Shown piece after piece: positions 1 to 64,000 of a stretch of 64,000 nucleotides of DNA. The notes below the pieces were generated by a model. That model made no database searches and had not been told where the DNA came from. It saw nothing but the letters and a program-made list of their open reading frames with translations. How positions within the stretch are numbered: position 1 is the first letter of the stretch; each line of letters opens with the position of its first letter. A program made the translations under genes and the position numbers. Source of the DNA: Cloacibacillus evryensis DSM 19522 (GTDB lineage: Bacteria; Synergistota; Synergistia; Synergistales; Synergistaceae); NCBI RefSeq assembly GCF_000585335.1, contig NZ_KK073872.1:192001-256000 (forward strand), in the 5' to 3' direction.

Positions 1-77
1 TGACATAAGTCCCAGCCTCCCGGCCGTCGTATGGAATTTTCGCCATGCATTTTTTAGAACAAAAGAGGAACATACGA

Positions 78-1496
78 ATGTTGGGACATAGGTCATCGGC
101 GGCGCTTGGCAAGGAAGAACAGCGCCGGCGAATGTTAAGCGAGCCGGTGGGCAGGCTCATTCTCTCCCTTGGCGGACCGACGACGGTTATTATGGCAGTC
201 ACCACCATTTACCTGATCTCGAATGTATTTTTCATCTCAAAGCTGGGGACCAGCGCCAACGCCGCCGCGAGCGTCGTCTTCGCCATCTTCGCCTTTTTCA
301 ACGCCGTCGGTTATACCTTTGGCCGCGGCGCGGAGAGCAAGATAGAGATAAGTCTCAGCGCCGGCGACGACACGGAGGCAAGCCGTTTTGCCTCCACATC
401 TTTCTATTCCGTCATCCTGATCGGCACGCTGACCGCGCTCCTCGGCATAAAATATGTTGAGGGTCTCATGAGGCTCCTTGGCGCGACGGACAGCATCCTG
501 CCATACGCCGTCGATTATTCGCGCCACGTACTGCTCAGCGCTCCCTTCGCCTGTTCGGCTTTCGTAATGAACAACATCCTGCGCGCCGAGGGTAAGGCTG
601 TTTATTCTATGCGCGGGCTGCTGGGTGGCTCTTTGCTCAACATAGTGCTGACTCCGGTGCTGATATTTCCCCTGAAAATGGGCATTGCGGGGGCCGGGGC
701 GGCGACGCTCGTGAGCCAGTGCGTCAGCTTCGTCATTCTTTATGAATATTTCCTGCGCGGCAAGAGCATCACCAGGCTCACGCTGGCCGGCGTGTCGCGC
801 GATCCGCGCGAATACTATGATATTTTCCGGATCGGCAGCCCCTCTATGACGCGGCAGGGCTTTTCCAGCCTCTCCACCGCGGCGCTCAACTATGCCGCCG
901 GAGCCTACGGCGACGCCGCAATCGCGGCGATGTCGGTCGTTTCACGCGTCGTCATGTTCCTCTTCGCCATCGTTACGGGCATTACGCAGGGTTTTCTGCC
1001 CGTTGCAGCCTATAACTATGGCGCGAAGCAGTACGCGCGCATCCGCCAAGGTTTTTGGTTCACCGTCAGGGCAGGCCTGCTCTGCATGTCCGTCATCTCT
1101 CTTCTCACCTACATCTTCGCGCGCGAGATCGTCACGGTTTTCAGCTATGGGGACTCGGCGATCATCGGCGTCGGGACCTTCGCGCTCCGCTGTCAGGCGG
1201 CGGTTTTCATCCTTCAGCCGCTCTTCATCGTCACCGAGATGATGATGCAGGAACTTGGCTTCGCCGCGCGCGCCTCGGTGCTGGCCTCGCTGCGTCAGGG
1301 GATATTCTTCCTGCCGATGCTGGCGGTGCTGCCGTCCTTTATGGGGCTGGACGGCGTCGCGGTCAGCCAGGCGGCTGCCAATGTTATGACCCTCTTCGCG
1401 ACGCTGCCCTTTGTTTACAGCTTTATGAAGCTGCTCGACACTAAAGAAAAGGCGATGCCGGATTCCACGGAAACGACGGCGTCAGCCAAAAACTGA
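78..1496 (+). CDS. MATE-family multidrug/cation antiporter
   Basis: Inner-membrane exporter of the MATE family, which moves cationic drugs or metabolites outward in exchange for Na+ or H+. The protein is about 472 residues with roughly twelve hydrophobic segments and the two internally related halves usual for the family. The first half begins with a GRLILSLGGPTTVIM-type helix and the second has the matching RIGSPSMTRQGFSS stretch near residue 260. An upstream in-frame ATG at 45 exists, but the ATG at 78 has AGAGGAAC about eight bases upstream, so I prefer it. It stands alone: nothing else is on this strand nearby and the next gene converges on it. The substrate cannot be told from the sequence. 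Confidence 0.9.
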   Translation: MLGHRSSAALGKEEQRRRMLSEPVGRLILSLGGPTTVIMAVTTIYLISNVFFISKLGTSANAAASVVFAIFAFFNAVGYTFGRGAESKIEISLSAGDDTEASRFASTSFYSVILIGTLTALLGIKYVEGLMRLLGATDSILPYAVDYSRHVLLSAPFACSAFVMNNILRAEGKAVYSMRGLLGGSLLNIVLTPVLIFPLKMGIAGAGAATLVSQCVSFVILYEYFLRGKSITRLTLAGVSRDPREYYDIFRIGSPSMTRQGFSSLSTAALNYAAGAYGDAAIAAMSVVSRVVMFLFAIVTGITQGFLPVAAYNYGAKQYARIRQGFWFTVRAGLLCMSVISLLTYIFAREIVTVFSYGDSAIIGVGTFALRCQAAVFILQPLFIVTEMMMQELGFAARASVLASLRQGIFFLPMLAVLPSFMGLDGVAVSQAAANVMTLFATLPFVYSFMKLLDTKEKAMPDSTETTASAKN

Positions 1497-1596
1497 TCCG
1501 GCGTTTTAAGCTTCGCTTTAGGTGCCTGTGCGTTTTCGCGTGAAAAACAGAGGGGCCGGGAGTGGCTCCTTTGCGTTCAAATGATTGCCGCATAGT

Positions 1597-3777
1597 TTAT
1601 TTTTTATTCTTTCTGAGTTGGAGGCAGAACGCGCCGAGACAGATGAGGAGGCTCCACGGGGCCGCGCCGCAGCCGCCTGAACCGCCGTAGTGTGTGTCTG
1701 TATCTATCACTGTTACCATGCATTCGGCGCTGAATTCGCCCGCCCTGGCCGTTATTACCGCCGTGCCGGGGGCGTGCGCCGTCACCTTGCCGTCAGCCAC
1801 GCTCGCGGCCTCCGGGCTGCCGCTCGCCCAAATGACGGCGTCCGTCGAATCAGCGGGCGTGACCGCCGCTGCGAGTGTCAGCGTTTCGCCCTTTCTCAGC
1901 GACGCCGCGCTCTTGTCTAGCGTGATGCCGGCGGCGGGTATCCTTTCGACGACATTTATCCCCGCAGAGAGCACGATATCATGCGGTGTCTCCGAAGGGC
2001 CGAATTCAGGATCGGAGAGATCGCTGGGGCAGAATTTTACCCTGACGGACATTTCGGCGCTGCCGGGGGATTTCCCGCTCACGGCGACGACGGCGCCTTT
2101 GGTCGCGGCAGCCGCGATATTGTCAGGCGTGACGGCGGCGGAGAGTTCCCTGACGTGCGAACCGAATGGCGCGCCTGTGCCGGGGAACAGCTCCAGCGTG
2201 AAATCGGCAGCGCCGTTTTGCGCCACTGTCGCCGAGAAGGGAACGAGCAGGCAGGCGGTGACTATTTTTTGCTGCTGTTCGGAGGTGAAGGGACACGCTC
2301 CGGCTGTCGTCTCCGCGTCGCCCGCGGCGCGCGGCGCGGAAGAGTCTAGCCAGGCGCATTCCGTAATGATCCCCTCATCATCCTGTGGGTCGTGAGCCTT
2401 ATTGTATCCGGCTATACCGCCTCTGTACGTGCTGAATGATTCCACTCTCCCGGCCGATGCGCATCTCCTTATCATGCCGCCGCTTCCGCGGTTGGCGCCG
2501 GCGACGCCTCCCGCCGCCGTCCAGTTTTGACTGACGCCGGAGCCAGGCAGGCGGATATCTCCAAGGTTCACGCAGTCCTCTATCAACAGGAAGTTTATGG
2601 CCGCGATGCCGCCAGCGTAACTTTCGCCGTCAATGTACGATGAGGTTATCGTGCCGCTGTTGACGCAATTGGAAATCACGGTTCCATCGTCACCGCCGAG
2701 CCGTCCTGTGATGCCGCCTACGGGGGCGTCGGGGCCGCTTATGTTTCCCGTATTGCGGCAATTGAGTATTTTAGTGATGCCGCCGGTGCCGCCCACGATG
2801 CCGCCTACGCCTGAACCGGAGCCGTCGCCCTCCAAAGTGACGCTACCGCTGTTTACGCAGCCGTCAATGGATGAGGATTTAGCACCCGTTCTGCTGTCGG
2901 TCTCGGCGACGATGCCGCCGAGGGCGCTGTTGCCCCGGCCTTTTACGGGACCGCTGTTTTTGCAATTTTTTAATGTATAGCTATTGGCCGTTACGGCGAT
3001 GCCTCCCGCCGTCGCTCTGCCGCCTGCCTTCCCTATAATTTCGCCGCTGTTTTCGCAGCCTTCGATGACAGCTTTTTCGGCCTGATATAAGTCGGTTGCA
3101 TATCGATTACTGCCATTTTCGCAGCTGATGCCGGCGGCCGCTCCTCCCTCTACGCGCGCGTTGTTGAGGCAGGAGGATATGCGCCCGTAGTTTCTTGCGG
3201 CGATGCCGGCGCAGTAGCTATTTTCACCGACAGATTCCATTATGAGAGTGCCGGTCACGGCGGCGCGGTTCTCACATCTTTCGATAACGCCGCGGTTGAT
3301 ATCGGCGACGCCGGCCAGATATTCGTAATCTCCCGCAATCGAGCCGGTGACTGTAATGTTCTTCACAACGCCCGACACGCCGATGTATCCGAAGAGGGCG
3401 GCGGAAATCCCTGTTCCCGAGATCGTCAGGTTCTTTATGGTATTTCCGCCACCGTCAAGGGCTCCTTCAAAGGTTTTTGCCGGCGTAGTGCCAAAATTTC
3501 CTATCGGCGTCCATTGACGGCCGTTGAGATCGATGTCGCCGGAGAGGGTTATGCTCTTGTCCGTGAAATCATCGGAAGCTGCGTTGACGAGCGCGGCCAG
3601 TCCGGCGAGTTCTTCGGGGGCGGAGATGACATAGCTTCGCGCGGAGCCGTCGCCGTACCATTCCGTGTCAACGCCGCCGCTCCAAGCGGCGGAACATGAT
3701 AAACAGCAGAGGAGGAGCGCCGCCGTCAGGAGGAGGGACCTCATGCCGCTCCTAATTAAGGAGGCCATATTTCTCAT
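1597..3777 (-). CDS. Secreted Synergist-CTERM protein with GLUG-like repeats and a Big2 domain
   Basis: Exported surface protein of 726 residues, function unknown. It has a signal peptide (residues about 10-33, ending CSAA), then about 400 residues of glycine- and asparagine-rich repeats of the type GGIAGYN or CxNxGxI that resemble GLUG repeats and should form a beta-solenoid. A bacterial Ig-like Big2 domain follows at about residues 615-690 (GITLDKSAASLRKGETLTL). The tail is GGSGGCGAAPW, a hydrophobic segment and RKNKK, which fits the Synergist-CTERM sorting signal. AAGGGTG lies about eight bases upstream of the start. It is 71 bp downstream of a second Synergist-CTERM gene on the same strand, so the two may be co-transcribed. 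An adhesion or matrix role is inference. Confidence 0.85.
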   Translation of the reverse strand: MRNMASLIRSGMRSLLLTAALLLCCLSCSAAWSGGVDTEWYGDGSARSYVISAPEELAGLAALVNAASDDFTDKSITLSGDIDLNGRQWTPIGNFGTTPAKTFEGALDGGGNTIKNLTISGTGISAALFGYIGVSGVVKNITVTGSIAGDYEYLAGVADINRGVIERCENRAAVTGTLIMESVGENSYCAGIAARNYGRISSCLNNARVEGGAAAGISCENGSNRYATDLYQAEKAVIEGCENSGEIIGKAGGRATAGGIAVTANSYTLKNCKNSGPVKGRGNSALGGIVAETDSRTGAKSSSIDGCVNSGSVTLEGDGSGSGVGGIVGGTGGITKILNCRNTGNISGPDAPVGGITGRLGGDDGTVISNCVNSGTITSSYIDGESYAGGIAAINFLLIEDCVNLGDIRLPGSGVSQNWTAAGGVAGANRGSGGMIRRCASAGRVESFSTYRGGIAGYNKAHDPQDDEGIITECAWLDSSAPRAAGDAETTAGACPFTSEQQQKIVTACLLVPFSATVAQNGAADFTLELFPGTGAPFGSHVRELSAAVTPDNIAAAATKGAVVAVSGKSPGSAEMSVRVKFCPSDLSDPEFGPSETPHDIVLSAGINVVERIPAAGITLDKSAASLRKGETLTLAAAVTPADSTDAVIWASGSPEAASVADGKVTAHAPGTAVITARAGEFSAECMVTVIDTDTHYGGSGGCGAAPWSLLICLGAFCLQLRKNKK

Positions 3778-3808
3778 CTTTTTATCACCCTTTCGTCATA
3801 TAGAGAGG

Positions 3809-3830
3809 AAACGGGGCCGCCGAGGGCCCC
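3809..3830 (-). terminator. Weak hairpin after the 3849 gene
   Basis: Six-base GC stem GGGGCC/GGCCCC with a six-base loop lies between the two Synergist-CTERM genes, followed on the minus strand by GTTTCC. The T-tract is poor, so it may only attenuate transcription into the downstream gene. Confidence 0.35.
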
Positions 3831-3848
3831 TTGATATTCGCGCCGGGG

Positions 3849-5039
3849 TTACTTTTTGCGTGCTTTGAGGCAGAGCCAGGCCGCGCCGAGGGTGATGAAG
3901 ACGCCCCACGGGGCCGCGCTGCAGCCGCCGCTTGAGCCGCCGGAGCCGGGGGACTCTGGGACCGGCTGGCTTTTGAGCTTCACGTCCCCGATGATGGGGA
4001 TGGCGAAGCTGAAATATTTCTTATAGCCGGCGACGGTGAAGGTGACAGTCGCCGTCTCCGCGTCATACCGCGCGGGGAAAGCCGTCAGGCGGTACGGCTT
4101 CGTCCCGGGGTCGACGATGAAGACGCAGGGGCTGCCGGCGAAGGCCCCCTTAAAGCCGCCGATCCTGATATGGAAGGTGACGTCGCCGTCGGAGGCGGTC
4201 TCTTTATCGTAATCGATCGTGACGCCGACCGCGGTGAGGGCCGACAGCGAGATGAGGTCGTCCTTCTTGAACCCCTCCGGCCAGTCTATCGAATCAAGGG
4301 TGTCGTCAGTGCTGATGTATTTATTGATCGTGCCGCGCCAGCCGTCAAGCCCTTTTTCACGGCGTTTGACATTTGCGGGGGAAATGCCCGCGGGCAGCGG
4401 TTCGTCAACGCTGACGTCTATGGAGGCGACGGGATACTCTTCGTAGTCTTTGCTGATGATGAAGGGTTTCGCGGGCTCGTGGTCAGGGGCTGGGGCGGGA
4501 CCGCCTTTGGCTATAAAGATCGCGTAAGGCTTATCTTTTTCAAAACTGAGCGTCTTCGCCGGCTTGATGGCGATGGTCTTATTTGCGCTGTCCACCGCGA
4601 TGCCGTCCACAGCCTCCACTAAGACATATGTGGAAACCGGAGGTTTTGGGGACCAATCGATGTCGAGGCGTGTAATGAATGCCTTCGCGTCGTTTGCGAC
4701 TGCGGGCGGCACGCCGTCGGTCGTTTCCAGCAAAATGACGCCGCCCGAGCCCGACGCCGAGCAATATGCCTGCCAGGCGGTTAGGATTTCACTGTTGCCG
4801 AGCAATTGGCAGAGCCCGTTGCCGGCATCTTCTTTTATCATATTCTGCAGTTCGGTATCTGGCGGTTCTGGAAAGGCCCAGACGCTGTCATCCACTAAGG
4901 TCCCGCCCACATTCAGGCCGTTCAGGGGGATCTTTTGATAATTGTCGCTGACAGCCGGCGACGCCAGAGCCGCTGCGGACGATACCGTCAAGACGACGAC
5001 CAATGTGATGACGCGAAGAAGAATTTTTACCGCTCTCAT
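3849..5039 (-). CDS. Secreted Synergist-CTERM protein
   Basis: Exported protein of about 396 residues, function unknown. A signal peptide (RAVKILLRVITLVVVLTV to ALASP) is followed by about 330 residues rich in Pro, Lys and Asp, predicted beta-rich, without a domain I recognise. The tail is SGGSSGGCSAAPW, one hydrophobic segment and KARKK, which is the Synergist-CTERM pattern. An upstream in-frame GTG at 5048 is possible, but GAGGAG is better spaced for the ATG at 5039. It lies 71 bp upstream of a second protein with the same kind of tail, and downstream of a membrane-bound LuxR-type regulator on the same strand, which is a candidate regulator by position only. Confidence 0.8.
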   Translation of the reverse strand: MRAVKILLRVITLVVVLTVSSAAALASPAVSDNYQKIPLNGLNVGGTLVDDSVWAFPEPPDTELQNMIKEDAGNGLCQLLGNSEILTAWQAYCSASGSGGVILLETTDGVPPAVANDAKAFITRLDIDWSPKPPVSTYVLVEAVDGIAVDSANKTIAIKPAKTLSFEKDKPYAIFIAKGGPAPAPDHEPAKPFIISKDYEEYPVASIDVSVDEPLPAGISPANVKRREKGLDGWRGTINKYISTDDTLDSIDWPEGFKKDDLISLSALTAVGVTIDYDKETASDGDVTFHIRIGGFKGAFAGSPCVFIVDPGTKPYRLTAFPARYDAETATVTFTVAGYKKYFSFAIPIIGDVKLKSQPVPESPGSGGSSGGCSAAPWGVFITLGAAWLCLKARKK

Positions 5040-5233
5040 CGATTCCACTCTCCTCTTTGTTTAGGATGGGCGGGGTCACGCCCTCTTTGTCCTATTATTA
5101 AAAAAAGAGAGTCTTTTGAACAGGCCGTCATGACGACAGAATGCGTCGCATGTACGCCAGGTTTTGTCGTAACGACGACATTGATATACAATTAGATTTT
5201 ATTGATAAAATAAAGGATACTGATGATATGATT

Positions 5234-6652
5234 TCAAGCCGTCGTGTCCGATTCCCGCGCCGCCTCTTCTTCCGCGAGGCATTCGTAGTAGAGGCGGAGC
5301 AGCCCCAGGCGTGATTTTGTGCCGGTCTTCTCATATATGGCGGTGAGGCTGCGCTGAAAGGCTCTGCCGGAGATCGCCATTTGCTCCGCGAGTTCGTTTA
5401 TGCTGTCGTCGCTCATAATGACCAGCTCGGCTATCTCGTTTTCGCGGCCGCTGAGGCCGTATCTCCCGGCGAAGGAGGCCGCCGTTCCGCCTGCCGGGCT
5501 CTTTTCGCCGCTGGAGTTATTCAGCTTGCCCGCTGCGTAAAATAGCAGCAATACCGCGAGCGAGAGGCAGATGCTGATGATGGTCAGCAGATGGTGGCCG
5601 GCATGCTGAAAGAGCTTCACTCCCGGCACCGCGATAAAGCCAATGGTAAGCGAGCGCACGACGCGCCCCATACCGGCCCACAGGGCGGGAGCTGCGGTCC
5701 TCGGAGCCATTTCCATGAAGGCGAGCGTAATGTACAGAATGACGAAGCCGCCCAGGAAGTAGAGTGTTGCAAGGCTGATGACGAAGCCGAAGGAACCTTC
5801 AAGAAATGATGTGACGATTACAGAGAAGAGGAGTACGCAGACGGTGGCTATCGGCAGACAGCGGCGGTCTTTTATATCGGCGATGAATCCGGCCATGACG
5901 AGCGATACGGCGTAGAAGAGCCGCGGGTAGGCGGAGAGCGTGACGTCGCCGCGCGCGCTGAAGTCTGTCACGATCGCGTCGCTTATGCCTATCGCCGCCG
6001 ACATCAGGCAGGCGGCGATGACGCAGGTCAGCTTGTCGTTTGCGGTCTTCGGCGATTCTTCCGCGCCGGGGCGCAGGGGGCGGCGCTCGTCCTTTTGCCC
6101 TTTGAGCGGCATCCACAGAGAGAGGGCGAGCGCCGCCGCCGCGCTCGCCATAAGCGCCGGGGCTGTCTTGGTGTAGTTCTGGACGAGATATTGTATGAGG
6201 ACGGCGGCGCAGACAGCACCGCCGACGGTGATGCCGAGATGGGGACTGCCATCCATGTCGACGGCCGCGGCGTAATGGACGAAGGCCCCGACATAGCCTA
6301 TCGCGAGCATGGCGACGGCGGCGAGGAGCATGAAAAAGAAGGGCGATCCAACAAAGACGATCAGGCCGAACGAGAAGAGGAAAATCGCGCCGGCGCAGAC
6401 GAGCATGGCGCGGCGGGCGGCTTCGCCGCGGACGAGCGCGCGGCTCAGCGGCAGCAGCAGGTACCCAGCGGCGGTGGCGATGAGCCCCACGCAATAGGCA
6501 GGGACGACCGCCTCCGCGCCGACGGCGGCGGCCGCCCTGTCCTGTATGACCAGCTCGGCAAGCAGAAATATGAACATATAGAGCGCGTAGTATGTCCCGT
6601 TGAAGACGGATACGTTTATCTCCGCCCGCGGCGGCGCTATGCTTTTATTCAT
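5234..6652 (-). CDS. Membrane-embedded LuxR-type transcriptional regulator (MFS-like N-terminus)
   Basis: A one-polypeptide regulator of 472 residues. Residues about 15-385 form about twelve hydrophobic segments in an MFS-like arrangement. The last 65 residues are a LuxR/GerE-type helix-turn-helix (YGLSGRENEIAELVIMSDDS, then INELAEQMAISGRAFQRSL). This architecture is known in anaerobic gut bacteria, and the membrane part is thought to sense or transport a ligand while the C-terminal domain binds DNA. I see no receiver domain. It has a good promoter at 6712-6740. The next genes downstream on the strand encode two Synergist-CTERM proteins. The ligand and targets are unknown. Confidence 0.85.
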   Translation of the reverse strand: MNKSIAPPRAEINVSVFNGTYYALYMFIFLLAELVIQDRAAAAVGAEAVVPAYCVGLIATAAGYLLLPLSRALVRGEAARRAMLVCAGAIFLFSFGLIVFVGSPFFFMLLAAVAMLAIGYVGAFVHYAAAVDMDGSPHLGITVGGAVCAAVLIQYLVQNYTKTAPALMASAAAALALSLWMPLKGQKDERRPLRPGAEESPKTANDKLTCVIAACLMSAAIGISDAIVTDFSARGDVTLSAYPRLFYAVSLVMAGFIADIKDRRCLPIATVCVLLFSVIVTSFLEGSFGFVISLATLYFLGGFVILYITLAFMEMAPRTAAPALWAGMGRVVRSLTIGFIAVPGVKLFQHAGHHLLTIISICLSLAVLLLFYAAGKLNNSSGEKSPAGGTAASFAGRYGLSGRENEIAELVIMSDDSINELAEQMAISGRAFQRSLTAIYEKTGTKSRLGLLRLYYECLAEEEAARESDTTA

Positions 6653-6711
6653 TTCTTCATCACCAGCCCGGCTCGCTTGATTTATTTACGACGTACTCTG
6701 TCCATATTGCA

Positions 6712-6740
6712 ACTATAACAATATACGTACTTAATTTCAA
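6712..6740 (-). promoter_or_regulatory. Sigma-70-type promoter for the membrane LuxR gene
   Basis: On the minus strand TTGAAA (6735-6740) and TATAGT (6712-6717) are separated by 17 bp, about 60 bp upstream of the start codon. The surrounding 100 bp is AT-rich against the GC-rich background. Confidence 0.65.
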
Positions 6741-6762
6741 CAATAAGAACGTCATAAATCAT

Positions 6763-6803
6763 AAAAGGCCGCCATCTGCCCGTGGTTGGGGCGGATGGCG
6801 GCC
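6763..6803 (-). terminator. Intrinsic terminator of the hydroxyacid dehydrogenase gene
   Basis: A 15-bp stem (6767-6781 with 6789-6803, one G-T pair) with a seven-base loop is followed on the minus strand by TTTTAT. It lies 15 bp after the stop codon at 6818 and separates that gene from the LuxR-type gene. Confidence 0.85.
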
Positions 6804-6817
6804 CTTGTGCCGGCCGT

Positions 6818-7696
6818 CTATTCTTCCGGGTCGTAAAGGCAGTAGAGCGCCTGTGTGCCGCTGTTTTCGTAACCGCCCTCGGCGAGTTCCTCGTAGAGTT
6901 CTCTCGTAACTGTAAGCGCGGGCAGGTCCAGATCCATCTCGTCCGCCGCCTCTTCCGCGAGCTTCATGTCTTTTATGTAGTGTTTGATGAAGAAGCCGGG
7001 GGCGAAATCCCCCTTGAGTATGCGGGGCCCGTAATTTTTCAGGCTCCAGGTCGCCGCCGAGCCGCCGCCTACGGCCTCGATGAATTCGTCAAGGTCCAGC
7101 CCGCAGGATTTCGCGAAGGCAAGGGCCTCGCACATTCCGGTCATGGTTCCCGCGATCACGATCTGGTTGCCGAGCTTCGCGTTCTGTCCGTCTCCCGCGC
7201 CGCCCATATGTTTGACGGTGCGCCCCATTATCTTGAAATAGGGCAGCGCCTTTTCAAAGTCCTCGCTGTCGCCGCCCGCGAAGATGGTGAGCGTCGCCTC
7301 GCGCGCTCCTTTGTCGCCGCCGGTGACGGGGGCGTCAAGGACGCCTACGCCGCGTTTCTTGCCCGCGGCCTGTATCTTTCTCGCTAGTTTTGGGCTTGAG
7401 GTGGTCATGTCGACGAGCACAGCGCCCTCTTTAGCGTTTTCCACAAGTCCTTTTTTGCCGAGGTAGACCTCTTCAACGTCCTTGGGGAAGCCTACGATGG
7501 TGAATATGATGTCGCACTTCGCGGCGATATCGGCGGGGGCGTCTTCCCATACCGCGCCCTTGTCGACGAGGGGCATCGCCCTCTCTTTAGTGCGGTTGTA
7601 GACATGCACCTCATTGCCGGCGGCGAGCAGGTGGCCGGCCATGCTGGCTCCCATTACGCCCGTGCCGATGAAACCGAGGATCTTTTTATCAGACAT
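6818..7696 (-). CDS. NAD(P)-dependent beta-hydroxyacid dehydrogenase (3-hydroxyisobutyrate / tartronate semialdehyde reductase family)
   Basis: Cytoplasmic oxidoreductase of 292 residues, the normal length. The N-terminal Rossmann domain starts FIGTGVMGASMAGHLLAAG, and the following TxSP motif (TTSSPKLARKI), substrate motif DAPVTGGDKGA and catalytic-lysine motif GDGQNAKLGNQ are all intact. The family reduces or oxidises short beta-hydroxyacids such as 3-hydroxyisobutyrate, tartronate semialdehyde or succinic semialdehyde. The substrate cannot be settled here; the gadB gene 3 kb away makes GABA, so a succinic-semialdehyde reductase role is conceivable but is inference. It sits 18 bp downstream of an mscS gene on the same strand. 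Confidence 0.9.
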   Translation of the reverse strand: MSDKKILGFIGTGVMGASMAGHLLAAGNEVHVYNRTKERAMPLVDKGAVWEDAPADIAAKCDIIFTIVGFPKDVEEVYLGKKGLVENAKEGAVLVDMTTSSPKLARKIQAAGKKRGVGVLDAPVTGGDKGAREATLTIFAGGDSEDFEKALPYFKIMGRTVKHMGGAGDGQNAKLGNQIVIAGTMTGMCEALAFAKSCGLDLDEFIEAVGGGSAATWSLKNYGPRILKGDFAPGFFIKHYIKDMKLAEEAADEMDLDLPALTVTRELYEELAEGGYENSGTQALYCLYDPEE

Positions 7697-7714
7697 GGTA
7701 TCACTCCCATAAAA

Positions 7715-8533
7715 TTAATTATCTTGATCATTGACCATATGCACGTTGAGGTGCGGATAGCTCATTTCGACGCCGTGTTTGGCGTACGACTCCGGCACCG
7801 CCTCCATTATATCGTAATAGAGGTTCCAGTAGTCGTCGGTTTTGCACCAGAGGCGCACGGTGTATTCGATGACGGAGTCTTTGTAGGCGCCGACGCGCAC
7901 GAAGGGAGCCGGTTCGGCGAAGACCTGCGGAAATTTTTCTATCGCCTCTCTTATCGCGAGCTTGACCGTTTCGACCGGGCAGTCGTAGCCCGCGGAGAAC
8001 ACGAAGTCGACGCGGCGCTTATCCTCGTTGGTGTAGTTCACGATCTTTGAGGAAGATACCTCGCTGTTGGGGATGTAGATTATTTTATTATCGACAGTCG
8101 AGACCTTGGTGTGGATAAATCCGATCTCCCGCACGGTGCCGCCGACGCCGCCCACTTCGACGTAGTCTCCGACCTTGAAGGGCTTGACGGAGAGGAGCAT
8201 GACGCCGCTGGATAGGTTTGAGAGGACGCCCTGCAGCGAGAGGGAGATGGCCAATCCGGCGACGCTCAGGATGGCGACGAAAGACGTTATCTGTATCCCG
8301 AGCGCCCCCGCCACGGTCATAAAGACGATAAAGTAGAGGGTAAGCTTTATCAGCGTGAGGACGAATTTGTGGAGGGTCTTTTCTATGCCCGATCTTTCAA
8401 GCGCCTTTGTCAGCGCGCCCATAACTATCTTTACGATGAGAAGTCCGCCCATGAGATAGAGCAGGGCGGGCAGCAGCGAGGCGAACGTTACCTTTTCAAG
8501 CATCGCCGGTAGTCCTTCGAGATTGATGTTCAT
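7715..8533 (-). CDS. mscS: Small-conductance mechanosensitive channel MscS
   Basis: Osmotic safety valve of the inner membrane, 272 residues. About three transmembrane segments precede the pore-lining helix and MscS beta domain, with the family signatures SLQGVLSNLSSGVMLL and PFKVGDYVEVGGVGG, then IPNSEVSSSKIVNY. The length is that of the simple E. coli-type MscS. The gene lies 18 bp upstream of the hydroxyacid dehydrogenase, so the two probably share a transcript that ends at the terminator near 6767. AAAGGA about 11 bases upstream serves as the ribosome site. Confidence 0.92.
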   Translation of the reverse strand: MNINLEGLPAMLEKVTFASLLPALLYLMGGLLIVKIVMGALTKALERSGIEKTLHKFVLTLIKLTLYFIVFMTVAGALGIQITSFVAILSVAGLAISLSLQGVLSNLSSGVMLLSVKPFKVGDYVEVGGVGGTVREIGFIHTKVSTVDNKIIYIPNSEVSSSKIVNYTNEDKRRVDFVFSAGYDCPVETVKLAIREAIEKFPQVFAEPAPFVRVGAYKDSVIEYTVRLWCKTDDYWNLYYDIMEAVPESYAKHGVEMSYPHLNVHMVNDQDN

Positions 8534-8676
8534 ATTGAGGTCATTCCTTTCTTAGCCTTACTTTTATGTTGCCGGCCGCCTTATTTTATCTTCTGCCTCT
8601 TCGGCTGGCAATGAACCCAGGGCGTCTTCGATACGCCATTTCACCGATATGTTTCGCGCGAAGAGCGCGATGGCAA

Positions 8677-8715
8677 TAAAAAATGGCATTTCATGCATTG
8701 AGCATGAAATGCCAT
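8677..8715 (-). terminator. Intrinsic terminator of tRNA-Asn
   Basis: A perfect 14-bp stem (ATGGCATTTCATGC, 8683-8696 with 8702-8715) with a five-base loop is followed on the minus strand by a run of six T, starting 10 bases after the tRNA 3' end. Confidence 0.9.
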
Positions 8716-8724
8716 ATTGTCGGC

Positions 8725-8800
8725 TGGCTCCTCGACGAGGACTCGAACCTCGAACCTAGTGGTTAACAGCCACCCGCGCTGCCGATTGCGCCATCGAGGA
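8725..8800 (-). tRNA. tRNA-Asn (anticodon GTT)
   Basis: The 76-nt cloverleaf reads TCCTCGATGGCGCAATCGGC at its 5' end, has CTGTTAACC in the anticodon loop, the T-arm GGTTCGAGTCC-type sequence and an encoded CCA. The seven-base acceptor stem TCCTCGA/TCGAGGA is perfect. It is a single-gene transcript with a promoter 30 bp upstream and a terminator directly downstream. Confidence 0.97.
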
Positions 8801-8829
8801 ATATCAGGTCGAAAATCTCGACAGGGGCT

Positions 8830-8857
8830 ATTATAGCACGCCTCTGATTTTTGGCAA
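8830..8857 (-). promoter_or_regulatory. Promoter of tRNA-Asn
   Basis: On the minus strand TTGCCA (8852-8857) and TATAAT (8830-8835) are 16 bp apart; the -10 box is 30 bp upstream of the tRNA 5' end and is followed by a GC-rich start region, as expected for a stable RNA. The remaining bases to 8989 hold no gene that I can support. Confidence 0.8.
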
Positions 8858-8989
8858 CCCCTAAAAACTCTGTTGGAGAGCAAATACGCGCGATTACGTG
8901 GAGAGCGCGGAGCTCACTCTATGCCGGAGCGGCGGCGGGAGTCATTTTGTCCCCCGGCCGCCGTCGCCGTTTTTGTTGTCGCGGTTATT

Positions 8990-10495
8990 TTATTTGTTCT
9001 TCGTTTGCGCGGGGGCGTCAGGCTTTTTTTGCCAGCTGAAAGGCTCGAAAGAATCCGCTCCTTCAGCCGTCTTCCAGCTCTCTTTGCGGGAGTGGTAGAT
9101 CAGGAGAGGCACGCCGACCGCGAGGAGGTTGCCGACGATGAGCAGTCCGACCCATTCCGTTGGGCTGCCGACCGGTATCTGTCCGGGCGGTATGAAACCG
9201 ACGATGAATGCCGCGAAGGCGCCGATGAGTCCCACTCCGCCCACAAGCCACATTCCCAGCTCTCCGCCCGGCACCTTGAAGGGGCGCGGCGTGTTAGGCT
9301 CTTTGAGGCGCAGCTTGATAAACGCCCCGAACATCAGCATGTACATGATGAGATACATGGTGACTGTAAGGGCGGAGAGTATCTGGTAGGCCGCCTGCAC
9401 CGAGGGCAGCAGCACGAAGATGACGGAAAGGACCGTTACGATCGCCGACTGGAAATAGAGGATGTTGACCTGTACTCCATGCTTATTTGTCTTCTGGAGG
9501 ATGAGCGGCAGATATCCGGCCTTACCTACGGCGAGGATACCTTTGCTCGGTCCCGCGATCCATGTGTTGACTCCCGCGAAGACTCCGAGGGCGAGGCAGA
9601 TCGCGACGACCGGCGAAAGCCATTCGAGGCCGAAGGCCTGGAAGAGGTTGCGGTAGGCGACAAGCAGGCTCTGTGTAAGGTTGATGTCCTTCTGCGGGAT
9701 GACGAAACCGATCGCCAATGTTCCAAAGACGAAGATAGCCACCGTGATGCCCGCCGAGATGAGAATGGCGAGCGGGTAATTCTTCTCCGGGTTCTCTACT
9801 TCGTTGACGTGGACCGCCGAGACCTCCATTCCCGCGTAGAAGAGGAATATACTCACCGCGAGCGAGAGGTTGCTGAAGTTCCCCAGGTCGGGGATGAGGT
9901 CGCCGGCATGCAGCGACATGTAGATCGGATGCCCCGTAACGTAATAGAGGATGCCGAGGACGATGAGGATCGCCGCCGGGATGACGGTGCCGATGAGAGT
10001 GCCCCATTTGCTTATCGCGCCCGAGAGCGACATCCCTCTGAAGTTCATCAGCGTCGAGCCCCAGTAAAAGACGAGGACTATCGCCAGGGTGTACATCTTG
10101 TTCGCCGCGAGGGCGGAGTCCGCGCCGGGGTTCGTTCCTATATACGCCACGGAAACGGCGGCGAAGGTCAGGACTGTCGGGAACCATATCGTGTTCTGCA
10201 TCCACTGGAGGAAAATAGCGACAAAGCCGAGCCTTCCGCCGAATGCCTCCCCGACCCACCTGAATACGCCGCCCTTCTGCGGCCATGCGGTCGCCATTTC
10301 CGCCGCGGCGAGCGCCACGGGGATCAGGAAGAATACGGCCGCGAATATATAGTAAAACACCGACGAAAGGCCATATTCCGCCTCCGCCGGCAGGCCGCGC
10401 AGGCTGACTATCGCGGCGACGTTCATCATAGCCAGTGTAAAGACGCCGATCGTTCCGCGTTTTGAACCGGATGCCGGTTTATTTTCAGCACTCAT
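8990..10495 (-). CDS. gadC: Amino-acid antiporter, probable glutamate:GABA exchanger GadC
   Basis: APC-superfamily inner-membrane transporter of 501 residues with about twelve transmembrane segments. It opens with a GVFTLAMMNVAAIVSLRGLP helix and carries WPQKGGVFRWVGEAFG, as in GadC. In acid resistance GadC takes up glutamate and releases GABA, so each decarboxylation consumes a cytoplasmic proton. It is directly downstream of gadB on the same strand with 100 bp between them, which supports the assignment. GGAGA sits well upstream of the ATG. Because an aspartate 4-decarboxylase is divergent from gadB and has no AspT exchanger next to it, the transporter might also handle aspartate/alanine, but that is speculation. 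Confidence 0.88.
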   Translation of the reverse strand: MSAENKPASGSKRGTIGVFTLAMMNVAAIVSLRGLPAEAEYGLSSVFYYIFAAVFFLIPVALAAAEMATAWPQKGGVFRWVGEAFGGRLGFVAIFLQWMQNTIWFPTVLTFAAVSVAYIGTNPGADSALAANKMYTLAIVLVFYWGSTLMNFRGMSLSGAISKWGTLIGTVIPAAILIVLGILYYVTGHPIYMSLHAGDLIPDLGNFSNLSLAVSIFLFYAGMEVSAVHVNEVENPEKNYPLAILISAGITVAIFVFGTLAIGFVIPQKDINLTQSLLVAYRNLFQAFGLEWLSPVVAICLALGVFAGVNTWIAGPSKGILAVGKAGYLPLILQKTNKHGVQVNILYFQSAIVTVLSVIFVLLPSVQAAYQILSALTVTMYLIMYMLMFGAFIKLRLKEPNTPRPFKVPGGELGMWLVGGVGLIGAFAAFIVGFIPPGQIPVGSPTEWVGLLIVGNLLAVGVPLLIYHSRKESWKTAEGADSFEPFSWQKKPDAPAQTKNK

Positions 10496-10531
10496 TTTGA
10501 TCTTCTCCTTTCAAAAATTTTCCGAATGAAT

Positions 10532-10568
10532 ATTCCGAAAAAGCCGGACGCGCCGGCTTTTTCGGAAT
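10532..10568 (-). terminator. Perfect 16-bp hairpin between gadB and gadC
   Basis: ATTCCGAAAAAGCCGG (10532-10547) is perfectly complementary to 10553-10568 with a five-base loop. The T-run lies inside the stem rather than after it, so it could stop part of the transcription, protect the upstream mRNA end, or serve as a processing site that sets the gadB:gadC ratio. Confidence 0.55.
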
Positions 10569-10595
10569 GTACAGCTATTTGCTGACGCTTTTTGT

Positions 10596-11987
10596 TTATG
10601 AATGTTTGAAGTTTCCCGTCTCCGCTTCCGTGAGGGGCTTCGCGACGGGATGCGTCTTGAAGTACGCGAGCGCTCTCTTCATATCTTCGATGAGGAGGGA
10701 GGCCATATCGATGTTGAACCCCTTCCTGACAAGTATGCGCTGGACGACGACATTCTGCGCGTCCGCGGGAAGCGAGTAGGCGGGAACCTGCCAGCCTCTT
10801 GAGCGCAGTTTGTCGGCGAGGTCATAGAGCGAGAAGCCGGGCTTCACATCGTCGCGGAACTTCCATGTACAGCCGGGAACGCCGCCGTCTCCGTCGTATA
10901 CCATCTCGAAGATGCCGAACTTCATGATCTCGCCCGCGAGGAACTGGCCGGTCTCGGCGCATTCCTGCTGGATCTTTGAATAGCCCTCTCTGCCCAGGCG
11001 GATGAAATTGTAGTATTGGCTGACGATCTGTCCCGCGGGGCGGGAGAAGTTCAGCGCGAAGGTCGGCATATTGCCGCCGAGGTAGTTGACATAGAATATG
11101 AGCTCTTCGGGAAGATCGGAGACCTCTCTCCACATTACCCAGCCCACACCGAGGGGGGACAGCCCGAACTTGTGACCGGAGGCGTTGATAGATTTTACAC
11201 GCTCGATGCGGAAGTCCCATACAAGGTCACGGTGGATGAAGGGGGCGATGAATCCGCCGCTGGCGCCGTCGACGTGGATGGGGATGTCAAGCCCCGTCTC
11301 CTTCTGGAGTTTGTCGAGCGCCTCCGCCACCTGCTTGACCGGTTCGTACTGCAGCGTGAAGGTCAGTCCAAGCGTGGGGACGACGCAGATGGTGTTTTCG
11401 TCGACATACTTGCCGACCTCTTCCGGAGTCATGCAGTATTTGCCGGGCTTCATCGGGATCTGGCGGTGTTCGATATCCCAGTAGCGGGCGAACTTGTCCC
11501 AGCAGATCTGTACCGCGCCGGTGACGATGTTCGGCTTGTCTGTAGGTTTGCCCTGGGCCTTGCGCTTTTTGCGCCAGCGCCAGAGGGCCGCGAGGCCGCC
11601 GAGCATCGCCGCTTCCGACGAACCGGTGGTCGAGGTGCCGATGGTGTTGGCCTCCTCCGGCGAATTCCACAGGTTGCCGAGCATACGGACGCAGCGCGCC
11701 TCGAGCTCCGCCGTCTGCGGGTATTCGTCTTTATCGATCATATTCTTGTCGATACACTCGTCCATCAGCTTATGCGTCTCTTCATCGAGCCAGGTCTGGC
11801 AGAATGTGGCAAGGTTCTGCGAGGCGTTGCCGTCGAGGACGAGCTCGTTGTGGACCGCCTGATACGCGTCCTGCGCCTTCATCTCCGCCTCGGGGAACGC
11901 GTTTTTCGGCAGCAGGCTGGCCATGGCCGCCGAGCCGAATGTCGGGTCGATCTCTCTGTGTTCGTATTCCTTCTGGTAAAGTGACAT
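10596..11987 (-). CDS. gadB: Glutamate decarboxylase
   Basis: PLP enzyme of 463 residues that converts L-glutamate to GABA and CO2 with uptake of a proton. It is close to the E. coli enzyme in length. [20 protein letters not shown], the PLP-contact [13 protein letters not shown] and the catalytic-lysine motif [18 protein letters not shown] are intact. AGGAGGG lies nine bases upstream of the start. gadC follows it, and aspD is transcribed divergently across a 285-bp region with two inverted repeats, so all three genes may respond to the same signal, probably acid. Confidence 0.95.
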
Positions 11988-12272
11988 TTTAGAAATCCCT
12001 CCTGTTAAATACCGTCTTGTGTAATTTATACGGATGGTATGTGCCGAATTTTTTCCTTTTTTCGTCTCTTCGCACCGTATGATCCGAGTATAGAGCGCGG
12101 ATCATTTTTGCGAAAAATAGTTTTTGCCGAATGTCCTCTAGGCAAAAAGCATGTGATGGTTATACGCAATTAAACATGTATAAATTACAAAAAAAGAATA
12201 ATATTAATGTTAGAGTTCCATTTTGCTTAAATTAATAAGGAAAAATACCTAACCTAAAGGAGTGTCTCCTAC
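11988..12272. promoter_or_regulatory. Divergent gadB/aspD control region with two inverted repeats
   Basis: AT-rich 285-bp region. Inverted repeat 1 is ATGATCCG (12079-12086) with CGGATCAT (12098-12105); inverted repeat 2 is TTTTTGCC (12121-12128) with GGCAAAAA (12141-12148). Both have the spacing of dimeric regulator sites or small hairpins. I cannot place a convincing pair of promoters. Confidence 0.5.
12258..12270 (+). promoter_or_regulatory. Ribosome-binding site of aspD inside a small hairpin
   Basis: The only good Shine-Dalgarno for the aspD start at 12273 is AGGAG (12258-12262). It is followed after three bases by its exact complement CTCCT (12266-12270), so it can fold on itself and reduce translation. 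Confidence 0.5.
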
Positions 12273-13898
12273 ATGGATATGCCGACAAAAAAACAGGAAA
12301 AAGCCTATGAAACGCTGAGCCCGTTCGAGGTGAAAAACGTCCTCATCGAGATGGCTTCAAAACACGCCCGCGCCGCCTCCTCCGTGATGCTCAACGCGGG
12401 ACGCGGCAATCCGAACTGGATCGCGACGGAGCCTCGCGAGGCCTTTTTCACGCTTGGACGCTTCGCGATAACGGAGAGCCGCCGCGTCTGGGACGAAGGC
12501 ATCCTCGCGGGATTGCCGGAAAAAGAGGGGATGGGCTCGCGCCTTGCCGGCTGGCTGGATGTCAATTCAATGATGCCGGGGGCCGACTGCCTCAAGCGGT
12601 CTTTTCAATACGGCGTCAATATCCTTGGCTTCGACGCCGACGAGTGGGCCTACGAACTTTGCGACGGCATCCTCGGCTGCCACTACCCGACGCCGGACCG
12701 GATAATGCCATGCTGCGAGAGCGCCGTGCGCGAATACATCATCAAAGAACTTGAGCAAGGGGGCGCGCAGGACCAGGATTTCGACCTCTTTGCGACGGAA
12801 GGGGCGACGGCGGCGATGGTCTACATATTCCGCTCGCTGCTCAACAACGGACTGCTGAAGCCCGGCGATACCATCGCCCTCGGCACGCCGATCTTCACGC
12901 CCTATATCGAGATACCGAACTTGCCGTGGTATTCATTCAAAACGGTGCAGGTCTATGCAGACGGTACGGAGCTCGTCGGCGGCGAACCCCGCCATTCGTG
13001 GCAGTATTCGGACAGAGAGCTTGAAAAACTCGCCGACCGGCAGGTCAAGGTCTTTTTCATCGTCAACCCGAGCAACCCGGGCTCGGTGGAGATATCTCCG
13101 GAAACGGCGCAGAAGATAAAAAATATCGTCACGGCGAAAAACCCGCAGCTGATGATAGTCACGGACGACGTCTATTCCAGCTTTGCCGACGACTACCGCT
13201 CGCTCTTCGACACGATCCCCTACAACACCATCTGCTCCTACTCCTTCTCAAAATACTTTGGCTGTACGGGCTGGCGGCTTGGAGTCATCGGCATCCACCG
13301 CAAAAACGTCTTCGACGATATGATCGCGGCGATGCCCGCGGCGCAGAGGATCAAGACGGCGAAGCTCTATGCGGAGCTCGCCGTCGATCCGGAGAAGATA
13401 AAATTTATCGACCGCATGGTCGCAGACAGCCGCGACATCGCGCTGAACCACACGGCGGGGCTGTCGGTGCCGCAGCAGGTGCAGATGGCGCTATTCGCCA
13501 TACACTCGCTGATCGACAAGACGAACGCCTACAACCGCCTGACGAAGGATATCATCCGCCGGCGCTGCAAGGATTTCTGGAACAACCTCAAGTGGCCGCT
13601 GCCACTCTCCCCTCACAGCACGGCATACTACCAGCTGCTCGACGTCTCGCTCTGGGCGAAGGAAAAATATAGCGAGGGCTTCGCGGAGTGGCTCATGAAG
13701 AACTTTGAACCGATCGACATCCTCTTCCGTCTCGCTGAAAATCCCAACGTGGTGCTGCTCCCTGGCGAGGGTTTCGACGCCCCGGACTGGTCCGTGCGCG
13801 TCTCGCTGGCAAACCTTCCCGACCACGCCTATCGCGAGATCGGCCGCGACCTTGTGACGATCCTGGACGAATATTATTCGCAGTATAAGAAAGCGTAA
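12273..13898 (+). CDS. aspD: Aspartate 4-decarboxylase / aminotransferase
   Basis: PLP fold-type I enzyme of 541 residues that converts L-aspartate to L-alanine and CO2, often with aspartate aminotransferase side activity. The length and the long N-terminal extension before LNAGRGNPNW are typical of AspD/AsdA. The PLP lysine motif is CSYSFSKYFGCTGWRLGV and FIVNPSNPGSVE is the usual aminotransferase loop. Like glutamate decarboxylation, the reaction consumes a proton, and the gene is divergent from gadB. The usual partner AspT (aspartate:alanine exchanger) is not in the window. A second in-frame ATG lies at 12279. Confidence 0.93.
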   Translation: MDMPTKKQEKAYETLSPFEVKNVLIEMASKHARAASSVMLNAGRGNPNWIATEPREAFFTLGRFAITESRRVWDEGILAGLPEKEGMGSRLAGWLDVNSMMPGADCLKRSFQYGVNILGFDADEWAYELCDGILGCHYPTPDRIMPCCESAVREYIIKELEQGGAQDQDFDLFATEGATAAMVYIFRSLLNNGLLKPGDTIALGTPIFTPYIEIPNLPWYSFKTVQVYADGTELVGGEPRHSWQYSDRELEKLADRQVKVFFIVNPSNPGSVEISPETAQKIKNIVTAKNPQLMIVTDDVYSSFADDYRSLFDTIPYNTICSYSFSKYFGCTGWRLGVIGIHRKNVFDDMIAAMPAAQRIKTAKLYAELAVDPEKIKFIDRMVADSRDIALNHTAGLSVPQQVQMALFAIHSLIDKTNAYNRLTKDIIRRRCKDFWNNLKWPLPLSPHSTAYYQLLDVSLWAKEKYSEGFAEWLMKNFEPIDILFRLAENPNVVLLPGEGFDAPDWSVRVSLANLPDHAYREIGRDLVTILDEYYSQYKKA

Positions 13899-13957
13899 CC
13901 TTTTAACAAGGCGGCCGGGTCAGGACCGAAGCTGCCGGTGAACGATGACGGCAAACA

Positions 13958-14002
13958 CCGCCGGGGCCTCCTTGCGGGAGGGCCCGGCGGCGTTGTCTTT
14001 TT
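13958..14002 (+). terminator. Intrinsic terminator of aspD
   Basis: A GC-rich stem of about 13 bp (13958-13971 with 13976-13990, small bulge) is followed by CGTTGTCTTTTT, 60 bp after the aspD stop. Confidence 0.8.
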
Positions 14003-14026
14003 CACGGACGCGCTTTCTGCGGAAAC

Positions 14027-14052
14027 AAAAAACGGCCTCCGCTGGGAGGCCG
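14027..14052 (-). terminator. Intrinsic terminator of the cytidylate-kinase-like gene
   Basis: Perfect 8-bp stem CGGCCTCC/GGAGGCCG with a four-base loop, followed on the minus strand by six T, 20 bp after the stop at 14072. Confidence 0.85.
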
Positions 14053-14071
14053 GGAATTTCAAAAACGCCGT

Positions 14072-14680
14072 TTATTTACAGTGTTCCAGATAGGCCATTA
14101 TCGTTTCCACCGCGCCGTCGACGCCGATATTGTCGGTGCTGATACAGAGGTCGTAGTCCTCCATCTTGCCCCATCTCCGGTCGGCGTAAAACTCATAATA
14201 TTTTGCGCGCTTCTTGTCGACGTCGATAATGCGCTTCTTTATCTCCTCTCTCGTAAAATCGAGCCCCTCGGGGATCATCGACATCTTTCTGTTGATACGC
14301 TCGTCAAGGCTTCCGTAGATGAAGCAGTCGACGGGGTTCATGTTGCGGAGGATATAGTCGGCGCAGCGGCCCACCACCACGCAGGGGCCGCGTTCGGCGA
14401 GGCTTCTTATCAGCTTTGACTGTCCCTTGTAGATGAGGTCGGAGGGCAGATCCTGGTAAAATACCGGCATCGCGAAGCCAGGCATTATCGGACACATCGG
14501 CGGGGAACATTTCTCTTCGTTCGCCTCGATAAAGTCCACGTCGTATTTGCCGTCCTTGGCAAGGAGATCCACGAGCTCCTTGTCGTAAAATTTGACGCCG
14601 AGCCTCTTGGCCAGCCTCATGCCGACCTCATGTCCGCCGCTGCCAAACTGCCTGCTGATCGTTATGATACGTTTCTCCAT
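14072..14680 (-). CDS. Cytidylate kinase-like P-loop protein
   Basis: Cytoplasmic P-loop protein of 202 residues of the cytidylate-kinase-like family (AAA_26). It begins with ITISRQFGSGGHEVGMRLAK, a P-loop variant, and then has KFYDKELVDLLAK and VVVGRCADYILR. The family is related to CMP kinase but usually occurs alongside a true cmk, and its substrate is unsettled. The gene is monocistronic, with a good terminator and an AT-rich upstream region. Confidence 0.85.
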   Translation of the reverse strand: MEKRIITISRQFGSGGHEVGMRLAKRLGVKFYDKELVDLLAKDGKYDVDFIEANEEKCSPPMCPIMPGFAMPVFYQDLPSDLIYKGQSKLIRSLAERGPCVVVGRCADYILRNMNPVDCFIYGSLDERINRKMSMIPEGLDFTREEIKKRIIDVDKKRAKYYEFYADRRWGKMEDYDLCISTDNIGVDGAVETIMAYLEHCK

Positions 14681-15054
14681 ACCCTCACGCCCTTTCTTCT
14701 TTATTATTTATTATATTATACCTTTATTATGATAAAAGTATAAGTGTTTGCCGCAAAACCGGGGCAAATAGGCCGCGTCCCCGGCGGAGAGCGGGGAATA
14801 TCCGTCGGAACATAAAAATCAAAAATTTTTTATGAAAATCAGGAAAAATACTAAAACTTTTTAAGATTATGGTGTATAATGTAGCTGTCGAAAATTGAGA
14901 TCGTTCCACATGAAGAGATGGGGGACTGCCGCGTGTGATCGTTGAAGCGGGCGGTCTTGCTGTTGTCCTGTTTTTGTAAAAAGGCGTTCTGGTTCCAGTG
15001 AAATGTATTTGTCTGTTCCACAACATATAAACTGTGAGAAGGGATTTGAAAGAC
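14681..15054 (+). promoter_or_regulatory. Control region and leader of the NCS2 permease gene
   Basis: The 374-bp gap holds the divergent upstream regions of two genes. On the plus strand TATAAT at 14875-14880 is a good -10 box with a weak -35. The presumed leader of about 170 nt contains GACTGCCGC (14924-14932) able to pair with GCGGGCGGTC (14947-14956), nine pairs with one bulge. I tested it by eye against the purine riboswitch consensus and found no match. Confidence 0.4.
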
Positions 15055-16374
15055 ATGTCACAATCAACACGCAAGATTCTCTTTGAGCTCCGCGGCATTC
15101 CCAAATTCACCGAAGCCCTGCCGCTTGCCATGCAGCATGTCGTTGCGATGATCATCGGCTGCATAACGCCGGCCATCGTGATAAGCGTGGTGGCGAACGT
15201 TTCGCCGGAGGACACGATGCTGCTGATCCAGGCCTCGCTCGTTACGGCGGCGATCGCCACCTTTATCCAGCTCTATCCGGTCGCCGGGCGCGTCGGAGCA
15301 GGCATTCCCGTGGTGATGGGCGTCAGCTTCGCCTATGTGCCTGTCCTGATCGCCATCGGCGGTTCGATGGGGCCCCCCGCCATTCTCGGCGCGCAGATCG
15401 TCGGCGGTTTCGCGGCGATCATCGTCGGGATATTTATTCGCAGGCTGCGCCCGCTCTTTCCGCCGCTCGTCTCCGGAACGGTCGTCTTTACGATCGGGCT
15501 CTCGCTTTATCCGGTCGCCATCCGCTATATGGCGGGAGGCGCCGGTATGCCCGGTTTCGGCTCCGCGCTCAATTGGGGGGTGGCGCTCTTCACGCTCGCC
15601 GCCGTGAGCTTCTTCTCCTTCTTCACCAAAGGATTTACCAAACTTGCCTCGGTCCTGCTCGGCATGGCCGCGGGCTATATCCTGGCGGCCTCCCTCGGCA
15701 TGGTCTCCTTTGAGCGGATCATTGAAAGCCAATGGTTCCAGCTTCCGCAGGTGAACCACTTTAAGATAGAATTCCACGTCACCGCCGTCGTCTCAATGGT
15801 CATCATGTATATCGTGAATTCCATTCAGGCGATCGGCGACATCTCCGCGACGACGGCGGGCGCGATGGACAGGGAACCGAGCGACAACGAGCTCGCGGGC
15901 GGCATCATGGGCAACGGCCTTTCAAGCATGCTCTCCGCCTTTATCGGAGGACTGCCGACCGCGACCTTCAGTCAGAACGTCGGCATCGTCACGATCACAA
16001 AGGTGATAAATAAGTTCGTCATCGCGCTCGCGGCGGCGATCATACTGTTGGCTGGGCTGATACCGAAATTTGCCGCGCTGCTTACGACGATCCCTCTGGC
16101 CGTGCTCGGCGGCGCGACCCTCACCGTCTTTGCGGCGATCACGATGACCGGTATGAAGCTCCTGCTATCGGCGAAGCTGACGCCGCGCAACAGCGCCGTC
16201 GTCGGCATCTCCGTAGCGCTCGGCGTCGGCATCTCGCAGGTGGCGAACGCGCTCGGCGGCCCTGGTATGCCCTCATGGGCGCAGGAGATATTCGGCTCCT
16301 CGTCGGTGATAATTTCCACGCTTGCCGCCGTCGCCCTTAATGTCATTATGCCGCGGGACAAGAAGGAGCTTTAG
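15055..16374 (+). CDS. NCS2-family nucleobase (xanthine/uracil-type) permease
   Basis: Inner-membrane symporter of about 439 residues that brings in purine or pyrimidine bases with H+ or Na+. It has about fourteen hydrophobic segments. The signature FSQNVGIVTITKVINKFV lies near residue 305, and the QXH-type element appears as PLAMQHVVAM near residue 25. The in-frame GTG at 15034 would add seven residues; I chose ATG 15055, which follows AAGGGA. It is distinct from the second NCS2 permease at 30.6 kb, which has the more usual ILAGAQHVLTLFG opening. Substrate not determinable. Confidence 0.88.
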   Translation: MSQSTRKILFELRGIPKFTEALPLAMQHVVAMIIGCITPAIVISVVANVSPEDTMLLIQASLVTAAIATFIQLYPVAGRVGAGIPVVMGVSFAYVPVLIAIGGSMGPPAILGAQIVGGFAAIIVGIFIRRLRPLFPPLVSGTVVFTIGLSLYPVAIRYMAGGAGMPGFGSALNWGVALFTLAAVSFFSFFTKGFTKLASVLLGMAAGYILAASLGMVSFERIIESQWFQLPQVNHFKIEFHVTAVVSMVIMYIVNSIQAIGDISATTAGAMDREPSDNELAGGIMGNGLSSMLSAFIGGLPTATFSQNVGIVTITKVINKFVIALAAAIILLAGLIPKFAALLTTIPLAVLGGATLTVFAAITMTGMKLLLSAKLTPRNSAVVGISVALGVGISQVANALGGPGMPSWAQEIFGSSSVIISTLAAVALNVIMPRDKKEL

Positions 16375-16456
16375 CGCGCCGCGGATACGGCCCTCCGCGC
16401 ATCCGTCCCGTCAGCGGGCGAAGCGCGGGGCCGTGCCCGGCAAATCAAATTTTCTA

Positions 16457-16485
16457 TTGACACCTGCTTTTGAAAGAGCTTTAAT
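16457..16485 (+). promoter_or_regulatory. Promoter of the hybrid kinase gene
   Basis: Consensus TTGACA (16457-16462), 17-bp spacer, TTTAAT (16480-16485). The start codon is 180 bp further on. The leader is AT-rich with no structure I can name. Confidence 0.75.
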
Positions 16486-16665
16486 TGATTAGATTTTATA
16501 TATTATTGATAATATGTGTCGTTTGAGCGGAATTAGCGGCGGCATCGTACCGCCGTTCCGGTTTCCGTGCGATGATGGGAAGACAGGCGCGAATATCTTG
16601 AAGCGGATATCTATCGCGTAAAGATGTCTTTTGCGCCGGCAGTTTTCAGAGAGAAGGGGCATTAT

Positions 16666-19600
16666 ATGAGAGAGCGCCGACAGACCGCCGGGCTGGTGGC
16701 GGGCGTCATTATCTGTTTTTTGCTGATCCTCTGCGCGTCTCCGTGCGCGGCCGCCGCGCACGGACAAGATCTGCGGACGGTCCGCGTGGGATTTTTCGCC
16801 TTCGACGGATACCACGTGACATCAGGGGACGGCGCCCGCTCGGGCTACGGCTATGATCTGCTCCAGCACATGGCTGGATATACCGATTGGCGGTACGAGT
16901 ATGTCGGATACGGCAAGGGCTGGGGCGAAATGCAGCGTATGCTGGAAAAGGGAGAAATAGACCTGCTCACGAGCGCCCAGAATACCGCGGAACGCCGGAA
17001 GCGCTTTGATTTCTCGGACAGGCCCGTCGGCACCTCCGCCGCGATATTGACCGTGAAGGCCGGAGACAAAAAATTCGCGCTCAAGGATTATGCCAACTGG
17101 AACGGCATGCGCGTCGGCATGATCAGGCGCAACAGCCGCAATGACGACCTTGCCGGGTTCGCCGCTCAGAAAGGGTTCTCTTACTCCACAGTCTATTTTG
17201 ACGATACCGCCTCCATGGTCAAATCCCTTAAAACGGGCGGAGAGATCGACGCCGCGCTTACAAGCAACCTTCGCTCGATCGACGACGAATGGGTGCTGGC
17301 GCAGTTCGCCTCCTCTCCGTTTTATATCATGACGCGCAAGGGAAACCGCCGGCTCATGGCGGAGGTAAACGAGGCGCTTGAACAGTTGAGCAACGACGAG
17401 CCGGAGCTGCTCACGATGCTTATGAACAAGTACTACACTCCCGACTGCGGAGAGGAAATAGCTTTCACGGTCGAAGAGCGCGCCTATATCGAAGCCATGC
17501 GCGGCGTGAAACTCACCGCGCTTATAAACCCGGACCGCGCGCCGTTCTCTTCCTTTGAAAACGGCCGCCCCGTCGGCATCATCAGCGATATCGCGCGGAT
17601 GATCACCGAGCGCAGCGGACTGAACATCCAATTGATCGAGACCGGCAGCCGCGAGGAATACCGGCGGCTGGCGAAGTCGGGAAAAACAGATATCCGTTTC
17701 GACGCCAGGTACGATTACGCCGAGGCCGAGGCGATGGGCTGCCGCCTGACCGCGCCCTATCTGGACGCCTCCGTCACAAGGCTCTACAAACGGGGCGGCG
17801 ACGGCTTTTCTTCGGCCGCGCTGCTGAAGGATTCGGATATCTCCGCCAAATACGGGGAATACCTTTCAGACAAGCGCCGCGACGCCGTCTACTATGATAC
17901 CGTCGCCGGGGCCGTGGGGGCCGTGCTCTCGGGAAAGCAGAGCGTGACCTATTTATACCGCCGCAGCGCCGAGCTGGCCGCCCAGAACGACGAAACGAAC
18001 CGGCTGATGATAGAAGACCTCTACGGCTACAACACCTCCTTCGCCGTTGCCGTCAGCGGCCGCCAGAGCCATCTGCTCTTTTCGATACTCAACAAGAGCG
18101 TCCTCAGTATCAAAAACGAGGAGATAAAGGCGATCGACCAAAGGCATGCCTCCTATACTGAAAAACCGTTCTCGTTTGTGGGCTTTATCTACGGCAGCCC
18201 GCTCGTAGTTTCCGGGATCGTCGCCGCCCTCTTTATCATGCTGGGCCTTGCCGCCTTTTCCGTCCTGCTCTCCCGTAAGAGGAGGCGCGAACATGCGCAG
18301 CTGGCCGAGGAAAAGCGCCGCAGCGGACTCCTCGCCGACGCGCTCGCGGCGGGTGAACGCGCGGACGCCGCCAAGAGCCAGTTCCTTTCGCGCGTCTCGC
18401 ATGAGATGCGGACGCCGCTGAACGCGATCATCGGCTTCATAACCCTGGCCAGGGGGGCGGAGCCGCGGCAGCTCGAGGGCTATCTCACCAACACGGAGGT
18501 CGCCTCCAAACAACTGCTCTTGGTGATAAACGACGTGCTTGACATGTCGTCGATCGAATCCGGCAAGATGAAGATCGCCCACGCGCCCTTTGACTTCCGG
18601 CACATGATCCACAGCGTCACCAGCCTTTATCTCGCGCAGTGCCATCAGAAGGGGCTGCTATATGAGACGAAGCTGCTGACGCCGGTGGACGACTGGTTCA
18701 TCGGCGATCAGCTGCGCGTGAACCAGATCTTGATGAACCTGCTCAGCAACGCCGTGAAATTCACGACGGAGGGGCATGTCTGGCTCAAGATCAGCCAGCG
18801 CGACGCTTCCGGGAACAAGGCCTTTATCCGTATCGAGGTATCCGACACCGGCTGCGGCATCACGAAAGAGATGCAGGCGCGGCTTTTCAAGCCCTTTGAG
18901 CAGGAGAGCGCCGCCGTCGCGCAGAAATACGGAGGCAGCGGGCTCGGCCTCTCGATCGTGAAGAGCCTCGTCAGCATGATGGACGGCGCGATTTGTGTGG
19001 AAAGCGTCAGCGGAAAGGGGACGGCCTTTGTCGTAGACCTTCCTTTCATTAAGGGAGAGGCCTTGCTGGACGCGCAGATGCCGGCGGGGATCGAAAAACT
19101 GCGCGTTCTGGCCGTGGACGACGAGCCCGCCGAGCGCGAGTACATATCGGTAGTGCTGGGGCGCATCGGCGTGCGCTACGCCTGCGTCGGGGACGGCAAA
19201 GCCGCCATCGCCGAGCTCGAACGCTGCGCGGGCGAGGACGCTCCCTATAACATCTGCCTGATAGACTGGAAAATACCCAACATGGACGGCATAGAGATCA
19301 CAAAGCGCATCAGGGAAAAATTCAACAGGAACGTCATCATCATCGTCGTCTCGGCTTACGAGCATAATCAGGCCGGAGAAAGCGCCGTAGAGGCGGGGGC
19401 GAATATGTTCATCCCCAAGCCTCTTTTCCAGTCCTCGCTTTTCGACCTCTTTATGACGCTGACCGGCGGCGGCGTCGCGGGGAAAAAGGCGGCGCCCGCC
19501 GCGCCGCGCGACTTCAGCGGAAAGCGCGTCCTTCTCGCCGAGGACAACGCCATGAACCGCATGGTGGCGGAGGGGCTGCTCGGCAAGTTCGGCCTGGAGT

Positions 19601-19920
19601 GCGATTCGGTCATGGACGGGCGGATGGCGGTCGATAAATTCCTGGCCTCGGCCCCGGGCTATTACGACGCGATCCTTATGGATATCCAGATGCCGCATAT
19701 GAACGGCTACGAGGCCGCGCGCGCGATACGCTGCTCCGCACACCCCGAAGCGAAGACGATACAGATCATCGCGCTGACCGCCGACGCTTTCAACGAGGAT
19801 ATTACGAAGACGCTTTCCAACGGCATGAACGGCCACGTAGCCAAGCCGATCGAGCCTGATGTGCTGGCGGAGGCGCTGGACACGGCTTTTAAAGCCGAAC
19901 AGACGCGCCGGCAGGGATAA
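16666..19920 (+). CDS. BvgS-like hybrid sensor histidine kinase with two periplasmic solute-binding domains
   Basis: Inner-membrane sensor of about 1084 residues. Order: signal/anchor (residues 8-32), two tandem SBP_bac_3 Venus-flytrap domains (about 38-260 and 275-490), a transmembrane helix (about 510-535), HisKA with SRVSHEMRTPLN, HATPase with NLLSNAVKFT, DTGCGI and GSGLGLSI boxes, then two receiver domains (LIDWKIPNMDG and LMDIQMPHMNG, both with the phospho-acceptor Asp). The flytrap domains suggest that it senses an amino acid or similar small ligand. It has no C-terminal HPt domain, unlike BvgS, and no response regulator beside it. ATG 16666 is preferred to the ATG at 16624 because GAGAAGGGG precedes it. 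Confidence 0.92.
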   Translation: MRERRQTAGLVAGVIICFLLILCASPCAAAAHGQDLRTVRVGFFAFDGYHVTSGDGARSGYGYDLLQHMAGYTDWRYEYVGYGKGWGEMQRMLEKGEIDLLTSAQNTAERRKRFDFSDRPVGTSAAILTVKAGDKKFALKDYANWNGMRVGMIRRNSRNDDLAGFAAQKGFSYSTVYFDDTASMVKSLKTGGEIDAALTSNLRSIDDEWVLAQFASSPFYIMTRKGNRRLMAEVNEALEQLSNDEPELLTMLMNKYYTPDCGEEIAFTVEERAYIEAMRGVKLTALINPDRAPFSSFENGRPVGIISDIARMITERSGLNIQLIETGSREEYRRLAKSGKTDIRFDARYDYAEAEAMGCRLTAPYLDASVTRLYKRGGDGFSSAALLKDSDISAKYGEYLSDKRRDAVYYDTVAGAVGAVLSGKQSVTYLYRRSAELAAQNDETNRLMIEDLYGYNTSFAVAVSGRQSHLLFSILNKSVLSIKNEEIKAIDQRHASYTEKPFSFVGFIYGSPLVVSGIVAALFIMLGLAAFSVLLSRKRRREHAQLAEEKRRSGLLADALAAGERADAAKSQFLSRVSHEMRTPLNAIIGFITLARGAEPRQLEGYLTNTEVASKQLLLVINDVLDMSSIESGKMKIAHAPFDFRHMIHSVTSLYLAQCHQKGLLYETKLLTPVDDWFIGDQLRVNQILMNLLSNAVKFTTEGHVWLKISQRDASGNKAFIRIEVSDTGCGITKEMQARLFKPFEQESAAVAQKYGGSGLGLSIVKSLVSMMDGAICVESVSGKGTAFVVDLPFIKGEALLDAQMPAGIEKLRVLAVDDEPAEREYISVVLGRIGVRYACVGDGKAAIAELERCAGEDAPYNICLIDWKIPNMDGIEITKRIREKFNRNVIIIVVSAYEHNQAGESAVEAGANMFIPKPLFQSSLFDLFMTLTGGGVAGKKAAPAAPRDFSGKRVLLAEDNAMNRMVAEGLLGKFGLECDSVMDGRMAVDKFLASAPGYYDAILMDIQMPHMNGYEAARAIRCSAHPEAKTIQIIALTADAFNEDITKTLSNGMNGHVAKPIEPDVLAEALDTAFKAEQTRRQG

Positions 19921-20250
19921 ATCCATAAACTAAAGAGACCTTTTCGTAAGAGGCCCGCCGCCTGCGTCGGATCTTATCGGTTCCCGGGCGGCGGGTCTGG
20001 CGTTTGGCTTCGCCGGGTCCAGCCGGCGAAGGCCGGAGCGGCGGGAAAGCCGTTTTTCTGCCGCCGCGTATGGTCCTATGGCTCGCGGGGCGGAATGATT
20101 GGATTTTCACGGAAGCTCGCTTGGCAGTTCGTCTCGCTTCCGGTCTCTGAAAAGCGTATTTTACCCGATTCCCTTTTCATGTGATGGCCCTATTATTTTA
20201 TCGTGCGCAGAATCTAAAAAAGTTATAAAAAAGAAAAGGGGGCGCCGATC
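19921..20250. other. Intergenic stretch with one GC-rich inverted repeat
   Basis: 330 bp without a supported gene. An 11-bp inverted repeat GGCCCGCCGCC (19952-19962) with GGCGGCGGGTC (19987-19997) lies just after the kinase gene; it lacks a T-tract on either strand, so termination is uncertain. Confidence 0.4.
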
Positions 20251-21039
20251 ATGAAGGGGCTTAGTATAATGTCTGGCCGCAGTTGTATCCTGTGGTGTTC
20301 TATGATCGCCTTATTCGTTTTTCCCGCCGTGCCTCTGGCCAGCGATACGAAACCGCGCCTTAGGGCGTCCTCTTTTCTATGCCACGATTTTTCCGACGCT
20401 CCGCAGTCGCGTTTTGTCGAAATGAGCGATAAAGCCTTCGGCAGAGAATGTGAAAAACTCAGGAAAGAACTTGAAGACAGCTACAACGCCTATTATATGA
20501 TGCTTGACGACGGCGGGCGGCGCGAGCTCTTTGAGAGCGAGGTCTTCTGGGAGAAATACCTTCGCTGCTATCAGAAGAACCTCTGCGATACGCTTGACCG
20601 GCCGCTGCTGATATTCACCGGGGAGGCCAAGAGCCCGGTCATTACCAACGTATACCGGGAGATCGTCACAGATATCCTCAGATGGCGTATAAATGATCTG
20701 AAGAGGTGGGAGAAGGGGCGTTATCTCTCCAATGCCAATAACAGCACCGAGGATATCGAGCGGAAGCTCTCCGGGGAGCGGCGCCGGTATACCCAACTGA
20801 AGAGCGACGCCGTTCTGCTGAGATACGTCCTCTACCATTACGACAGGAGAAACATGGACAAGACCGCCAACCTCTTCGGAGAGAAGAAGCTGGATTTCCT
20901 TGAAAACAGGACCAGCGACAAGCGGACGCTGCTCTGCGAACAGCTTGAGATGAGAACGCGCGGAAACCGCGTGCTGGAGATGATTTCGGCCGGGCTGCGC
21001 GGGGTCGCCCCCGTAATACGGGAGGAAGGACCCAGTTAA
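20251..21039 (+). CDS. Exported protein of unknown function
   Basis: Protein of 262 residues that I do not recognise. A signal peptide is visible (ILWCSMIALFVFPAVPLAS, about residues 12-31). The mature part is charged and mostly helical, with one Cys near residue 44, a WRINDLKRWEKGRYL stretch and several Cys (near residues 112, 117 and 234) that could form disulphides in the periplasm. GGGGGC lies eight bases upstream of the ATG at 20251; an alternative start is at 20269. The neighbours (sensor kinase upstream, PuuD-like gene converging) give no clear hint of function. Confidence 0.7.
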   Translation: MKGLSIMSGRSCILWCSMIALFVFPAVPLASDTKPRLRASSFLCHDFSDAPQSRFVEMSDKAFGRECEKLRKELEDSYNAYYMMLDDGGRRELFESEVFWEKYLRCYQKNLCDTLDRPLLIFTGEAKSPVITNVYREIVTDILRWRINDLKRWEKGRYLSNANNSTEDIERKLSGERRRYTQLKSDAVLLRYVLYHYDRRNMDKTANLFGEKKLDFLENRTSDKRTLLCEQLEMRTRGNRVLEMISAGLRGVAPVIREEGPS

Positions 21040-21087
21040 GGGCTTACTGCGCGCGGGCGGCGGTCTCCCGCGGCACGTTGTCTCTCT

Positions 21088-21840
21088 TTATTCCTCCGCC
21101 TTTGCGACGACCGCCCTGAAAATGTCGGCCTGTACGCCGTCGTCTTCCGCAAGGCACTCCGGATGCCACTGTACCCCCACGGCGTATTTATAGGCCGGCG
21201 CCCAGATCGCCTCGATGATCCCGTCTTCGGTCCTCGCCGCGGCCTCCGCCTGTTTCGCAAGGCGTCCGACCGCTTGATGATGCATGGAGTTTACCTTCAT
21301 CGTTTCGCCGCGGTTGTTGGGAAAGAGCGTCGGCACGGTGATTTTTACGTCGTGCACGTAGCCTCTTACGATGTCGGGACGGCGGTGGAGGCCCCAGTCG
21401 TCTTTAACGTCCGGCAGGTCTTGTATGAGCGAACCGCCGAGGGCCACGTTCAGGAGCTGGCAGCCGCGGCAGATCCCCAGCAGCGGCCTGTTTTTCTCAA
21501 GCGCTTCGCGGCAGAGGGCCAGCTCAAAGCTGTCGCGGTCGAGGTCGGGAGAGATAGTCCCCCTGTCCTCTTCTCCGTAAAAGGCGGGGGCGATATCGCT
21601 GCCTCCGGCGAAGACGAAGCCGTCCAGTTTTGAAGCGGCGGCCTTTATCTCTTGTGCGTCGCGCGTCGCCGTAAGCAGCAGCGGGACGCCGCCGGCGGCG
21701 CGCACGCAGGAGACGATCTTTTCCGTCAGCACCGAGAGGAGCCAGAAATAGTCGAACTCTTCCTTATCTATATTTACGGGTGTGATTTCCGAATAGCTGT
21801 GTTTGAATGGCGATGTCGGGATTCCGATCAGCGGTCTCAT
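21088..21840 (-). CDS. Class I glutamine amidotransferase-like hydrolase (gamma-glutamyl-GABA hydrolase family)
   Basis: Cytoplasmic peptidase C26 protein of about 250 residues. The nucleophile Cys is in PLLGICRGCQLLNVALGG, and the catalytic His/Glu pair is in VGVQWHPECLAEDD. FVFAGGSDIAPAFYGEE is typical of the PuuD group, which releases glutamate from gamma-glutamyl-GABA or related amides. The ATG at 21840 has GGAGA upstream; an ATG at 21864 would add eight residues. It lies 47 bp downstream of ugd on the same strand, so it may ride on the arn transcript. Its link to polyamine or GABA use is inference. Confidence 0.85.
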   Translation of the reverse strand: MRPLIGIPTSPFKHSYSEITPVNIDKEEFDYFWLLSVLTEKIVSCVRAAGGVPLLLTATRDAQEIKAAASKLDGFVFAGGSDIAPAFYGEEDRGTISPDLDRDSFELALCREALEKNRPLLGICRGCQLLNVALGGSLIQDLPDVKDDWGLHRRPDIVRGYVHDVKITVPTLFPNNRGETMKVNSMHHQAVGRLAKQAEAAARTEDGIIEAIWAPAYKYAVGVQWHPECLAEDDGVQADIFRAVVAKAEE

Positions 21841-21887
21841 CTTTTCTCCGTCCTCTCCGGTCATGGGGGATCTATCCGCGCCGCGGA

Positions 21888-23219
21888 CTAACGGCAGGGG
21901 CGCATGTTTCTGCCGATGCAGTAATATTCAAATCCGAGGGCTCTCATCTTATCGGGGTCGCAGATGTTGCGGCCGTCAAAGACGATCTTTCGCTTCATCA
22001 GCTTTCCGAGCTTTTCCCAGTCGGCCTCTCTGAACTGCCGCCACTCGGTGACGATCACGGCGCAGTCCGCACCGTCGACCAGAGATTCGATATCGCCGGC
22101 ATATCCGACGTTCTCCGGCAGCAGTTTACGTGCCTCGTCCATCGCGATCGGGTCGTAGGCGCGCACGGCGGCGCCGCAGTTGAGCAGGCCGCGGATCAGC
22201 GCGATCGAAGGCGCTTCGCGCATGTCGTTCGTCTGCGGTTTGAATGCGAGTCCCATGATCGCCGCCTCGATATCCTCCATATCCTCGCCGAAGCGCTCGC
22301 GCATCATTATGTGGAGCTGCTCCTTCTGCTTGCGGTTCACCTTGCTGACGGCGGAGGCCATCGTCATATCCAGCCCCTGTCCCTCGCCGATGTAGCAGAG
22401 CGCCTTGACGTCCTTCGGGAAGCAGGAGCCTCCGTAACCGCAGCCCGCGTTGAGGAAATATTCGCCGATGCGGCGGTCCGAGGCCATTCCCTTCTTAACG
22501 GAGAGGACGTCGGCCCCCACCTTGTCGCATAGCTGCGCGATCTCGTTCATGAAGCTGATGCGCGCCGCCAGCATGGTGTTCGCGGCGTACTTCGTTATCT
22601 CGGCGGAGGCCGGGTCCATGAAGATGATCCTCTCTTCGCTGACGAAAGGCAGGTAGAGCTCGCGCATCACCGCGCGCGCCTCGTCGGAGGCGGCGCCGAT
22701 CACGACGCGGTCCGGGTGCAGGCAGTCCTCTATCGCCATCCCCTCTTTGAGGAATTCCGGGTTTGAAAGTATCTCGAGGTTGATCTTTTCCATGCCGCGC
22801 CCGCGCAGATGGCTCTTGATGCGTTTGCAGAGCAGCGTGCCGGTGCCGACGGGGACCGTTGACTTGACGACGATATAGCAGGAGTGCGAAAGCTCCGAGC
22901 CGATGTCGTCGATGGCGGCGAGCACCTGCGCGAGGTCCGCCCTTCCGTCGTCCGCCGGCGGCGTGCCGACGGCGATGAAACAGAGCTGCGTCCCCTCGAG
23001 GCCGTCTTTTATTTTAGTGGAAAAGGAGAGGCGTCCCTCGCGCTGGTTCCTCTCGATCAGTTCGTCGAGCCCCGGTTCGTATATCGGGCTGATCCCGTTC
23101 CTGAGTTTGCCTATCCGCTCTTCGTCGATATCGACGCAGCAGACGGTATGTCCGTTCTCCGCGAAACAGGTGCCGGTGACGAGTCCGACATATCCCGTTC
23201 CAACAACACAAATTTTCAT
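21888..23219 (-). CDS. ugd: UDP-glucose 6-dehydrogenase
   Basis: Cytoplasmic NAD enzyme of 443 residues that makes UDP-glucuronate, the entry metabolite of L-Ara4N synthesis. The NAD fold begins VVGTGYVGLVTGTCFAENGH, and the catalytic cysteine is in NAGCGYGGSCFPKDVKAL. Full length for the family. It is the last arn-pathway gene of the minus-strand run, 16 bp after the arnE-like gene, so the operon supplies its own precursor. Confidence 0.95.
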   Translation of the reverse strand: MKICVVGTGYVGLVTGTCFAENGHTVCCVDIDEERIGKLRNGISPIYEPGLDELIERNQREGRLSFSTKIKDGLEGTQLCFIAVGTPPADDGRADLAQVLAAIDDIGSELSHSCYIVVKSTVPVGTGTLLCKRIKSHLRGRGMEKINLEILSNPEFLKEGMAIEDCLHPDRVVIGAASDEARAVMRELYLPFVSEERIIFMDPASAEITKYAANTMLAARISFMNEIAQLCDKVGADVLSVKKGMASDRRIGEYFLNAGCGYGGSCFPKDVKALCYIGEGQGLDMTMASAVSKVNRKQKEQLHIMMRERFGEDMEDIEAAIMGLAFKPQTNDMREAPSIALIRGLLNCGAAVRAYDPIAMDEARKLLPENVGYAGDIESLVDGADCAVIVTEWRQFREADWEKLGKLMKRKIVFDGRNICDPDKMRALGFEYYCIGRNMRPCR

Positions 23220-23235
23220 CTATTTATTTCTCCTT

Positions 23236-23610
23236 TTAACTCTTGATAGCGAGCATCGTTATACCCGCGAGGATGAAGGCCATGCCTCCGATCCGCATCA
23301 GGGTGATCTTTTCATGGAATATAAAAAAGCCGATCGCGAGCAGCAGCAGATAGACTATGCCCGACATCAGCGGATAGGCGAGAGTCAGCTCGGCGCGGGA
23401 GAGCGCCGCCGCCATGAAGAAGAAGGATATTCCGAAGAGGCCGAGCCCGATCACGATCCAGGGGTTTAGCGCGATCTTCAGAAAGGCGCCGACGACGCCG
23501 GAGGAGACCATATCGCTGTCTCCGCCGTAGGCGTGCTTCATGACCGTGCTGCCGAGGGCGTTTGTTCCCGCCGAGGCGAGTATCAGAAAAAGCGTTATCT
23601 TATCAAGCAT
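23236..23610 (-). CDS. arnE: Small EamA/SMR-type membrane protein, probable L-Ara4N-undecaprenyl-phosphate flippase subunit
   Basis: Protein of 124 residues with four hydrophobic segments (LFLILASAGTNALG near the N-terminus, GIVYLLLLAIGFFIF, and IGGMAFILAGITMLAI at the end), the size and pattern of ArnE and ArnF. In E. coli these two form a heterodimer that flips undecaprenyl-phosphate-L-Ara4N to the periplasm. Only one such gene is present here, so it would act as a homodimer or with a partner elsewhere. Its position between arnD and ugd supports the role. Calling it ArnE rather than ArnF is arbitrary. Confidence 0.75.
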   Translation of the reverse strand: MLDKITLFLILASAGTNALGSTVMKHAYGGDSDMVSSGVVGAFLKIALNPWIVIGLGLFGISFFFMAAALSRAELTLAYPLMSGIVYLLLLAIGFFIFHEKITLMRIGGMAFILAGITMLAIKS

Positions 23611-23681
23611 CTTATCTATTCCTTCGCAGCGCTCCGCGCTGACAATTTAGATTACCATATGAAGCAAGCGTGCGGATGCGC

Positions 23682-24560
23682 TTATAGCTGCACCGCGAGC
23701 GTGCCCGCGCGTCCCGTGAGGGTCCCGATCATTATCTCGCCGCGCGGCAGCGGCGCCTCCCGCGCGTATTCGCCGAGCGTGCGGAACTCGACGCCCAACG
23801 CCTTCGCCATGTTGAGGAAGTTTTCAAAGACGGTGAGCTTTGAGATCCCCTCCATCTCCGCGTGGACGGTGAGCACGTTCCAATCTTTATCCATCCCGTC
23901 AAGCCACGCTTTGGGGATGGTCACGTCGTTGATGCCGGGCAGGCCGTATATCTCGTCCATCGTCGGCAGCGTCGTCGGTATCTGCGGCACGCCGTATTCG
24001 ACGCCCTCGAATACCGGCATGAAGGGGGCGTATCCGCGAACGTCGCTCGCATAGGCGAGGCCGAGCTCCTGCTCCGCCTCAAGGACGGCGTGCGAGACCT
24101 GCCAGCCGGGGGCGGCGATCTCCGCCGGGCCGCGTCCGCAGATCTCCCTATAGAGGGCCTCCGCCCTTTTGTAGAGCGCAAGATATTCCTCTTTCGATAT
24201 TTTGCCGAGGCAATCCTGCACGTAGACGTGATCCCAGGCGTGGACGCCGACCTCGTGTCCCTCTTCCGAGGCGCGGCGCACGATGCCGGGGTCGGCGGGG
24301 ACTATCAGCGGCGCGGGCAGCAGCGTGCCGTACATGAGCGTCTTCAGTCCGTAGGTCGACGGAGCCTTGGTGCGCATCATCTTGGAGATGAAGCCGGGAC
24401 GGAAGATGCGCCGTATCGCCTTGCCGGAGTTGTCCGGCCCGAAGGAAAAAAAGATACTGGCCCTTATCCCCGTTTTCTTGAACAGGGCGAGCATGCGCGG
24501 CACACCCTCCAGGTAGCCGCGCAGCGTGTCGACGTCGACCTTAACGGCGAGCCGCGTCAT
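23682..24560 (-). CDS. arnD: 4-deoxy-4-formamido-L-arabinose-phosphoundecaprenol deformylase
   Basis: Polysaccharide-deacetylase-fold protein of about 292 residues that removes the formyl group from the lipid-linked sugar. The metal and catalytic motifs are KVDVDTLRGYLEGVP at the N-terminus and EEGHEVGVHAWDHVYVQD near residue 115; the full length matches ArnD. The start ATG 24560 has GAGG nine bases upstream and lies 2 bp after the preceding gene's stop, so the longer frame beginning at 24590 is rejected. Gene order and tight packing support the assignment. Confidence 0.92.
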   Translation of the reverse strand: MTRLAVKVDVDTLRGYLEGVPRMLALFKKTGIRASIFFSFGPDNSGKAIRRIFRPGFISKMMRTKAPSTYGLKTLMYGTLLPAPLIVPADPGIVRRASEEGHEVGVHAWDHVYVQDCLGKISKEEYLALYKRAEALYREICGRGPAEIAAPGWQVSHAVLEAEQELGLAYASDVRGYAPFMPVFEGVEYGVPQIPTTLPTMDEIYGLPGINDVTIPKAWLDGMDKDWNVLTVHAEMEGISKLTVFENFLNMAKALGVEFRTLGEYAREAPLPRGEIMIGTLTGRAGTLAVQL

Positions 24561-24562
24561 TA

Positions 24563-25585
24563 TTATCTGGCCTCGTTTTCGGCATACCACTCTATCGTTT
24601 TATTAAGCATCTCGCGCATACCGGTCTTCGGCTTCCAGCCGAGCTTCATCTCCATCTTTTTGACGGAGGGCAGGCGGTTCTGCATGTCGTCGTAGCTCTT
24701 GCCGTAGTAGGCCGAGGCGGGGATGATCTCCAGCTCCGTGGCCTCCGCGGCTTCGCGGAATTTCGGAAACTTTTTCGCCTCGTCGATGAGGAGTTCGGCG
24801 AGCTCTTTCACCGAATAGTTGTTGGCCGGGTTGCCGATGTTGAATATCTCGCTGTCGGCCTTATTGCCCTCATTTCTGATGATCGCCGTCAGCCCTTCGA
24901 TGCCGTCGCCGATCCAGGTGAAGCTGCGGCGCTGTTCGCCGCCGTTTACCAGCGATATCTTGCGCCGGTAGATGATGTCGTAGAGCATCTGCGTGACGGA
25001 GCGCGCCTGGCGTTCCTCGGCGTCCTTGAAGGTGTCGAGCCGCGGGCCGACCCAGTTGAAGGGGCGGAATAGCGTATACTGCAGATCCTGTTCCTGCCCG
25101 TAAGCCATTATCATGCGGTCCATCATCTGTTTGGAGCAGCTGTATATCCAGCGCATCTTGACGATGGGGCCGGTGGTGAGCGGGCTTTCGTCCTCCTTGA
25201 GCTCCGCGTCGCCGCTCATTCCGTAGACCTCCGAAGTCGAAGGGAAGATTATCCGCTTGCCGTGCTTTGCGCAGAGGCGTACCATTTTGAGATTCTGCTC
25301 GAAGTCAAGCTCGAAGGTCCAGACCGGCTTCTTGATGTAATAGGCCGGTTTTGCGATCCCCGCCAGCGGAATGACGGCGTCGGCCTTTATCACTTCGGCT
25401 TCAAGCACCTCGTTGTCCTTGAAGATGTCGCCCTTGCGGAAGGCAAAGCGGTTCTCCCCCTCGTAAGGTTCGAGATTGGTGGAGGCGATATCGAAGCCGT
25501 CGACCTCCCAGTCGGTTTTGGCGAGAATATTTTCCAGCAGATGTGTGCCGATGAAGCCGTTTACTCCGGTGATGAATAGTTTCAT
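24563..25585 (-). CDS. arnA: UDP-glucuronate C4-decarboxylase (dehydrogenase half of ArnA) as a separate protein
   Basis: Short-chain dehydrogenase of 340 residues corresponding to the C-terminal half of E. coli ArnA, which oxidatively decarboxylates UDP-glucuronate to UDP-Ara4O. The NAD motif is ITGVNGFIGTHLLENIL. The Thr/Ser and Tyr-x-x-x-Lys catalytic set is FPSTSEVYG and IYSCSKQMMDRM, and FNWVGPRLDTFKDA is conserved with ArnA. It overlaps the upstream formyltransferase gene by 4 bp (ATGA), so the two halves are encoded by coupled but separate frames. Confidence 0.92.
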   Translation of the reverse strand: MKLFITGVNGFIGTHLLENILAKTDWEVDGFDIASTNLEPYEGENRFAFRKGDIFKDNEVLEAEVIKADAVIPLAGIAKPAYYIKKPVWTFELDFEQNLKMVRLCAKHGKRIIFPSTSEVYGMSGDAELKEDESPLTTGPIVKMRWIYSCSKQMMDRMIMAYGQEQDLQYTLFRPFNWVGPRLDTFKDAEERQARSVTQMLYDIIYRRKISLVNGGEQRRSFTWIGDGIEGLTAIIRNEGNKADSEIFNIGNPANNYSVKELAELLIDEAKKFPKFREAAEATELEIIPASAYYGKSYDDMQNRLPSVKKMEMKLGWKPKTGMREMLNKTIEWYAENEAR

Positions 25586-26457
25586 TGCAAAGTCTCCCCT
25601 TCCTCTCCGCCCTCGGGCTGGAGCCTCAATATCTCAAGAAGCCCGTCGCCGGTGCCGATGACGGGCGGGTTCTCGCTGACGATCGTATGAGGCTTCGCGC
25701 CGCCCTCGATCGGGCGCGCCTTCCATATATAATATTTCTTTCCCGCCAGCTCTGTAAAGGCCCCCGGGAAAGGATGCGTCACCGCACGTATAAGATTATA
25801 AATCTCCTCGGCGCTTTTGGACCAGTCTATCTTGCCGTCTTCCGGGCGGCGGCGTCCGAAGCAGGTCGCCGCCGATTCGTCCTGCGGGCGGCGCGGCGCG
25901 CTCCCGGCCTCAAGCTCCGGCAGCCGGCGCGCGACTATCTGCCGCGCGGCCTCCGCCACCTTCATGAAGACGTCGTAGGCCGTGTCGGTGAACTCTATCG
26001 GCACCGCCTGCCGGTCGACGATGTCGCCGCGGTCGGCCTTTTCCGTCATTACGTGGAGCGTCGCGCCCGTCTCCCTTTCGCCGTTGAGGACGGCCCAGTT
26101 GACGCAGGCGCGTCCGCGGTATTTCGGCAGCAGCGCCCCGTGGAGGTTGTAGGCCCCGAGGCGCGGCGCGTCGAGCACCGCCTTCGGTATCAGTGCGCGG
26201 TAGTAGAAAGATAAGACGAGCTCCGGCGCGAGGGAATTGAAATATTCGATCTCATCCGCCTCAAGCTTTTTCGGCGTGCGCACGGGGATGCCGTTTTTTT
26301 CGGCGATCTCTTTAACGGAGCGGAACCAGATATTCTCGTGAGGGTCGTCCTCGTGCGTGAAGACGGCGGCGACGTTCGCGCCGTCTTTTATCAGCTCTTC
26401 AAGGCAGAGGCAGCCGACCTCGCTGTAGGCGAAGATGACGGTCCTAGGCCTGGTCAT
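25582..26457 (-). CDS. UDP-4-amino-4-deoxy-L-arabinose formyltransferase (transferase half of ArnA) as a separate protein
   Basis: Formyltransferase-fold protein of 291 residues equal to the N-terminal half of E. coli ArnA; it formylates UDP-L-Ara4N with 10-formyl-THF. The catalytic Asn-x-His is in GAYNLHGALLPKYRGRACVN, and the catalytic Asp is in TEKADRGDIVDRQ. It is complete: the short C-terminal OB-like part (WKARPIEGG) is present and the frame ends by 4-bp overlap with the decarboxylase gene. Its start overlaps the end of arnC by 14 bp. Confidence 0.92.
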   Translation of the reverse strand: MTRPRTVIFAYSEVGCLCLEELIKDGANVAAVFTHEDDPHENIWFRSVKEIAEKNGIPVRTPKKLEADEIEYFNSLAPELVLSFYYRALIPKAVLDAPRLGAYNLHGALLPKYRGRACVNWAVLNGERETGATLHVMTEKADRGDIVDRQAVPIEFTDTAYDVFMKVAEAARQIVARRLPELEAGSAPRRPQDESAATCFGRRRPEDGKIDWSKSAEEIYNLIRAVTHPFPGAFTELAGKKYYIWKARPIEGGAKPHTIVSENPPVIGTGDGLLEILRLQPEGGEEGETLQ

Positions 26458-27406
26458 CGTGCTCGAAGATCTTTCTCACCGAATAACGCGGGCGTTTGCT
26501 CACCTCGCGGTAGATGCGGCCGATATACTCGCCGATGATGCCGAGCGAGAAGAGCGTGATGCTGCCGATGACGAACTGGGAGGCCTCGAATGCCTGTTCG
26601 AGGAAGAGCTGCCAGGTGCCGACGCCGAGGAAGAGGCGGCGGGCGAACATATAAAAGAGCAGCAGAAAGGAGATCACCGAGAGCAGCATGCCGGCCATCG
26701 TCACGAGCTGCAGCGGCACGAGCGAAAAGCTCGTCATCAGGTCGAAATTGAGGCGTATCAGCTGGAAGAGTCCGTACTTGGATTCTCCAAGCTCGCGCTC
26801 GCGGTGCGCGACGGGTATCTCTATGGGGTTGACGGCGAACTTCTGCGCGAGCGCGGGGATGAAGGTCGTCGATTCCTGACTGTGGTTGATGATGTCGATG
26901 ATGCGCCGGTCATAGCCGCGCAGCATGCAGCCGTAGTCGCGTATTTTAAGCTTCGCGATGCGGTTGGTGAGCTTGTTGATGAACTTCGAGGCGACCTTGC
27001 GGAAGATCGGGTCCCGGCGGCCGACGCGGTACGTGCCGACGACGTCGTGCCCCTCGTCCATCTGTTTGATGATGTTCGGTATCTCCGAGGGCGGGTTCTG
27101 CAGGTCGGCGTCGAGCGTGATGATCTTGCCGCCGCGCGCGTGGTCGAAGCCCGCCATGATCGCCATGTGCTGTCCGAAATTCGCGCCGAGGTCGATCACG
27201 CGCATCTCCGGGTGAAGCCGGTAAAAGTCGTAAAGTATCCCCATCGTCGCGTCGCGGCTGCCGTCGTTGATGAAAATCACCTCGAAGCTTCGCCCGAGGT
27301 TCTCCATCACGGGCCAAAGCTCCTCGAAGAGCTTGTGCAGCGATTCCTCCTCATTGTAGGCGGGGATGACGATCGAGACCTCAACCGCCTTCGCCGCCTC
27401 TAACAT
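26444..27406 (-). CDS. arnC: Undecaprenyl-phosphate 4-deoxy-4-formamido-L-arabinose transferase
   Basis: GT2-family inner-membrane glycosyltransferase of about 320 residues that loads the formylated sugar onto undecaprenyl phosphate. The GT-A domain starts SIVIPAYNEEESLHKLFEEL, has LDADLQNPPSEIP as the metal-binding region, and two C-terminal transmembrane helices (about residues 230-255 and 265-290). The true start is ATG 27406, preceded by AGAGAGG with seven bases spacing; the open frame upstream overlaps arnB and is a shadow. It overlaps the end of arnB by 7 bp. Confidence 0.93.
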   Translation of the reverse strand: MLEAAKAVEVSIVIPAYNEEESLHKLFEELWPVMENLGRSFEVIFINDGSRDATMGILYDFYRLHPEMRVIDLGANFGQHMAIMAGFDHARGGKIITLDADLQNPPSEIPNIIKQMDEGHDVVGTYRVGRRDPIFRKVASKFINKLTNRIAKLKIRDYGCMLRGYDRRIIDIINHSQESTTFIPALAQKFAVNPIEIPVAHRERELGESKYGLFQLIRLNFDLMTSFSLVPLQLVTMAGMLLSVISFLLLFYMFARRLFLGVGTWQLFLEQAFEASQFVIGSITLFSLGIIGEYIGRIYREVSKRPRYSVRKIFEHDDQA

Positions 27407-28563
27407 CCGCACACCTCTCTTATCGCCGCCGCCGCGTCGCGCGCGTCGCCGTCCGTCATCGCGGGGAAGAGCGGCAGCGAGACGATGCGGTCGGAGACAT
27501 ATTCCGCCTCCGGCAGATCGCCGCGGTCCATGCCCGTCACCTCGCGGTAGCAGGTAAAGAGGTGCAGCGCCTGATAGTGCAGCGCCGTGCCGATGTTGCG
27601 CTCCTTCATGCGCGCCATGAATTCGTCGCGGGAGAAGCCGAGACGGTCGATATCGACGAAGGGCGTGAAAATGTGCCACGAATGCTCATACTCCCACGGC
27701 GCGCGCCGGGGCAGGATCAGCCCCTTCACGCCGGCGAGCTCGCGCAGGTAGAAGGCGGCCAGCTCCGCGCGGCGGCGGTTGAACTCCGGCAGCTCCCTCA
27801 TCTGTGAATTGCCGATCGCCGCCTGGATGTCCATCATCGTGTATTTAAGGCCGGGGAAGAAAATGTCATAATTGGCGCTGCCCTTCGCCGCGTAGCGGTT
27901 CCAGGCGCCCTTGGACATGCCGTTCTGGCGCAGCACCATGATCTTCTCCGCGAGCTCCTCGTCGCCGGTGCAGATCATGCCGCCCTCGCCCGTGGTGATG
28001 TTTTTAGTCGGGTGGAAGCTGAAGACCGACAGCCGCCGCGCGCCGCGGTCCGCGCCGATCCGGCGCCCCTTATATGACGCTCCGAGCGCGTGCGCCGCGT
28101 CCTCGACTATCGCGAGGCCGTGCGCCCCGGCGATCGCCTCGATCTTGTCCATATCGCAGGGCATCCCCGCGAAATGGACCGGGATCACCGCCTTCGTCGC
28201 CTTCGTCACCGCGCGTTCGATATTTTCCGGCACGATGTCGAGCGTCTCCCTGTCGATATCGGCGAAGACCGGCTTCGCGCCCGTGAAGAGGATCGCGTTC
28301 ACCGTCGCCGCGAAGGTCATCGGCGTCGTGATCACCTCGTCGCCGGGGCCGAGGCCGAGCGCCATCAGCGCGCAGTGCAGCCCCGCGGTGGCGGAGTTTA
28401 CCGAGAGCGCGTAGCTCGCGCCCGTATATTTTGCGAAAGTTTCCTCAAAGCGTATCGTCTTCGGTCCCATCGCAAGCCAGCCGCTGCGGATAGAATCCGC
28501 GACGTCGGATATCGCCTCTTCGCTGACGCTTGGTTTGGCGAAGGGCAAAAATTCTTTTCTCAT
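27400..28563 (-). CDS. arnB: UDP-4-amino-4-deoxy-L-arabinose--oxoglutarate aminotransferase
   Basis: PLP enzyme of about 387 residues of the DegT/DnrJ/EryC1 family that aminates UDP-Ara4O using glutamate. The N-terminus FLPFAKPSVSEEAISDVADS is typical, and the PLP lysine is in VFSFHPTKNITTGEGGMI. The start ATG 28563 overlaps the arnT stop by 4 bp, and GGAGG lies about ten bases upstream. The upstream in-frame extension to 28710 overlaps arnT coding sequence and is rejected. Confidence 0.94.
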   Translation of the reverse strand: MRKEFLPFAKPSVSEEAISDVADSIRSGWLAMGPKTIRFEETFAKYTGASYALSVNSATAGLHCALMALGLGPGDEVITTPMTFAATVNAILFTGAKPVFADIDRETLDIVPENIERAVTKATKAVIPVHFAGMPCDMDKIEAIAGAHGLAIVEDAAHALGASYKGRRIGADRGARRLSVFSFHPTKNITTGEGGMICTGDEELAEKIMVLRQNGMSKGAWNRYAAKGSANYDIFFPGLKYTMMDIQAAIGNSQMRELPEFNRRRAELAAFYLRELAGVKGLILPRRAPWEYEHSWHIFTPFVDIDRLGFSRDEFMARMKERNIGTALHYQALHLFTCYREVTGMDRGDLPEAEYVSDRIVSLPLFPAMTDGDARDAAAAIREVCGC

Positions 28564-30254
28564 TTTGTCGGCTCCTCCCTGTAGAAGAGAATCACATATT
28601 TTCCGCGTTCTATCTTTTCCGCCGTTCCCGTGTCGCCGCGGGGGAATAACTCCTCGAAACGGCCTCCATTTTTCACAACCAGTATAAAGCGTTTTTCCCT
28701 CGCGTGCCACTGCCGCATAAACTCTTCCTTTGAAAGAAACCAGCCTTCGCCCTCCGGGCGCTTTGAACCGTACTCAAGCGGCTGCTTCGATCCGTACTCA
28801 AGCTCGCCCGGGTTCCCGACGAGCATCACGCGCTGCCCCGTATAAAATGGTATGCCCTGCAGCACCTCGTCGTAGGCGACGATCACATCTCCGGGCTTTC
28901 TCTCTTTGATTATCACCTCGGAGACCTCTTTCATGGTACGCATGGGGGCCACGATATTATAAACATCCTGCAGCCCGGAGATGAAAAGCACCGAGCAGAG
29001 AATGAGCGCGCGAACAGCCTCCTTATATCTTTTGCCTCCGCGCGAGGTATAATACCAGACCACCGCCGGCATCCCAATGAGGCCGAAGCCGGCCTTGACG
29101 GCGATCGGCCAGGCCTGCGCGGGGCTTGCGTGCTCCCCGAAGGCGGGATAGATTATCAGCCCCGCGCCGAGCAGTCCGCTCGTCAGCGCCAGCGTGAGCG
29201 GTACATATCCGTGCCACTCCCTGTCCCTGGCCATCCTCACGATATCCGCCCCGATCAGGATCGCGAGCGGCGGCAGGCAGGGGACGATGTAGGGGATCAG
29301 CTTGGAATCAGAGAAAGAGAAAAATAGAAAAATCACGGCGAACCAGAGCGCCAGATAGATGCCGGCGCGTTTTTCCTCCGCTCCCTCCGGCGAGCGCGCG
29401 ACGCTCTTCTTGCTGAAGAGGGCGAAAAAGAAAGCCGTCCAGGGAACGAGGCCGAGCGGGATCATCGGGAAGAAGAACCAGAAGGGTTCATAGCGGTGGT
29501 GCATCTTCGTCGCGTAACGCAGGAAATGCTCCTGAATGAAGAAAAAGCGGAAAAAATCGGGATTATCGCGGCAGACCAGATAGAACCACGGCACGCTCAC
29601 CGCGAAAAAGAGGACTATCCCCGGCAGATAGAGCGGCTTATAAAAAAGCTTCCATTGCTTTGTGAAGATAATGTAAAAAAAGATCACCGCGCCCGGCAGC
29701 ACCACGCCGATAAGCCCCTTCGTCAGCAGCGCCATCGCGCAGGCGAAATAGAAAAGCAGATAATACTTTTTTTCTTCCTTGACGTGCGCGGCGTAGAAAG
29801 AGGCGAAGGCGAGCGTGAGGAAAAAAGAGAGCGGCATATCCGTGATATTGATCGTGCCGATCGCGAAATAGAGCAGCGAAGTCGCCGTCACCACCCCCGC
29901 GATAAAGCCGGCGATCCGCCCGTAAATAAAGGCCCCGAGCATCCCCGTCGCCAGCGCCCCCGCGAGCGCGCAGAGCGCCGTGCCGATACGCGCGGCAAAT
30001 TCGTTCTGCCCGAAGATATGGAAGCTGGCGGCGTTCATCCAATAGAGAAAGACGGGCTTTTCAAAATATTTTACGTAGTTCAGCATCGGCGTGATGTAAT
30101 TGCCGGATTCGATCATCTCGCGCGGTATCTCCGCGTAGCGTCCCTCGTCGGGCTCCATCAGCGGGTAAGAGCCGAGCGGGACTATATACAGGAGGACCAG
30201 CGCCGCGGCGATGGCGATAAAGAAAATATTCCGTTTTGAGATGGATGAAAGCAT
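28560..30254 (-). CDS. arnT: Lipid A 4-amino-4-deoxy-L-arabinosyltransferase
   Basis: GT83/PMT-type inner-membrane enzyme of 564 residues with about twelve transmembrane segments. It moves L-Ara4N from undecaprenyl phosphate to lipid A in the periplasm, lowering negative charge and giving resistance to polymyxin and cationic peptides. The periplasmic acidic motif LMEPDEGRYAEIPREMIESG near residue 30 and FEKPVFLYWMNAASF are conserved with ArnT. It is the first gene of the operon here, whereas in enterobacteria arnT comes late. The closest alternative is another ArnT-like glycosyltransferase, but the complete arn set argues for ArnT. Confidence 0.92.
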   Translation of the reverse strand: MLSSISKRNIFFIAIAAALVLLYIVPLGSYPLMEPDEGRYAEIPREMIESGNYITPMLNYVKYFEKPVFLYWMNAASFHIFGQNEFAARIGTALCALAGALATGMLGAFIYGRIAGFIAGVVTATSLLYFAIGTINITDMPLSFFLTLAFASFYAAHVKEEKKYYLLFYFACAMALLTKGLIGVVLPGAVIFFYIIFTKQWKLFYKPLYLPGIVLFFAVSVPWFYLVCRDNPDFFRFFFIQEHFLRYATKMHHRYEPFWFFFPMIPLGLVPWTAFFFALFSKKSVARSPEGAEEKRAGIYLALWFAVIFLFFSFSDSKLIPYIVPCLPPLAILIGADIVRMARDREWHGYVPLTLALTSGLLGAGLIIYPAFGEHASPAQAWPIAVKAGFGLIGMPAVVWYYTSRGGKRYKEAVRALILCSVLFISGLQDVYNIVAPMRTMKEVSEVIIKERKPGDVIVAYDEVLQGIPFYTGQRVMLVGNPGELEYGSKQPLEYGSKRPEGEGWFLSKEEFMRQWHAREKRFILVVKNGGRFEELFPRGDTGTAEKIERGKYVILFYREEPTK

Positions 30255-30558
30255 ATATGACCGTACCTTTCTCTGCCGTTACAAAATATCTGGCGTATTT
30301 TACATTCAAAATCGTCATTTCTATACAACTTTAAAACTATATCATATACGGCGCGGCAAATGTTTAAGAGAATATTAAACGGCGCGGCCAAATGTAACGG
30401 TAATGTAAAAATACCGCCTGGGGCTCACACGTTACCTTCGCCGAAGCGGCCGGCCGCAGAGGAAATTATAAACTCCCAGGTACAACAAAAGTACAACAAA
30501 AAGAGGAGGCGTCAGCCTCCCCTCAGTTGAGCGGTCATTGATAGCTTCTATAACTTTA
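30255..30558 (-). promoter_or_regulatory. Upstream region of the arn operon
   Basis: About 300 bp including a terminator at its far end. On the plus strand TGTAA occurs at 30393-30397 and again at 30404-30408, an 11-bp direct repeat of the kind bound by OmpR/PhoB-family regulators, about 140 bp from the arnT start. The region between it and arnT is AT-rich and should hold the promoter, but I cannot fix the boxes. Confidence 0.4.
30498..30520 (-). terminator. Terminator of the uracil/xanthine permease gene
   Basis: Stem GGAGGC/GCCTCC with a four-base loop (30505-30520) followed on the minus strand by TCTTTTTG, about 40 bp after the stop at 30559. Confidence 0.7.
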
Positions 30559-31974
30559 TTATGCCTTCGGTTTCTTTACATTCTCCTGCGCCTCTTCGAT
30601 GCCGCTGAGGATGCCGCGCTCGCTCGGCGTGCCGGGGACGAGGTTGTCGCAGATCGCCGCGAGTATCCCCGCGACCGCCATCGGCGTCTTAAGGACGGCC
30701 CATATCATACCGCCGAAGGTCGTGCCGAAAAGTCCCGTGAAAAGCGCCTGATTCGGTTCCACCCATCCGGGGAGGCCGAGCGCCATCAGGAAGGCGAAGC
30801 CGACGATGAGCACGTTGCGCTGGCTGCCCATATCGGCGCGCATGAGGTTCTGGATGCCGAGAGCGCCGATCGTGCCGAAGAGCGTGATATAGGCGCCGCC
30901 GATGACCGGCGAGGGCATCGTGGCGATCAGCGCGCCGAGCTTGCCGATCAGCGAAAGCAGGATCAGGATCACCGCGCCGGCGCGCACGACATGGCGGCTC
31001 GCGACGCCCGTGAGGCCGATAAGGCCGATATTTTCCGTGTACGAAGTAGTGCCGACCGAGCCGAGTATCCCCGAAAGCGCGCAGCACATGCCCTCCGCGC
31101 CGATGCCGCGGTTTATCTGCTCCGGCGTCGGGTCGTCGATGCCCGCCGCGTAGGAGCAGTTATGATAGTCGCCGATCGATTCGATCATCACGCAGAAAAA
31201 GCCCGCGGCGATCGCGCCGACCGCGAGGCCCGAGAACTTAGGCACGCCCCAGGGCATGAACAGCCTGTAGCGGAGCCACGGCGCGTCATAGACGCTCTGG
31301 AGGTTGATATAGGCGGGATGGCCCGGCGCGAAGACGCCGCTCACGGAGAGCGCGAGACAGAGCAGATAGGCGATCACGATCGAGCCGAGCACGGCGAAAA
31401 TATTGAAATACTTGTTCTTAGAGACGAGGCTGAAGAAAAAGACCATCACGACGACGAGCAGCGAGACGGGCCAGAAATTCGCCGCGTTGAACTGGATCGC
31501 CGTCGGCGCGAGCGAAAAACCGATCGCCATGATCGTCGGGCCGATGACGACGGGGGTGATGATCTTCCTGATGCGGCCGATAAGCTTGCTGTAACCGAGC
31601 AGCGAGAGCACGATGCCGCCTACGACGAGCGCGCCGCCGACATACTGCATGATCACGTCGGGGCCGAGGCTCTTATAGGCGCCGATGATCGTCATGATGG
31701 GGGGAATAAAGCTGAAGCTGGAGCCCTGCACGATCGGCAGCCCCGAGCCGAGCTTCGGGTGTGTCTGGATGAGCGTGGCTATACCCATGCTGAAATAGAC
31801 GCAGCCGATGAAAGCGCCGATCTGCTGTGTAGTCATGCCCATCGCGGGGCCGAAGATGAGGGGGACGAGGGTGGTCGCTCCGAAAAGCGTGAGAACATGC
31901 TGCGCGCCGGCAAGAATAAGTATCGGCGTCGGCGGACGGTCGTCGATCCCGTAAATCAGTTTTTTCTTAGCCAT
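30559..31974 (-). CDS. NCS2-family uracil/xanthine permease
   Basis: Inner-membrane nucleobase symporter of about 471 residues and fourteen hydrophobic segments. It has the classical ILAGAQHVLTLFGATTLVP opening with the QH motif, GLPIVQGSSFSFIPP, and the NCS2 signature TSYTENIGLIGLTGVASRH near residue 320. ATG 31974 has GGAGGTG six bases upstream and is preferred to the longer frame from 32013. Single-gene unit with its own terminator. The substrate (uracil, xanthine or uric acid) is not certain. Confidence 0.92.
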   Translation of the reverse strand: MAKKKLIYGIDDRPPTPILILAGAQHVLTLFGATTLVPLIFGPAMGMTTQQIGAFIGCVYFSMGIATLIQTHPKLGSGLPIVQGSSFSFIPPIMTIIGAYKSLGPDVIMQYVGGALVVGGIVLSLLGYSKLIGRIRKIITPVVIGPTIMAIGFSLAPTAIQFNAANFWPVSLLVVVMVFFFSLVSKNKYFNIFAVLGSIVIAYLLCLALSVSGVFAPGHPAYINLQSVYDAPWLRYRLFMPWGVPKFSGLAVGAIAAGFFCVMIESIGDYHNCSYAAGIDDPTPEQINRGIGAEGMCCALSGILGSVGTTSYTENIGLIGLTGVASRHVVRAGAVILILLSLIGKLGALIATMPSPVIGGAYITLFGTIGALGIQNLMRADMGSQRNVLIVGFAFLMALGLPGWVEPNQALFTGLFGTTFGGMIWAVLKTPMAVAGILAAICDNLVPGTPSERGILSGIEEAQENVKKPKA

Positions 31975-32083
31975 GTTGCACCTCCGTAAAAATTTTTTTG
32001 CAATCGGTTGCAAAATTATGCCGCAAAATATTATAGGGGATTTTGCGTAAAATGGCTAGTGCCGGGTAATTTTGGAGGAAGGG

Positions 32084-32115
32084 TAAATCGCTGTTTATCT
32101 TTAACTTCCAATCGT
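32084..32115. repeat. Solo RPT2-type tip next to RPT1 copy 1
   Basis: TAAATCGCTGTTTATCTT followed by about ten bases and AATCGTG leads directly into RPT1. The same lead-in sequence is found at the end of RPT2 near 43524-43555, so this is a partial or solo copy. Confidence 0.6.
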
Positions 32116-32246
32116 GTAAATCGGCGTTTAGACGTGCCGGATGCTAAATAACTTGCCCTCTGAGTACCGGAGCCGTATTGGTCATACGGCGAGGACACTC
32201 AGAGGGCAAGTTATGACGCAGACGGCGCGTATAAACGCCGATTTAC
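32116..32246 (-). repeat. RPT1 copy 1: inverted-tip element with long hairpin
   Basis: 131 bp. Perfect 15-bp tips GTAAATCGGCGTTTA (32116-32130) and its complement (32232-32246). Inside is a perfect 18-bp stem ATAACTTGCCCTCTGAGT (32148-32165) with 32197-32214, capped by CCGTAT/ATACGG (32173-32189). It begins 4 bp after the stop of the patatin gene. Read in that gene's direction the hairpin is followed by TTATTT, so it can end that transcript. Confidence 0.9.
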
Positions 32247-32250
32247 AGGT

Positions 32251-34665
32251 TTAAGGAAGAGGGCCGTCCCAGAACCGCGGCACTCCGATGGTATAGCCTA
32301 TCGTGAAACCGCCGTCATCGTCGTAGACGAATACCAGTTTGCTGCTGAAGTTGTTCGTCGGGATGGACAGCGCCGCGCCCACCTCCCAGCGGCTGTCGGC
32401 GTTCTTCCAGTCGTACATGGTCTGTCCGTAGTTGCCGAATATCTCCACGTTCACTCCGCCCCACCACGAGCGGGTGAATACTCGTTCTATTCCAAGGTGG
32501 AGCCAGTAAGCCTGGTCCCCTACCAGCGGGTGCTGCCCGAGGCTGTAGAGCTCTTCGCGCGTGCCGAGCATCGCCGCGTAGGCGAGGCTGTCGGCATCTC
32601 CCGTTTTGAGGCCGCCGGCAAAGATCACCTTACCCATCTTCAGGAATGGGACGTAGGTACGGAATTGGGTGTTCGAGACCACGTTATGATCTATCGGGAA
32701 CCAGAGGTCGCTCATAACGACCATCCCCTTCGTCGGCAGTATAGGGTCGTCAAGCGTGTTGAAGCTGAACGTAAAGTATGGGCCGTGATCGTTGATCGTA
32801 TCATTGCCGAGCGAGGTGACGCGCTGCGCTCCGTAGCCGAGGCCTACGCGCAAACGTCCGTTTAGCTTTTTGTACCAGGCGGCTTTTGCCGTATACCGCT
32901 CAAATTCGGCGTTCCCGTAATTATATGGCTCGTACTCTTCCCGGCGTCCCGCGAGCACGAGTCCCCACTGGGAATCTTTCTCGTCCTCCACCGTGAAGTA
33001 GCGCATCATCGCGCCCCAGGTGGTGCCAAAGCGGAACTCGAGCGAGGCGGAATCTCCCGCCATGAGGGTGTCGTGCACCACCGCGGAGAGCGAGATCCAG
33101 CGATTCCAGTAAAGGTTGCTCGCATATCCGTCTACGCCAAATTCATATTTCGCGGGCCGTTCTATCTGGAAGATGACGGCGACCGAGCCGCGCGAGATGT
33201 TCTCCGTGCGTCCGTCGACAGACTTTATGTCGTCGCGCGTTGATATCTGGGTCACTGTGTCCGCCACGAGCCTCATATCTAGCGGCTTGCCGATCCAGTC
33301 TTCGTACTTTTCATGCAGCTCCTCGGCAACTCCCTCAGGGACCCCCTCGAAGCGCACCTCGGCGACGACGGGGGGGCCGTACCTCCTGGTTCGCTCCACT
33401 CTGCTGTGATCCCAGGTATGGCATTTTTCTTCGACAAGTTTCTTCAGCTCGGGGACCTTTTCCTCGGCGGCTTCCATCCCTTTGTCGATTATCTTGTCAT
33501 AGCCTCCTGAGGCGAAGGTACTGAACCCGCTCACCTCGGGGGTGATGACAAGGTCGGCGGCTTCCACGTTTTGGCGGATCTGCTGCACCATGAGAATATC
33601 CAGCGTCTGCGCCGCGACGTCGAACATGGTGCGGAAGTTCTCGTTTTTCTTTGTAATATCCTCCGGAGAGAGGTTGACGGCGACGATCGGATGTCCCGGG
33701 AATATCTTTTTCGCCTCGAGTACCGGCAGGTTGGCCTTCAGGCCGCCGTCGACCAGGAGCATGCCGTTCATCGGCCAGGGGTCGAAGACGACGGGTATCG
33801 ACATCGAGGCGCGCAGCGCGGAAGCCAGGTTGCCGTTGCGCAGTATGACGGTGTCGCCGTTCCCCAGATTCGTAGCCACCGCGGCAAAGGGGATCGGAAG
33901 GTGGTCGAAGTCCGTCACCGAAACGTGGGAGGTAAGGTCGCTGAGGAAGGCGTAGAGGTCTTTCGCGTTGAGGGCTCCGAGGCGTCCCTGCTCGTTTTTA
34001 TTTTTGTCTATCGTAAAGGAGAACAGCGAATCGCCTGGGACGGCCGGTTTGTTATAGCCGTTTATGAGGTCGCTCCTGTTTCGCCCCGACATTATCTCCA
34101 TGAGGTCAACCTTTGACAGCACCTCGCGCATATCCTCAGGCGTGCGTCCCGAGGCGTAAAGGCCGCCCATTATCGAGCCCATGCTGGTGCCGATTATGGC
34201 GGCCACGGGGATTTTTTCGCGTTCAAGGACCTCGAACACGCCGAGGTGCGAGAGCCCTTTCATGCCGCCGCCGCAAAGGACCAGCACGACGCCCTCTTTA
34301 TGAGGGAATCCCCAGCTCTGCATGTGTGCCCGCGTCTCGGGACTGTCCCGCTCAAATTGCGCGCGCGCCGCCCCCTGTTCGCCTTGGCGAACGGTTAAAA
34401 CTTCCTCTGGGGGCAAGCCTGCGGATGCGTCTGCCGCGTGCGCCGCCCCCTGTTCGCCCTGGCGAACAGTTAAAACTTCCTCCGGGGGCAAGCCCGCGGA
34501 TGCGTCTGCCGCGTGCGCCGCCCCCTGTTCGCCCTGGCGAACAGTTAAAACTTCCTCCGGGGGCAAGCCTGCGGATGCGTCTGCCGCCCCGGCCCAATTT
34601 GTCACCGTAAGGAGGATCAAAAACATGTATAAAATAATTTTATTCTTAAAAATTTGCTTCATCAT
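32251..34665 (-). CDS. Patatin-like phospholipase fused to POTRA and outer-membrane barrel (type Vd autotransporter)
   Basis: Protein of 804 residues. Signal peptide (about 1-27), three tandem 25-residue repeats starting ADASAGLPPEEVLTVRQGEQ (about 28-102), a patatin domain (about 125-320) with oxyanion VLCGGGMKGLSHLG, nucleophile GTSMGS and Asp in LLVDGGLKANLPV, then a POTRA-like segment (about 415-480) and a C-terminal 16-strand-type beta-barrel ending IGYTIGVPRFWDGPLP. This is the PlpD architecture: the lipase is carried to the surface by its own barrel. Likely a phospholipase A at the cell surface. The stop codon is 4 bp from RPT1 copy 1. AAAGGTGG precedes the start. Confidence 0.92.
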   Translation of the reverse strand: MMKQIFKNKIILYMFLILLTVTNWAGAADASAGLPPEEVLTVRQGEQGAAHAADASAGLPPEEVLTVRQGEQGAAHAADASAGLPPEEVLTVRQGEQGAARAQFERDSPETRAHMQSWGFPHKEGVVLVLCGGGMKGLSHLGVFEVLEREKIPVAAIIGTSMGSIMGGLYASGRTPEDMREVLSKVDLMEIMSGRNRSDLINGYNKPAVPGDSLFSFTIDKNKNEQGRLGALNAKDLYAFLSDLTSHVSVTDFDHLPIPFAAVATNLGNGDTVILRNGNLASALRASMSIPVVFDPWPMNGMLLVDGGLKANLPVLEAKKIFPGHPIVAVNLSPEDITKKNENFRTMFDVAAQTLDILMVQQIRQNVEAADLVITPEVSGFSTFASGGYDKIIDKGMEAAEEKVPELKKLVEEKCHTWDHSRVERTRRYGPPVVAEVRFEGVPEGVAEELHEKYEDWIGKPLDMRLVADTVTQISTRDDIKSVDGRTENISRGSVAVIFQIERPAKYEFGVDGYASNLYWNRWISLSAVVHDTLMAGDSASLEFRFGTTWGAMMRYFTVEDEKDSQWGLVLAGRREEYEPYNYGNAEFERYTAKAAWYKKLNGRLRVGLGYGAQRVTSLGNDTINDHGPYFTFSFNTLDDPILPTKGMVVMSDLWFPIDHNVVSNTQFRTYVPFLKMGKVIFAGGLKTGDADSLAYAAMLGTREELYSLGQHPLVGDQAYWLHLGIERVFTRSWWGGVNVEIFGNYGQTMYDWKNADSRWEVGAALSIPTNNFSSKLVFVYDDDGGFTIGYTIGVPRFWDGPLP
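34367..34591 (-). repeat. Three tandem 75-bp repeats inside the patatin gene
   Basis: Units start at 34367, 34442 and 34517 with a 75-bp period and only a few substitutions; each encodes 25 residues (starting ADASAGLPPEEVL). Near-identity at DNA level points to recent amplification and likely copy-number variation between strains. Confidence 0.9.
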
Positions 34666-35150
34666 TCGACCACCTTTACAAAATACCGAAAAAATACCGA
34701 TGAGTAGTTTCCCCTCAAGATAATTCTACGCCATTTGTCCGCCATAAGTCTATGTTTTTCCACGAAAATAGAGTAACGGACTTATACGCCAACGGCCTTT
34801 TTGTTTGCTGATTTTATATATGCGGCATATGCCGTCCGATGTAATATCAGCCATTGTGCAAAGCATACAATATAAGGAGCGGAATAGAGGGGGATTTTGT
34901 GCCTCAATCCCAATGACATATCCGTCGGATTGAAATACATTATTTGCGGTCTGCCATGCGGCAAACAAAAATAAAGAGGCGGTCGGAACATAGGGGTTTT
35001 CAAAGGCTTGACGGCATCTTACGGGCAGACAGCCGCCGCCGCAAAACCAAGAAGGACATGTGAGGTTCCAGAAAGGATTTTTATACTTGCGGCGGCGCGC
35101 AGGCGTTAGTTCCGCGCGCCGGCGTCTAAATTTTATTGCGGAGGGTATCT
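34666..35150. other. 485-bp divergent intergenic region
   Basis: Upstream region of the patatin and of the hydantoinase-like genes. AT-rich near 34680-34840, with the palindrome GGCATATGCC near 34825. Close to the plus-strand gene CGGCGCGC (35093-35100) pairs with GCGCGCCG (35114-35121) around a 13-base loop in the presumed leader. Short frames here (72-73 codons on the minus strand) have no ribosome site and are not supported. Confidence 0.4.
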
Positions 35151-36788
35151 ATGCGGAAAGGACAGGAAGCCAGGCTGAAGAGGCTGACGATAGGCATCGA
35201 CGTCGGCGGGACCAACACGGACGGGGTGCTTTACGATACGGAGACGCGGAGCATCTTATCCTCCGTGAAGACCTCCACCGATCACGCGGATTATAGGAGC
35301 TCGATCGAAACCGCCGTGGGCAGGCTGCTTCAGTCCGCCTCTCCCGGGGAGATAATATCGCTCAACATCTCCACCACTCTGTCGACCAACGCGCTGCTGG
35401 AGGGCAAGGGCGCTCCCGTGGCGCTGGCGCTCATCGGCTACGAGGATTTTCCGCACATAAAGGATGAAATACTGCGGGAGGTCTCTCCGGCGGCGCTGCT
35501 TTCGGCCCGCGGCGGCCACAACGGCTGGGGGAAGGAGCGCCAGGCTCTTGACCGCGAAGCTTTGCTGCGGTTCGCGAAAGAAAATTCCGGCGGCTATTTT
35601 GCCGTTTCGTCGCTGTATTCGCCGCGCAACCCACTTCATGAGATGGAGGCCGCCGGCATCATAAAGGCCGCCGGGTGCGCGGGCGTCACCTGCGGACATG
35701 AGATGGCGCGCTCAAAGCTGAATTCGGTAAAGCGCACGGTGACTGCTTTCCTGAATTCATCGCTGATGGATGTGACGGAACGCCTGATCGGCGGCGTGGA
35801 ATTCTGCGCGGCCTCCCACGGCCTCCGCTGCCCCGTGATGTTCCTGCGCAGCGACAGCTCGCTCGTCTGCGGGCAGTGGTGCGCGCGGTTCCCGCTGGAG
35901 ACTGTCTTTTCTGGGCCCGCCGCCAGCATGCGCGGCGCGATGCTGCTCGGCGGCGTCAAGAACGAGGACGCGGTCATCGCCGATATGGGGGGGACCTCTA
36001 CGGACATCGGCGTCGTAAGGAACGGAAAGGCTCTCTATTCAAAAGAGGGGGCCGCTATCGGCAATTATCGTACGATGATCCCTTCGCTTGAGATAAACTC
36101 GATCGCTCTCGGCGGCGACAGCTCGGTCAAGATCGGCGAAGATGGGCGGCTTGCCATCGGCCCGGAGAGGGTTCAACCCTACTGCCGGGCATCCGCGGGG
36201 GAAGAATGCGGCTACACGCCGACCGACGCTCTGGCCTCCCTCGGCATCGCGGGGGTCGGAAGCAGCGGCAGAAGCCTCCGTGCCTCAAATGAATACGGCG
36301 AGAGGTTGGGCCTGTCGGCGATAGAATTCGCGAGGCTCGTGCGCAAAGAGGTTTCGGAACGGCTGCGTGAAGCGCTTGCGCAAAGCGGCAAAGAGGCGAG
36401 GCGCATCTGCGTCGGCGCTCCGATCGCGGCCTTCGCCGGCGGAGACAACTGCTCGGTGCCTGACGATGCGGCGATCGCCAGCGCCGCCGGGGCGGCCTCA
36501 AGCTCGCTTTCGCTGGACTGCACCGTCTCCATTCTGCACAATTTCTTCGACGGTAATTTTTACGCCTTTCTTCCCGTAAGCCAGATAAAGGGTTCGGATC
36601 TGGAGTCCGTCCTTTCGCGGTCGCGCGCCGCGCTTGAAAAATATCTGACCGAACAGGCCGCGCTTATGGGGTTTAAAGATGTCTCGGCCGGGATCAGCGA
36701 GGAATATGAATATATCGGAAGAGAAAAATGCCTTTCGTCGCTCGCGGCGATCACTTTGAGCGGCAAGGTGATTGTGCATAATGTATAA
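35151..36788 (+). CDS. Hydantoinase/oxoprolinase-family (actin-fold ATPase) protein
   Basis: Protein of about 545 residues with the ASKHA fold. Phosphate-1 motif TIGIDVGGTNTDGVLYD at the N-terminus, phosphate-2 motif VIADMGGTSTDIGVV near residue 280, and a C-terminal adenosine region (DAAIASAAGAASSSL near residue 440). Members of this family hydrolyse hydantoins or 5-oxoproline with ATP, but the short versions have no settled reaction. It precedes a B12-dependent mutase-like gene, and some mutases are reactivated by actin-fold ATPases (for example MutL for glutamate mutase), so a reactivase role is a second possibility. GGAGGGT precedes ATG 35151, and the in-frame ATG at 35136 is rejected. 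Confidence 0.85.
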   Translation: MRKGQEARLKRLTIGIDVGGTNTDGVLYDTETRSILSSVKTSTDHADYRSSIETAVGRLLQSASPGEIISLNISTTLSTNALLEGKGAPVALALIGYEDFPHIKDEILREVSPAALLSARGGHNGWGKERQALDREALLRFAKENSGGYFAVSSLYSPRNPLHEMEAAGIIKAAGCAGVTCGHEMARSKLNSVKRTVTAFLNSSLMDVTERLIGGVEFCAASHGLRCPVMFLRSDSSLVCGQWCARFPLETVFSGPAASMRGAMLLGGVKNEDAVIADMGGTSTDIGVVRNGKALYSKEGAAIGNYRTMIPSLEINSIALGGDSSVKIGEDGRLAIGPERVQPYCRASAGEECGYTPTDALASLGIAGVGSSGRSLRASNEYGERLGLSAIEFARLVRKEVSERLREALAQSGKEARRICVGAPIAAFAGGDNCSVPDDAAIASAAGAASSSLSLDCTVSILHNFFDGNFYAFLPVSQIKGSDLESVLSRSRAALEKYLTEQAALMGFKDVSAGISEEYEYIGREKCLSSLAAITLSGKVIVHNV

Positions 36789-36967
36789 ATAAGCGGAAGG
36801 CATTTTGTTTAATTTCTTTAATAAGTTTATAAAATTATTTATTATGCACAAAAATAAAATCCAGAAAAATCAATCTTTCATCAACTCTTTACAATGACGT
36901 TACGGAAAAATGGATATAAAGTATGGGCTACAGGTTGCAGGCCACGTACAATTTGGAGGCATTAAAA

Positions 36968-38743
36968 ATGATAATTTCACTAAAAGACCGCATTGCCGAT
37001 ATATTGAAGGAAACGCCGCTCCCAAAGGCCAAGGATGTAACGGACGAATCACACAGGCTTGCCGCGGAGATAAACATTGGCCGCACCAAATTTATGGATA
37101 AATATGACGTTTCGTCGGAACTTGAATATAAGCGCAGGTGCGTCAAAGAGGGGCGCATCATGTATCACGCCCACATCGGCATGAACACATGGAATGAGAC
37201 GGTGATTGCCCTGGGCGAAGTATATGATTTCGCCGAAAAAAACGGTTTCGTACTCGACCGCGCCGGTATTTGCCTCGACCGCCGCATGTCGCTGCCGCCG
37301 GAACTGAGAAAGTCCGCGCCGCAGGAAACGGGGCCGTACCTTGAGACCGAGGGGGACTGGCGGCAGGTGGGGCAGGCCGCGCCGATCCAGCCGCACATGG
37401 GAGACTTCATCATCGGCTTTCCCGCCTCGACGGTAAACGCGATGGCGGCGCTCCGCGCCGGCGTGACGACGGTCGGGAATCTTTCGCAGTTCTTCGCCCA
37501 CGAAGCGCCGATGTGGAAGCGGACCGATATCACGACGGTCGAGACCGTCAAAGCGATCGGCATTATGGGAGCGTTGAGAGAGAAGGGGACGCTGATGCAC
37601 TCCTATCTCGACGACGGCTTTGGGGCGCTTTTCCTCGACTGCGCGACGAGCGCGGCCTGGGCCTATCTCGAAAGATACATCGTCGAGGATCTTCTCGGAG
37701 CCAAGCTCGCCCACTGCGTCGGCGGACTGGTCTCCGACCCGATCAAACGCACGGGTTGGGTCTTCGCGCTCGACGAGATACACGATCACGACTGCATCGG
37801 CTCGATGTTCTACGGCGACACGATCTCCGCGAGCAGCGTGCCGGAGGAGAACCGCTCGCTGGCGGCCGAATACCTGATATGGGATATAATGGCCCAGCTA
37901 GAATGCCCAACTGGCCACGGACTGATGCCGGTGCCTTTCACCGAGGCGCTGCGCGCGCCGTCGCTCGAAGAGATCTGCGAAATACAGCAGTGGGCGCGCG
38001 AGATGGAGCGTATCGCCAGGCGCATGCACCCGCACTTTGACTTTACGGCGAGCAGATCTTTCGCCGCCTCGATCTGCGCCAAGGGCAAAGGCATTTTTAA
38101 AAACGCGCTCGACTTCTTCGCCGACTGCGGCGTGGATACGAGGGACGCGGTACAACTGCTTTATATCCTCAAAAAAATCGGCCCGCGGGCCTTTGAGGAC
38201 GAACTCAACCCCGGCGCGAGAGACAAAGAGAAGACCTCCGCGGGCGGCGAACCGATCCCCAACGACATCTTCACGCGGACGCTGGAACAGGTCGACACCT
38301 GGCGGCCGCACTACGAAAGCGGCGAGGTCCGCGAAAAGCTATCGGGCATAAAGGTGCTGCTCGCCTCGACGGACGTGCACGAGCACGGCCTGCTCCTCAT
38401 CGACCGGCTGCTTACGGCGGCGGGGGCGCTGGTGGACAATATCGGCGCCGAGCGCAACCCCGACGAGGTCGTCTCCGAAGCGGCAAAGCACAGGGCGGAA
38501 ATGGTGTTCATCAGCACCCACAACGGCATGGCGCTGGAATACGCGCGCAACCTTCTCGACGAAATGGAGGAGGAGGACTACAAGGTCCCCGTCTGCATGG
38601 GCGGAGTGCTCAACCAAAACACCGCGGAGGGCACCACCCCGGTGGATGTGAGCGGGGAGCTTGAGGGGATGGGCGTGACGGTGGTAACGGACCTGCGGCT
38701 GCTGCCGGAGCGTACCGCCGCCGCAAAGAAACGCGTTTTATAA
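36968..38743 (+). CDS. B12-dependent mutase-like protein with C-terminal cobalamin-binding domain
   Basis: Cytoplasmic protein of about 591 residues. The C-terminal 135 residues form a B12-binding domain: LLASTDVHEHGLLLIDRLL holds the Asp-x-His-x-x-Gly motif that ligates cobalt from below, then STHNG in place of the S-x-L site and VCMGGVLN as the GG motif. The first 420 residues look like the substrate/radical TIM barrel of an aminomutase or carbon-skeleton mutase (MGDFIIGFPASTVNAMAALR, ALDEIHDHDCIGSMFYGDT), but I cannot match a specific enzyme. TTGGAGGC lies eight bases before ATG 36968. Between an actin-fold ATPase gene and a TRAP binding-protein gene it suggests a catabolic module for an organic or amino acid. 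Confidence 0.8.
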   Translation: MIISLKDRIADILKETPLPKAKDVTDESHRLAAEINIGRTKFMDKYDVSSELEYKRRCVKEGRIMYHAHIGMNTWNETVIALGEVYDFAEKNGFVLDRAGICLDRRMSLPPELRKSAPQETGPYLETEGDWRQVGQAAPIQPHMGDFIIGFPASTVNAMAALRAGVTTVGNLSQFFAHEAPMWKRTDITTVETVKAIGIMGALREKGTLMHSYLDDGFGALFLDCATSAAWAYLERYIVEDLLGAKLAHCVGGLVSDPIKRTGWVFALDEIHDHDCIGSMFYGDTISASSVPEENRSLAAEYLIWDIMAQLECPTGHGLMPVPFTEALRAPSLEEICEIQQWAREMERIARRMHPHFDFTASRSFAASICAKGKGIFKNALDFFADCGVDTRDAVQLLYILKKIGPRAFEDELNPGARDKEKTSAGGEPIPNDIFTRTLEQVDTWRPHYESGEVREKLSGIKVLLASTDVHEHGLLLIDRLLTAAGALVDNIGAERNPDEVVSEAAKHRAEMVFISTHNGMALEYARNLLDEMEEEDYKVPVCMGGVLNQNTAEGTTPVDVSGELEGMGVTVVTDLRLLPERTAAAKKRVL

Positions 38744-38782
38744 GGTTTTGCAAATCCATACATACAAAAGGGGAGATTCATT

Positions 38783-39820
38783 ATGCTACACAGAGGTTTT
38801 TTTAAGTTTTTAGCTTCACCGTTCGCGCTGGCCGTCTTGGTACTGCTGCTTTGCGGGGCACGGAGCGCTCAGGCCGCTCCGCTGGTCCTCAAGTTTGCCG
38901 GGCAGAACCCGCCCGATCACTTCGCGACCGTTTCGATGAGGGACATCGCGAAAGAGGTTGAGAAAAATACCAACGGGCGTATCCAGATCAAAGTATTCCC
39001 CGCAAATCAGTTGGGCGACTATTCCCTTGTGTATGAGGAGCTCGTCCGCGGCACCATCGAAATGGCGGCGATCTCCTTCCCCAGCCAGTTTGACAGCAGA
39101 ATGGACCTCATCTATGTCCACGGCTACACAGGCAGCTACGCTCAGGTCGCGAAAGTATACGCCCCCAACGGCTGGTTCTTCAAAAAGATGGACGAGTTCA
39201 ACAAGGCGCTCGGCGTCAAACTTCTCGGGATGTACCTTGAGGGCATGGTCGGCATGGGCACGGTGAAAGAGATGAGAGATCCGCTCAACCCGAAGGTAGA
39301 CCACGGCGTGCTGCTCCGCATACCGAACATGGACGTCTTCAAGACGGCTCTTGAAGGGTCAAAGTACCGCACGATCTCCATCCCCTTCGCGGACGTCTAC
39401 CAGTCGATGCAGACAGGAGTCTGCGACGGCGACACCGGATACTCGATAGTCGCGGCCTACACGGCGCTCGGCGACGTAATCAAGCACTGGTACAACCTCA
39501 ACAAAAACACGGAATGCCTCGGCATCATGATCAGCGCCAAGGTCTGGGACAAACTCTCGAACGACGACAAAAAAGTCCTTCAGGCGGCGGTCAACAAACA
39601 GACGGCCCTCTCAATAAAGAACGCAGAGGCGAATGACAAAAAATTCCTCGAACTGATGAGGAAAAAGGGCATCAAGGTCCACACATACACGACAGAGCAG
39701 CTTCGCCCGCTCATGGACGCCTTCGCGGCGACATGGGGCCAGCTCGATCAGTCAAAGGGCAAAGAGCTGATGGACGAATTCCGCAAAGAGATGAAGAGGA
39801 TATCCGACAGCACCAAATAA
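38783..39820 (+). CDS. TRAP transporter substrate-binding protein (DctP family)
   Basis: Periplasmic binding protein of 345 residues for an organic acid or similar solute. Signal peptide (about 1-32, ending AQAAP), then LKFAGQNPPDHFATVSMRDI, IQIKVFPANQLGDYSLVYEE and the conserved arginine region VDHGVLLRIPNMDVFKT that usually contacts a carboxylate. The DctQ/DctM membrane subunits are not adjacent; a terminator follows it. It is 40 bp downstream of the B12-protein gene and probably in one transcript with it. Confidence 0.92.
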   Translation: MLHRGFFKFLASPFALAVLVLLLCGARSAQAAPLVLKFAGQNPPDHFATVSMRDIAKEVEKNTNGRIQIKVFPANQLGDYSLVYEELVRGTIEMAAISFPSQFDSRMDLIYVHGYTGSYAQVAKVYAPNGWFFKKMDEFNKALGVKLLGMYLEGMVGMGTVKEMRDPLNPKVDHGVLLRIPNMDVFKTALEGSKYRTISIPFADVYQSMQTGVCDGDTGYSIVAAYTALGDVIKHWYNLNKNTECLGIMISAKVWDKLSNDDKKVLQAAVNKQTALSIKNAEANDKKFLELMRKKGIKVHTYTTEQLRPLMDAFAATWGQLDQSKGKELMDEFRKEMKRISDSTK

Positions 39821-39846
39821 ACAGATCGCTCCTCCCAACCGACAGA

Positions 39847-39884
39847 AGAGCCAGGCCGTGCTTTCGCACGGCCTGGCTCTTTCA
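39847..39884. terminator. Strong terminator between the TRAP binding-protein and regulator genes
   Basis: Perfect 15-bp stem (39847-39861 with 39866-39880) and a four-base TTTC loop, followed by TTCAT on the plus strand. Lying between convergent genes, it probably serves mainly the plus strand and perhaps both. Confidence 0.85.
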
Positions 39885-39908
39885 TAACCATTATACCGGC
39901 CGCAAAGA

Positions 39909-41147
39909 TCAGCGGCTGCCGCCGCGGTTGCCCAGCTCTTTCATATAAAGCGCGAGGTAATAGGCCATCACCTGCTTAAAATCCTGCATCGAGATGCCGA
40001 GCCGCTCTTCTATCTTCTGCAAACGGTAGGAGAGCGTGTTTCTGTGAAGGTGGAGCTTTTCGGCGGCCTGCTGCTTACTGAAAAAGGACTCGCAATAAAC
40101 CTTGAACGTATCAAGCAGGTCGTGAGCGTCACCGTCGCCGCCAAGCGCGGCGAGCCTCTTTTCAATGAAGCGCAGTGAAAAATGAGGCTTTACTGAAATA
40201 AGCATCTCCTCCAGCAGCAGCCTGTCGAAGGTGTAGGCTCCCGGAGGCATGGACAGCTTTTCGGCAATGCCGACGACGTCCCAGGCGTTGCGGTAGGCGT
40301 TGGGCAATTCAAAGAGGTTGTGCGCGGGATGCCCCACGCCGATTATCGTTTCGAGAGAGGCATCCTTCAGCTTGTTGTATATCTCCCCCGCGGATTCGCA
40401 CGAAGCCTCGATATCCTCTTCAAGATGTTTTTCATCGATGTCGCAGGGCCGTATCACGACAAAACGATCCCGCGCCACGCTCGCAATGATGTTCTGCGGA
40501 TCGGGGAAAATCTCCCGCAGCAGTACGATGACGCGCCCGTGCATCGAGGAGTAATCTATCTCGTCCTCTATCGGATCGGAATAACTCTCATAGGATATCT
40601 TCACCGGGTTTTTTTCCAGGCCGAGGCCGCGGAAGTTTGAAAAGAAGACCGCGATCACGCCGTGCGGCTGATCGAGCTCTATGCCGAACTGTTCGGCGCG
40701 CTTGGTGAGCAGGGCGTGATCGTCACGGTTCGGATCAAACACGCCGATATCGCGGACGAGCTCGTTTATCTTCTTCTGCGGAGAGCTCAGCGACGGGGAG
40801 AGTATCTTCTCGCGCAGCATGCTCTCTATCTGGTTCTTCACAAGCAGCGAGAACTGCATTACGACCTCCGGCTCGCCGGCTATCGCGGCGGTGCCTATCA
40901 CCCTGCCGTTATAAAACAGCGGCACCGTCGACCCGGGGTACCACACTCCAAGCTCCTTGGCCGCCTTCGCGTCGTCGAAGCTCATCTTCTTATATTTTAC
41001 GCAAGGGATAGACGAGGGGTGGAAGTCCCCTATCCTCTCCTTCGCCGGAGAGCCGATTATGATCCCGTTGATGTCCGTGATGATTATGCTGCGGCCCATC
41101 ATCGAGCTCAGGTATTCCGAAATTTCCTGCGCATATTTTGACAGCAT
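39909..41147 (-). CDS. CdaR-family transcriptional regulator (sugar-diacid type)
   Basis: Cytoplasmic one-component regulator of 412 residues: an N-terminal diacid-recognition domain (ITDINGIIIGSPAKERIGDF), a central GGDEF-like domain, and a C-terminal PucR-type helix-turn-helix (SKQQAAEKLHLHRNTLSYRL). Known CdaR proteins sense glucarate, galactarate or glycerate. It converges on the B12/TRAP cluster, so it could control that cluster with an organic acid as ligand; this is positional inference. No receiver domain, so not a two-component regulator. Confidence 0.9.
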   Translation of the reverse strand: MLSKYAQEISEYLSSMMGRSIIITDINGIIIGSPAKERIGDFHPSSIPCVKYKKMSFDDAKAAKELGVWYPGSTVPLFYNGRVIGTAAIAGEPEVVMQFSLLVKNQIESMLREKILSPSLSSPQKKINELVRDIGVFDPNRDDHALLTKRAEQFGIELDQPHGVIAVFFSNFRGLGLEKNPVKISYESYSDPIEDEIDYSSMHGRVIVLLREIFPDPQNIIASVARDRFVVIRPCDIDEKHLEEDIEASCESAGEIYNKLKDASLETIIGVGHPAHNLFELPNAYRNAWDVVGIAEKLSMPPGAYTFDRLLLEEMLISVKPHFSLRFIEKRLAALGGDGDAHDLLDTFKVYCESFFSKQQAAEKLHLHRNTLSYRLQKIEERLGISMQDFKQVMAYYLALYMKELGNRGGSR

Positions 41148-41248
41148 CGTTTTACTCCTATGTTATTGCTAATCAGATATCTGATGAACGCAAAACAAGC
41201 GCGCCGTATGGCTCGTCCGCCCGTCCGGCGCGGATGATCCCGCGCCCT

Positions 41249-42178
41249 CTATTCCCTGTCTTCCCTTCTGAACGGGACCCCCAGCGCCGCCGGAGCGCCC
41301 AGGAGCCGCCCCTTGCCGGCCCTGACAGAGACGATCGTAAGTACGATTATAGTCATAATGTACGGCAACGTCATAAGCAAAGAGGTCGAAATTGTGGAGC
41401 CCATCGCCTGCAGCCGCAGCTGCAGCGCCTCGACGCCTCCGAAGAGGTAGGCTCCCAGCGCCGCGCGCGCCGGATTCCAAAGGCCGAAGATCACGAGGGC
41501 CACAGCGATCCAGCCGCGTCCGGCTGTCATCCCCTCTATCCACATCTGGGCATAGACCACGGAGAGATACCCGCCGCCGACGCCGGCCAGCCCGCCGCCG
41601 AAGACGCAGTAAAAATAGCGCAGCTTCGTGACGGAGAGCCCCATCGCGTCAGCCGCGCGCGGGTTCTCCCCCACGGCGCGCAGGTTGAGCCCCGGGCGTG
41701 TAAAAAAGATGAACCAGCAGAGAAACACTACGAGGATGTATGAGAGGTAGACCATCGCGTTATGCTGGAAGAATATCGGCCCGATAAAAGGAATGTCCGC
41801 GAGCAGCGGCAAATTCATCTGTTTCATGCCCTGTATCGTCTGCCCTATCGCCGAGCGCCCCATGAGGGCGGAGAGGCCGTAACCGGTAAGCACCATCGCG
41901 AGGCCGCTCACGACCTGATTACACATCAGCGTTATACAAAGGAAGGCGTGTATCAGCGTTATCGCGCAGCCCGCCGCGAAAGAGGCGGCGATGCCGAACC
42001 AGGGATCGCCCGTTGCCATCGTCACGGCAAAACCGGCGTAGGCGCCGACGAGCATGATGCCCTCAAGCCCAAGATTCATTACGCCCGCCCGCTCCGAAAC
42101 GACCTCTCCGAGAGAGGCGTAAAGCACCGGGGTCCCGCTTCTCACCGCCGCCGCAAGCACCACTGTCAGAAATTCCAT
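41249..42178 (-). CDS. ABC transporter permease, nucleoside/BMP type (second subunit)
   Basis: Inner-membrane permease of 309 residues with about nine hydrophobic segments, related to YufQ/NupQ and BMP-type nucleoside importers. Conserved LGEVVSERAGVMNLGLEGIM near the N-terminus and AVGENPRAADAMGLSV as the cytoplasmic coupling region contacting the ATPase. It shares one base with the stop/start junction of the upstream permease gene (TAATG). No ATPase or lipoprotein gene is adjacent. Confidence 0.9.
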   Translation of the reverse strand: MEFLTVVLAAAVRSGTPVLYASLGEVVSERAGVMNLGLEGIMLVGAYAGFAVTMATGDPWFGIAASFAAGCAITLIHAFLCITLMCNQVVSGLAMVLTGYGLSALMGRSAIGQTIQGMKQMNLPLLADIPFIGPIFFQHNAMVYLSYILVVFLCWFIFFTRPGLNLRAVGENPRAADAMGLSVTKLRYFYCVFGGGLAGVGGGYLSVVYAQMWIEGMTAGRGWIAVALVIFGLWNPARAALGAYLFGGVEALQLRLQAMGSTISTSLLMTLPYIMTIIVLTIVSVRAGKGRLLGAPAALGVPFRREDRE

Positions 42179-43281
42179 TACGCTTTCCCCCTCCCGCCGT
42201 CAAGAGCGGAGCTCTCCTTTTCAACATGGACCATCGATATCTTAAAGCGCGAAAGGGTCTCGGCGGCAAGCACGGAAAACAGTATCAGCCCCTGCAATAT
42301 CTGGAGGCTCGCCAGCGGCAGTCCCATGACCACCTGCAGCGTATCGCCGCCGACGAGCAGCACGCCCATGAGGAAGGCGACAAGCGGCACATAGATCGGA
42401 GAGAGCCGCGCGAGCCAGGCGACGAGGATACCGGTGTATCCGTAGCCCATCGAAAAACCGCGGCTCATGCGCCCGTACAGCCCCGCCATTTCGCTCATTC
42501 CCGCAAGCCCCGCCACCGCGCCGCCGATAAAGGTGACGAGGAGGATGTTCCTTGAGATATTTATGCCGGCGTAACGCGCCGCGCGCGGGTTTTCTCCGAT
42601 CACGGATATCTCGTAACCCCACTTGCTGCGCTTCAATATGACCTGAAAGACCAGCGCGACGGCGAGGGCGATAAAAATACCGCCGTGGATGCGCGTATTG
42701 CCAAATATCCAGAGGCGCGCCGCCTCGGGAAAGTTAGGCGTGAAGGGAAAGCCCATACTCATCGGGTCTTTCCACGGGCCGTAGATGAAATACTCGCTGA
42801 GGTTTATGCCGATATAGTTGAGCATCAGCGTCGTGATCGTCTCATTGACATTCCACCGCGCGCGCAGAAAGCCGGCGAGCATGCACCACAGTCCGCCGGC
42901 AACGGCTCCGGCGGCGGACATCATCACGAACATGACGGCCCAATTGTCAACAAAGAAATAACGGACGACGGCGACGGTGGCGATGGCCCCGAGACATAGC
43001 TGCCCCTCCCCGCCGATGTTCCAGATAAGCATTTTGTAGCAGATCAAACCTCCGAGCGCCGTCAGAGTGAGCGGTATGGCCTTGGTGACGATCTCGCTGA
43101 GTCCGTAGCTGCTTCCGAGCGCCCCTTTGATCACCTCTTGATAGGCCCGCAGCGGGTCCACGCCAAGACATGCAAAAAGCACCCCGCCCGCGAAAAGCCC
43201 GAAGATGACCGCCGCGACGGGAATGAGGACGTTCACCCAAGGGGGATTGTAAAGACGCGGTTCAAATCTCAGTCGAATCAT
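42178..43281 (-). CDS. ABC transporter permease, nucleoside/BMP type (first subunit)
   Basis: Inner-membrane permease of about 367 residues, related to YufP/NupP. Conserved AIPLTLTALGGLICYKMLIWNIG-type core (near residue 70) and VIGENPRAARYAGINIS as the coupling loop. GGAGG lies seven bases upstream of ATG 43281, which is preferred to the GTG at 43284. In most genomes these two permeases follow a BMP-family lipoprotein and a duplicated-domain ATPase; here the upstream neighbour is repeat DNA and a YitT gene. Confidence 0.9.
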   Translation of the reverse strand: MIRLRFEPRLYNPPWVNVLIPVAAVIFGLFAGGVLFACLGVDPLRAYQEVIKGALGSSYGLSEIVTKAIPLTLTALGGLICYKMLIWNIGGEGQLCLGAIATVAVVRYFFVDNWAVMFVMMSAAGAVAGGLWCMLAGFLRARWNVNETITTLMLNYIGINLSEYFIYGPWKDPMSMGFPFTPNFPEAARLWIFGNTRIHGGIFIALAVALVFQVILKRSKWGYEISVIGENPRAARYAGINISRNILLVTFIGGAVAGLAGMSEMAGLYGRMSRGFSMGYGYTGILVAWLARLSPIYVPLVAFLMGVLLVGGDTLQVVMGLPLASLQILQGLILFSVLAAETLSRFKISMVHVEKESSALDGGRGKA

Positions 43282-43358
43282 CACAAAGCCTCCAGATCAC
43301 AGATATATAACTGTATGATTATAACATTTCACAGACCGATCCGGCGCCCGCGCAAGCC

Positions 43359-43555
43359 TAAACGCCGATCTACGTCTGGCGAGGGGAAAATAAACAGCGA
43401 TTTAGCGCCCTTCCGTCGCTCCGGCCTCCGAGCCGGAGCCGGGTGGCGTTGGTTTTTGCTTTACAATCGATGTTGGAACAAACCTGAAGCCACTGGATGC
43501 CGGGTCAAGCCCGGCATGACAAGATAAATCGCGGTTTATCTTTCCCCGCAATCGC
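43359..43555. repeat. RPT2 copy A: second inverted-tip element, fused to RPT1 copy 2
   Basis: Starts with an RPT1-like tip (TAAACGCCGATCTAC) and ATAAACAGCGATTTA (43390-43404), ends with TAAATCGCGGTTTATC (43525-43540) and the AATCGC lead-in to RPT1, so the ends are inverted copies of one another. Inside are the hairpins GCTCCGGC/GCCGGAGC (near 43418-43439) and TGCCGGG/CCCGGCA (43498-43517). About 150 bp between the inner tips. No coding sequence. Confidence 0.75.
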
Positions 43556-43685
43556 GTAAATCGGCGTTTAGACGTGCGAATAACGAAATAACCGAGGGCC
43601 TGCCAAGCGGAGGCGCACTAGTGTGCGGTGAGCATTGGCAGGCCCTCGGTTATGAAGTTAGTCGTGCGTATAAACGCCGATTTAT
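43556..43685 (-). repeat. RPT1 copy 2
   Basis: Tips GTAAATCGGCGTTTA (43556-43570) and its complement ending 43684/43685. Perfect 19-bp stem ATAACCGAGGGCCTGCCAA (43588-43606) with 43635-43653. The apical stem is CGCAC/GTGCG instead of CCGTAT/ATACGG, so pairing is kept while the sequence differs from other copies. It touches the stop codon (43685-43687) of the YitT gene. Confidence 0.9.
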
Positions 43686-44587
43686 CAGATGTTGCGCCAG
43701 CGCTTAAACCCCTTGCCGACCACTTCGTTGGCTTCGGTGACGACCATGAACGAGCCGGGGAAATGTTCGGCGAGGAAACGTTTGAGCTCAACCACCTGCC
43801 GCGGCATCAGCAGGCACATTATCGTGAAGCCGTCGCGGCGCTTGTAGCCTCCCTCGCTTGACAGCAGCGTGCAGCCGCGGCCAAGCTTTCTGTTGATGAA
43901 TTCAACTACGGCGTCGGTGTTGGAGGCGACGATGAAGACGAGGCGGCGCTTGTCGAAAGAGGCAAGTACGCTGTCCATCGTCATGCCGCAGATGTAGCAG
44001 GAGATAAATCCGTACATCACCTTTTCCAGGCCGATGACGCTGAAGGAAACGGCGAGGATGACCATGTTGAAGTAGAAGCTGAGCCGCCCCACCTCCATGC
44101 CGTAGCGTTTTTTAAGCACGGTGATCGCGATATCGAGGCCGCCGGCGCTGATGCCCTCACGGTAGAGCAGGCCGATGCCGAGTCCTTTGATCACGCCGCC
44201 GGCCACCGCGACAAGGAAGATGTCGTCCATCATCGGGAAGCTGATGGTCTGGAGCAGATCGAGTACCGCCGAAAGCACGAAAGCGTTGATGACCGTCCAT
44301 ATAAGGAAGCGCTTGGAGAGTGTTTTCGCGCCCCATATCAGCAGGATGATATTCAATATCAGCAGGACATAGGCGGGGTTGAACCCCAGAGTGTATTTAA
44401 GCAGCACCGCGATGCCCATGACGCCCTGGTCGGCAAATTTATATGGTATGGTAAATCCGACGACGCCCACCGCGTAGATGACGATGGCGGCCATGGATAT
44501 CAGCATGGTCTTCCACTCGGAGAAGAACAAAAGCTGCGCCTTCCTGTAGAGATGTTTCCATTTTATTTGATCGATCCTGTATTCCAT
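43685..44587 (-). CDS. YitT-family membrane protein
   Basis: Inner-membrane protein of about 300 residues: six hydrophobic segments (from MLISMAAIVIYAVGVVGFTI) and a C-terminal DUF2179 domain (about residues 220-300, KRRLVFIVASNTDAVVEFI, RGCTLLSSEGGYKRR). The family is widespread and its function is not established. ATG 44587 has AGGAG upstream, so the longer frame from 44611 is rejected. Its stop codon abuts RPT1 copy 2. Confidence 0.9.
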   Translation of the reverse strand: MEYRIDQIKWKHLYRKAQLLFFSEWKTMLISMAAIVIYAVGVVGFTIPYKFADQGVMGIAVLLKYTLGFNPAYVLLILNIILLIWGAKTLSKRFLIWTVINAFVLSAVLDLLQTISFPMMDDIFLVAVAGGVIKGLGIGLLYREGISAGGLDIAITVLKKRYGMEVGRLSFYFNMVILAVSFSVIGLEKVMYGFISCYICGMTMDSVLASFDKRRLVFIVASNTDAVVEFINRKLGRGCTLLSSEGGYKRRDGFTIMCLLMPRQVVELKRFLAEHFPGSFMVVTEANEVVGKGFKRWRNI

Positions 44588-44775
44588 TTCTATTCTCCTC
44601 GCTGAACTCACTTACTACGGCCTATTATATCCGATTTACCGTTTTTATTTACTATTACCAGTCATCTTTTACAACCCGCCGTTTTACTATAAAGAATTTA
44701 TATCTTTCGCCAATTAAGGTATTGCATGCTGTGATAAAATGTATTGTGGAAATTATTTTGGCAGGAGGAATAGAA

Positions 44776-45210
44776 ATGGCGGCACCTATGCAGATAAGCC
44801 TCGAAGAGATCATCTCAATGCTCCTTCAGCGCGTTGAATCTCTCTCCGCGAGCGACGAGAACAGCAAGACAAAGCAGAATATCATAAACAGGGTCCTCTA
44901 TAAGAAGGGCATTCTTACGGACGAGGATATTCTCGACTCCGTCAAAGAGGAGTACCGTATGCTCAAGGAGCTTGGCGTGATACAGTCCGAGCCCGACGAC
45001 GCGATGTACAAGACGATCACGGACGGCGTCCTCCAGTGGATCAAGGGCGATGTAGACGGCATCAAGCAGTCGATGGCCGATTACGAAAAGAAGCTTCAGG
45101 AATACGCCCGCGAAGAGGCCTCCAAGAAACCGAAGATCGAGGTCGCCGGCGCCAACGTGCTGAACCAGCTCGACGCGGCGGCAAACAAAAAAGGCAAACT
45201 GATCATCTAA
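44776..45210 (+). CDS. Small cytoplasmic protein of unknown function
   Basis: Protein of 144 residues that I do not recognise. It is acidic, helical and without a signal peptide or membrane segment. A DEDILDSVKEEYRMLKELG stretch and a lysine-rich C-terminus (EEASKKPKIEVAGANVLNQL) suggest helices that may interact with a partner. GGAGGAA lies six bases upstream of ATG 44776, a strong ribosome site, and supports a real gene; the in-frame ATG at 44722 is rejected. Its stop is directly followed by RPT2-type tip sequence. Confidence 0.75.
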   Translation: MAAPMQISLEEIISMLLQRVESLSASDENSKTKQNIINRVLYKKGILTDEDILDSVKEEYRMLKELGVIQSEPDDAMYKTITDGVLQWIKGDVDGIKQSMADYEKKLQEYAREEASKKPKIEVAGANVLNQLDAAANKKGKLII

Positions 45211-45275
45211 AAACCGCGGTTTATCTTCCACTCCCAATCGCGTAAATCGCAGTTTATCTTTTCCCCGCCCGAAGG
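45211..45275. repeat. Two RPT2-type tips in tandem beside RPT1 copy 3
   Basis: CCGCGGTTTATCTTCC then AATCGCGTAAATCGCAGTTT and ATCTTTTCCCCGCCC: two degenerate copies of the lead-in sequence seen at the other loci, starting 2 bp after the stop of the small unknown gene. Confidence 0.6.
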
Positions 45276-45547
45276 AAATCGGCGTTTATAAGCAGTGAAC
45301 CAAAACGCCGGTTTTGCGTTTTGTGTGAATCGCTTAATTTGTTCACCAGACGTGCCGGATGCTAAATAACTTTGGGGTCTGCGCCCGGAGCCGTATATTA
45401 ATACGGCGATTGCAAGGCAATGTTCCCCGCCATTGGCGGGGAACTCTTTCAAATTATCCATATTGCCGCAGCATGCGGGTGCGTTTGCCGCAGGACGCCA
45501 GACCCCGAAGTTATGACGCAGACGGCGCGTCTAAACGCCGATTTACA
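45276..45547 (-). repeat. RPT1 copy 3, enlarged by two insertions
   Basis: Tips AAATCGGCGTTTA (45276-45288) and TAAACGCCGATTTAC (45533-45547). The arms ATAACTTTGGGGTCTG (45366-45381) and its partner near 45500-45515 pair with one wobble, and the apical CCGTAT/ATACGG is present. An extra segment of about 60 bp sits between the left tip and GACGTGCC, and an extra segment of about 85-90 bp sits beside the apical stem (with GTTCCCCGCC/GGCGGGGAAC, 45422-45444). The element supplies the TAA stop codon of the universal stress protein gene. Confidence 0.85.
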
Positions 45548-46007
45548 TGTGGCGATAGAGAAAAACCGAACACTTCGCCTGATTTACGACCTTCAGCGCG
45601 GTGCTGCCGAGGATCACGCGTTCGAGCGTCGTGTAGCCCTTGTTTCCGATCACGATGATGTCATAGCGGTCACTGTCGGCGACGCGCACGATCTCGCTTC
45701 CGGGGTTGTCCGCCACGTTTACGCGGATGTCGTATTTATGGCCGTCAGGCAGAGCGCCATACTTTGCCTTGATTTCGTCTGTCAGCTTGTTGACCTCCTG
45801 GGAGGCCGCCTCTCTGACCTTCTCCTCCGTTTTGCGGGCATCCGGCGTGATGTAAAAATGCATGTTATAGCCCTCGAGCGGAGAGGCCATCGCGGGAACA
45901 ATGTGAAGGAAGGTTACGTCCGCCCCCAGCCTCTGCGCGTAATGATAGCCGTTAAAGGCCGCCTCACGGCCGACGGGGCTGAAATCCACTGCGATCAACA
46001 TTTTCAT
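45543..46007 (-). CDS. Universal stress protein (UspA family)
   Basis: Cytoplasmic protein of 154 residues. N-terminal KMLIAVDFSPVGREAAF, and the ATP-binding motif G-x2-G-x9-G-S/T is present as GNKGYTTLERVILGSTA, so it should bind ATP. Such proteins rise in stasis and stress. The stop codon (TAA, 45543-45545) lies within the tip of RPT1 copy 3: the element either inserted at this exact point or replaced the original 3' end. The gene is divergent from the comB-like gene. Confidence 0.92.
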   Translation of the reverse strand: MKMLIAVDFSPVGREAAFNGYHYAQRLGADVTFLHIVPAMASPLEGYNMHFYITPDARKTEEKVREAASQEVNKLTDEIKAKYGALPDGHKYDIRVNVADNPGSEIVRVADSDRYDIIVIGNKGYTTLERVILGSTALKVVNQAKCSVFLYRHM

Positions 46008-46114
46008 AATAAACTATTCCCTCCTCTGTCTTATTTTTGCGTTTCTATTATAATCTTTTATTGGTGCTTTGCATTGATTGATATTATCGATAAAAATGGC
46101 GGAGGATTGGTCAG

Positions 46115-46855
46115 TTGAAATACATATTTGATGTTGCGTTTCTTCCCAGCGAGGTTTTGAAGGAGCATGATGTGCGGGTAGTCGTCGACCTCCTGCGCGC
46201 GACCACACAGATCACTACCTTTTTCGACGGCGGCGGCAATGTGCTCGTTCCGCTGAGAGACGTGGATGAGGCGTTCAGGATGAAAGAACGGCTTGGCGAG
46301 GAATGGAAGATCATGGGAGAACGCGGCGGCCTGCCGGCTCCGGGCTTTGATTTCGGAAATTCACCGCTTGAGCTGCTTGACGCCGGCGTTCCGGAATTTG
46401 CGATCATCACCACCTCAAACGGGACGCGCGCGCTGATGCGTGCCGCCGACGGCTGCGGGCGCGTGCTCGCGGGCTGCGCGCGCAACGCGGAGGCGGTCTG
46501 CTGGGACGCCATTTGTTCGGGGAAAAATATCGGGATCGTCTGCGCCGGACGCAACGGCGAATTTTCGCTTGAGGATACGGTCTGCGCGGGGATGCTGGTG
46601 GAGAAACTGCTGGCACTCGCCCCCGCTAACGGCGCGGAAGAGATGGAGCTCACCGACGGCGCGATGTCGGCGATGGCGCTCTGGCACAGCTTCGGCCCGG
46701 ATATCACGGCGGTATGTCAGGAATCGACGCACGGAAAGATCCTGTCGGGGCTCGGCTTTGACAACGACCTCTTCTTCTGCGGCGAGGTCGACGCAAGCTC
46801 CACGGTGCCGGTACTTAAAGATGTGGACGGCGTGCCGGCGCTGGTCGGCAGATAA
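46115..46855 (+). CDS. comB: ComB-like 2-phosphosulfolactate phosphatase
   Basis: Protein of 246 residues of the ComB family. VVVDLLRATTQITTFFDGG near the N-terminus is the metal/phosphate-binding signature, and ITTSNGTRALMRAADG and VCAGRNGEFSLEDTVCAG follow. ComB acts in coenzyme M synthesis in methanogens, but many bacteria without coenzyme M carry it, so the substrate here is open. It starts with TTG 46115, with GGAGG nine bases upstream. Confidence 0.85.
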   Translation: MKYIFDVAFLPSEVLKEHDVRVVVDLLRATTQITTFFDGGGNVLVPLRDVDEAFRMKERLGEEWKIMGERGGLPAPGFDFGNSPLELLDAGVPEFAIITTSNGTRALMRAADGCGRVLAGCARNAEAVCWDAICSGKNIGIVCAGRNGEFSLEDTVCAGMLVEKLLALAPANGAEEMELTDGAMSAMALWHSFGPDITAVCQESTHGKILSGLGFDNDLFFCGEVDASSTVPVLKDVDGVPALVGR

Positions 46856-47028
46856 GCGGCGACCCGGCGGAGGAGATGCGGAACCGTCCCTTTAATTTCC
46901 GGATGCCTCCGCGATGAAGGAGAAACGCCTTATCGGCAACAATCCGCTGAAGCTGACCGAAAAAGCGGTAAGAAGTATCTACGAACGGCCCCGGTGATAA
47001 GGACGCGTGCGGCTGGTGGGGTAACTTT

Positions 47029-48858
47029 TTACCCCTGACGGCCCTTCCAGTCGTTGACGGCGTCGATGAAGGCCTCTCCGTAGCGTTCGAGCTTTGCGGC
47101 GCCTACGCCCGGAACTTCGAGGAAGGTTTGCTCGTCCGTCGGCAGCATGTCGCAGATGGCTGAAAGCGTCCTGTCGGTGAAGACGACGTAGGGGGGAACG
47201 CCCTCTTCCGAGGCGATGGCGCGGCGCAGCGCGCGGAGCTCCTCAAATAGTTCGCTGCGGACGATCTCGACGTTCTTCGCCCTTTTCTTAAGGCGCTCCT
47301 CCTTTTGGGCCCGCTCTTCGGTGCGGCGCATGATGAGGGGCGTCGCGTCGCGCAGGAAGGGCATCGTGCGCTCCGTGAATGAGAGCACGGGGAAATCGCT
47401 GTTTTCCATCCGCAGGTAATTCTCCGAGATGAGGAAGTTGATCATCTCGCGCACGTTCTGGGCGCTATGCTCCTTGAGCAGCCCCCAGGTCGATATCTTA
47501 TCAAAGCCGAGCCGCCGCACCTCTTCGCGCTTCGAGCCCCGCAGCACGTTCACGAGCATCACGGTGCCGTATTTGCCGCCGCCGCTGGCCTGTGCCATGC
47601 GGTAGACGCAGGAGAGGATCTTCTGCGCGTCAAGCGTGATATCGACCCGTTCTATCTCATTCGTGCAGTTGCCGCAGGCGCTGCATTTCTCGGGAACGCC
47701 GCTTTCGCCGAAATATTTAAGGATATAGCCGCGCAGGCAGTCGTTCGTATGGCAGTAATCGACCATCGCCTGCAGCTTGCGGTAAGAGGCCGCGCGCGTC
47801 TCTTCCGGGCTCTGCGCGATGAAGAAGCGCGCCGTCATGATATCCTTCGAGCCATAGAAGAGTACGCAGTCGGCGGGCAGTCCGTCGCGCCCGGCCCTTC
47901 CCGCCTCCTGGTAATAGGCGTCGAGGTTCGAGGGCATGTTGTAGTGGATGACATAGCGCACGTTTGATTTGTCGATGCCCATGCCGAAGGCGTTGGTCGC
48001 GACCATTACGGCGGCGCGGTCATAGATGAAGGACTCCTGGTTCCGCCGCCGTTCTTCGTCGGAGAGCCCGGCGTGGTAGCGGACGGCGCTTATCCCGTGC
48101 CCGCGCAGCCGTTCGCATATTGTCTCGACATTTTTACGCGTCGAGGCGTAGACGATGCCGGATACGTCGGGAAACTGCCGGATATACTGCATCAGCGCGG
48201 CGTTCTTGTCGGCGGGATGCTCGACGTGGAAAAACAGGTTTTCACGGTCGAACCCCGTCGTCAGCGTGAAGGGCTCCCGCAGCGCGAGCTGTGAGATGAT
48301 GTCGTCGCGTACCTCGGGGGTGGCGGTCGCCGTGAAGGCGGCGACGGTGGGGCGTTTGGGCAGCGAGGCGATCACGGGGGCGATGTTGAGATACGACGGA
48401 CGGAAGTCATGTCCCCACTGGGAGACGCAGTGCGCCTCGTCGACGACGACGAGGCCGATCTCTATGGAGCGCAGGAACTCCGCGAAGCCCGCGCCCTCAA
48501 GCCGCTCCGGCGCGACGTAGAGCAGGCGCACCTGTCCCTGGCGCACGCCGCGGAAGATGTCGGACGCGCTTTCCCAGTCCATGGCGCTGTTTATCGAAGC
48601 GGCGCTGACTCCGTTCTGTATCAGGGAGTCCACCTGGTCTTTCATGAGCGATATCAGGGGGGAGATGATGACGGCGATGCCGCCGCTGAGAATTGCGGGG
48701 ATCTGATAGCAGAGGGATTTTCCCGCGCCCGTCGGCATGATGCCGAGCGCGTCGCGCCCCGAGGTGACGGCCTCGATTATCTCCTGCTGTCCCTTTCTGA
48801 AGGAACCGTAGCCAAATACCTTTTTTAAAACTTCAAGAGCCTGTTCTGTCTGTCCCAT
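47029..48858 (-). CDS. recQ: ATP-dependent DNA helicase RecQ
   Basis: 3'-5' DNA helicase of 609 residues for repair and recombination. Walker A IMPTGAGKSLCYQIPAI, DEAH box VVVDEAHCVSQWGHDFRP, helicase C-terminal domain with AFGMGIDKSNVRYVIHYN, zinc site (RGYILKYFGE to CSACGNC), winged-helix RQC and a C-terminal HRDC domain (about 530-605). Complete, of E. coli length. It is separated by 76 bp from the TPR gene, which lies upstream on the same strand. Confidence 0.95.
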   Translation of the reverse strand: MGQTEQALEVLKKVFGYGSFRKGQQEIIEAVTSGRDALGIMPTGAGKSLCYQIPAILSGGIAVIISPLISLMKDQVDSLIQNGVSAASINSAMDWESASDIFRGVRQGQVRLLYVAPERLEGAGFAEFLRSIEIGLVVVDEAHCVSQWGHDFRPSYLNIAPVIASLPKRPTVAAFTATATPEVRDDIISQLALREPFTLTTGFDRENLFFHVEHPADKNAALMQYIRQFPDVSGIVYASTRKNVETICERLRGHGISAVRYHAGLSDEERRRNQESFIYDRAAVMVATNAFGMGIDKSNVRYVIHYNMPSNLDAYYQEAGRAGRDGLPADCVLFYGSKDIMTARFFIAQSPEETRAASYRKLQAMVDYCHTNDCLRGYILKYFGESGVPEKCSACGNCTNEIERVDITLDAQKILSCVYRMAQASGGGKYGTVMLVNVLRGSKREEVRRLGFDKISTWGLLKEHSAQNVREMINFLISENYLRMENSDFPVLSFTERTMPFLRDATPLIMRRTEERAQKEERLKKRAKNVEIVRSELFEELRALRRAIASEEGVPPYVVFTDRTLSAICDMLPTDEQTFLEVPGVGAAKLERYGEAFIDAVNDWKGRQG

Positions 48859-48934
48859 ATATATCTAACCCTTCCTTGACACGGAAGAGTATAGCATAGT
48901 AAAAAGCGAAAGGGCCGTCCTCACAAGCCGTCTT

Positions 48935-50212
48935 TTATCTGCCGCCGAGCCGCATCAGCGAAAAACCGTCGACGTTGTCTATGCTGACCTCTCCGTGATG
49001 TACGCGCAGACGCTTGTCCGCCGCCTCCGTACCGTTCTCGTTCAGGCCGGAGGCGAAGAAGGTGAGCCCTCCGCCCTTCGCGAGGCAGAGCAGCGCGCTG
49101 TTGCGCGCCTCTTTGCGCCATTTTAACTTATCGGCGTTTTTCGCGAGCAGGAAGTTTGAAAGCCCCAGCCCCTCTTCCGTCCTGTAGAGCGGCGAGGCTG
49201 TCTCTATTTCGTTGACCTTGCCGGCGATGAATATCACGCGCAGTTCGCGCTGAGGGTCGTCTTTGTTGTATAACCAGATCTCGACGGGATGGTCGGCCAT
49301 CATCGACTTGCCTCCGACGTGGCCGAATATCTTGGCGTCGGGGCTCTTGCCGCCCATCTCTTCCTTGACCTCCTCTTTGGAGGCGTCAAGTTTTATCAGG
49401 CCGAGCGACTTTCCCGGCAGGATGACGAATTTAGCCTCCGTAGGCAGGCCGAGCATCGCCTTGGCGGCGTTCATGCCGTGCAGCGGGCGGTTGTCGCCGG
49501 GGGCGGCTTTCGCCGCGAGGACGTATACGTCGATCGCGCGGCGGTAGTCCTTGAGCGCGAGCAGCTCCTTACCGCACTCCATTATCTTATCGGGTTCCTT
49601 GTATAGCGTCGCGATATGCGCCCAGGCCTTTGCCGCCTCTTCGCCGTCGCCCGCCTTCACCGCCGCGCCGGCGGTGAGCCGCCACAGCTCGTCGTTCTTT
49701 TTGTCACGGGAAGCCGCCTCTTTGAGCCACCGGAGCGCCCGTTCATACTCGCCGCCCTTCATATAGAGCCAGCCGAGGCGCGTCATCGCCTTGGCGTCGT
49801 TCTTGGCCGTTTTTAGGTGTTCCTCATAGTACCTTATCGCCTCGGCCGTGTCCCCCGTCTCCTCTTTGCAGTAGGCGATGTTGTAGAGGACGTCGCGCCT
49901 CTCGGGGCGGATCTTCATTATCCGGCGGTAGAGCTCCTCGGCCCTGGCGTACTCCTTCTCTTTCATCAGCGCCGTGGCGCGGAGATAATATTTTTCGGGA
50001 AGCACGTTCTTTCTGTAGTACCACCAGCTGCCTCCGCCAAAGGCGATGAGCAGGATCAGCGCGATAGTTACAAAGACATATCTGGGGACCCTGGGCCGCG
50101 GAGGGCTCTTCACGCTCCACTCGCGTTCCTCTTCGGTCATCCCCTTCTGTTCCTCCGGGACCATATCAGGACATTTGATGTTTTCGCCGCTCATCTTATC
50201 TTCGTTTTCCAT
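48935..50212 (-). CDS. Membrane-anchored TPR protein
   Basis: Protein of 425 residues. About 40 cytoplasmic residues precede one transmembrane helix (YVFVTIALILLIAFGGGSWW, about 46-65), then at least four tetratricopeptide repeats (from YYLRATALMKEKEYARAEELY to about residue 235), and a C-terminal beta-rich domain of about 180 residues that I do not recognise. It probably scaffolds a periplasmic or membrane complex. AAGGAAGG lies nine bases upstream. Confidence 0.85.
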   Translation of the reverse strand: MENEDKMSGENIKCPDMVPEEQKGMTEEEREWSVKSPPRPRVPRYVFVTIALILLIAFGGGSWWYYRKNVLPEKYYLRATALMKEKEYARAEELYRRIMKIRPERRDVLYNIAYCKEETGDTAEAIRYYEEHLKTAKNDAKAMTRLGWLYMKGGEYERALRWLKEAASRDKKNDELWRLTAGAAVKAGDGEEAAKAWAHIATLYKEPDKIMECGKELLALKDYRRAIDVYVLAAKAAPGDNRPLHGMNAAKAMLGLPTEAKFVILPGKSLGLIKLDASKEEVKEEMGGKSPDAKIFGHVGGKSMMADHPVEIWLYNKDDPQRELRVIFIAGKVNEIETASPLYRTEEGLGLSNFLLAKNADKLKWRKEARNSALLCLAKGGGLTFFASGLNENGTEAADKRLRVHHGEVSIDNVDGFSLMRLGGR

Positions 50213-50402
50213 TTATTTATGCCTTCCTTAATATAATCGTCATAATGCCCTGCGCGTACTTGCGCATTTAATAAAATTCTATCAGATATATGCTTTTTTG
50301 CTATGGCAGTTTTGGAAGAAAAAGTATATTCTTATCTAAGACATTTGTAATAGTTTGCGATAACATCTAAGAAAGGTCAATAATACCTCGGAGGTAATTT
50401 GC

Positions 50403-51308
50403 TTGGATTTAAATTTTCAGGAGATAACACTGGAAGAGGCGCCCAGATATATCGCGCATTGGAACATGTGCGAACAGCGCACCTCGGACTATTGTTTCCC
50501 GGTTATATGGAGCCTGGGCGCGGACTTCGGCACGAAGCTCGCCTATGACGAGAGCACGGACCTGTATTGGCTGCACCAAAGCAAAGTGGGGCTCGCCGAC
50601 CTCGCGCCGGTCGGAAACTGGCGGCGGGACGACTGGCCGCGGATACTGCGCGAACGCTACGGGGACGAAATGGAGTTTTTCCTCGTTCCGGAAAAGCTCG
50701 CGGAGATATGGTGCTCCGAACTTGCCGGCAAGGCGAACGTCGAGGTTGTGGACGACCGCGGGACATGGGAGTACCTCTACAACATACGGGAGCTGGCGAC
50801 GCTTGCGGGAAACAAATATATGAAGAAGCGCAACCGCGTCAACCAGTTCAGAAAGAACTACGACTACGTCTACGAACCGATGACCGACGGGCTGCTGCCG
50901 GAGGTGGTGGACTTTCAGTATTCGTGGTGCCAGGTGAACCACTGCGGCACGACTGCCGGACTGATGCAGGAAAATCACGCTATCCAGAAGATATTGCAGA
51001 ACTGGAACCGCATACCGAACCTCTGCGGCGGCGTGATCAAGATCAAGGATCAGATCGTCGCCTACACGATCGGCGAGCTCGCCGGAGATATGCTCGTCGT
51101 CCATTATGAGAAGGCGAGCCTCGAATACGGCGCGGCATATCAGGTGATAAACAGGGAGTTCCTTTCACACATCATCGGGCTCCATCCGGAACTTGAGATC
51201 GTCAACCGGGAGGAAGACATGAACGATCCCGGCCTGCGCGCGGCGAAGATGTCCTACATGCCGATCGGCTTCCTCAAAGAGTGCAGGGTAGAAATCAAGT
51301 TTATATAA
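50403..51308 (+). CDS. DUF2156 (LPG-synthase-like acyltransferase fold) protein
   Basis: Cytoplasmic protein of 301 residues with the double-GNAT fold of DUF2156, related to the catalytic part of phosphatidylglycerol lysyltransferase (MprF) but without its membrane part. Conserved [20 protein letters not shown] in the middle and [19 protein letters not shown] near the end. It would transfer an acyl or aminoacyl group; the substrate is unknown. Start is TTG 50403 with GGAGGT seven bases upstream. Confidence 0.85.
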
Positions 51309-51361
51309 AAAGTTATGGTAAAATTGCCAAGTCAGATCTAAAAATGAGACGGAGGATTACA

Positions 51362-51925
51362 ATGATGAAAATATTGGCACTCAGCGCAATGGTGGCGGCG
51401 GCGGTAATGTTCCCCTTCGCGGCGAAGCAGGCGGAGGCGGCGGACGCCGCGGAAGCCGCGCCTAAACGTCAGGTCGCTACCTTCGAGACGAACTACGGCA
51501 CATTCAAGATCGAACTCTTCAACGATCTCGCGCCGAAGACGGTGAAAAACTTCGTCGACCTCGCGCAGAAGGGCTACTACAACGGCCTCTCCTTCCACCG
51601 CGTCATCGATCAGTTCATGATCCAGGGCGGCTGCCCGAAGGGCAACGGCACAGGCGGCCCCGGCTACAACATCCCCGACGAATTCGGCAAGGGCCTCAAG
51701 CATGACAAACCGGGGATACTCTCCATGGCCAACGCCGGCCCCAATACCGGCGGTTCGCAGTTCTTCATCACACTCGTGCCGACGCCCTGGCTTGACGGCA
51801 AACATGCCATCTTCGGACATGTGACGGCGGGTATGGACGTCGTGGAAAAGATCGGCAAGCTCCCGACCGATTCGATGGACAGGCCGCTTAAGAAAGTGGT
51901 TATGGAGAAGGTCACTATCCACTAG
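51362..51925 (+). CDS. Exported cyclophilin-type peptidyl-prolyl isomerase
   Basis: Protein of about 187 residues with a signal peptide ([19 protein letters not shown] to QAEA) and a cyclophilin domain. [13 protein letters not shown] holds the catalytic Arg, followed by [27 protein letters not shown] and [13 protein letters not shown]. It speeds proline isomerisation in secreted proteins. GGAGG lies upstream of ATG 51362; the frame from 51281 overlaps the previous gene and is rejected. RPT1 copy 4 begins on the next base after its TAG stop. Confidence 0.93.
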
Positions 51926-52046
51926 GTAAATCGGCGTTTATAAGCGCGATTTGCGTCATAAAACGGGGGCTCCGAATCCTCGCCGTATACAAATACGGCT
52001 CCGGTATCGGAGCCCCCATTTTATTTAGCAACTCGCACGTCTAAAC
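51926..52046 (+). repeat. RPT1 copy 4
   Basis: 121 bp. Perfect 15-bp tips (51926-51940 and 52032-52046). Arms ATAAAACGGGGGCTCCGA (51958-51975) and 52007-52024 pair over 18 bp with one mismatch; the apical stem GCCGTAT/ATACGGC (51982-51999) has a four-base loop. In the direction of the cyclophilin gene it is followed by ATTTTATTTAGC, a terminator-like U-tract. Confidence 0.9.
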
Positions 52047-52249
52047 GCCGATTTACTCGATTGGGAGGGAAGATAAACAGCGATTTAGCGCTCTGCCCTC
52101 CCGTCGCTCCGGCCTCCGAGCCGGAGCCAAGTGGCGTTGGTTTTACATGCGCTGGTGGAGCAAAAACATAGAGCCGCTTGGCCCCGGGTCAAGCCCGGGG
52201 CGACGGAGTACCAGTGCCGGCATGACAAGATAAATCGCTATTTATTCTT
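52047..52249. repeat. RPT2 copy B, attached to RPT1 copy 4
   Basis: Begins with the linker TCGATTGGGAGGGAA and GATAAACAGCGATTTA (52072-52087) and ends with TAAATCGCTATTTAT (52231-52245), inverted versions of one another. It shares with copy A the CTCCGGCCTCCGAGCCGGAG hairpin and the GGGTCAAGCCC hairpin, in the same order. The linker to RPT1 is the mirror of that in copy A. Confidence 0.75.
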
Positions 52250-52395
52250 CACTTGAGGAAAATTTCAGCCTCGCGTGAAAGTTCTTTCCTGGCGATCAAA
52301 AAACGCGGAGGAGGGTGCGCTTCCGCCGCGGTTATGTTAAAATGCTTAGATGAAGCCTAATGTCCGATAATTTGTTGGTAAATGGAGGAAATAGT

Positions 52396-54036
52396 TTGAG
52401 CATGGAGATAAAATTCAAGGACGGAGATCCGCTAGTCTGCGAGGGGCCTGTGACCGCGCGCGACGCTATGGAAATGATAAATTTTCCTAAGAGGGAAAAT
52501 GTCGTCGCCTGTCGGGTCAACAGGGTGCAGCGTCCGCTCTCCTGGGAGATCGTGATGGACTCCTTTGTCGAATTCATTACGACGGACAGCATCGAAGGCA
52601 TAGAGGTCTACATCCGCACGCTATCTTTCCTGCTCACCTCCGCGGCCACCCGGATCAGAGGAATGCGCCTTAGCCTGACGCAGTCCATGTCATATTCGTA
52701 CTATTATGAATCCCCCGACGGTGAGATCACGGAGGATATCTGCCGCGAGCTCGAGGCGGAGATGCGCCGCATGGTGGACGAAGGCGTGCCGATAACACGC
52801 GAGTCCTTCCCGATAGACGTCGCGCGCGCCGTGATGCACGCCCAGAACTATGAAGACAAGGAGCAGCTGCTCCTCTTCGCCGGCAGCGATCCCGTCATCG
52901 TTTACAACTGCTGCGGCGTATATGATTTCTTCGGCGGCGCGCTCGCAGACTGCGCGGCGATCACGCCCACATTTGAGCTGCGCCATTATAACGGGGGCAT
53001 CTTCCTATCCGGGCCGACCTTTGCCGACCCTACGAAGACGATGGCTTTCGTCGAATCGCCGCGGCTCTTCAAGCTCATCGACAGCCACACCGACTGGCTT
53101 AAAAACCTCCATATGAGCACGATGGCTGGTATCCACCGGCAGGTGACAGACGGCCGCTCAAGGGACATGATAATGGTCTGCGAAGCGCTGCACACAAAAC
53201 TGCTCAGCAACACATCGGCGCAGATCGAGGCGCGCCCCGAGGTGAGGCTCCTCTGCCTCGCCGGCCCCTCCAGTTCCGGCAAGACGACCTCGTCGCGGCG
53301 GCTGCGCGTACAACTGCTCTCCTCCGGGATAAAATCCGCCACTCTCGAGCTTGACAATTATTTTGTGGACCGCGAGCACACGCCGCTCGACCGGGAGGGA
53401 AAACCTGACTTCGAGGCGCTGGAGGCGCTCGACCTGGAACTCGTCAATGAACATATCACGGCTCTTCTCGCCGGCCGCGAGGTGGATATCCCCAAGTTCG
53501 ACTTCCTCACCGGAAAGCGCACAAAGGGTTATAAGATGCGCATCTCGCCCGACGAGCTGCTCGTCATCGAAGGCATCCACGGGCTCAACGAAAAGCTCAC
53601 GGCGAGCGTTCCGGCGGATAAAAAATATAGGATCTTTATCTGTCCGCTCACAGGGACCAACATCGATTTCCACAACCGCATCGGTACGACGGACACGCGG
53701 CTGCTGCGCCGCCTCGTGCGCGACGCGCGGACGCGCGGGCACTCGGCGGAGGCTACGCTGATGCAGTGGCCCTCGGTGGTGCGCGGTTCGCACCGCCATA
53801 TATTCCCCTATCAGGAATATGCCGATACCCTTTTCAACACCTCGCTCGCCTATGAGGTGCCGGTGCTGAAGGGATACGTCACGCCGCTTCTCAAAACAGT
53901 AAAAGAGGATTCCCCCGTCTACGGCGAAGCGACGCGCCTTTTGTCGTTTCTTGAATATGTTCCGGTCATCCCATCGGACGACGTGCCGAATCTCTCCGTT
54001 TTGAGGGAGTTTATTGGCGGCAGTTGTTTTGAATGA
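52396..54036 (+). CDS. Nucleoside (uridine) kinase with N-terminal TGS/threonyl-tRNA-synthetase-like region
   Basis: Cytoplasmic kinase of about 546 residues. The N-terminal 260 residues include a TGS-like domain and a segment resembling the ThrRS second additional domain (TRESFPIDVARAVMHAQNY, GVYDFFGGALADC). The C-terminal half is a uridine-kinase P-loop domain (AGPSSSGKTTSSRRLRVQL, LDNYFVDREHTPLDREGKPD, LVIEGIHGLNEKLT). This composite is common in anaerobes and phosphorylates uridine or cytidine. TTG 52396 lies seven bases after GGAGG and is chosen; ATG 52402 is an alternative, while ATG 52360 lacks a ribosome site. Confidence 0.88.
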   Translation: MSMEIKFKDGDPLVCEGPVTARDAMEMINFPKRENVVACRVNRVQRPLSWEIVMDSFVEFITTDSIEGIEVYIRTLSFLLTSAATRIRGMRLSLTQSMSYSYYYESPDGEITEDICRELEAEMRRMVDEGVPITRESFPIDVARAVMHAQNYEDKEQLLLFAGSDPVIVYNCCGVYDFFGGALADCAAITPTFELRHYNGGIFLSGPTFADPTKTMAFVESPRLFKLIDSHTDWLKNLHMSTMAGIHRQVTDGRSRDMIMVCEALHTKLLSNTSAQIEARPEVRLLCLAGPSSSGKTTSSRRLRVQLLSSGIKSATLELDNYFVDREHTPLDREGKPDFEALEALDLELVNEHITALLAGREVDIPKFDFLTGKRTKGYKMRISPDELLVIEGIHGLNEKLTASVPADKKYRIFICPLTGTNIDFHNRIGTTDTRLLRRLVRDARTRGHSAEATLMQWPSVVRGSHRHIFPYQEYADTLFNTSLAYEVPVLKGYVTPLLKTVKEDSPVYGEATRLLSFLEYVPVIPSDDVPNLSVLREFIGGSCFE

Positions 54037-54112
54037 TACGCGGGGCGGGCGCGGCTTTTGCCGTCCCCGCCTGAATTTTTAAGGCTATGAAGGCAATAAA
54101 CGAGGTTTTTTT

Positions 54113-57100
54113 ATGTTAATTCTCCATACGGCATTTGAACAGGACCAAATTTATCTGTGGGGCGAAAGCTCCTTTGAAAATAAAAAGCTGCGGAACCGGG
54201 AAAGAGCGGGCGGCAATATGCTGCCGTGGAGCGCGAAGCCGCAGCAGCTTCGCGCCGCGCTCCGGGAGTGCGGCGTGCGCCACGGGCGCAGGACGCCGGC
54301 CGACGAATCATTTACGGCTTCGCTCCTCATCCCGGCGCGCGGGAAAACCCCGCTGCCTTCGAGCCCGATACTGGGGGAGGTCCCCGACTCCGGCGAACCT
54401 CCGGCCCTCTCCGCCTTTTATGTGGATGCCGTCGCCCTTAGCTTCACGGAGTTCACACAACTGCTGCGGATAATCCGCGAGAGCGGCGAGCGCCTTTCCT
54501 TCCCCGGGCTTTTATTTGCCGACGACTTTAAATTCATGTGCCGCGCCCTGGAATATTCCGCGGCGCTTGTGCAGCGCGGAGCCTATATCCCCGACATGGA
54601 GCCCCGCGGAGACAGCTTCGTCTCGCAATGGAGGCCGATGATCCTCGCGAAATACCAGGACGAATTCTCCGCCTACGCGGCCGCGATGCCGCCGGTCCTT
54701 TGCGCCTTCTCGACGGACGGCCCGCCGGCGGCGCCCTGCCCGAAGCGTACCGGAGCGATGCGGCTCCTCGAGTGCATGACCGATATGCTCATCCGCTCCT
54801 CACAGCTAGGCGGGACCGACCGCGGCCGCCGGGTCAACGCCGGCAACCCGCACGAGATATGGCTGCGCTCACTGATCTGGCAGAAGGCGCCTCTCGTAAA
54901 GTGGAACGAGGAGATGGCGTCGCTCTACCCGCAGATACGCGCCTGGGCTGACTCGCTGAAGGCCGTCACCGCGCAGCCGTGGCGACTCTTCATGCGCCTT
55001 GAGGAGCCGATCGGCGAGGGGGAACGGGACTGGATACTCTCGTGGCATCTGCAGTCGACACAGGACCCGAGCCTGATAATCCCGGCCGAACGGGTATGGA
55101 GCCCGACGGAGACCGAACGCGGCTGGTTTGATCATACGCAGACGAACCCCCGCCGGTACATGCTGCAGATACTGGGACACCTCGCGACGCGCGTGCCCTA
55201 CATCGCGAAGAGCCTGGAAGTTTCCTATCCCTGCGAGTGCGTCCTCTCGCTCGATAATTTATTCGACTTTTTGCAGAATCACCTGACCTCGATAATGGAT
55301 CAGGGCATACAGGTACAGTTCCCCTCGACCTGGGGGCAGATATCCGACCGCCCGCGCCTCTCGGTGCGCGCGGCCCTTCACGATGGGAATGCCTTCGCTC
55401 CGGGCGGCCAACTGCATCTCTCCGACATGCTCGATGTCGATTGGTCCGTGGCCCTTGGCGACGACCTCCTCACCGCCGACGAACTGGCGATGCTGACGGA
55501 ACTCAAGACGCCGCTCACCAATATACGCGGCCGCTGGGTCATCCTCTACCGCGACGAGGTGGAGAAGATCACGACGGCGCTCAAAAAACTTCCCGGCAAA
55601 ATCGAACGCAAAGAGGCGCTGCTCTCGTCGCTGCGGCAGGAACATATGGAGGCGCCGCTCTCCGATGTGACGGGCTCGCCCTGGCTCGCGAACGTTCGTT
55701 CGCTGCTTCTCGGCGCTGAACCGCTTGAGGAAATGGCGGCTCCCGAAGGATTCGCCGGGCGGCTGCGCCCCTATCAGGCGAAGGGACTGGCCTGGCTGGC
55801 GCGCCTTGTGCGCCTCGGCATGGGCGCCTGCCTAGCCGACGACATGGGGCTGGGCAAGACCGTCCAGACCCTGGCCCTCATAAAAAACCTGCGCATCCTC
55901 GGCGAACGCCGCCCCATCCTGCTCATCTGCCCCACCTCCGTAATGGAAAACTGGCGGCGTGAGACGGAACGTTTCGTGCCGGGGACGAAGACCCTCATAC
56001 ACCACGGCATGAAGCGGAACAAAAAGAACCTCTTCACCGACGAAGCCCTCGCGGAAACGCTGGTCATCTCCTCATATTCACTGCTCTACCGCGATAATTC
56101 GCTCTTCGCGAAGATAGAATGGGCGGGGATAATCCTTGACGAGGCACAGAACATCAAGAACCCCGACACCTGCCAGTCCCGCGCCGCGCGGGCCGTCCGC
56201 GCCGACTGGCACATCGCGCTCACCGGTACCCCGGTGGAAAACCATGTCGGCGACATGTGGTCTATCATGGAATTCCTCATGCCCGGCCTCATGCCGAACC
56301 GCGCGCGCTTCTCGCGCGAGATACTGCGCCCCGTGCAGGCGGGGGAAAAGAAGGCGATGGACAAGGTCCGGCGGATGACCGCCCCCTTCATCCTGCGCCG
56401 CCTCAAGACCGACAAAGAGATAATAAGCGACCTGCCGGAGAAGATAGAAAGCAAAGAATTCTGCCCGCTCTCACGCGAACAGGCGACGCTCTACAGCGCC
56501 GTCACCTCCTCGCTTGAGCGCGAACTCGAGGGCACGGAGGGCATAAAGCGCAAAGGGATGGTGCTCGGCGCGATAACCGCGCTGAAGCAGATCTGCGACC
56601 ACCCGCTCTTATACTTGAAAGACAAGTCCGAGATCGACAACCGCTCGGGAAAGCTCGCGCGCCTCGCGGAGATCGCGGAGGAGATGCTGGCCTCCGGAGA
56701 CCGCGCGCTCATCTTCACGCAATACGCCGAAATGGGCGAGCTGCTGAAAAAATACCTCCAGGAGACCTTCGGCCGCGAGGCGCTCTTCCTGCACGGCGGC
56801 GTGCCGCGCGAGAAGCGCGACGAGATGGTGCGCCGCTTCCAGGAAGAGGAAGACGGGCCGCCCTTCTTCGTCCTCTCGCTCAAAGCCGGAGGCACCGGGC
56901 TGAACCTTACGCGCGCGAACCACGTCGTCATGTTCGACCGCTGGTGGAACCCCGCGGTCGAACAGCAGGCGGTCGACCGCGCCTACCGTATCGGACAGCA
57001 AAACAACGTGCAGGTACACTACTTCTGCTGCCGCGGCACGCTGGAAGAAAAGATCGAATCGCTGATCGAGGCGAAGCGGGATCTCGCCGAAATGCTCGTC

Positions 57101-57190
57101 GGCACCGGAGAGAGCTGGCTTTCGGAGTTGAGCGACAGCGACCTGCACGAGCTGTTCTCGCTGGAGAAAGAGGCGGTGGATAACCTATGA
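54113..57190 (+). CDS. SNF2-family DEAD/DEAH helicase with SNF2-associated domain
   Basis: ATP-driven DNA translocase of 1025 residues. The N-terminal 480 residues form the SNF2-associated (DUF3670-type) region, recognisable by LDVDWSVALGDDLLTADELA and LTNIRGRWVILYRDEVEKI. The motor follows: Walker A CLADDMGLGKTVQTLALI, DEAQ box IILDEAQNIKNPDTCQSR, TGTPVENHVGDMWSI, and the C-terminal half with SLKAGGTGLNLTRANHVV and VDRAYRIGQQNNVQVHYF. It overlaps by 4 bp with a SWIM zinc-finger gene, so the two are translationally coupled and probably form a complex. Likely in chromosome remodelling, repair or transcription. Confidence 0.92.
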   Translation: MLILHTAFEQDQIYLWGESSFENKKLRNRERAGGNMLPWSAKPQQLRAALRECGVRHGRRTPADESFTASLLIPARGKTPLPSSPILGEVPDSGEPPALSAFYVDAVALSFTEFTQLLRIIRESGERLSFPGLLFADDFKFMCRALEYSAALVQRGAYIPDMEPRGDSFVSQWRPMILAKYQDEFSAYAAAMPPVLCAFSTDGPPAAPCPKRTGAMRLLECMTDMLIRSSQLGGTDRGRRVNAGNPHEIWLRSLIWQKAPLVKWNEEMASLYPQIRAWADSLKAVTAQPWRLFMRLEEPIGEGERDWILSWHLQSTQDPSLIIPAERVWSPTETERGWFDHTQTNPRRYMLQILGHLATRVPYIAKSLEVSYPCECVLSLDNLFDFLQNHLTSIMDQGIQVQFPSTWGQISDRPRLSVRAALHDGNAFAPGGQLHLSDMLDVDWSVALGDDLLTADELAMLTELKTPLTNIRGRWVILYRDEVEKITTALKKLPGKIERKEALLSSLRQEHMEAPLSDVTGSPWLANVRSLLLGAEPLEEMAAPEGFAGRLRPYQAKGLAWLARLVRLGMGACLADDMGLGKTVQTLALIKNLRILGERRPILLICPTSVMENWRRETERFVPGTKTLIHHGMKRNKKNLFTDEALAETLVISSYSLLYRDNSLFAKIEWAGIILDEAQNIKNPDTCQSRAARAVRADWHIALTGTPVENHVGDMWSIMEFLMPGLMPNRARFSREILRPVQAGEKKAMDKVRRMTAPFILRRLKTDKEIISDLPEKIESKEFCPLSREQATLYSAVTSSLERELEGTEGIKRKGMVLGAITALKQICDHPLLYLKDKSEIDNRSGKLARLAEIAEEMLASGDRALIFTQYAEMGELLKKYLQETFGREALFLHGGVPREKRDEMVRRFQEEEDGPPFFVLSLKAGGTGLNLTRANHVVMFDRWWNPAVEQQAVDRAYRIGQQNNVQVHYFCCRGTLEEKIESLIEAKRDLAEMLVGTGESWLSELSDSDLHELFSLEKEAVDNL

Positions 57191-58146
57191 CGGCTTCATT
57201 TGAACGTGAAGAAAAATTCTTTAAATACAAAAAGCCGCGCGAGACAAAGTGCGGCATCAAATCGCGCACCGCGCGCGGCCACGCCTACGGTTCAAACTGG
57301 TGGTCGCGCCGCTGGGTCGAGATCATGGAACAGTGCATCGACTCCGGGCGGCTCGCGCGCGGCAAGAGCTACGCCCGCAAGGGACAGGTCGTCAACATCC
57401 ACATAGAGCCGGGGCTGGTGACGGCCTTCGTCCAGGGTTCGCGCAAGACGCCTTACCAGATACGCTTCGGATTCGAGACCCTCTCGCAGGAGGCGCGCGA
57501 GCTGATACTCTTCCGCTTTGGGGAAAGCGCCGCGCTCGCCGCGAAGCTGCTTGCGGGAGAGATGCCGGAGGAGATCGAGGCGATCTTTAAAGAGGCGGGG
57601 ACGCCGCTCTTTCCCGCGAGGGAGACGCTGCGCCGCTTCAAATGCACCTGCCCGGACGACGCCACTCCCTGCAAACACATAATCGCGGTGCTCCTGATAC
57701 TCGGCGAAGAGCTGGAGGACGACCCCTTCCTGCTGCTCAAACTGCGTGGCCTCGATAAAGAATCGCTGATAAGCCTGCTGACCCTTGAGAACGCCCCGGA
57801 CGACGAAATCGCAGAGGCCGGCGCGGAGTACGAATGGGAGTCAGCCGGCGAACTGTCGGGCGGCGCCGAAGCGGAGGCGGAGACGGGCGCGCCCGTTCGC
57901 GAAGAGGTGCCGCCGGCGGACGAAAACTGGTACGGCGGCGGAGAATTCTCCTTCGAACGCGCGGAGCCGGACGTCCAGCGCCGCGCCGCCGCGCTGGACG
58001 TGATGAACGACTTCCCATTCTGGCGCGGGGAACATCCCTTCCGCCAGACCCTGGCCCCCTTCTACGAACACGCCGCGATATACGCCGGCGAAATACTGAC
58101 GGGAGAAAAGAAAAAACCGGTAGGAAGACCGCGGAAGCTGATATAA
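57187..58146 (+). CDS. SWIM zinc-finger protein, partner of the SNF2 helicase
   Basis: Protein of 319 residues with a SWIM finger (CxCx(n)CxH) in RFKCTCPDDATPCKHIIAVL near residue 155. Earlier it has GSNWWSRRWVEIMEQ and RLARGKSYARKGQVV, both usual in this family. The C-terminal 100 residues are acidic, then end KPVGRPRKLI, which resembles an AT-hook-like tail. In other bacteria SWIM is fused to or sits next to SNF2 helicases, and the ATGA overlap supports the same here. It probably binds DNA or protein for the helicase. Confidence 0.88.
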   Translation: MTASFEREEKFFKYKKPRETKCGIKSRTARGHAYGSNWWSRRWVEIMEQCIDSGRLARGKSYARKGQVVNIHIEPGLVTAFVQGSRKTPYQIRFGFETLSQEARELILFRFGESAALAAKLLAGEMPEEIEAIFKEAGTPLFPARETLRRFKCTCPDDATPCKHIIAVLLILGEELEDDPFLLLKLRGLDKESLISLLTLENAPDDEIAEAGAEYEWESAGELSGGAEAEAETGAPVREEVPPADENWYGGGEFSFERAEPDVQRRAAALDVMNDFPFWRGEHPFRQTLAPFYEHAAIYAGEILTGEKKKPVGRPRKLI

Positions 58147-58196
58147 GGCAGAAGCCGAACATGCACAGCCTTCCCTCGCACCATGCGGGCGGGAGG

Positions 58197-58880
58197 CTAT
58201 ATGTTATGGTAGATCTTTTTCGTTTCTTCGAACTGATACGCGACAGCCTTGCCGATGATCTTGAATTCGTTGATATCGGCGGCGTCATCGGCGGAAACAT
58301 AGATAGCGTCGCTGTTATTCCCTGGGAAGAGATAAAGGGCTCCGTGTCTTGTATACTGCGGCCGCTTCAACGTCAGCTTCCCCTTATAAAAAACAAGGGC
58401 TATGTCAAAATTGGCGACACGTTCAGCGGGGTTTATCACCACGTAGCTCCCCTCGCGTATGGCGAATTTTTCGAAAGACTTATCGCGTGTAACAATAGCA
58501 AAAGGCTGGCTATGCGGCTGCACATTGCCGATGAGCGCCTTGGGCATGATTATGTGTTCGGTGCTTGCTGCGATGAGATCCGCCGAGGGGATGAGGTTAT
58601 ATGAATCGTTGCTGGACAGCACGGGGACGATAATCCTGTCGCTGACGCCGTACGCGTAAACAGAGTGTGTCTGCGGAGAAGCTATGCCCGTAGAGAGATA
58701 CTCTATGGAAACACCAAGTATATTCGCGATCGTGACGGCGTCGCTCACCTTGGGCTCCCGTTCCTCTCTCTCATAACGCGCGATCGTCTCGGCGTCCACG
58801 CCTAACGGTTCCGCGATATCGTGACGTTTTAAGCCTTTTTCCCTGCGCAGGCGACTCAAGCGGGCGCCAAAAGTTTCCAT
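58197..58880 (-). CDS. XRE-family repressor with S24/LexA-like C-terminal domain
   Basis: Regulator of 227 residues: a Cro/C1-type helix-turn-helix (FGARLSRLRREKGLKRHDIA, residues 4-60) and an S24 domain (about 125-215). A possible self-cleavage Ser is in TRDKSFEKFAIREGSYVV and the Lys in YKGKLTLKRPQY, so autoproteolysis during stress is possible, as for phage repressors and LexA. No phage genes are nearby. It converges on the SNF2/SWIM pair and diverges from a Synergist-CTERM gene; a palindrome 24 bp upstream of its start is a candidate operator. Confidence 0.85.
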   Translation of the reverse strand: METFGARLSRLRREKGLKRHDIAEPLGVDAETIARYEREEREPKVSDAVTIANILGVSIEYLSTGIASPQTHSVYAYGVSDRIIVPVLSSNDSYNLIPSADLIAASTEHIIMPKALIGNVQPHSQPFAIVTRDKSFEKFAIREGSYVVINPAERVANFDIALVFYKGKLTLKRPQYTRHGALYLFPGNNSDAIYVSADDAADINEFKIIGKAVAYQFEETKKIYHNI

Positions 58881-58903
58881 ATGCTCACCTCTTTCATATG
58901 AAA

Positions 58904-58922
58904 ACTACCGCATTATGGTAGT
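58904..58922. promoter_or_regulatory. Palindrome ACTACC-7-GGTAGT, candidate operator
   Basis: Perfect 6-bp inverted repeat with a seven-base centre, 24 bp upstream of the repressor start codon. Position and symmetry fit an autoregulatory site of the S24-type repressor. Confidence 0.5.
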
Positions 58923-58974
58923 GGTTTCAATAAAAAAATGTTGCTATATAAGCGTTAATATCCCTTAATTTTAT

Positions 58975-59002
58975 TTGACACTATAAAATTATTGTATATA
59001 CT
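58975..59002 (+). promoter_or_regulatory. Promoter of the third Synergist-CTERM gene
   Basis: TTGACA (58975-58980) and TATACT (58997-59002) with a 16-bp spacer in very AT-rich DNA. The start codon is 240 bp away, so the leader is long; it contains the hairpin CGTATG/CATACG (59081-59096). The ribosome site GGAGGT is in the loop of a small ATAAG/CTTAT stem (59228-59243 area). Confidence 0.7.
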
Positions 59003-59241
59003 CTATTTATTTACGATAATTTTATTATATAAACAAAGCGTCTCAACCACGCTATTACAGGGAGCCAAAAGCGAGCGCTGCGTATGCGGCCATACGTTTC
59101 ATAAAGTCAGAAAAAGTATTCGTCAAACCATCATATAAACGAAGGTGATGCGAAAAACAGTCAATATTTCCTCAATGTATGACGGACGCGGCAAAAGGGC
59201 GTTTCGGTGAAAGTTGGTTCAAACGATAAGGAGGTACTTAT

Positions 59242-61884
59242 ATGAAGAGGAGCATTTTGATTTTTGCCGCATTATGCGCTCTGCTGACGGCGGTCGTGTC
59301 AACCGCGGCCGTCAGCACAGGAGGCGTCCTGGTCAAACAACAGGACGGGACAACAAGGGACATTTCCATTCCGGTACAGGACGATAACGACAGATGGCTT
59401 CACAACGTTGAAACAGCCTCACTATATGGGGCTTGGGACAATGTGGAAATGGCGATCTGGGGGATATCGTCCGATAATACTTTGTTGAACCTCATAATCT
59501 CTGGAGATTTTGATTTCAAAAAGACGGACCCGAACAGAGGATGGTTTAACGCCTACGGCGGTAAGGATTGTTATAACGAGCCATTGGATATTAAAGGCGA
59601 TACAAAACTTGTTGTGACTGGAGATAAAAACGCGAAGATAGATCTGGACAACGGCGGCATATCGCTCTTTGGCGGAGCCAGCCTCTATGCCAGCTACGGC
59701 GGAGATATTCAAGGCAGTACGTTATTAGTGCTTCAAGGTGAATCACCTACATTTACGCCTGATAAAGATGTGGATGAAAATATCAACCTTTATGGTGGTA
59801 GCGCAATAGGAAATGATGGAATAAAGATTCATACCATTCATGGCGATTCAAGTGTAATGATAAATGCTCCTTGGGATTTGGGAGATAATGACAGAGATAT
59901 TAGTTTTGTCATTGGCGGAAGCGATGTACAAGGACGTTCAAAAGTAGTAACTAAGGGCAAAACGTATGTGCTTATTGACAATAAAAAAGCCAGCGCGACA
60001 AATGTCAGAGGTGGAGGAAGAGCGTCGGATAGCTCGACCTGTGTCATAGATGGCGGCAGTGAATTGCTTTTTAAGAATGGCTCCATTGGCAACGCCTATG
60101 CCGGATGCTACGCATCTCAGCACGCTAAAGCCTACACCGCCAAGACATATGTGGAGATTCGTGATATCAGCGCCCCCGGCGACGCGATGATTACGGGCGG
60201 CGGCGTCTCTGGTTCTAATTATGATCTCGACGATCCAACAATGGTTTGCATCAATGTCGTTAGCGGCGATACATATATCCTTGTTGAGCCATCCGCTGGT
60301 TACACAGGCAAAGGTGTTTGCCGTATATTCGGCGGCTCGAATATCAGGGGAGCTGGGGCAACGGCTGAGATACTAGGCAGCACGAATATCGTCATTAGCG
60401 GTGATGCGGCCCTCAACGTGATAAAGCCGCAGAATCCGGAAAAAGATTGGACACACATCAGTGCGGGGGGGTTCCGCAAAAACAACAAAACAATCTCAAA
60501 CGACGTAAAGGGCGACGGCAACATCACATTCAAGAACATTACCAATATATCAAAGCTTATGAATAACACCGCTTTGGGTGGCCAGGGGCGTGAACGTGAC
60601 GATGATATGCCCGGTAACCTTGGCTTTTACGACAATTCTGTCGTGGGCACGTCGCGCCTTATTTACGATAACGTTCAAGGCGTAACCGGCGCAAGGACGT
60701 TTCTGTTTGACGAAATAATTTTCAAGAACGGAAGCAATGTGACATTCAACAGATCACTGTCACAGCTCTATTCTGATGACGACAGAGATAAAGAAACAGT
60801 CACGTTAGTCGTAGAAAAGGGCAGCACTCTCCGTATTTCCAAAGATCCGACGGGAGATACCGGCAACCCGGTGCTTGGAAACGCGAAGATCGACGGTACG
60901 CTCATAGTGGACGAAGGGATGACTCTAGTTCTCAATAACAGTCTTGAAGTCGGCGAAGGGGCCTCTGTCAAAGGCAGCGTTGTCGTGAAGAAAGTGGAAC
61001 CGGTAAAGCCTCCCGTCAAACCGGAAAGTGAAGGTGTTATTCCAGTAAAAGCGCAGGCGGTGAATACAATCGAAGAACTCCCGGCCAACGTTGCTGTTCT
61101 CGTTGAAAAACAGCCTAACGGAGAGCTCGTCGTCACCTCGTCGAAATTTATCTCGGCGGTCCTGTCGAGCGACATCAGCGGTACGGTCGATACCGATCTC
61201 ATCAAATCGATGCCGGTGATCAAGAGCGCCGTCTCGGCGGATAAAACGGCGCTGATCTCATTTAAGGCAAGGTTGGATGAATTCTCCTCCAAGAAGTTCA
61301 GCGATCTTGTACTTTGCAAGATAATACCAGGCAAGGTGCTGAAGTTTGCCCTTCAGAGCGTTCCGGAAAAGATAAAATCCGGCGAATTCACCGTTACGGC
61401 CGCTGACGGCAAAGCCGTCGACCTCAACGGCTCGCCGAGCGCGGGAACCGAATATCTCATCAATCTCGCCGTCGCGGATAACAGCGAGTATGACCTTGAC
61501 CCGGCTAAAGGCGCGATTCTTGATCCCGCGGTGCTCACGGTAAATAAGGAAAAGCTAACTCTGTCCGCCACGGAACTCACGCTGTTTGTCGGAGAATCCG
61601 CTTCCCTGAAAGCGTCGGGCTATGCGGCGGGAGCGGCACTCTCCTGGCAGAGTGGCGACAAATCCGTAGCGGCGATCGAAGGTTCCGGCGCGGAGGTAAC
61701 TGTCAAAGCGCTGGCCGCGGGGACGTCCGATATCGCAGTAAGTGACGGAACCGCGACCGTGACCTGTAAAGTGACGGTAAAACCCGGCACAAGCGGCGGC
61801 GGTTCCGGCGGAGGGTGCGATGCCGGAATCGGGGTCATCGCCCTGGCCGCGCTGCTGCCCTTTGCTTGGCGCAGAAAAAGGTAA
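59242..61884 (+). CDS. Secreted Synergist-CTERM protein with beta-rich repeats and a Big2-like domain
   Basis: Surface protein of 880 residues, function unknown. Signal peptide (about 1-24), a long beta-rich region with repeating GG, VxxG and GDxxxxI elements (residues 30-590) that probably form a beta-solenoid, a Pro/Lys/Val linker (VVKKVEPVKPPVKPESEG, about 583-600), then domains ending with a Big2-type Ig fold (LTLSATELTLFVGESASLKA, about 770-850). The C-terminus is SGGGSGGGCDAGIGVI, a hydrophobic segment and WRRKR, matching Synergist-CTERM. The region 59700-60300 is much richer in A+T than its surroundings. AAGGAGGT precedes the start. Confidence 0.87.
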   Translation: MKRSILIFAALCALLTAVVSTAAVSTGGVLVKQQDGTTRDISIPVQDDNDRWLHNVETASLYGAWDNVEMAIWGISSDNTLLNLIISGDFDFKKTDPNRGWFNAYGGKDCYNEPLDIKGDTKLVVTGDKNAKIDLDNGGISLFGGASLYASYGGDIQGSTLLVLQGESPTFTPDKDVDENINLYGGSAIGNDGIKIHTIHGDSSVMINAPWDLGDNDRDISFVIGGSDVQGRSKVVTKGKTYVLIDNKKASATNVRGGGRASDSSTCVIDGGSELLFKNGSIGNAYAGCYASQHAKAYTAKTYVEIRDISAPGDAMITGGGVSGSNYDLDDPTMVCINVVSGDTYILVEPSAGYTGKGVCRIFGGSNIRGAGATAEILGSTNIVISGDAALNVIKPQNPEKDWTHISAGGFRKNNKTISNDVKGDGNITFKNITNISKLMNNTALGGQGRERDDDMPGNLGFYDNSVVGTSRLIYDNVQGVTGARTFLFDEIIFKNGSNVTFNRSLSQLYSDDDRDKETVTLVVEKGSTLRISKDPTGDTGNPVLGNAKIDGTLIVDEGMTLVLNNSLEVGEGASVKGSVVVKKVEPVKPPVKPESEGVIPVKAQAVNTIEELPANVAVLVEKQPNGELVVTSSKFISAVLSSDISGTVDTDLIKSMPVIKSAVSADKTALISFKARLDEFSSKKFSDLVLCKIIPGKVLKFALQSVPEKIKSGEFTVTAADGKAVDLNGSPSAGTEYLINLAVADNSEYDLDPAKGAILDPAVLTVNKEKLTLSATELTLFVGESASLKASGYAAGAALSWQSGDKSVAAIEGSGAEVTVKALAAGTSDIAVSDGTATVTCKVTVKPGTSGGGSGGGCDAGIGVIALAALLPFAWRRKR

Positions 61885-61911
61885 TATTTTCTAGGACAGA
61901 TTCATCAATTT

Positions 61912-61953
61912 CCAAGCCGGCACATAAAATCCGTGCCGGCTTGGAGTTCTTTA
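61912..61953 (+). terminator. Terminator of the third Synergist-CTERM gene
   Basis: Perfect 12-bp stem CCAAGCCGGCAC (61912-61923) with 61933-61944, nine-base loop, then AGTTCTTTA, 28 bp after the stop. Confidence 0.85.
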
Positions 61954-62086
61954 ATCAGCGAGCAGAGCGGTTACACTGTTATTTCATTGAAGCAACCTAC
62001 ATTGAAATAAGTCGTTTGATTTTCTTATCTTATTTCAATATCATTGTCACTTCGCCTCCGTACCATTTCGCCCTTTACCGCGTCTC

Positions 62087-62707
62087 TTACTTTTTCTTCT
62101 CCTTCGCCCACTCGGCCTCTAGCTTTTCCAGTTCGTCGATGGTGATCTTTTTATAGCCCTTGGGCTCGTTGAAGAGGTTGGGGTCCTGCGGGGCCGTCTT
62201 TATTTTTTGGTATTCGTAGGAGGCGGAGCCGTTCAGCGACTCCATCTTTACGGGGATGGGAAAGCCGCTGCGGTGCCATTCGTAGTACTGGTCCTGCGTT
62301 TCGCCTTTGTTGTATTTCACCGTCACGAGGAATTTTTTGAGGCGGTAGCTGTCCACCATCTCGTAGCCGAGGTCTTTGCGCGAGAGGTCTCCGGTGTCTT
62401 TCGCGGCGTTTGTTTCTTTGACGTCCCCGGGAATGACGCCCCAGAATTCCTCTTCCACGTAGACTCTCTTTTTGGGGAAGATGATCCACATTACCTTCTT
62501 GTCGGCGCGCGTGACCTCTATTGAGTCCATGCCCTCCATTTCGAAGCGGGACTTTTGCCCCGTCATGTATATTTTCCCCTTGCGCACGGAGTCTCCGTCT
62601 TTTTCAACGAATTCGGCGCTGAAGTCCAGCGCGAGAGCCTGCAGCGCGAGAGCCATGACAAGAATGGCGGCGGCCGCGGCGATCATCGTTATTTTTTTCA
62701 GTTTCAT
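62087..62707 (-). CDS. Exported DUF4412/LolA-fold-like protein
   Basis: Protein of 206 residues with a signal peptide (ITMIAAAAAILVMALALQAL, about 6-27). The mature part is a single beta-rich domain beginning DFSAEFVEKDGDSVRKGKIY and carrying FEMEGMDSIEVTRADKKVMW, typical of DUF4412 and of LolA-like folds that hold lipids in the periplasm. It has no lipobox and ends in a charged KLEAEWAKEKKK tail. Monocistronic. Confidence 0.8.
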   Translation of the reverse strand: MKLKKITMIAAAAAILVMALALQALALDFSAEFVEKDGDSVRKGKIYMTGQKSRFEMEGMDSIEVTRADKKVMWIIFPKKRVYVEEEFWGVIPGDVKETNAAKDTGDLSRKDLGYEMVDSYRLKKFLVTVKYNKGETQDQYYEWHRSGFPIPVKMESLNGSASYEYQKIKTAPQDPNLFNEPKGYKKITIDELEKLEAEWAKEKKK

Positions 62708-62833
62708 GTTGTACCTCTCTTTACTTTTTGCTCCGCCGTGTTTTTGTGGTGATGACAGCGGCGGTTATTCTGATATTATATAATCGCCTGTGAGATCGCG
62801 CATCAATTAAATTTATGATATGCCGGTGATATC

Positions 62834-63712
62834 GTGCTTTATGGGATTTTTTTGAGTGTCATTACCTGTTTCTGCTGGGGCAGCACGGCGTTTTTATTGC
62901 GTGGGATAAGAGGGCTGGACGCTTCTGAGATGTCGCTGATGCGTTCCTGCGGCGGCCTTGTCTGCGCCGTCGGCCTGGTGTCTCTTGTACAGGGCGCGAA
63001 CGTGGAACAGCTTGGGGCTTCGGAGGCGCTGGTATTTATCGCCCTCGTGCTCTGCAACAACGTTATCGGCGACGTCTTTCTCTTCTTCGCGCTGCACCGC
63101 CTCGGCGTCGCGCGCGGCTCCGCGATCGCGAGCTCATATCCGATCCTTGTGGCGTTCGCCTCGCATCTCTTTTTCGGCTCTCCGCTCACGCCGGCGATCG
63201 TGACCGGCACGCTTCTTGTCGTCGCCGGGGTCGCGCTGCTCTGCCGCACCGGCCGGGATGAGGGCAAACTCTCCGCTTCGGGGCTTGTCTATGCCTCCCT
63301 CGCCAGCGTTTTTTGGGCCGCCGGGCTTCTATTTAATAATGAGCTGCTTGTGGAGGGGCTCACTCCCGCGACGGTCGTGCTGGGACGCGGCGTCACCTTT
63401 TTCTCGATCGCCTTTCTGATCTGGTTTTTCCGCCTGTTGACGGTCAAGCGGGATCTCGACGGTTGGCGGGTGTTTCTCAAAAGGGATTCTCTCTACGGGC
63501 TGCTGGCGGGGGCGTGCTCGCTGGGCTTCGGCGCCTGGTTTTATTCAAGCGCTCTGGAATATGTCTCCCCTGCCGTCGCCACGCCGATCGGGGCCTCTAA
63601 CCCGATAATCGCCTCGGTGCTCGCGATGCTGGTTTATAAGGAGCGGCTGCGCCCCGCGCAGTGGGCGGGGATAGCGCTGGCCGTAGGCGGCTCGATCCTG
63701 GTGACTCTTTGA
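62834..63712 (+). CDS. EamA-family (DMT) transporter
   Basis: Inner-membrane transporter of 292 residues made of two EamA repeats, ten hydrophobic segments in all (first FLSVITCFCWGSTAFLLRGI, last WAGIALAVGGSILVTL). Such proteins export or import metabolites such as amino acids; the substrate is unknown. GTG start at 62834. A terminator follows. Confidence 0.88.
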   Translation: MLYGIFLSVITCFCWGSTAFLLRGIRGLDASEMSLMRSCGGLVCAVGLVSLVQGANVEQLGASEALVFIALVLCNNVIGDVFLFFALHRLGVARGSAIASSYPILVAFASHLFFGSPLTPAIVTGTLLVVAGVALLCRTGRDEGKLSASGLVYASLASVFWAAGLLFNNELLVEGLTPATVVLGRGVTFFSIAFLIWFFRLLTVKRDLDGWRVFLKRDSLYGLLAGACSLGFGAWFYSSALEYVSPAVATPIGASNPIIASVLAMLVYKERLRPAQWAGIALAVGGSILVTL

Positions 63713-63743
63713 CCTGAACGCCTGCCGTTCGCTTGATATGAAA

Positions 63744-63785
63744 CGCGCCCTCCCGTCTTTTCCCGGAGGGCGCGTCCTGTTTTAT
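63744..63785. terminator. Terminator between convergent genes
   Basis: Stem CGCGCCCTCC (63744-63753) with GGAGGGCGCG (63765-63774) and an 11-base loop, followed on the plus strand by TCCTGTTTTATTT. On the minus strand it lies about 35 bp after the metQ-like stop and may act for both. Confidence 0.85.
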
Positions 63786-63808
63786 TTGTGCGGCGCGGGA
63801 CGGAGGCC

Positions 63809-64000
63809 TTAGAACGCGGCGACGATCCCCTTCGGCACGAGGTTTTTATTGATGTATTCTTTGACTTCCTTGGAGTTGGCGGCCTTTACAAGCGCCTTCA
63901 CCGCGGGGGTGTCTTTATCCGCGCCGCGCACGACGAGGACGTTCGCGTAGGGGGAGTCTTTGCCCTCGATCACGATCGCGTCTTTCGCGGGGATCAGGCC
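63809..64000 (-). CDS. metQ: MetQ/NlpA-type methionine-binding lipoprotein, 3' part only
   Basis: The last 63 codons of a gene running off the window edge. The frame reads GLIPAKDAIVIEGKDSPYAN, then VLVVRGADKDTPAVKALVKA and SKEVKEYINKNLVPKGIVAAF. The YANVLVVR...D...PAVKALVKAANSxEVKEYI pattern is the C-terminus of the periplasmic D/L-methionine-binding protein of the MetNIQ ABC importer. The permease and ATPase would be expected beyond the edge. Confidence 0.8.
   Translation of the reverse strand, partial: GLIPAKDAIVIEGKDSPYANVLVVRGADKDTPAVKALVKAANSKEVKEYINKNLVPKGIVAAF

Follow-up and report, generated by a model that had tools for sequence, protein, structure and literature searches.

Hairpin Elements in the Window

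The window analyzed here, a 64,000-nt stretch from Cloacibacillus evryensis DSM 19522, contains four copies of a repeat that a first-pass annotation had named RPT1. A gene for a cyclophilin-like peptidyl-prolyl isomerase (51281–51925, plus strand; ORF ending ...MEKVTIH*, named from reading the sequence) finishes with a TAG stop codon that ends at 51925, one base ahead of the element at 51926–52056. The folded strand of this copy is the minus strand. Its arms lie at 51958–51975 and 52007–52024, its apical block at 51976–52006 and its outer stems at 51926–51957 and 52025–52056. The element had been placed correctly, but with an end at 52046, which cut off 10 nt of the tip.

The three other copies are on the plus strand. 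The copy at 32116–32246 (arm type TTGCCCTCTGAGT) has tips at 32116–32130 and 32232–32246, a 3x3 loop with TAA (32145–32147) facing GAC (32215–32217), arms at 32148–32165 and 32197–32214 and an apical block at 32167–32195. Its 3' tip is 5 nt from the stop codon of an 804-aa ORF (32251–34665, minus strand). The copy at 43556–43685 (arm type CCGAGGGCCTGCCAA) does present the two-sided change of the apical stem reported at first pass (CGCAC/GTGCG), as well as an internal loop with GAA facing GAA, and its last base is overlapped by the stop codon of a 308-aa ORF (43685–44611, minus strand). The fourth copy (arm type TTTGGGGTCTG) had been assigned to 45276–45547. An element is present there, but its exact span is 45334–45546 and it is interrupted by two insertions, one of about 83 nt beside the apical loop and one of about 55 nt which has moved the left tip to 45274–45293. 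The tip of this copy supplies the TAA stop codon (TAAATCGG) of a 154-aa ORF (45543–46007, minus strand). All four loci are near-perfect hairpins of about 130 nt, and in all four the hairpin foot is at a stop codon.

The module of about 83 nt (TTGCAAGGCAA..GCCGCA) was found at the identical spot beside the apical loop in several arm types of both congeners: in the window at ~45334–45546, at L013, at locus L177 of G001, and in the own genome (G000:C1) at 81762, 2574862, 31407, 2707975, 2759185, 40234, 37927 and 3396704. Also, the gene-distal side of the elements is a mosaic of other repeats (GATAAATCGCNGTTTATCTTTCC..CAATCGC; CTCCCTCGCCGAGGGAGG; GCACTGTTTGGCGC..GCGCTAAACAGTGC), as in the flanks of L001, L004, L016 and L017 and at 43391–43540 and 52074–52240 of the window. 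The hairpin arms of these repeats also seem to covary between copies.

Architecture and Pairing

We defined the + strand as the one reading CCGGAG..CGAGGA. From the base up, this strand folds into a 15-bp tip, a 1x1 G.A mismatch, 8 bp including a conserved T.G, a mismatch zone and 3–4 bp. Above these come a 3x3 loop in which TAA faces GAC, the 18-bp arm and 2 bp (CC/GG); a 3x2 loop with GGA opposite GA and an apical stem of 7 bp complete the hairpin. Single-strand folding z-scores ranged between -12 and -16 for representative copies, and no shuffle equaled them. Among 13 distinct copies, 97.2% of the pair cells were standard pairs and both sides had changed at 27 of 53 pairs, a value reached by none of 500 shuffles; sliding the partner by 1–3 nt lowered pairing to 33–40%. 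The proposal that each opposite arm always matches its own partner is thus well founded.

Other parts of the initial description needed correction. The ATAA/TTAT flank is indeed constant, but the arms, given as 14–19 bp, are 18 bp long with about 14 varying. The arms vary freely, as described, but they are not unrelated, as further copies show intermediate arm types and stepwise change. The tips, described as recurrent, covary together with the outer stem (GACGTGCCGG/.. vs GAAGTGCGAG/..; TTTA/TAAA vs CGAA/TTCG). A kink-turn reading of the GGA/GA loop was rejected because the spacing, judged by eye, is wrong. In the genus of G008 (L330, L331, L332, L336), GAA/GAA or GA/GA takes the place of GGA/GA in the apical loop, and the two sides of the 3x3 loop are exchanged relative to the apex (GAC left, TAA right). 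In the same genus, one copy (L330, 1127–1260) carries tips from two different subfamilies. Another element (L331, 996–1130) lies within or beside a degenerate 5S rRNA-like sequence.

Gradual Compensation of the Arms

The arms of 67 own-genus copies comprised 1206 cells, of which 1140 were Watson-Crick, 43 G.T and 4 A.C; the stem next to the arm contained 115 G.T and 2 A.C. When two of these copies differed at one arm pair, 53 of the 74 pairwise changes were one-sided and non-Watson-Crick, whereas about 80% of the changes were two-sided and Watson-Crick when they differed at nine or more arm pairs. Near-identical copies therefore differ mainly by single unpaired or G.T changes, and distant ones by double changes. 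Intermediates can be observed directly (gggggc/gccccc to ggtggt/accacc via gccacc), decayed and mismatched copies persist, and arm and framework can be recombined (L313).

Arm change is thus a gradual compensation under selection, which passes through wobble intermediates, and not an instant copying of one arm onto the other. The first-pass annotation had offered selection for folding or arm-to-arm templated repair. The extensive and gradual compensation, the shuffles and the slid partner strongly support the former, which proved strand-specific; the one-sided single-pair changes and the persistence of mismatched copies speak against the latter.

Strand Specificity

Own-genus stems contained 158 G.T against 6 A.C. 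The + strand folds better than its complement in 209 of 216 elements, and still does in 196 of 216 when a neutral loop takes the place of the conserved apex. Across phyla, isolated mismatches comprised 140 G.T vs 36 A.C and 116 G.A vs 17 C.T, in counts where related sequences are not independent; A.C was nearly absent from outer-stem positions 28–46. The G.T excess was observed in every group tested, the Myxococcales MAG alone having it only in the outer stem. Only one strand, reading CCGGAG..CGAGGA, is selected to fold, into an extended hairpin whose internal loops keep fixed distances, and the letters of its stems are free provided that they pair. This asymmetry fits RNA and single-stranded DNA alike. 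The folded strand, like the stop-codon position and the spread across phyla presented below, is one of three findings that the first account lacked.

Position at Gene Ends

On the 3' side of the + strand, the hairpin foot coincides with a stop codon that belongs to a gene encoded on the opposite strand. Of the 84 elements that have a gene so placed, 45 have their foot no more than 5 nt from its stop codon, a position kept although the stem half-length ranges from about 42 to 89 bp. With ORFs called mechanically, a stop codon was found within 5 nt of the right side in 54 of 190 elements and of the left side in 5 of 190; start codons were rare on either side, and all three stop codons occur at element feet. 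The folded strand is therefore the template strand of the adjacent gene, antisense to it. In Clostridium genomes, where genes were named from reading translations, elements sit between rpmC/rpsQ, rplN/rplX, rplJ/rplL (in two genomes) and nusG/rplK, that is, inside ribosomal-protein operons without evident block.

Copy Number and Distribution

A covariance model located about 60 places in the 3.49-Mb contig containing the window and 54 in a congener. Copies were also present in other genera of the family, and none were detected in those other families of the order that were sampled. The search for further copies in related genomes, suggested at first pass, thus returned many in relatives and, beyond them, in distant phyla. 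The copies fall into several arm types, which are common to both congeners, and four copies from different loci share an identical 131-bp sequence.

The apical pattern CCGGAGSCGTAN{3,9}TACGKCGAGGA occurs in more than 105 genome-contig stretches among the matches listed, for about one expected by estimate. Going by their record titles, the carriers among these listed matches include Myxococcales, Desulfobacterales, Pseudodesulfovibrio, Planctomycetota/Phycisphaerae, Spirochaetia, Nitrospira, Acidobacteria, Rokubacteria, Fermentibacteria, Clostridium, Sporomusa, Burkholderiales and others. The cross-phylum geometry was scripted from the apex outwards, as a MAFFT alignment across phyla misplaced the stems. 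Almost all matches adopt the architecture described above, each with arms of its own that match one another, and half-arm lengths are kept to within about 2 bases; a few others (e.g., L118, L126) arose by chance within genes. In 30 carrier genomes, about 230 matches were counted vs 3 for the reversed pattern, and one Myxococcales MAG (G070) alone contained 112. Several elements of this MAG (L233, L253, L256, L263) bear a second small repeat (CTGAGCCGA..ATCGAGCGG) at one internal-loop position.

The architecture around CCGGAG..CGAGGA is present in at least 10 phyla, with a patchy distribution: 2 of 250 genomes carry it in the order of G067, a Rhodoferax MAG, and 9 of 86 in that of Desulfosarcina alkanivorans. 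It was nearly absent from the E. coli, plasmid and viral sequences searched, with one good match among 72,556 plasmid records and two IMG/VR viral contigs carrying the apical pattern within hairpins (L196, L197). L197 has, by eye, phage structural-type genes.

At the gathering score, no Rfam family matched the window, nor the element at any of 17 loci in other phyla, and the only candidates, below threshold, were miRNA-like chance matches. A literature search by motif letters returned unrelated papers only. Within Rfam and the searchable literature, these results agree with the earlier statement that no such family has been described. RPT1 is apparently one lineage of an undescribed, phylum-crossing superfamily of DNA hairpins found in at least 10 bacterial phyla.

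Turnover and Possible Mobility

Ten orthologous gene ends were compared between the two congeners. Six carry different arm types in the same place and orientation, three have no element in the congener, and at the tenth the covariance model gives a match, counted without regard to arm type. Similarly, at an orthologous gene end of G008 and G026, an element directly follows the TAG codon in one genome and none is present in the other, the downstream sequences being non-homologous. Neither a target duplication nor a clean empty site was identified at the congener gene ends or between G008 and G026. Several genomes contain two or three elements in head-to-tail order, spaced by about the length of one element; among these, the copy nearest the stop codon is often, but not always, the best folded. 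Thus, copies multiply and are replaced.

We propose that these are non-autonomous palindromic elements which spread as a folded single strand, are read by their shape in trans and are set past gene ends, a reading to which we assign a probability of about one half. The element would move as a folded single strand, a putative trans-acting protein of the host or of a mobile element would recognize the hairpin by its shape, and insertion would occur just past gene ends, replacing resident copies or stacking on them. Something must recognize the shape, since it is kept while the letters change freely. Single-stranded DNA is rather likelier than RNA, as no promoter, on an unsystematic look, and no terminator of the element's own is evident and the 3' end runs into the gene. 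More speculatively, the insertion site may be determined where nascent RNA first becomes free of ribosomes (an R-loop), at the stop codon. In its widest form the proposal is a tentative one: the hairpins could represent a new class of ancient, shape-recognized mobile elements of at least 10 phyla, transposing single-stranded and inserted by an enzyme precisely at the gene 3' boundary, possibly the edge of an R-loop, with arms that would turn over since only structure is read.

Several features count against mobility: no mobilizing gene emerged from the searches below, no target duplication or clean empty site was identified, the elements are nearly absent from plasmids and viral contigs, which is unusual for a mobile element, many genomes have only 1–3 copies (strict pattern), and two Clostridium genomes keep an element at the same rplJ|rplL site. 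Among the genes beside the elements, recurrences concerned housekeeping genes only, and no candidate mobilizer emerged. The Y1 transposase domain PF01797 was found neither in the own genome, which has about 60 copies, nor in G004, with 28 matches, and the reverse transcriptase domain RVT_1 in none of the carriers G004, G008 and G015. As carriers without them exist, neither enzyme is a required partner, and a group II intron-mobilized repeat was rejected on the same absence of RVT_1. Five of the reverse-transcriptase loci of the own genome (probable group II intron; G000:C1 1290437, 1292321, 1662474, 451869 and 2348959) have an element copy no farther than about 1.1 kb away, as though the introns targeted these hairpin islands.

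Alternatively, each copy could be a cis-acting gene-end element, for example a barrier or processing site for antisense RNA entering the 3' end of the gene, selected in place and with secondary spread. The folded strand antisense to the adjacent gene, the fixed orientation, the stop-codon adjacency, the poorer folding of the sense strand and the operon sites in ribosomal-protein genes without evident block all agree with such a role, as do highly diverged Desulfosarcina copies that are each internally compensated. Also, the same rplJ|rplL site kept in two Clostridium genomes suggests long retention, i.e., a local function. However, the recent amplification of identical copies, the replacement of arm types, the stacking and the patchiness need a spreading process, and freshly mutated copies persist uncompensated. 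We therefore consider this explanation rather unlikely, and mobile spread and a local role at gene ends may both hold.

An ordinary MITE of a DDE transposase, with long palindromic terminal inverted repeats, would account for the size, copy number, intergenic location and TIR-like tips. It seems very improbable, as the tips are kept only within a genome and vary across phyla more than most other parts, in contrast to the conserved center, the excess of G.T over A.C and of G.A over C.T is senseless for duplex recognition, no target duplication was seen and the orientation to genes is fixed. There is similarly little chance that the elements are intrinsic transcription terminators diverged in parallel, in spite of their position just after stop codons and of the A-tract and T-tract flanks around the apical hairpin in some copies. 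T-runs, assessed by eye, occur in some Clostridium and Desulfobacterales copies and are mostly missing from own-genus ones; moreover, the hairpins are far longer than terminators, the asymmetric apical block is conserved across phyla, folding is selected on the antisense strand and elements are present inside operons. Finally, palindromes are prone to template switching, which would keep arms always matched without selection, but this mutational artifact is already contradicted by the persistence of fixed mismatches, the one-sided changes within subfamilies and the strand-specific wobble asymmetry, and can be given almost no weight.

Comparison with Known Systems

As mainly their shape is conserved, RPT1 elements escape sequence-based repeat searches, so that a whole superfamily could have gone unnoticed in many phyla. 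The strand-specific compensation and the placement at stop codons raise a testable question: what protein recognizes the hairpin, and for what reason at the ends of genes? Such recognition would extend the shape-based kind, as in attC and REP, to a hairpin of far larger size and greater freedom.

In attC sites, structure is conserved over sequence, the bottom strand is folded, the site lies just after a stop codon and tandem arrangement is possible. RPT1 presents the same disposition, with a folded strand that serves as template for the preceding gene and a site after the stop codon, although this is an analogy only. Judged by the described features of attC, the conserved block of RPT1 is apical and not basal, no fixed R/L box (GTTRRRY/RYYYAAC) was seen at the base, and the elements appear to follow housekeeping genes, including those of ribosomal-protein operons, and not to form cassette arrays.

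REP/REPIN sequences with their RAYT (Y1 tyrosine) partner are likewise intergenic hairpins, usually 3' of genes, non-autonomous and recognized as single strands with mismatches. REPs measure 20–40 bp and carry a GTAG or CGTC tag (PMC3733652). The RPT1 family is about 90–160 bp long, with a conserved apical block, free arms and no Y1 transposase in the host genome. No GTAG/CGTC tag was found at the hairpin foot, which varies freely (TGTCC, GTAAATC, GAATCG, GCAATTG).

The BRE of Bordetella and relatives is a chromosomal intergenic repeat of about 90 bp, which forms tandem arrays, may overlap ORF ends and is transcribed (PMC3110155). By this description, the RPT1 family shares its tandem, chromosomal and gene-end-overlapping behavior, but BRE is described as sequence-conserved within one class, and the RPT1 apical pattern reaches only the 2 of 250 genomes given above for the order of the Rhodoferax MAG.

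ERIC, Correia/NEMIS, bcr1, Chunjie and other bacterial MITEs are also multi-copy palindromic intergenic elements. Each is restricted to narrow taxa, and for the most part their sequence is conserved and they have TIRs and target duplications (PMC10969869, in part general knowledge); unlike the RPT1 family, they are not arm-variable with a fixed geometry across phyla. The Rickettsia palindromic elements, repeats of about 150 bp (PMC10969869), are inserted within reading frames, whereas RPT1 is found at gene ends.
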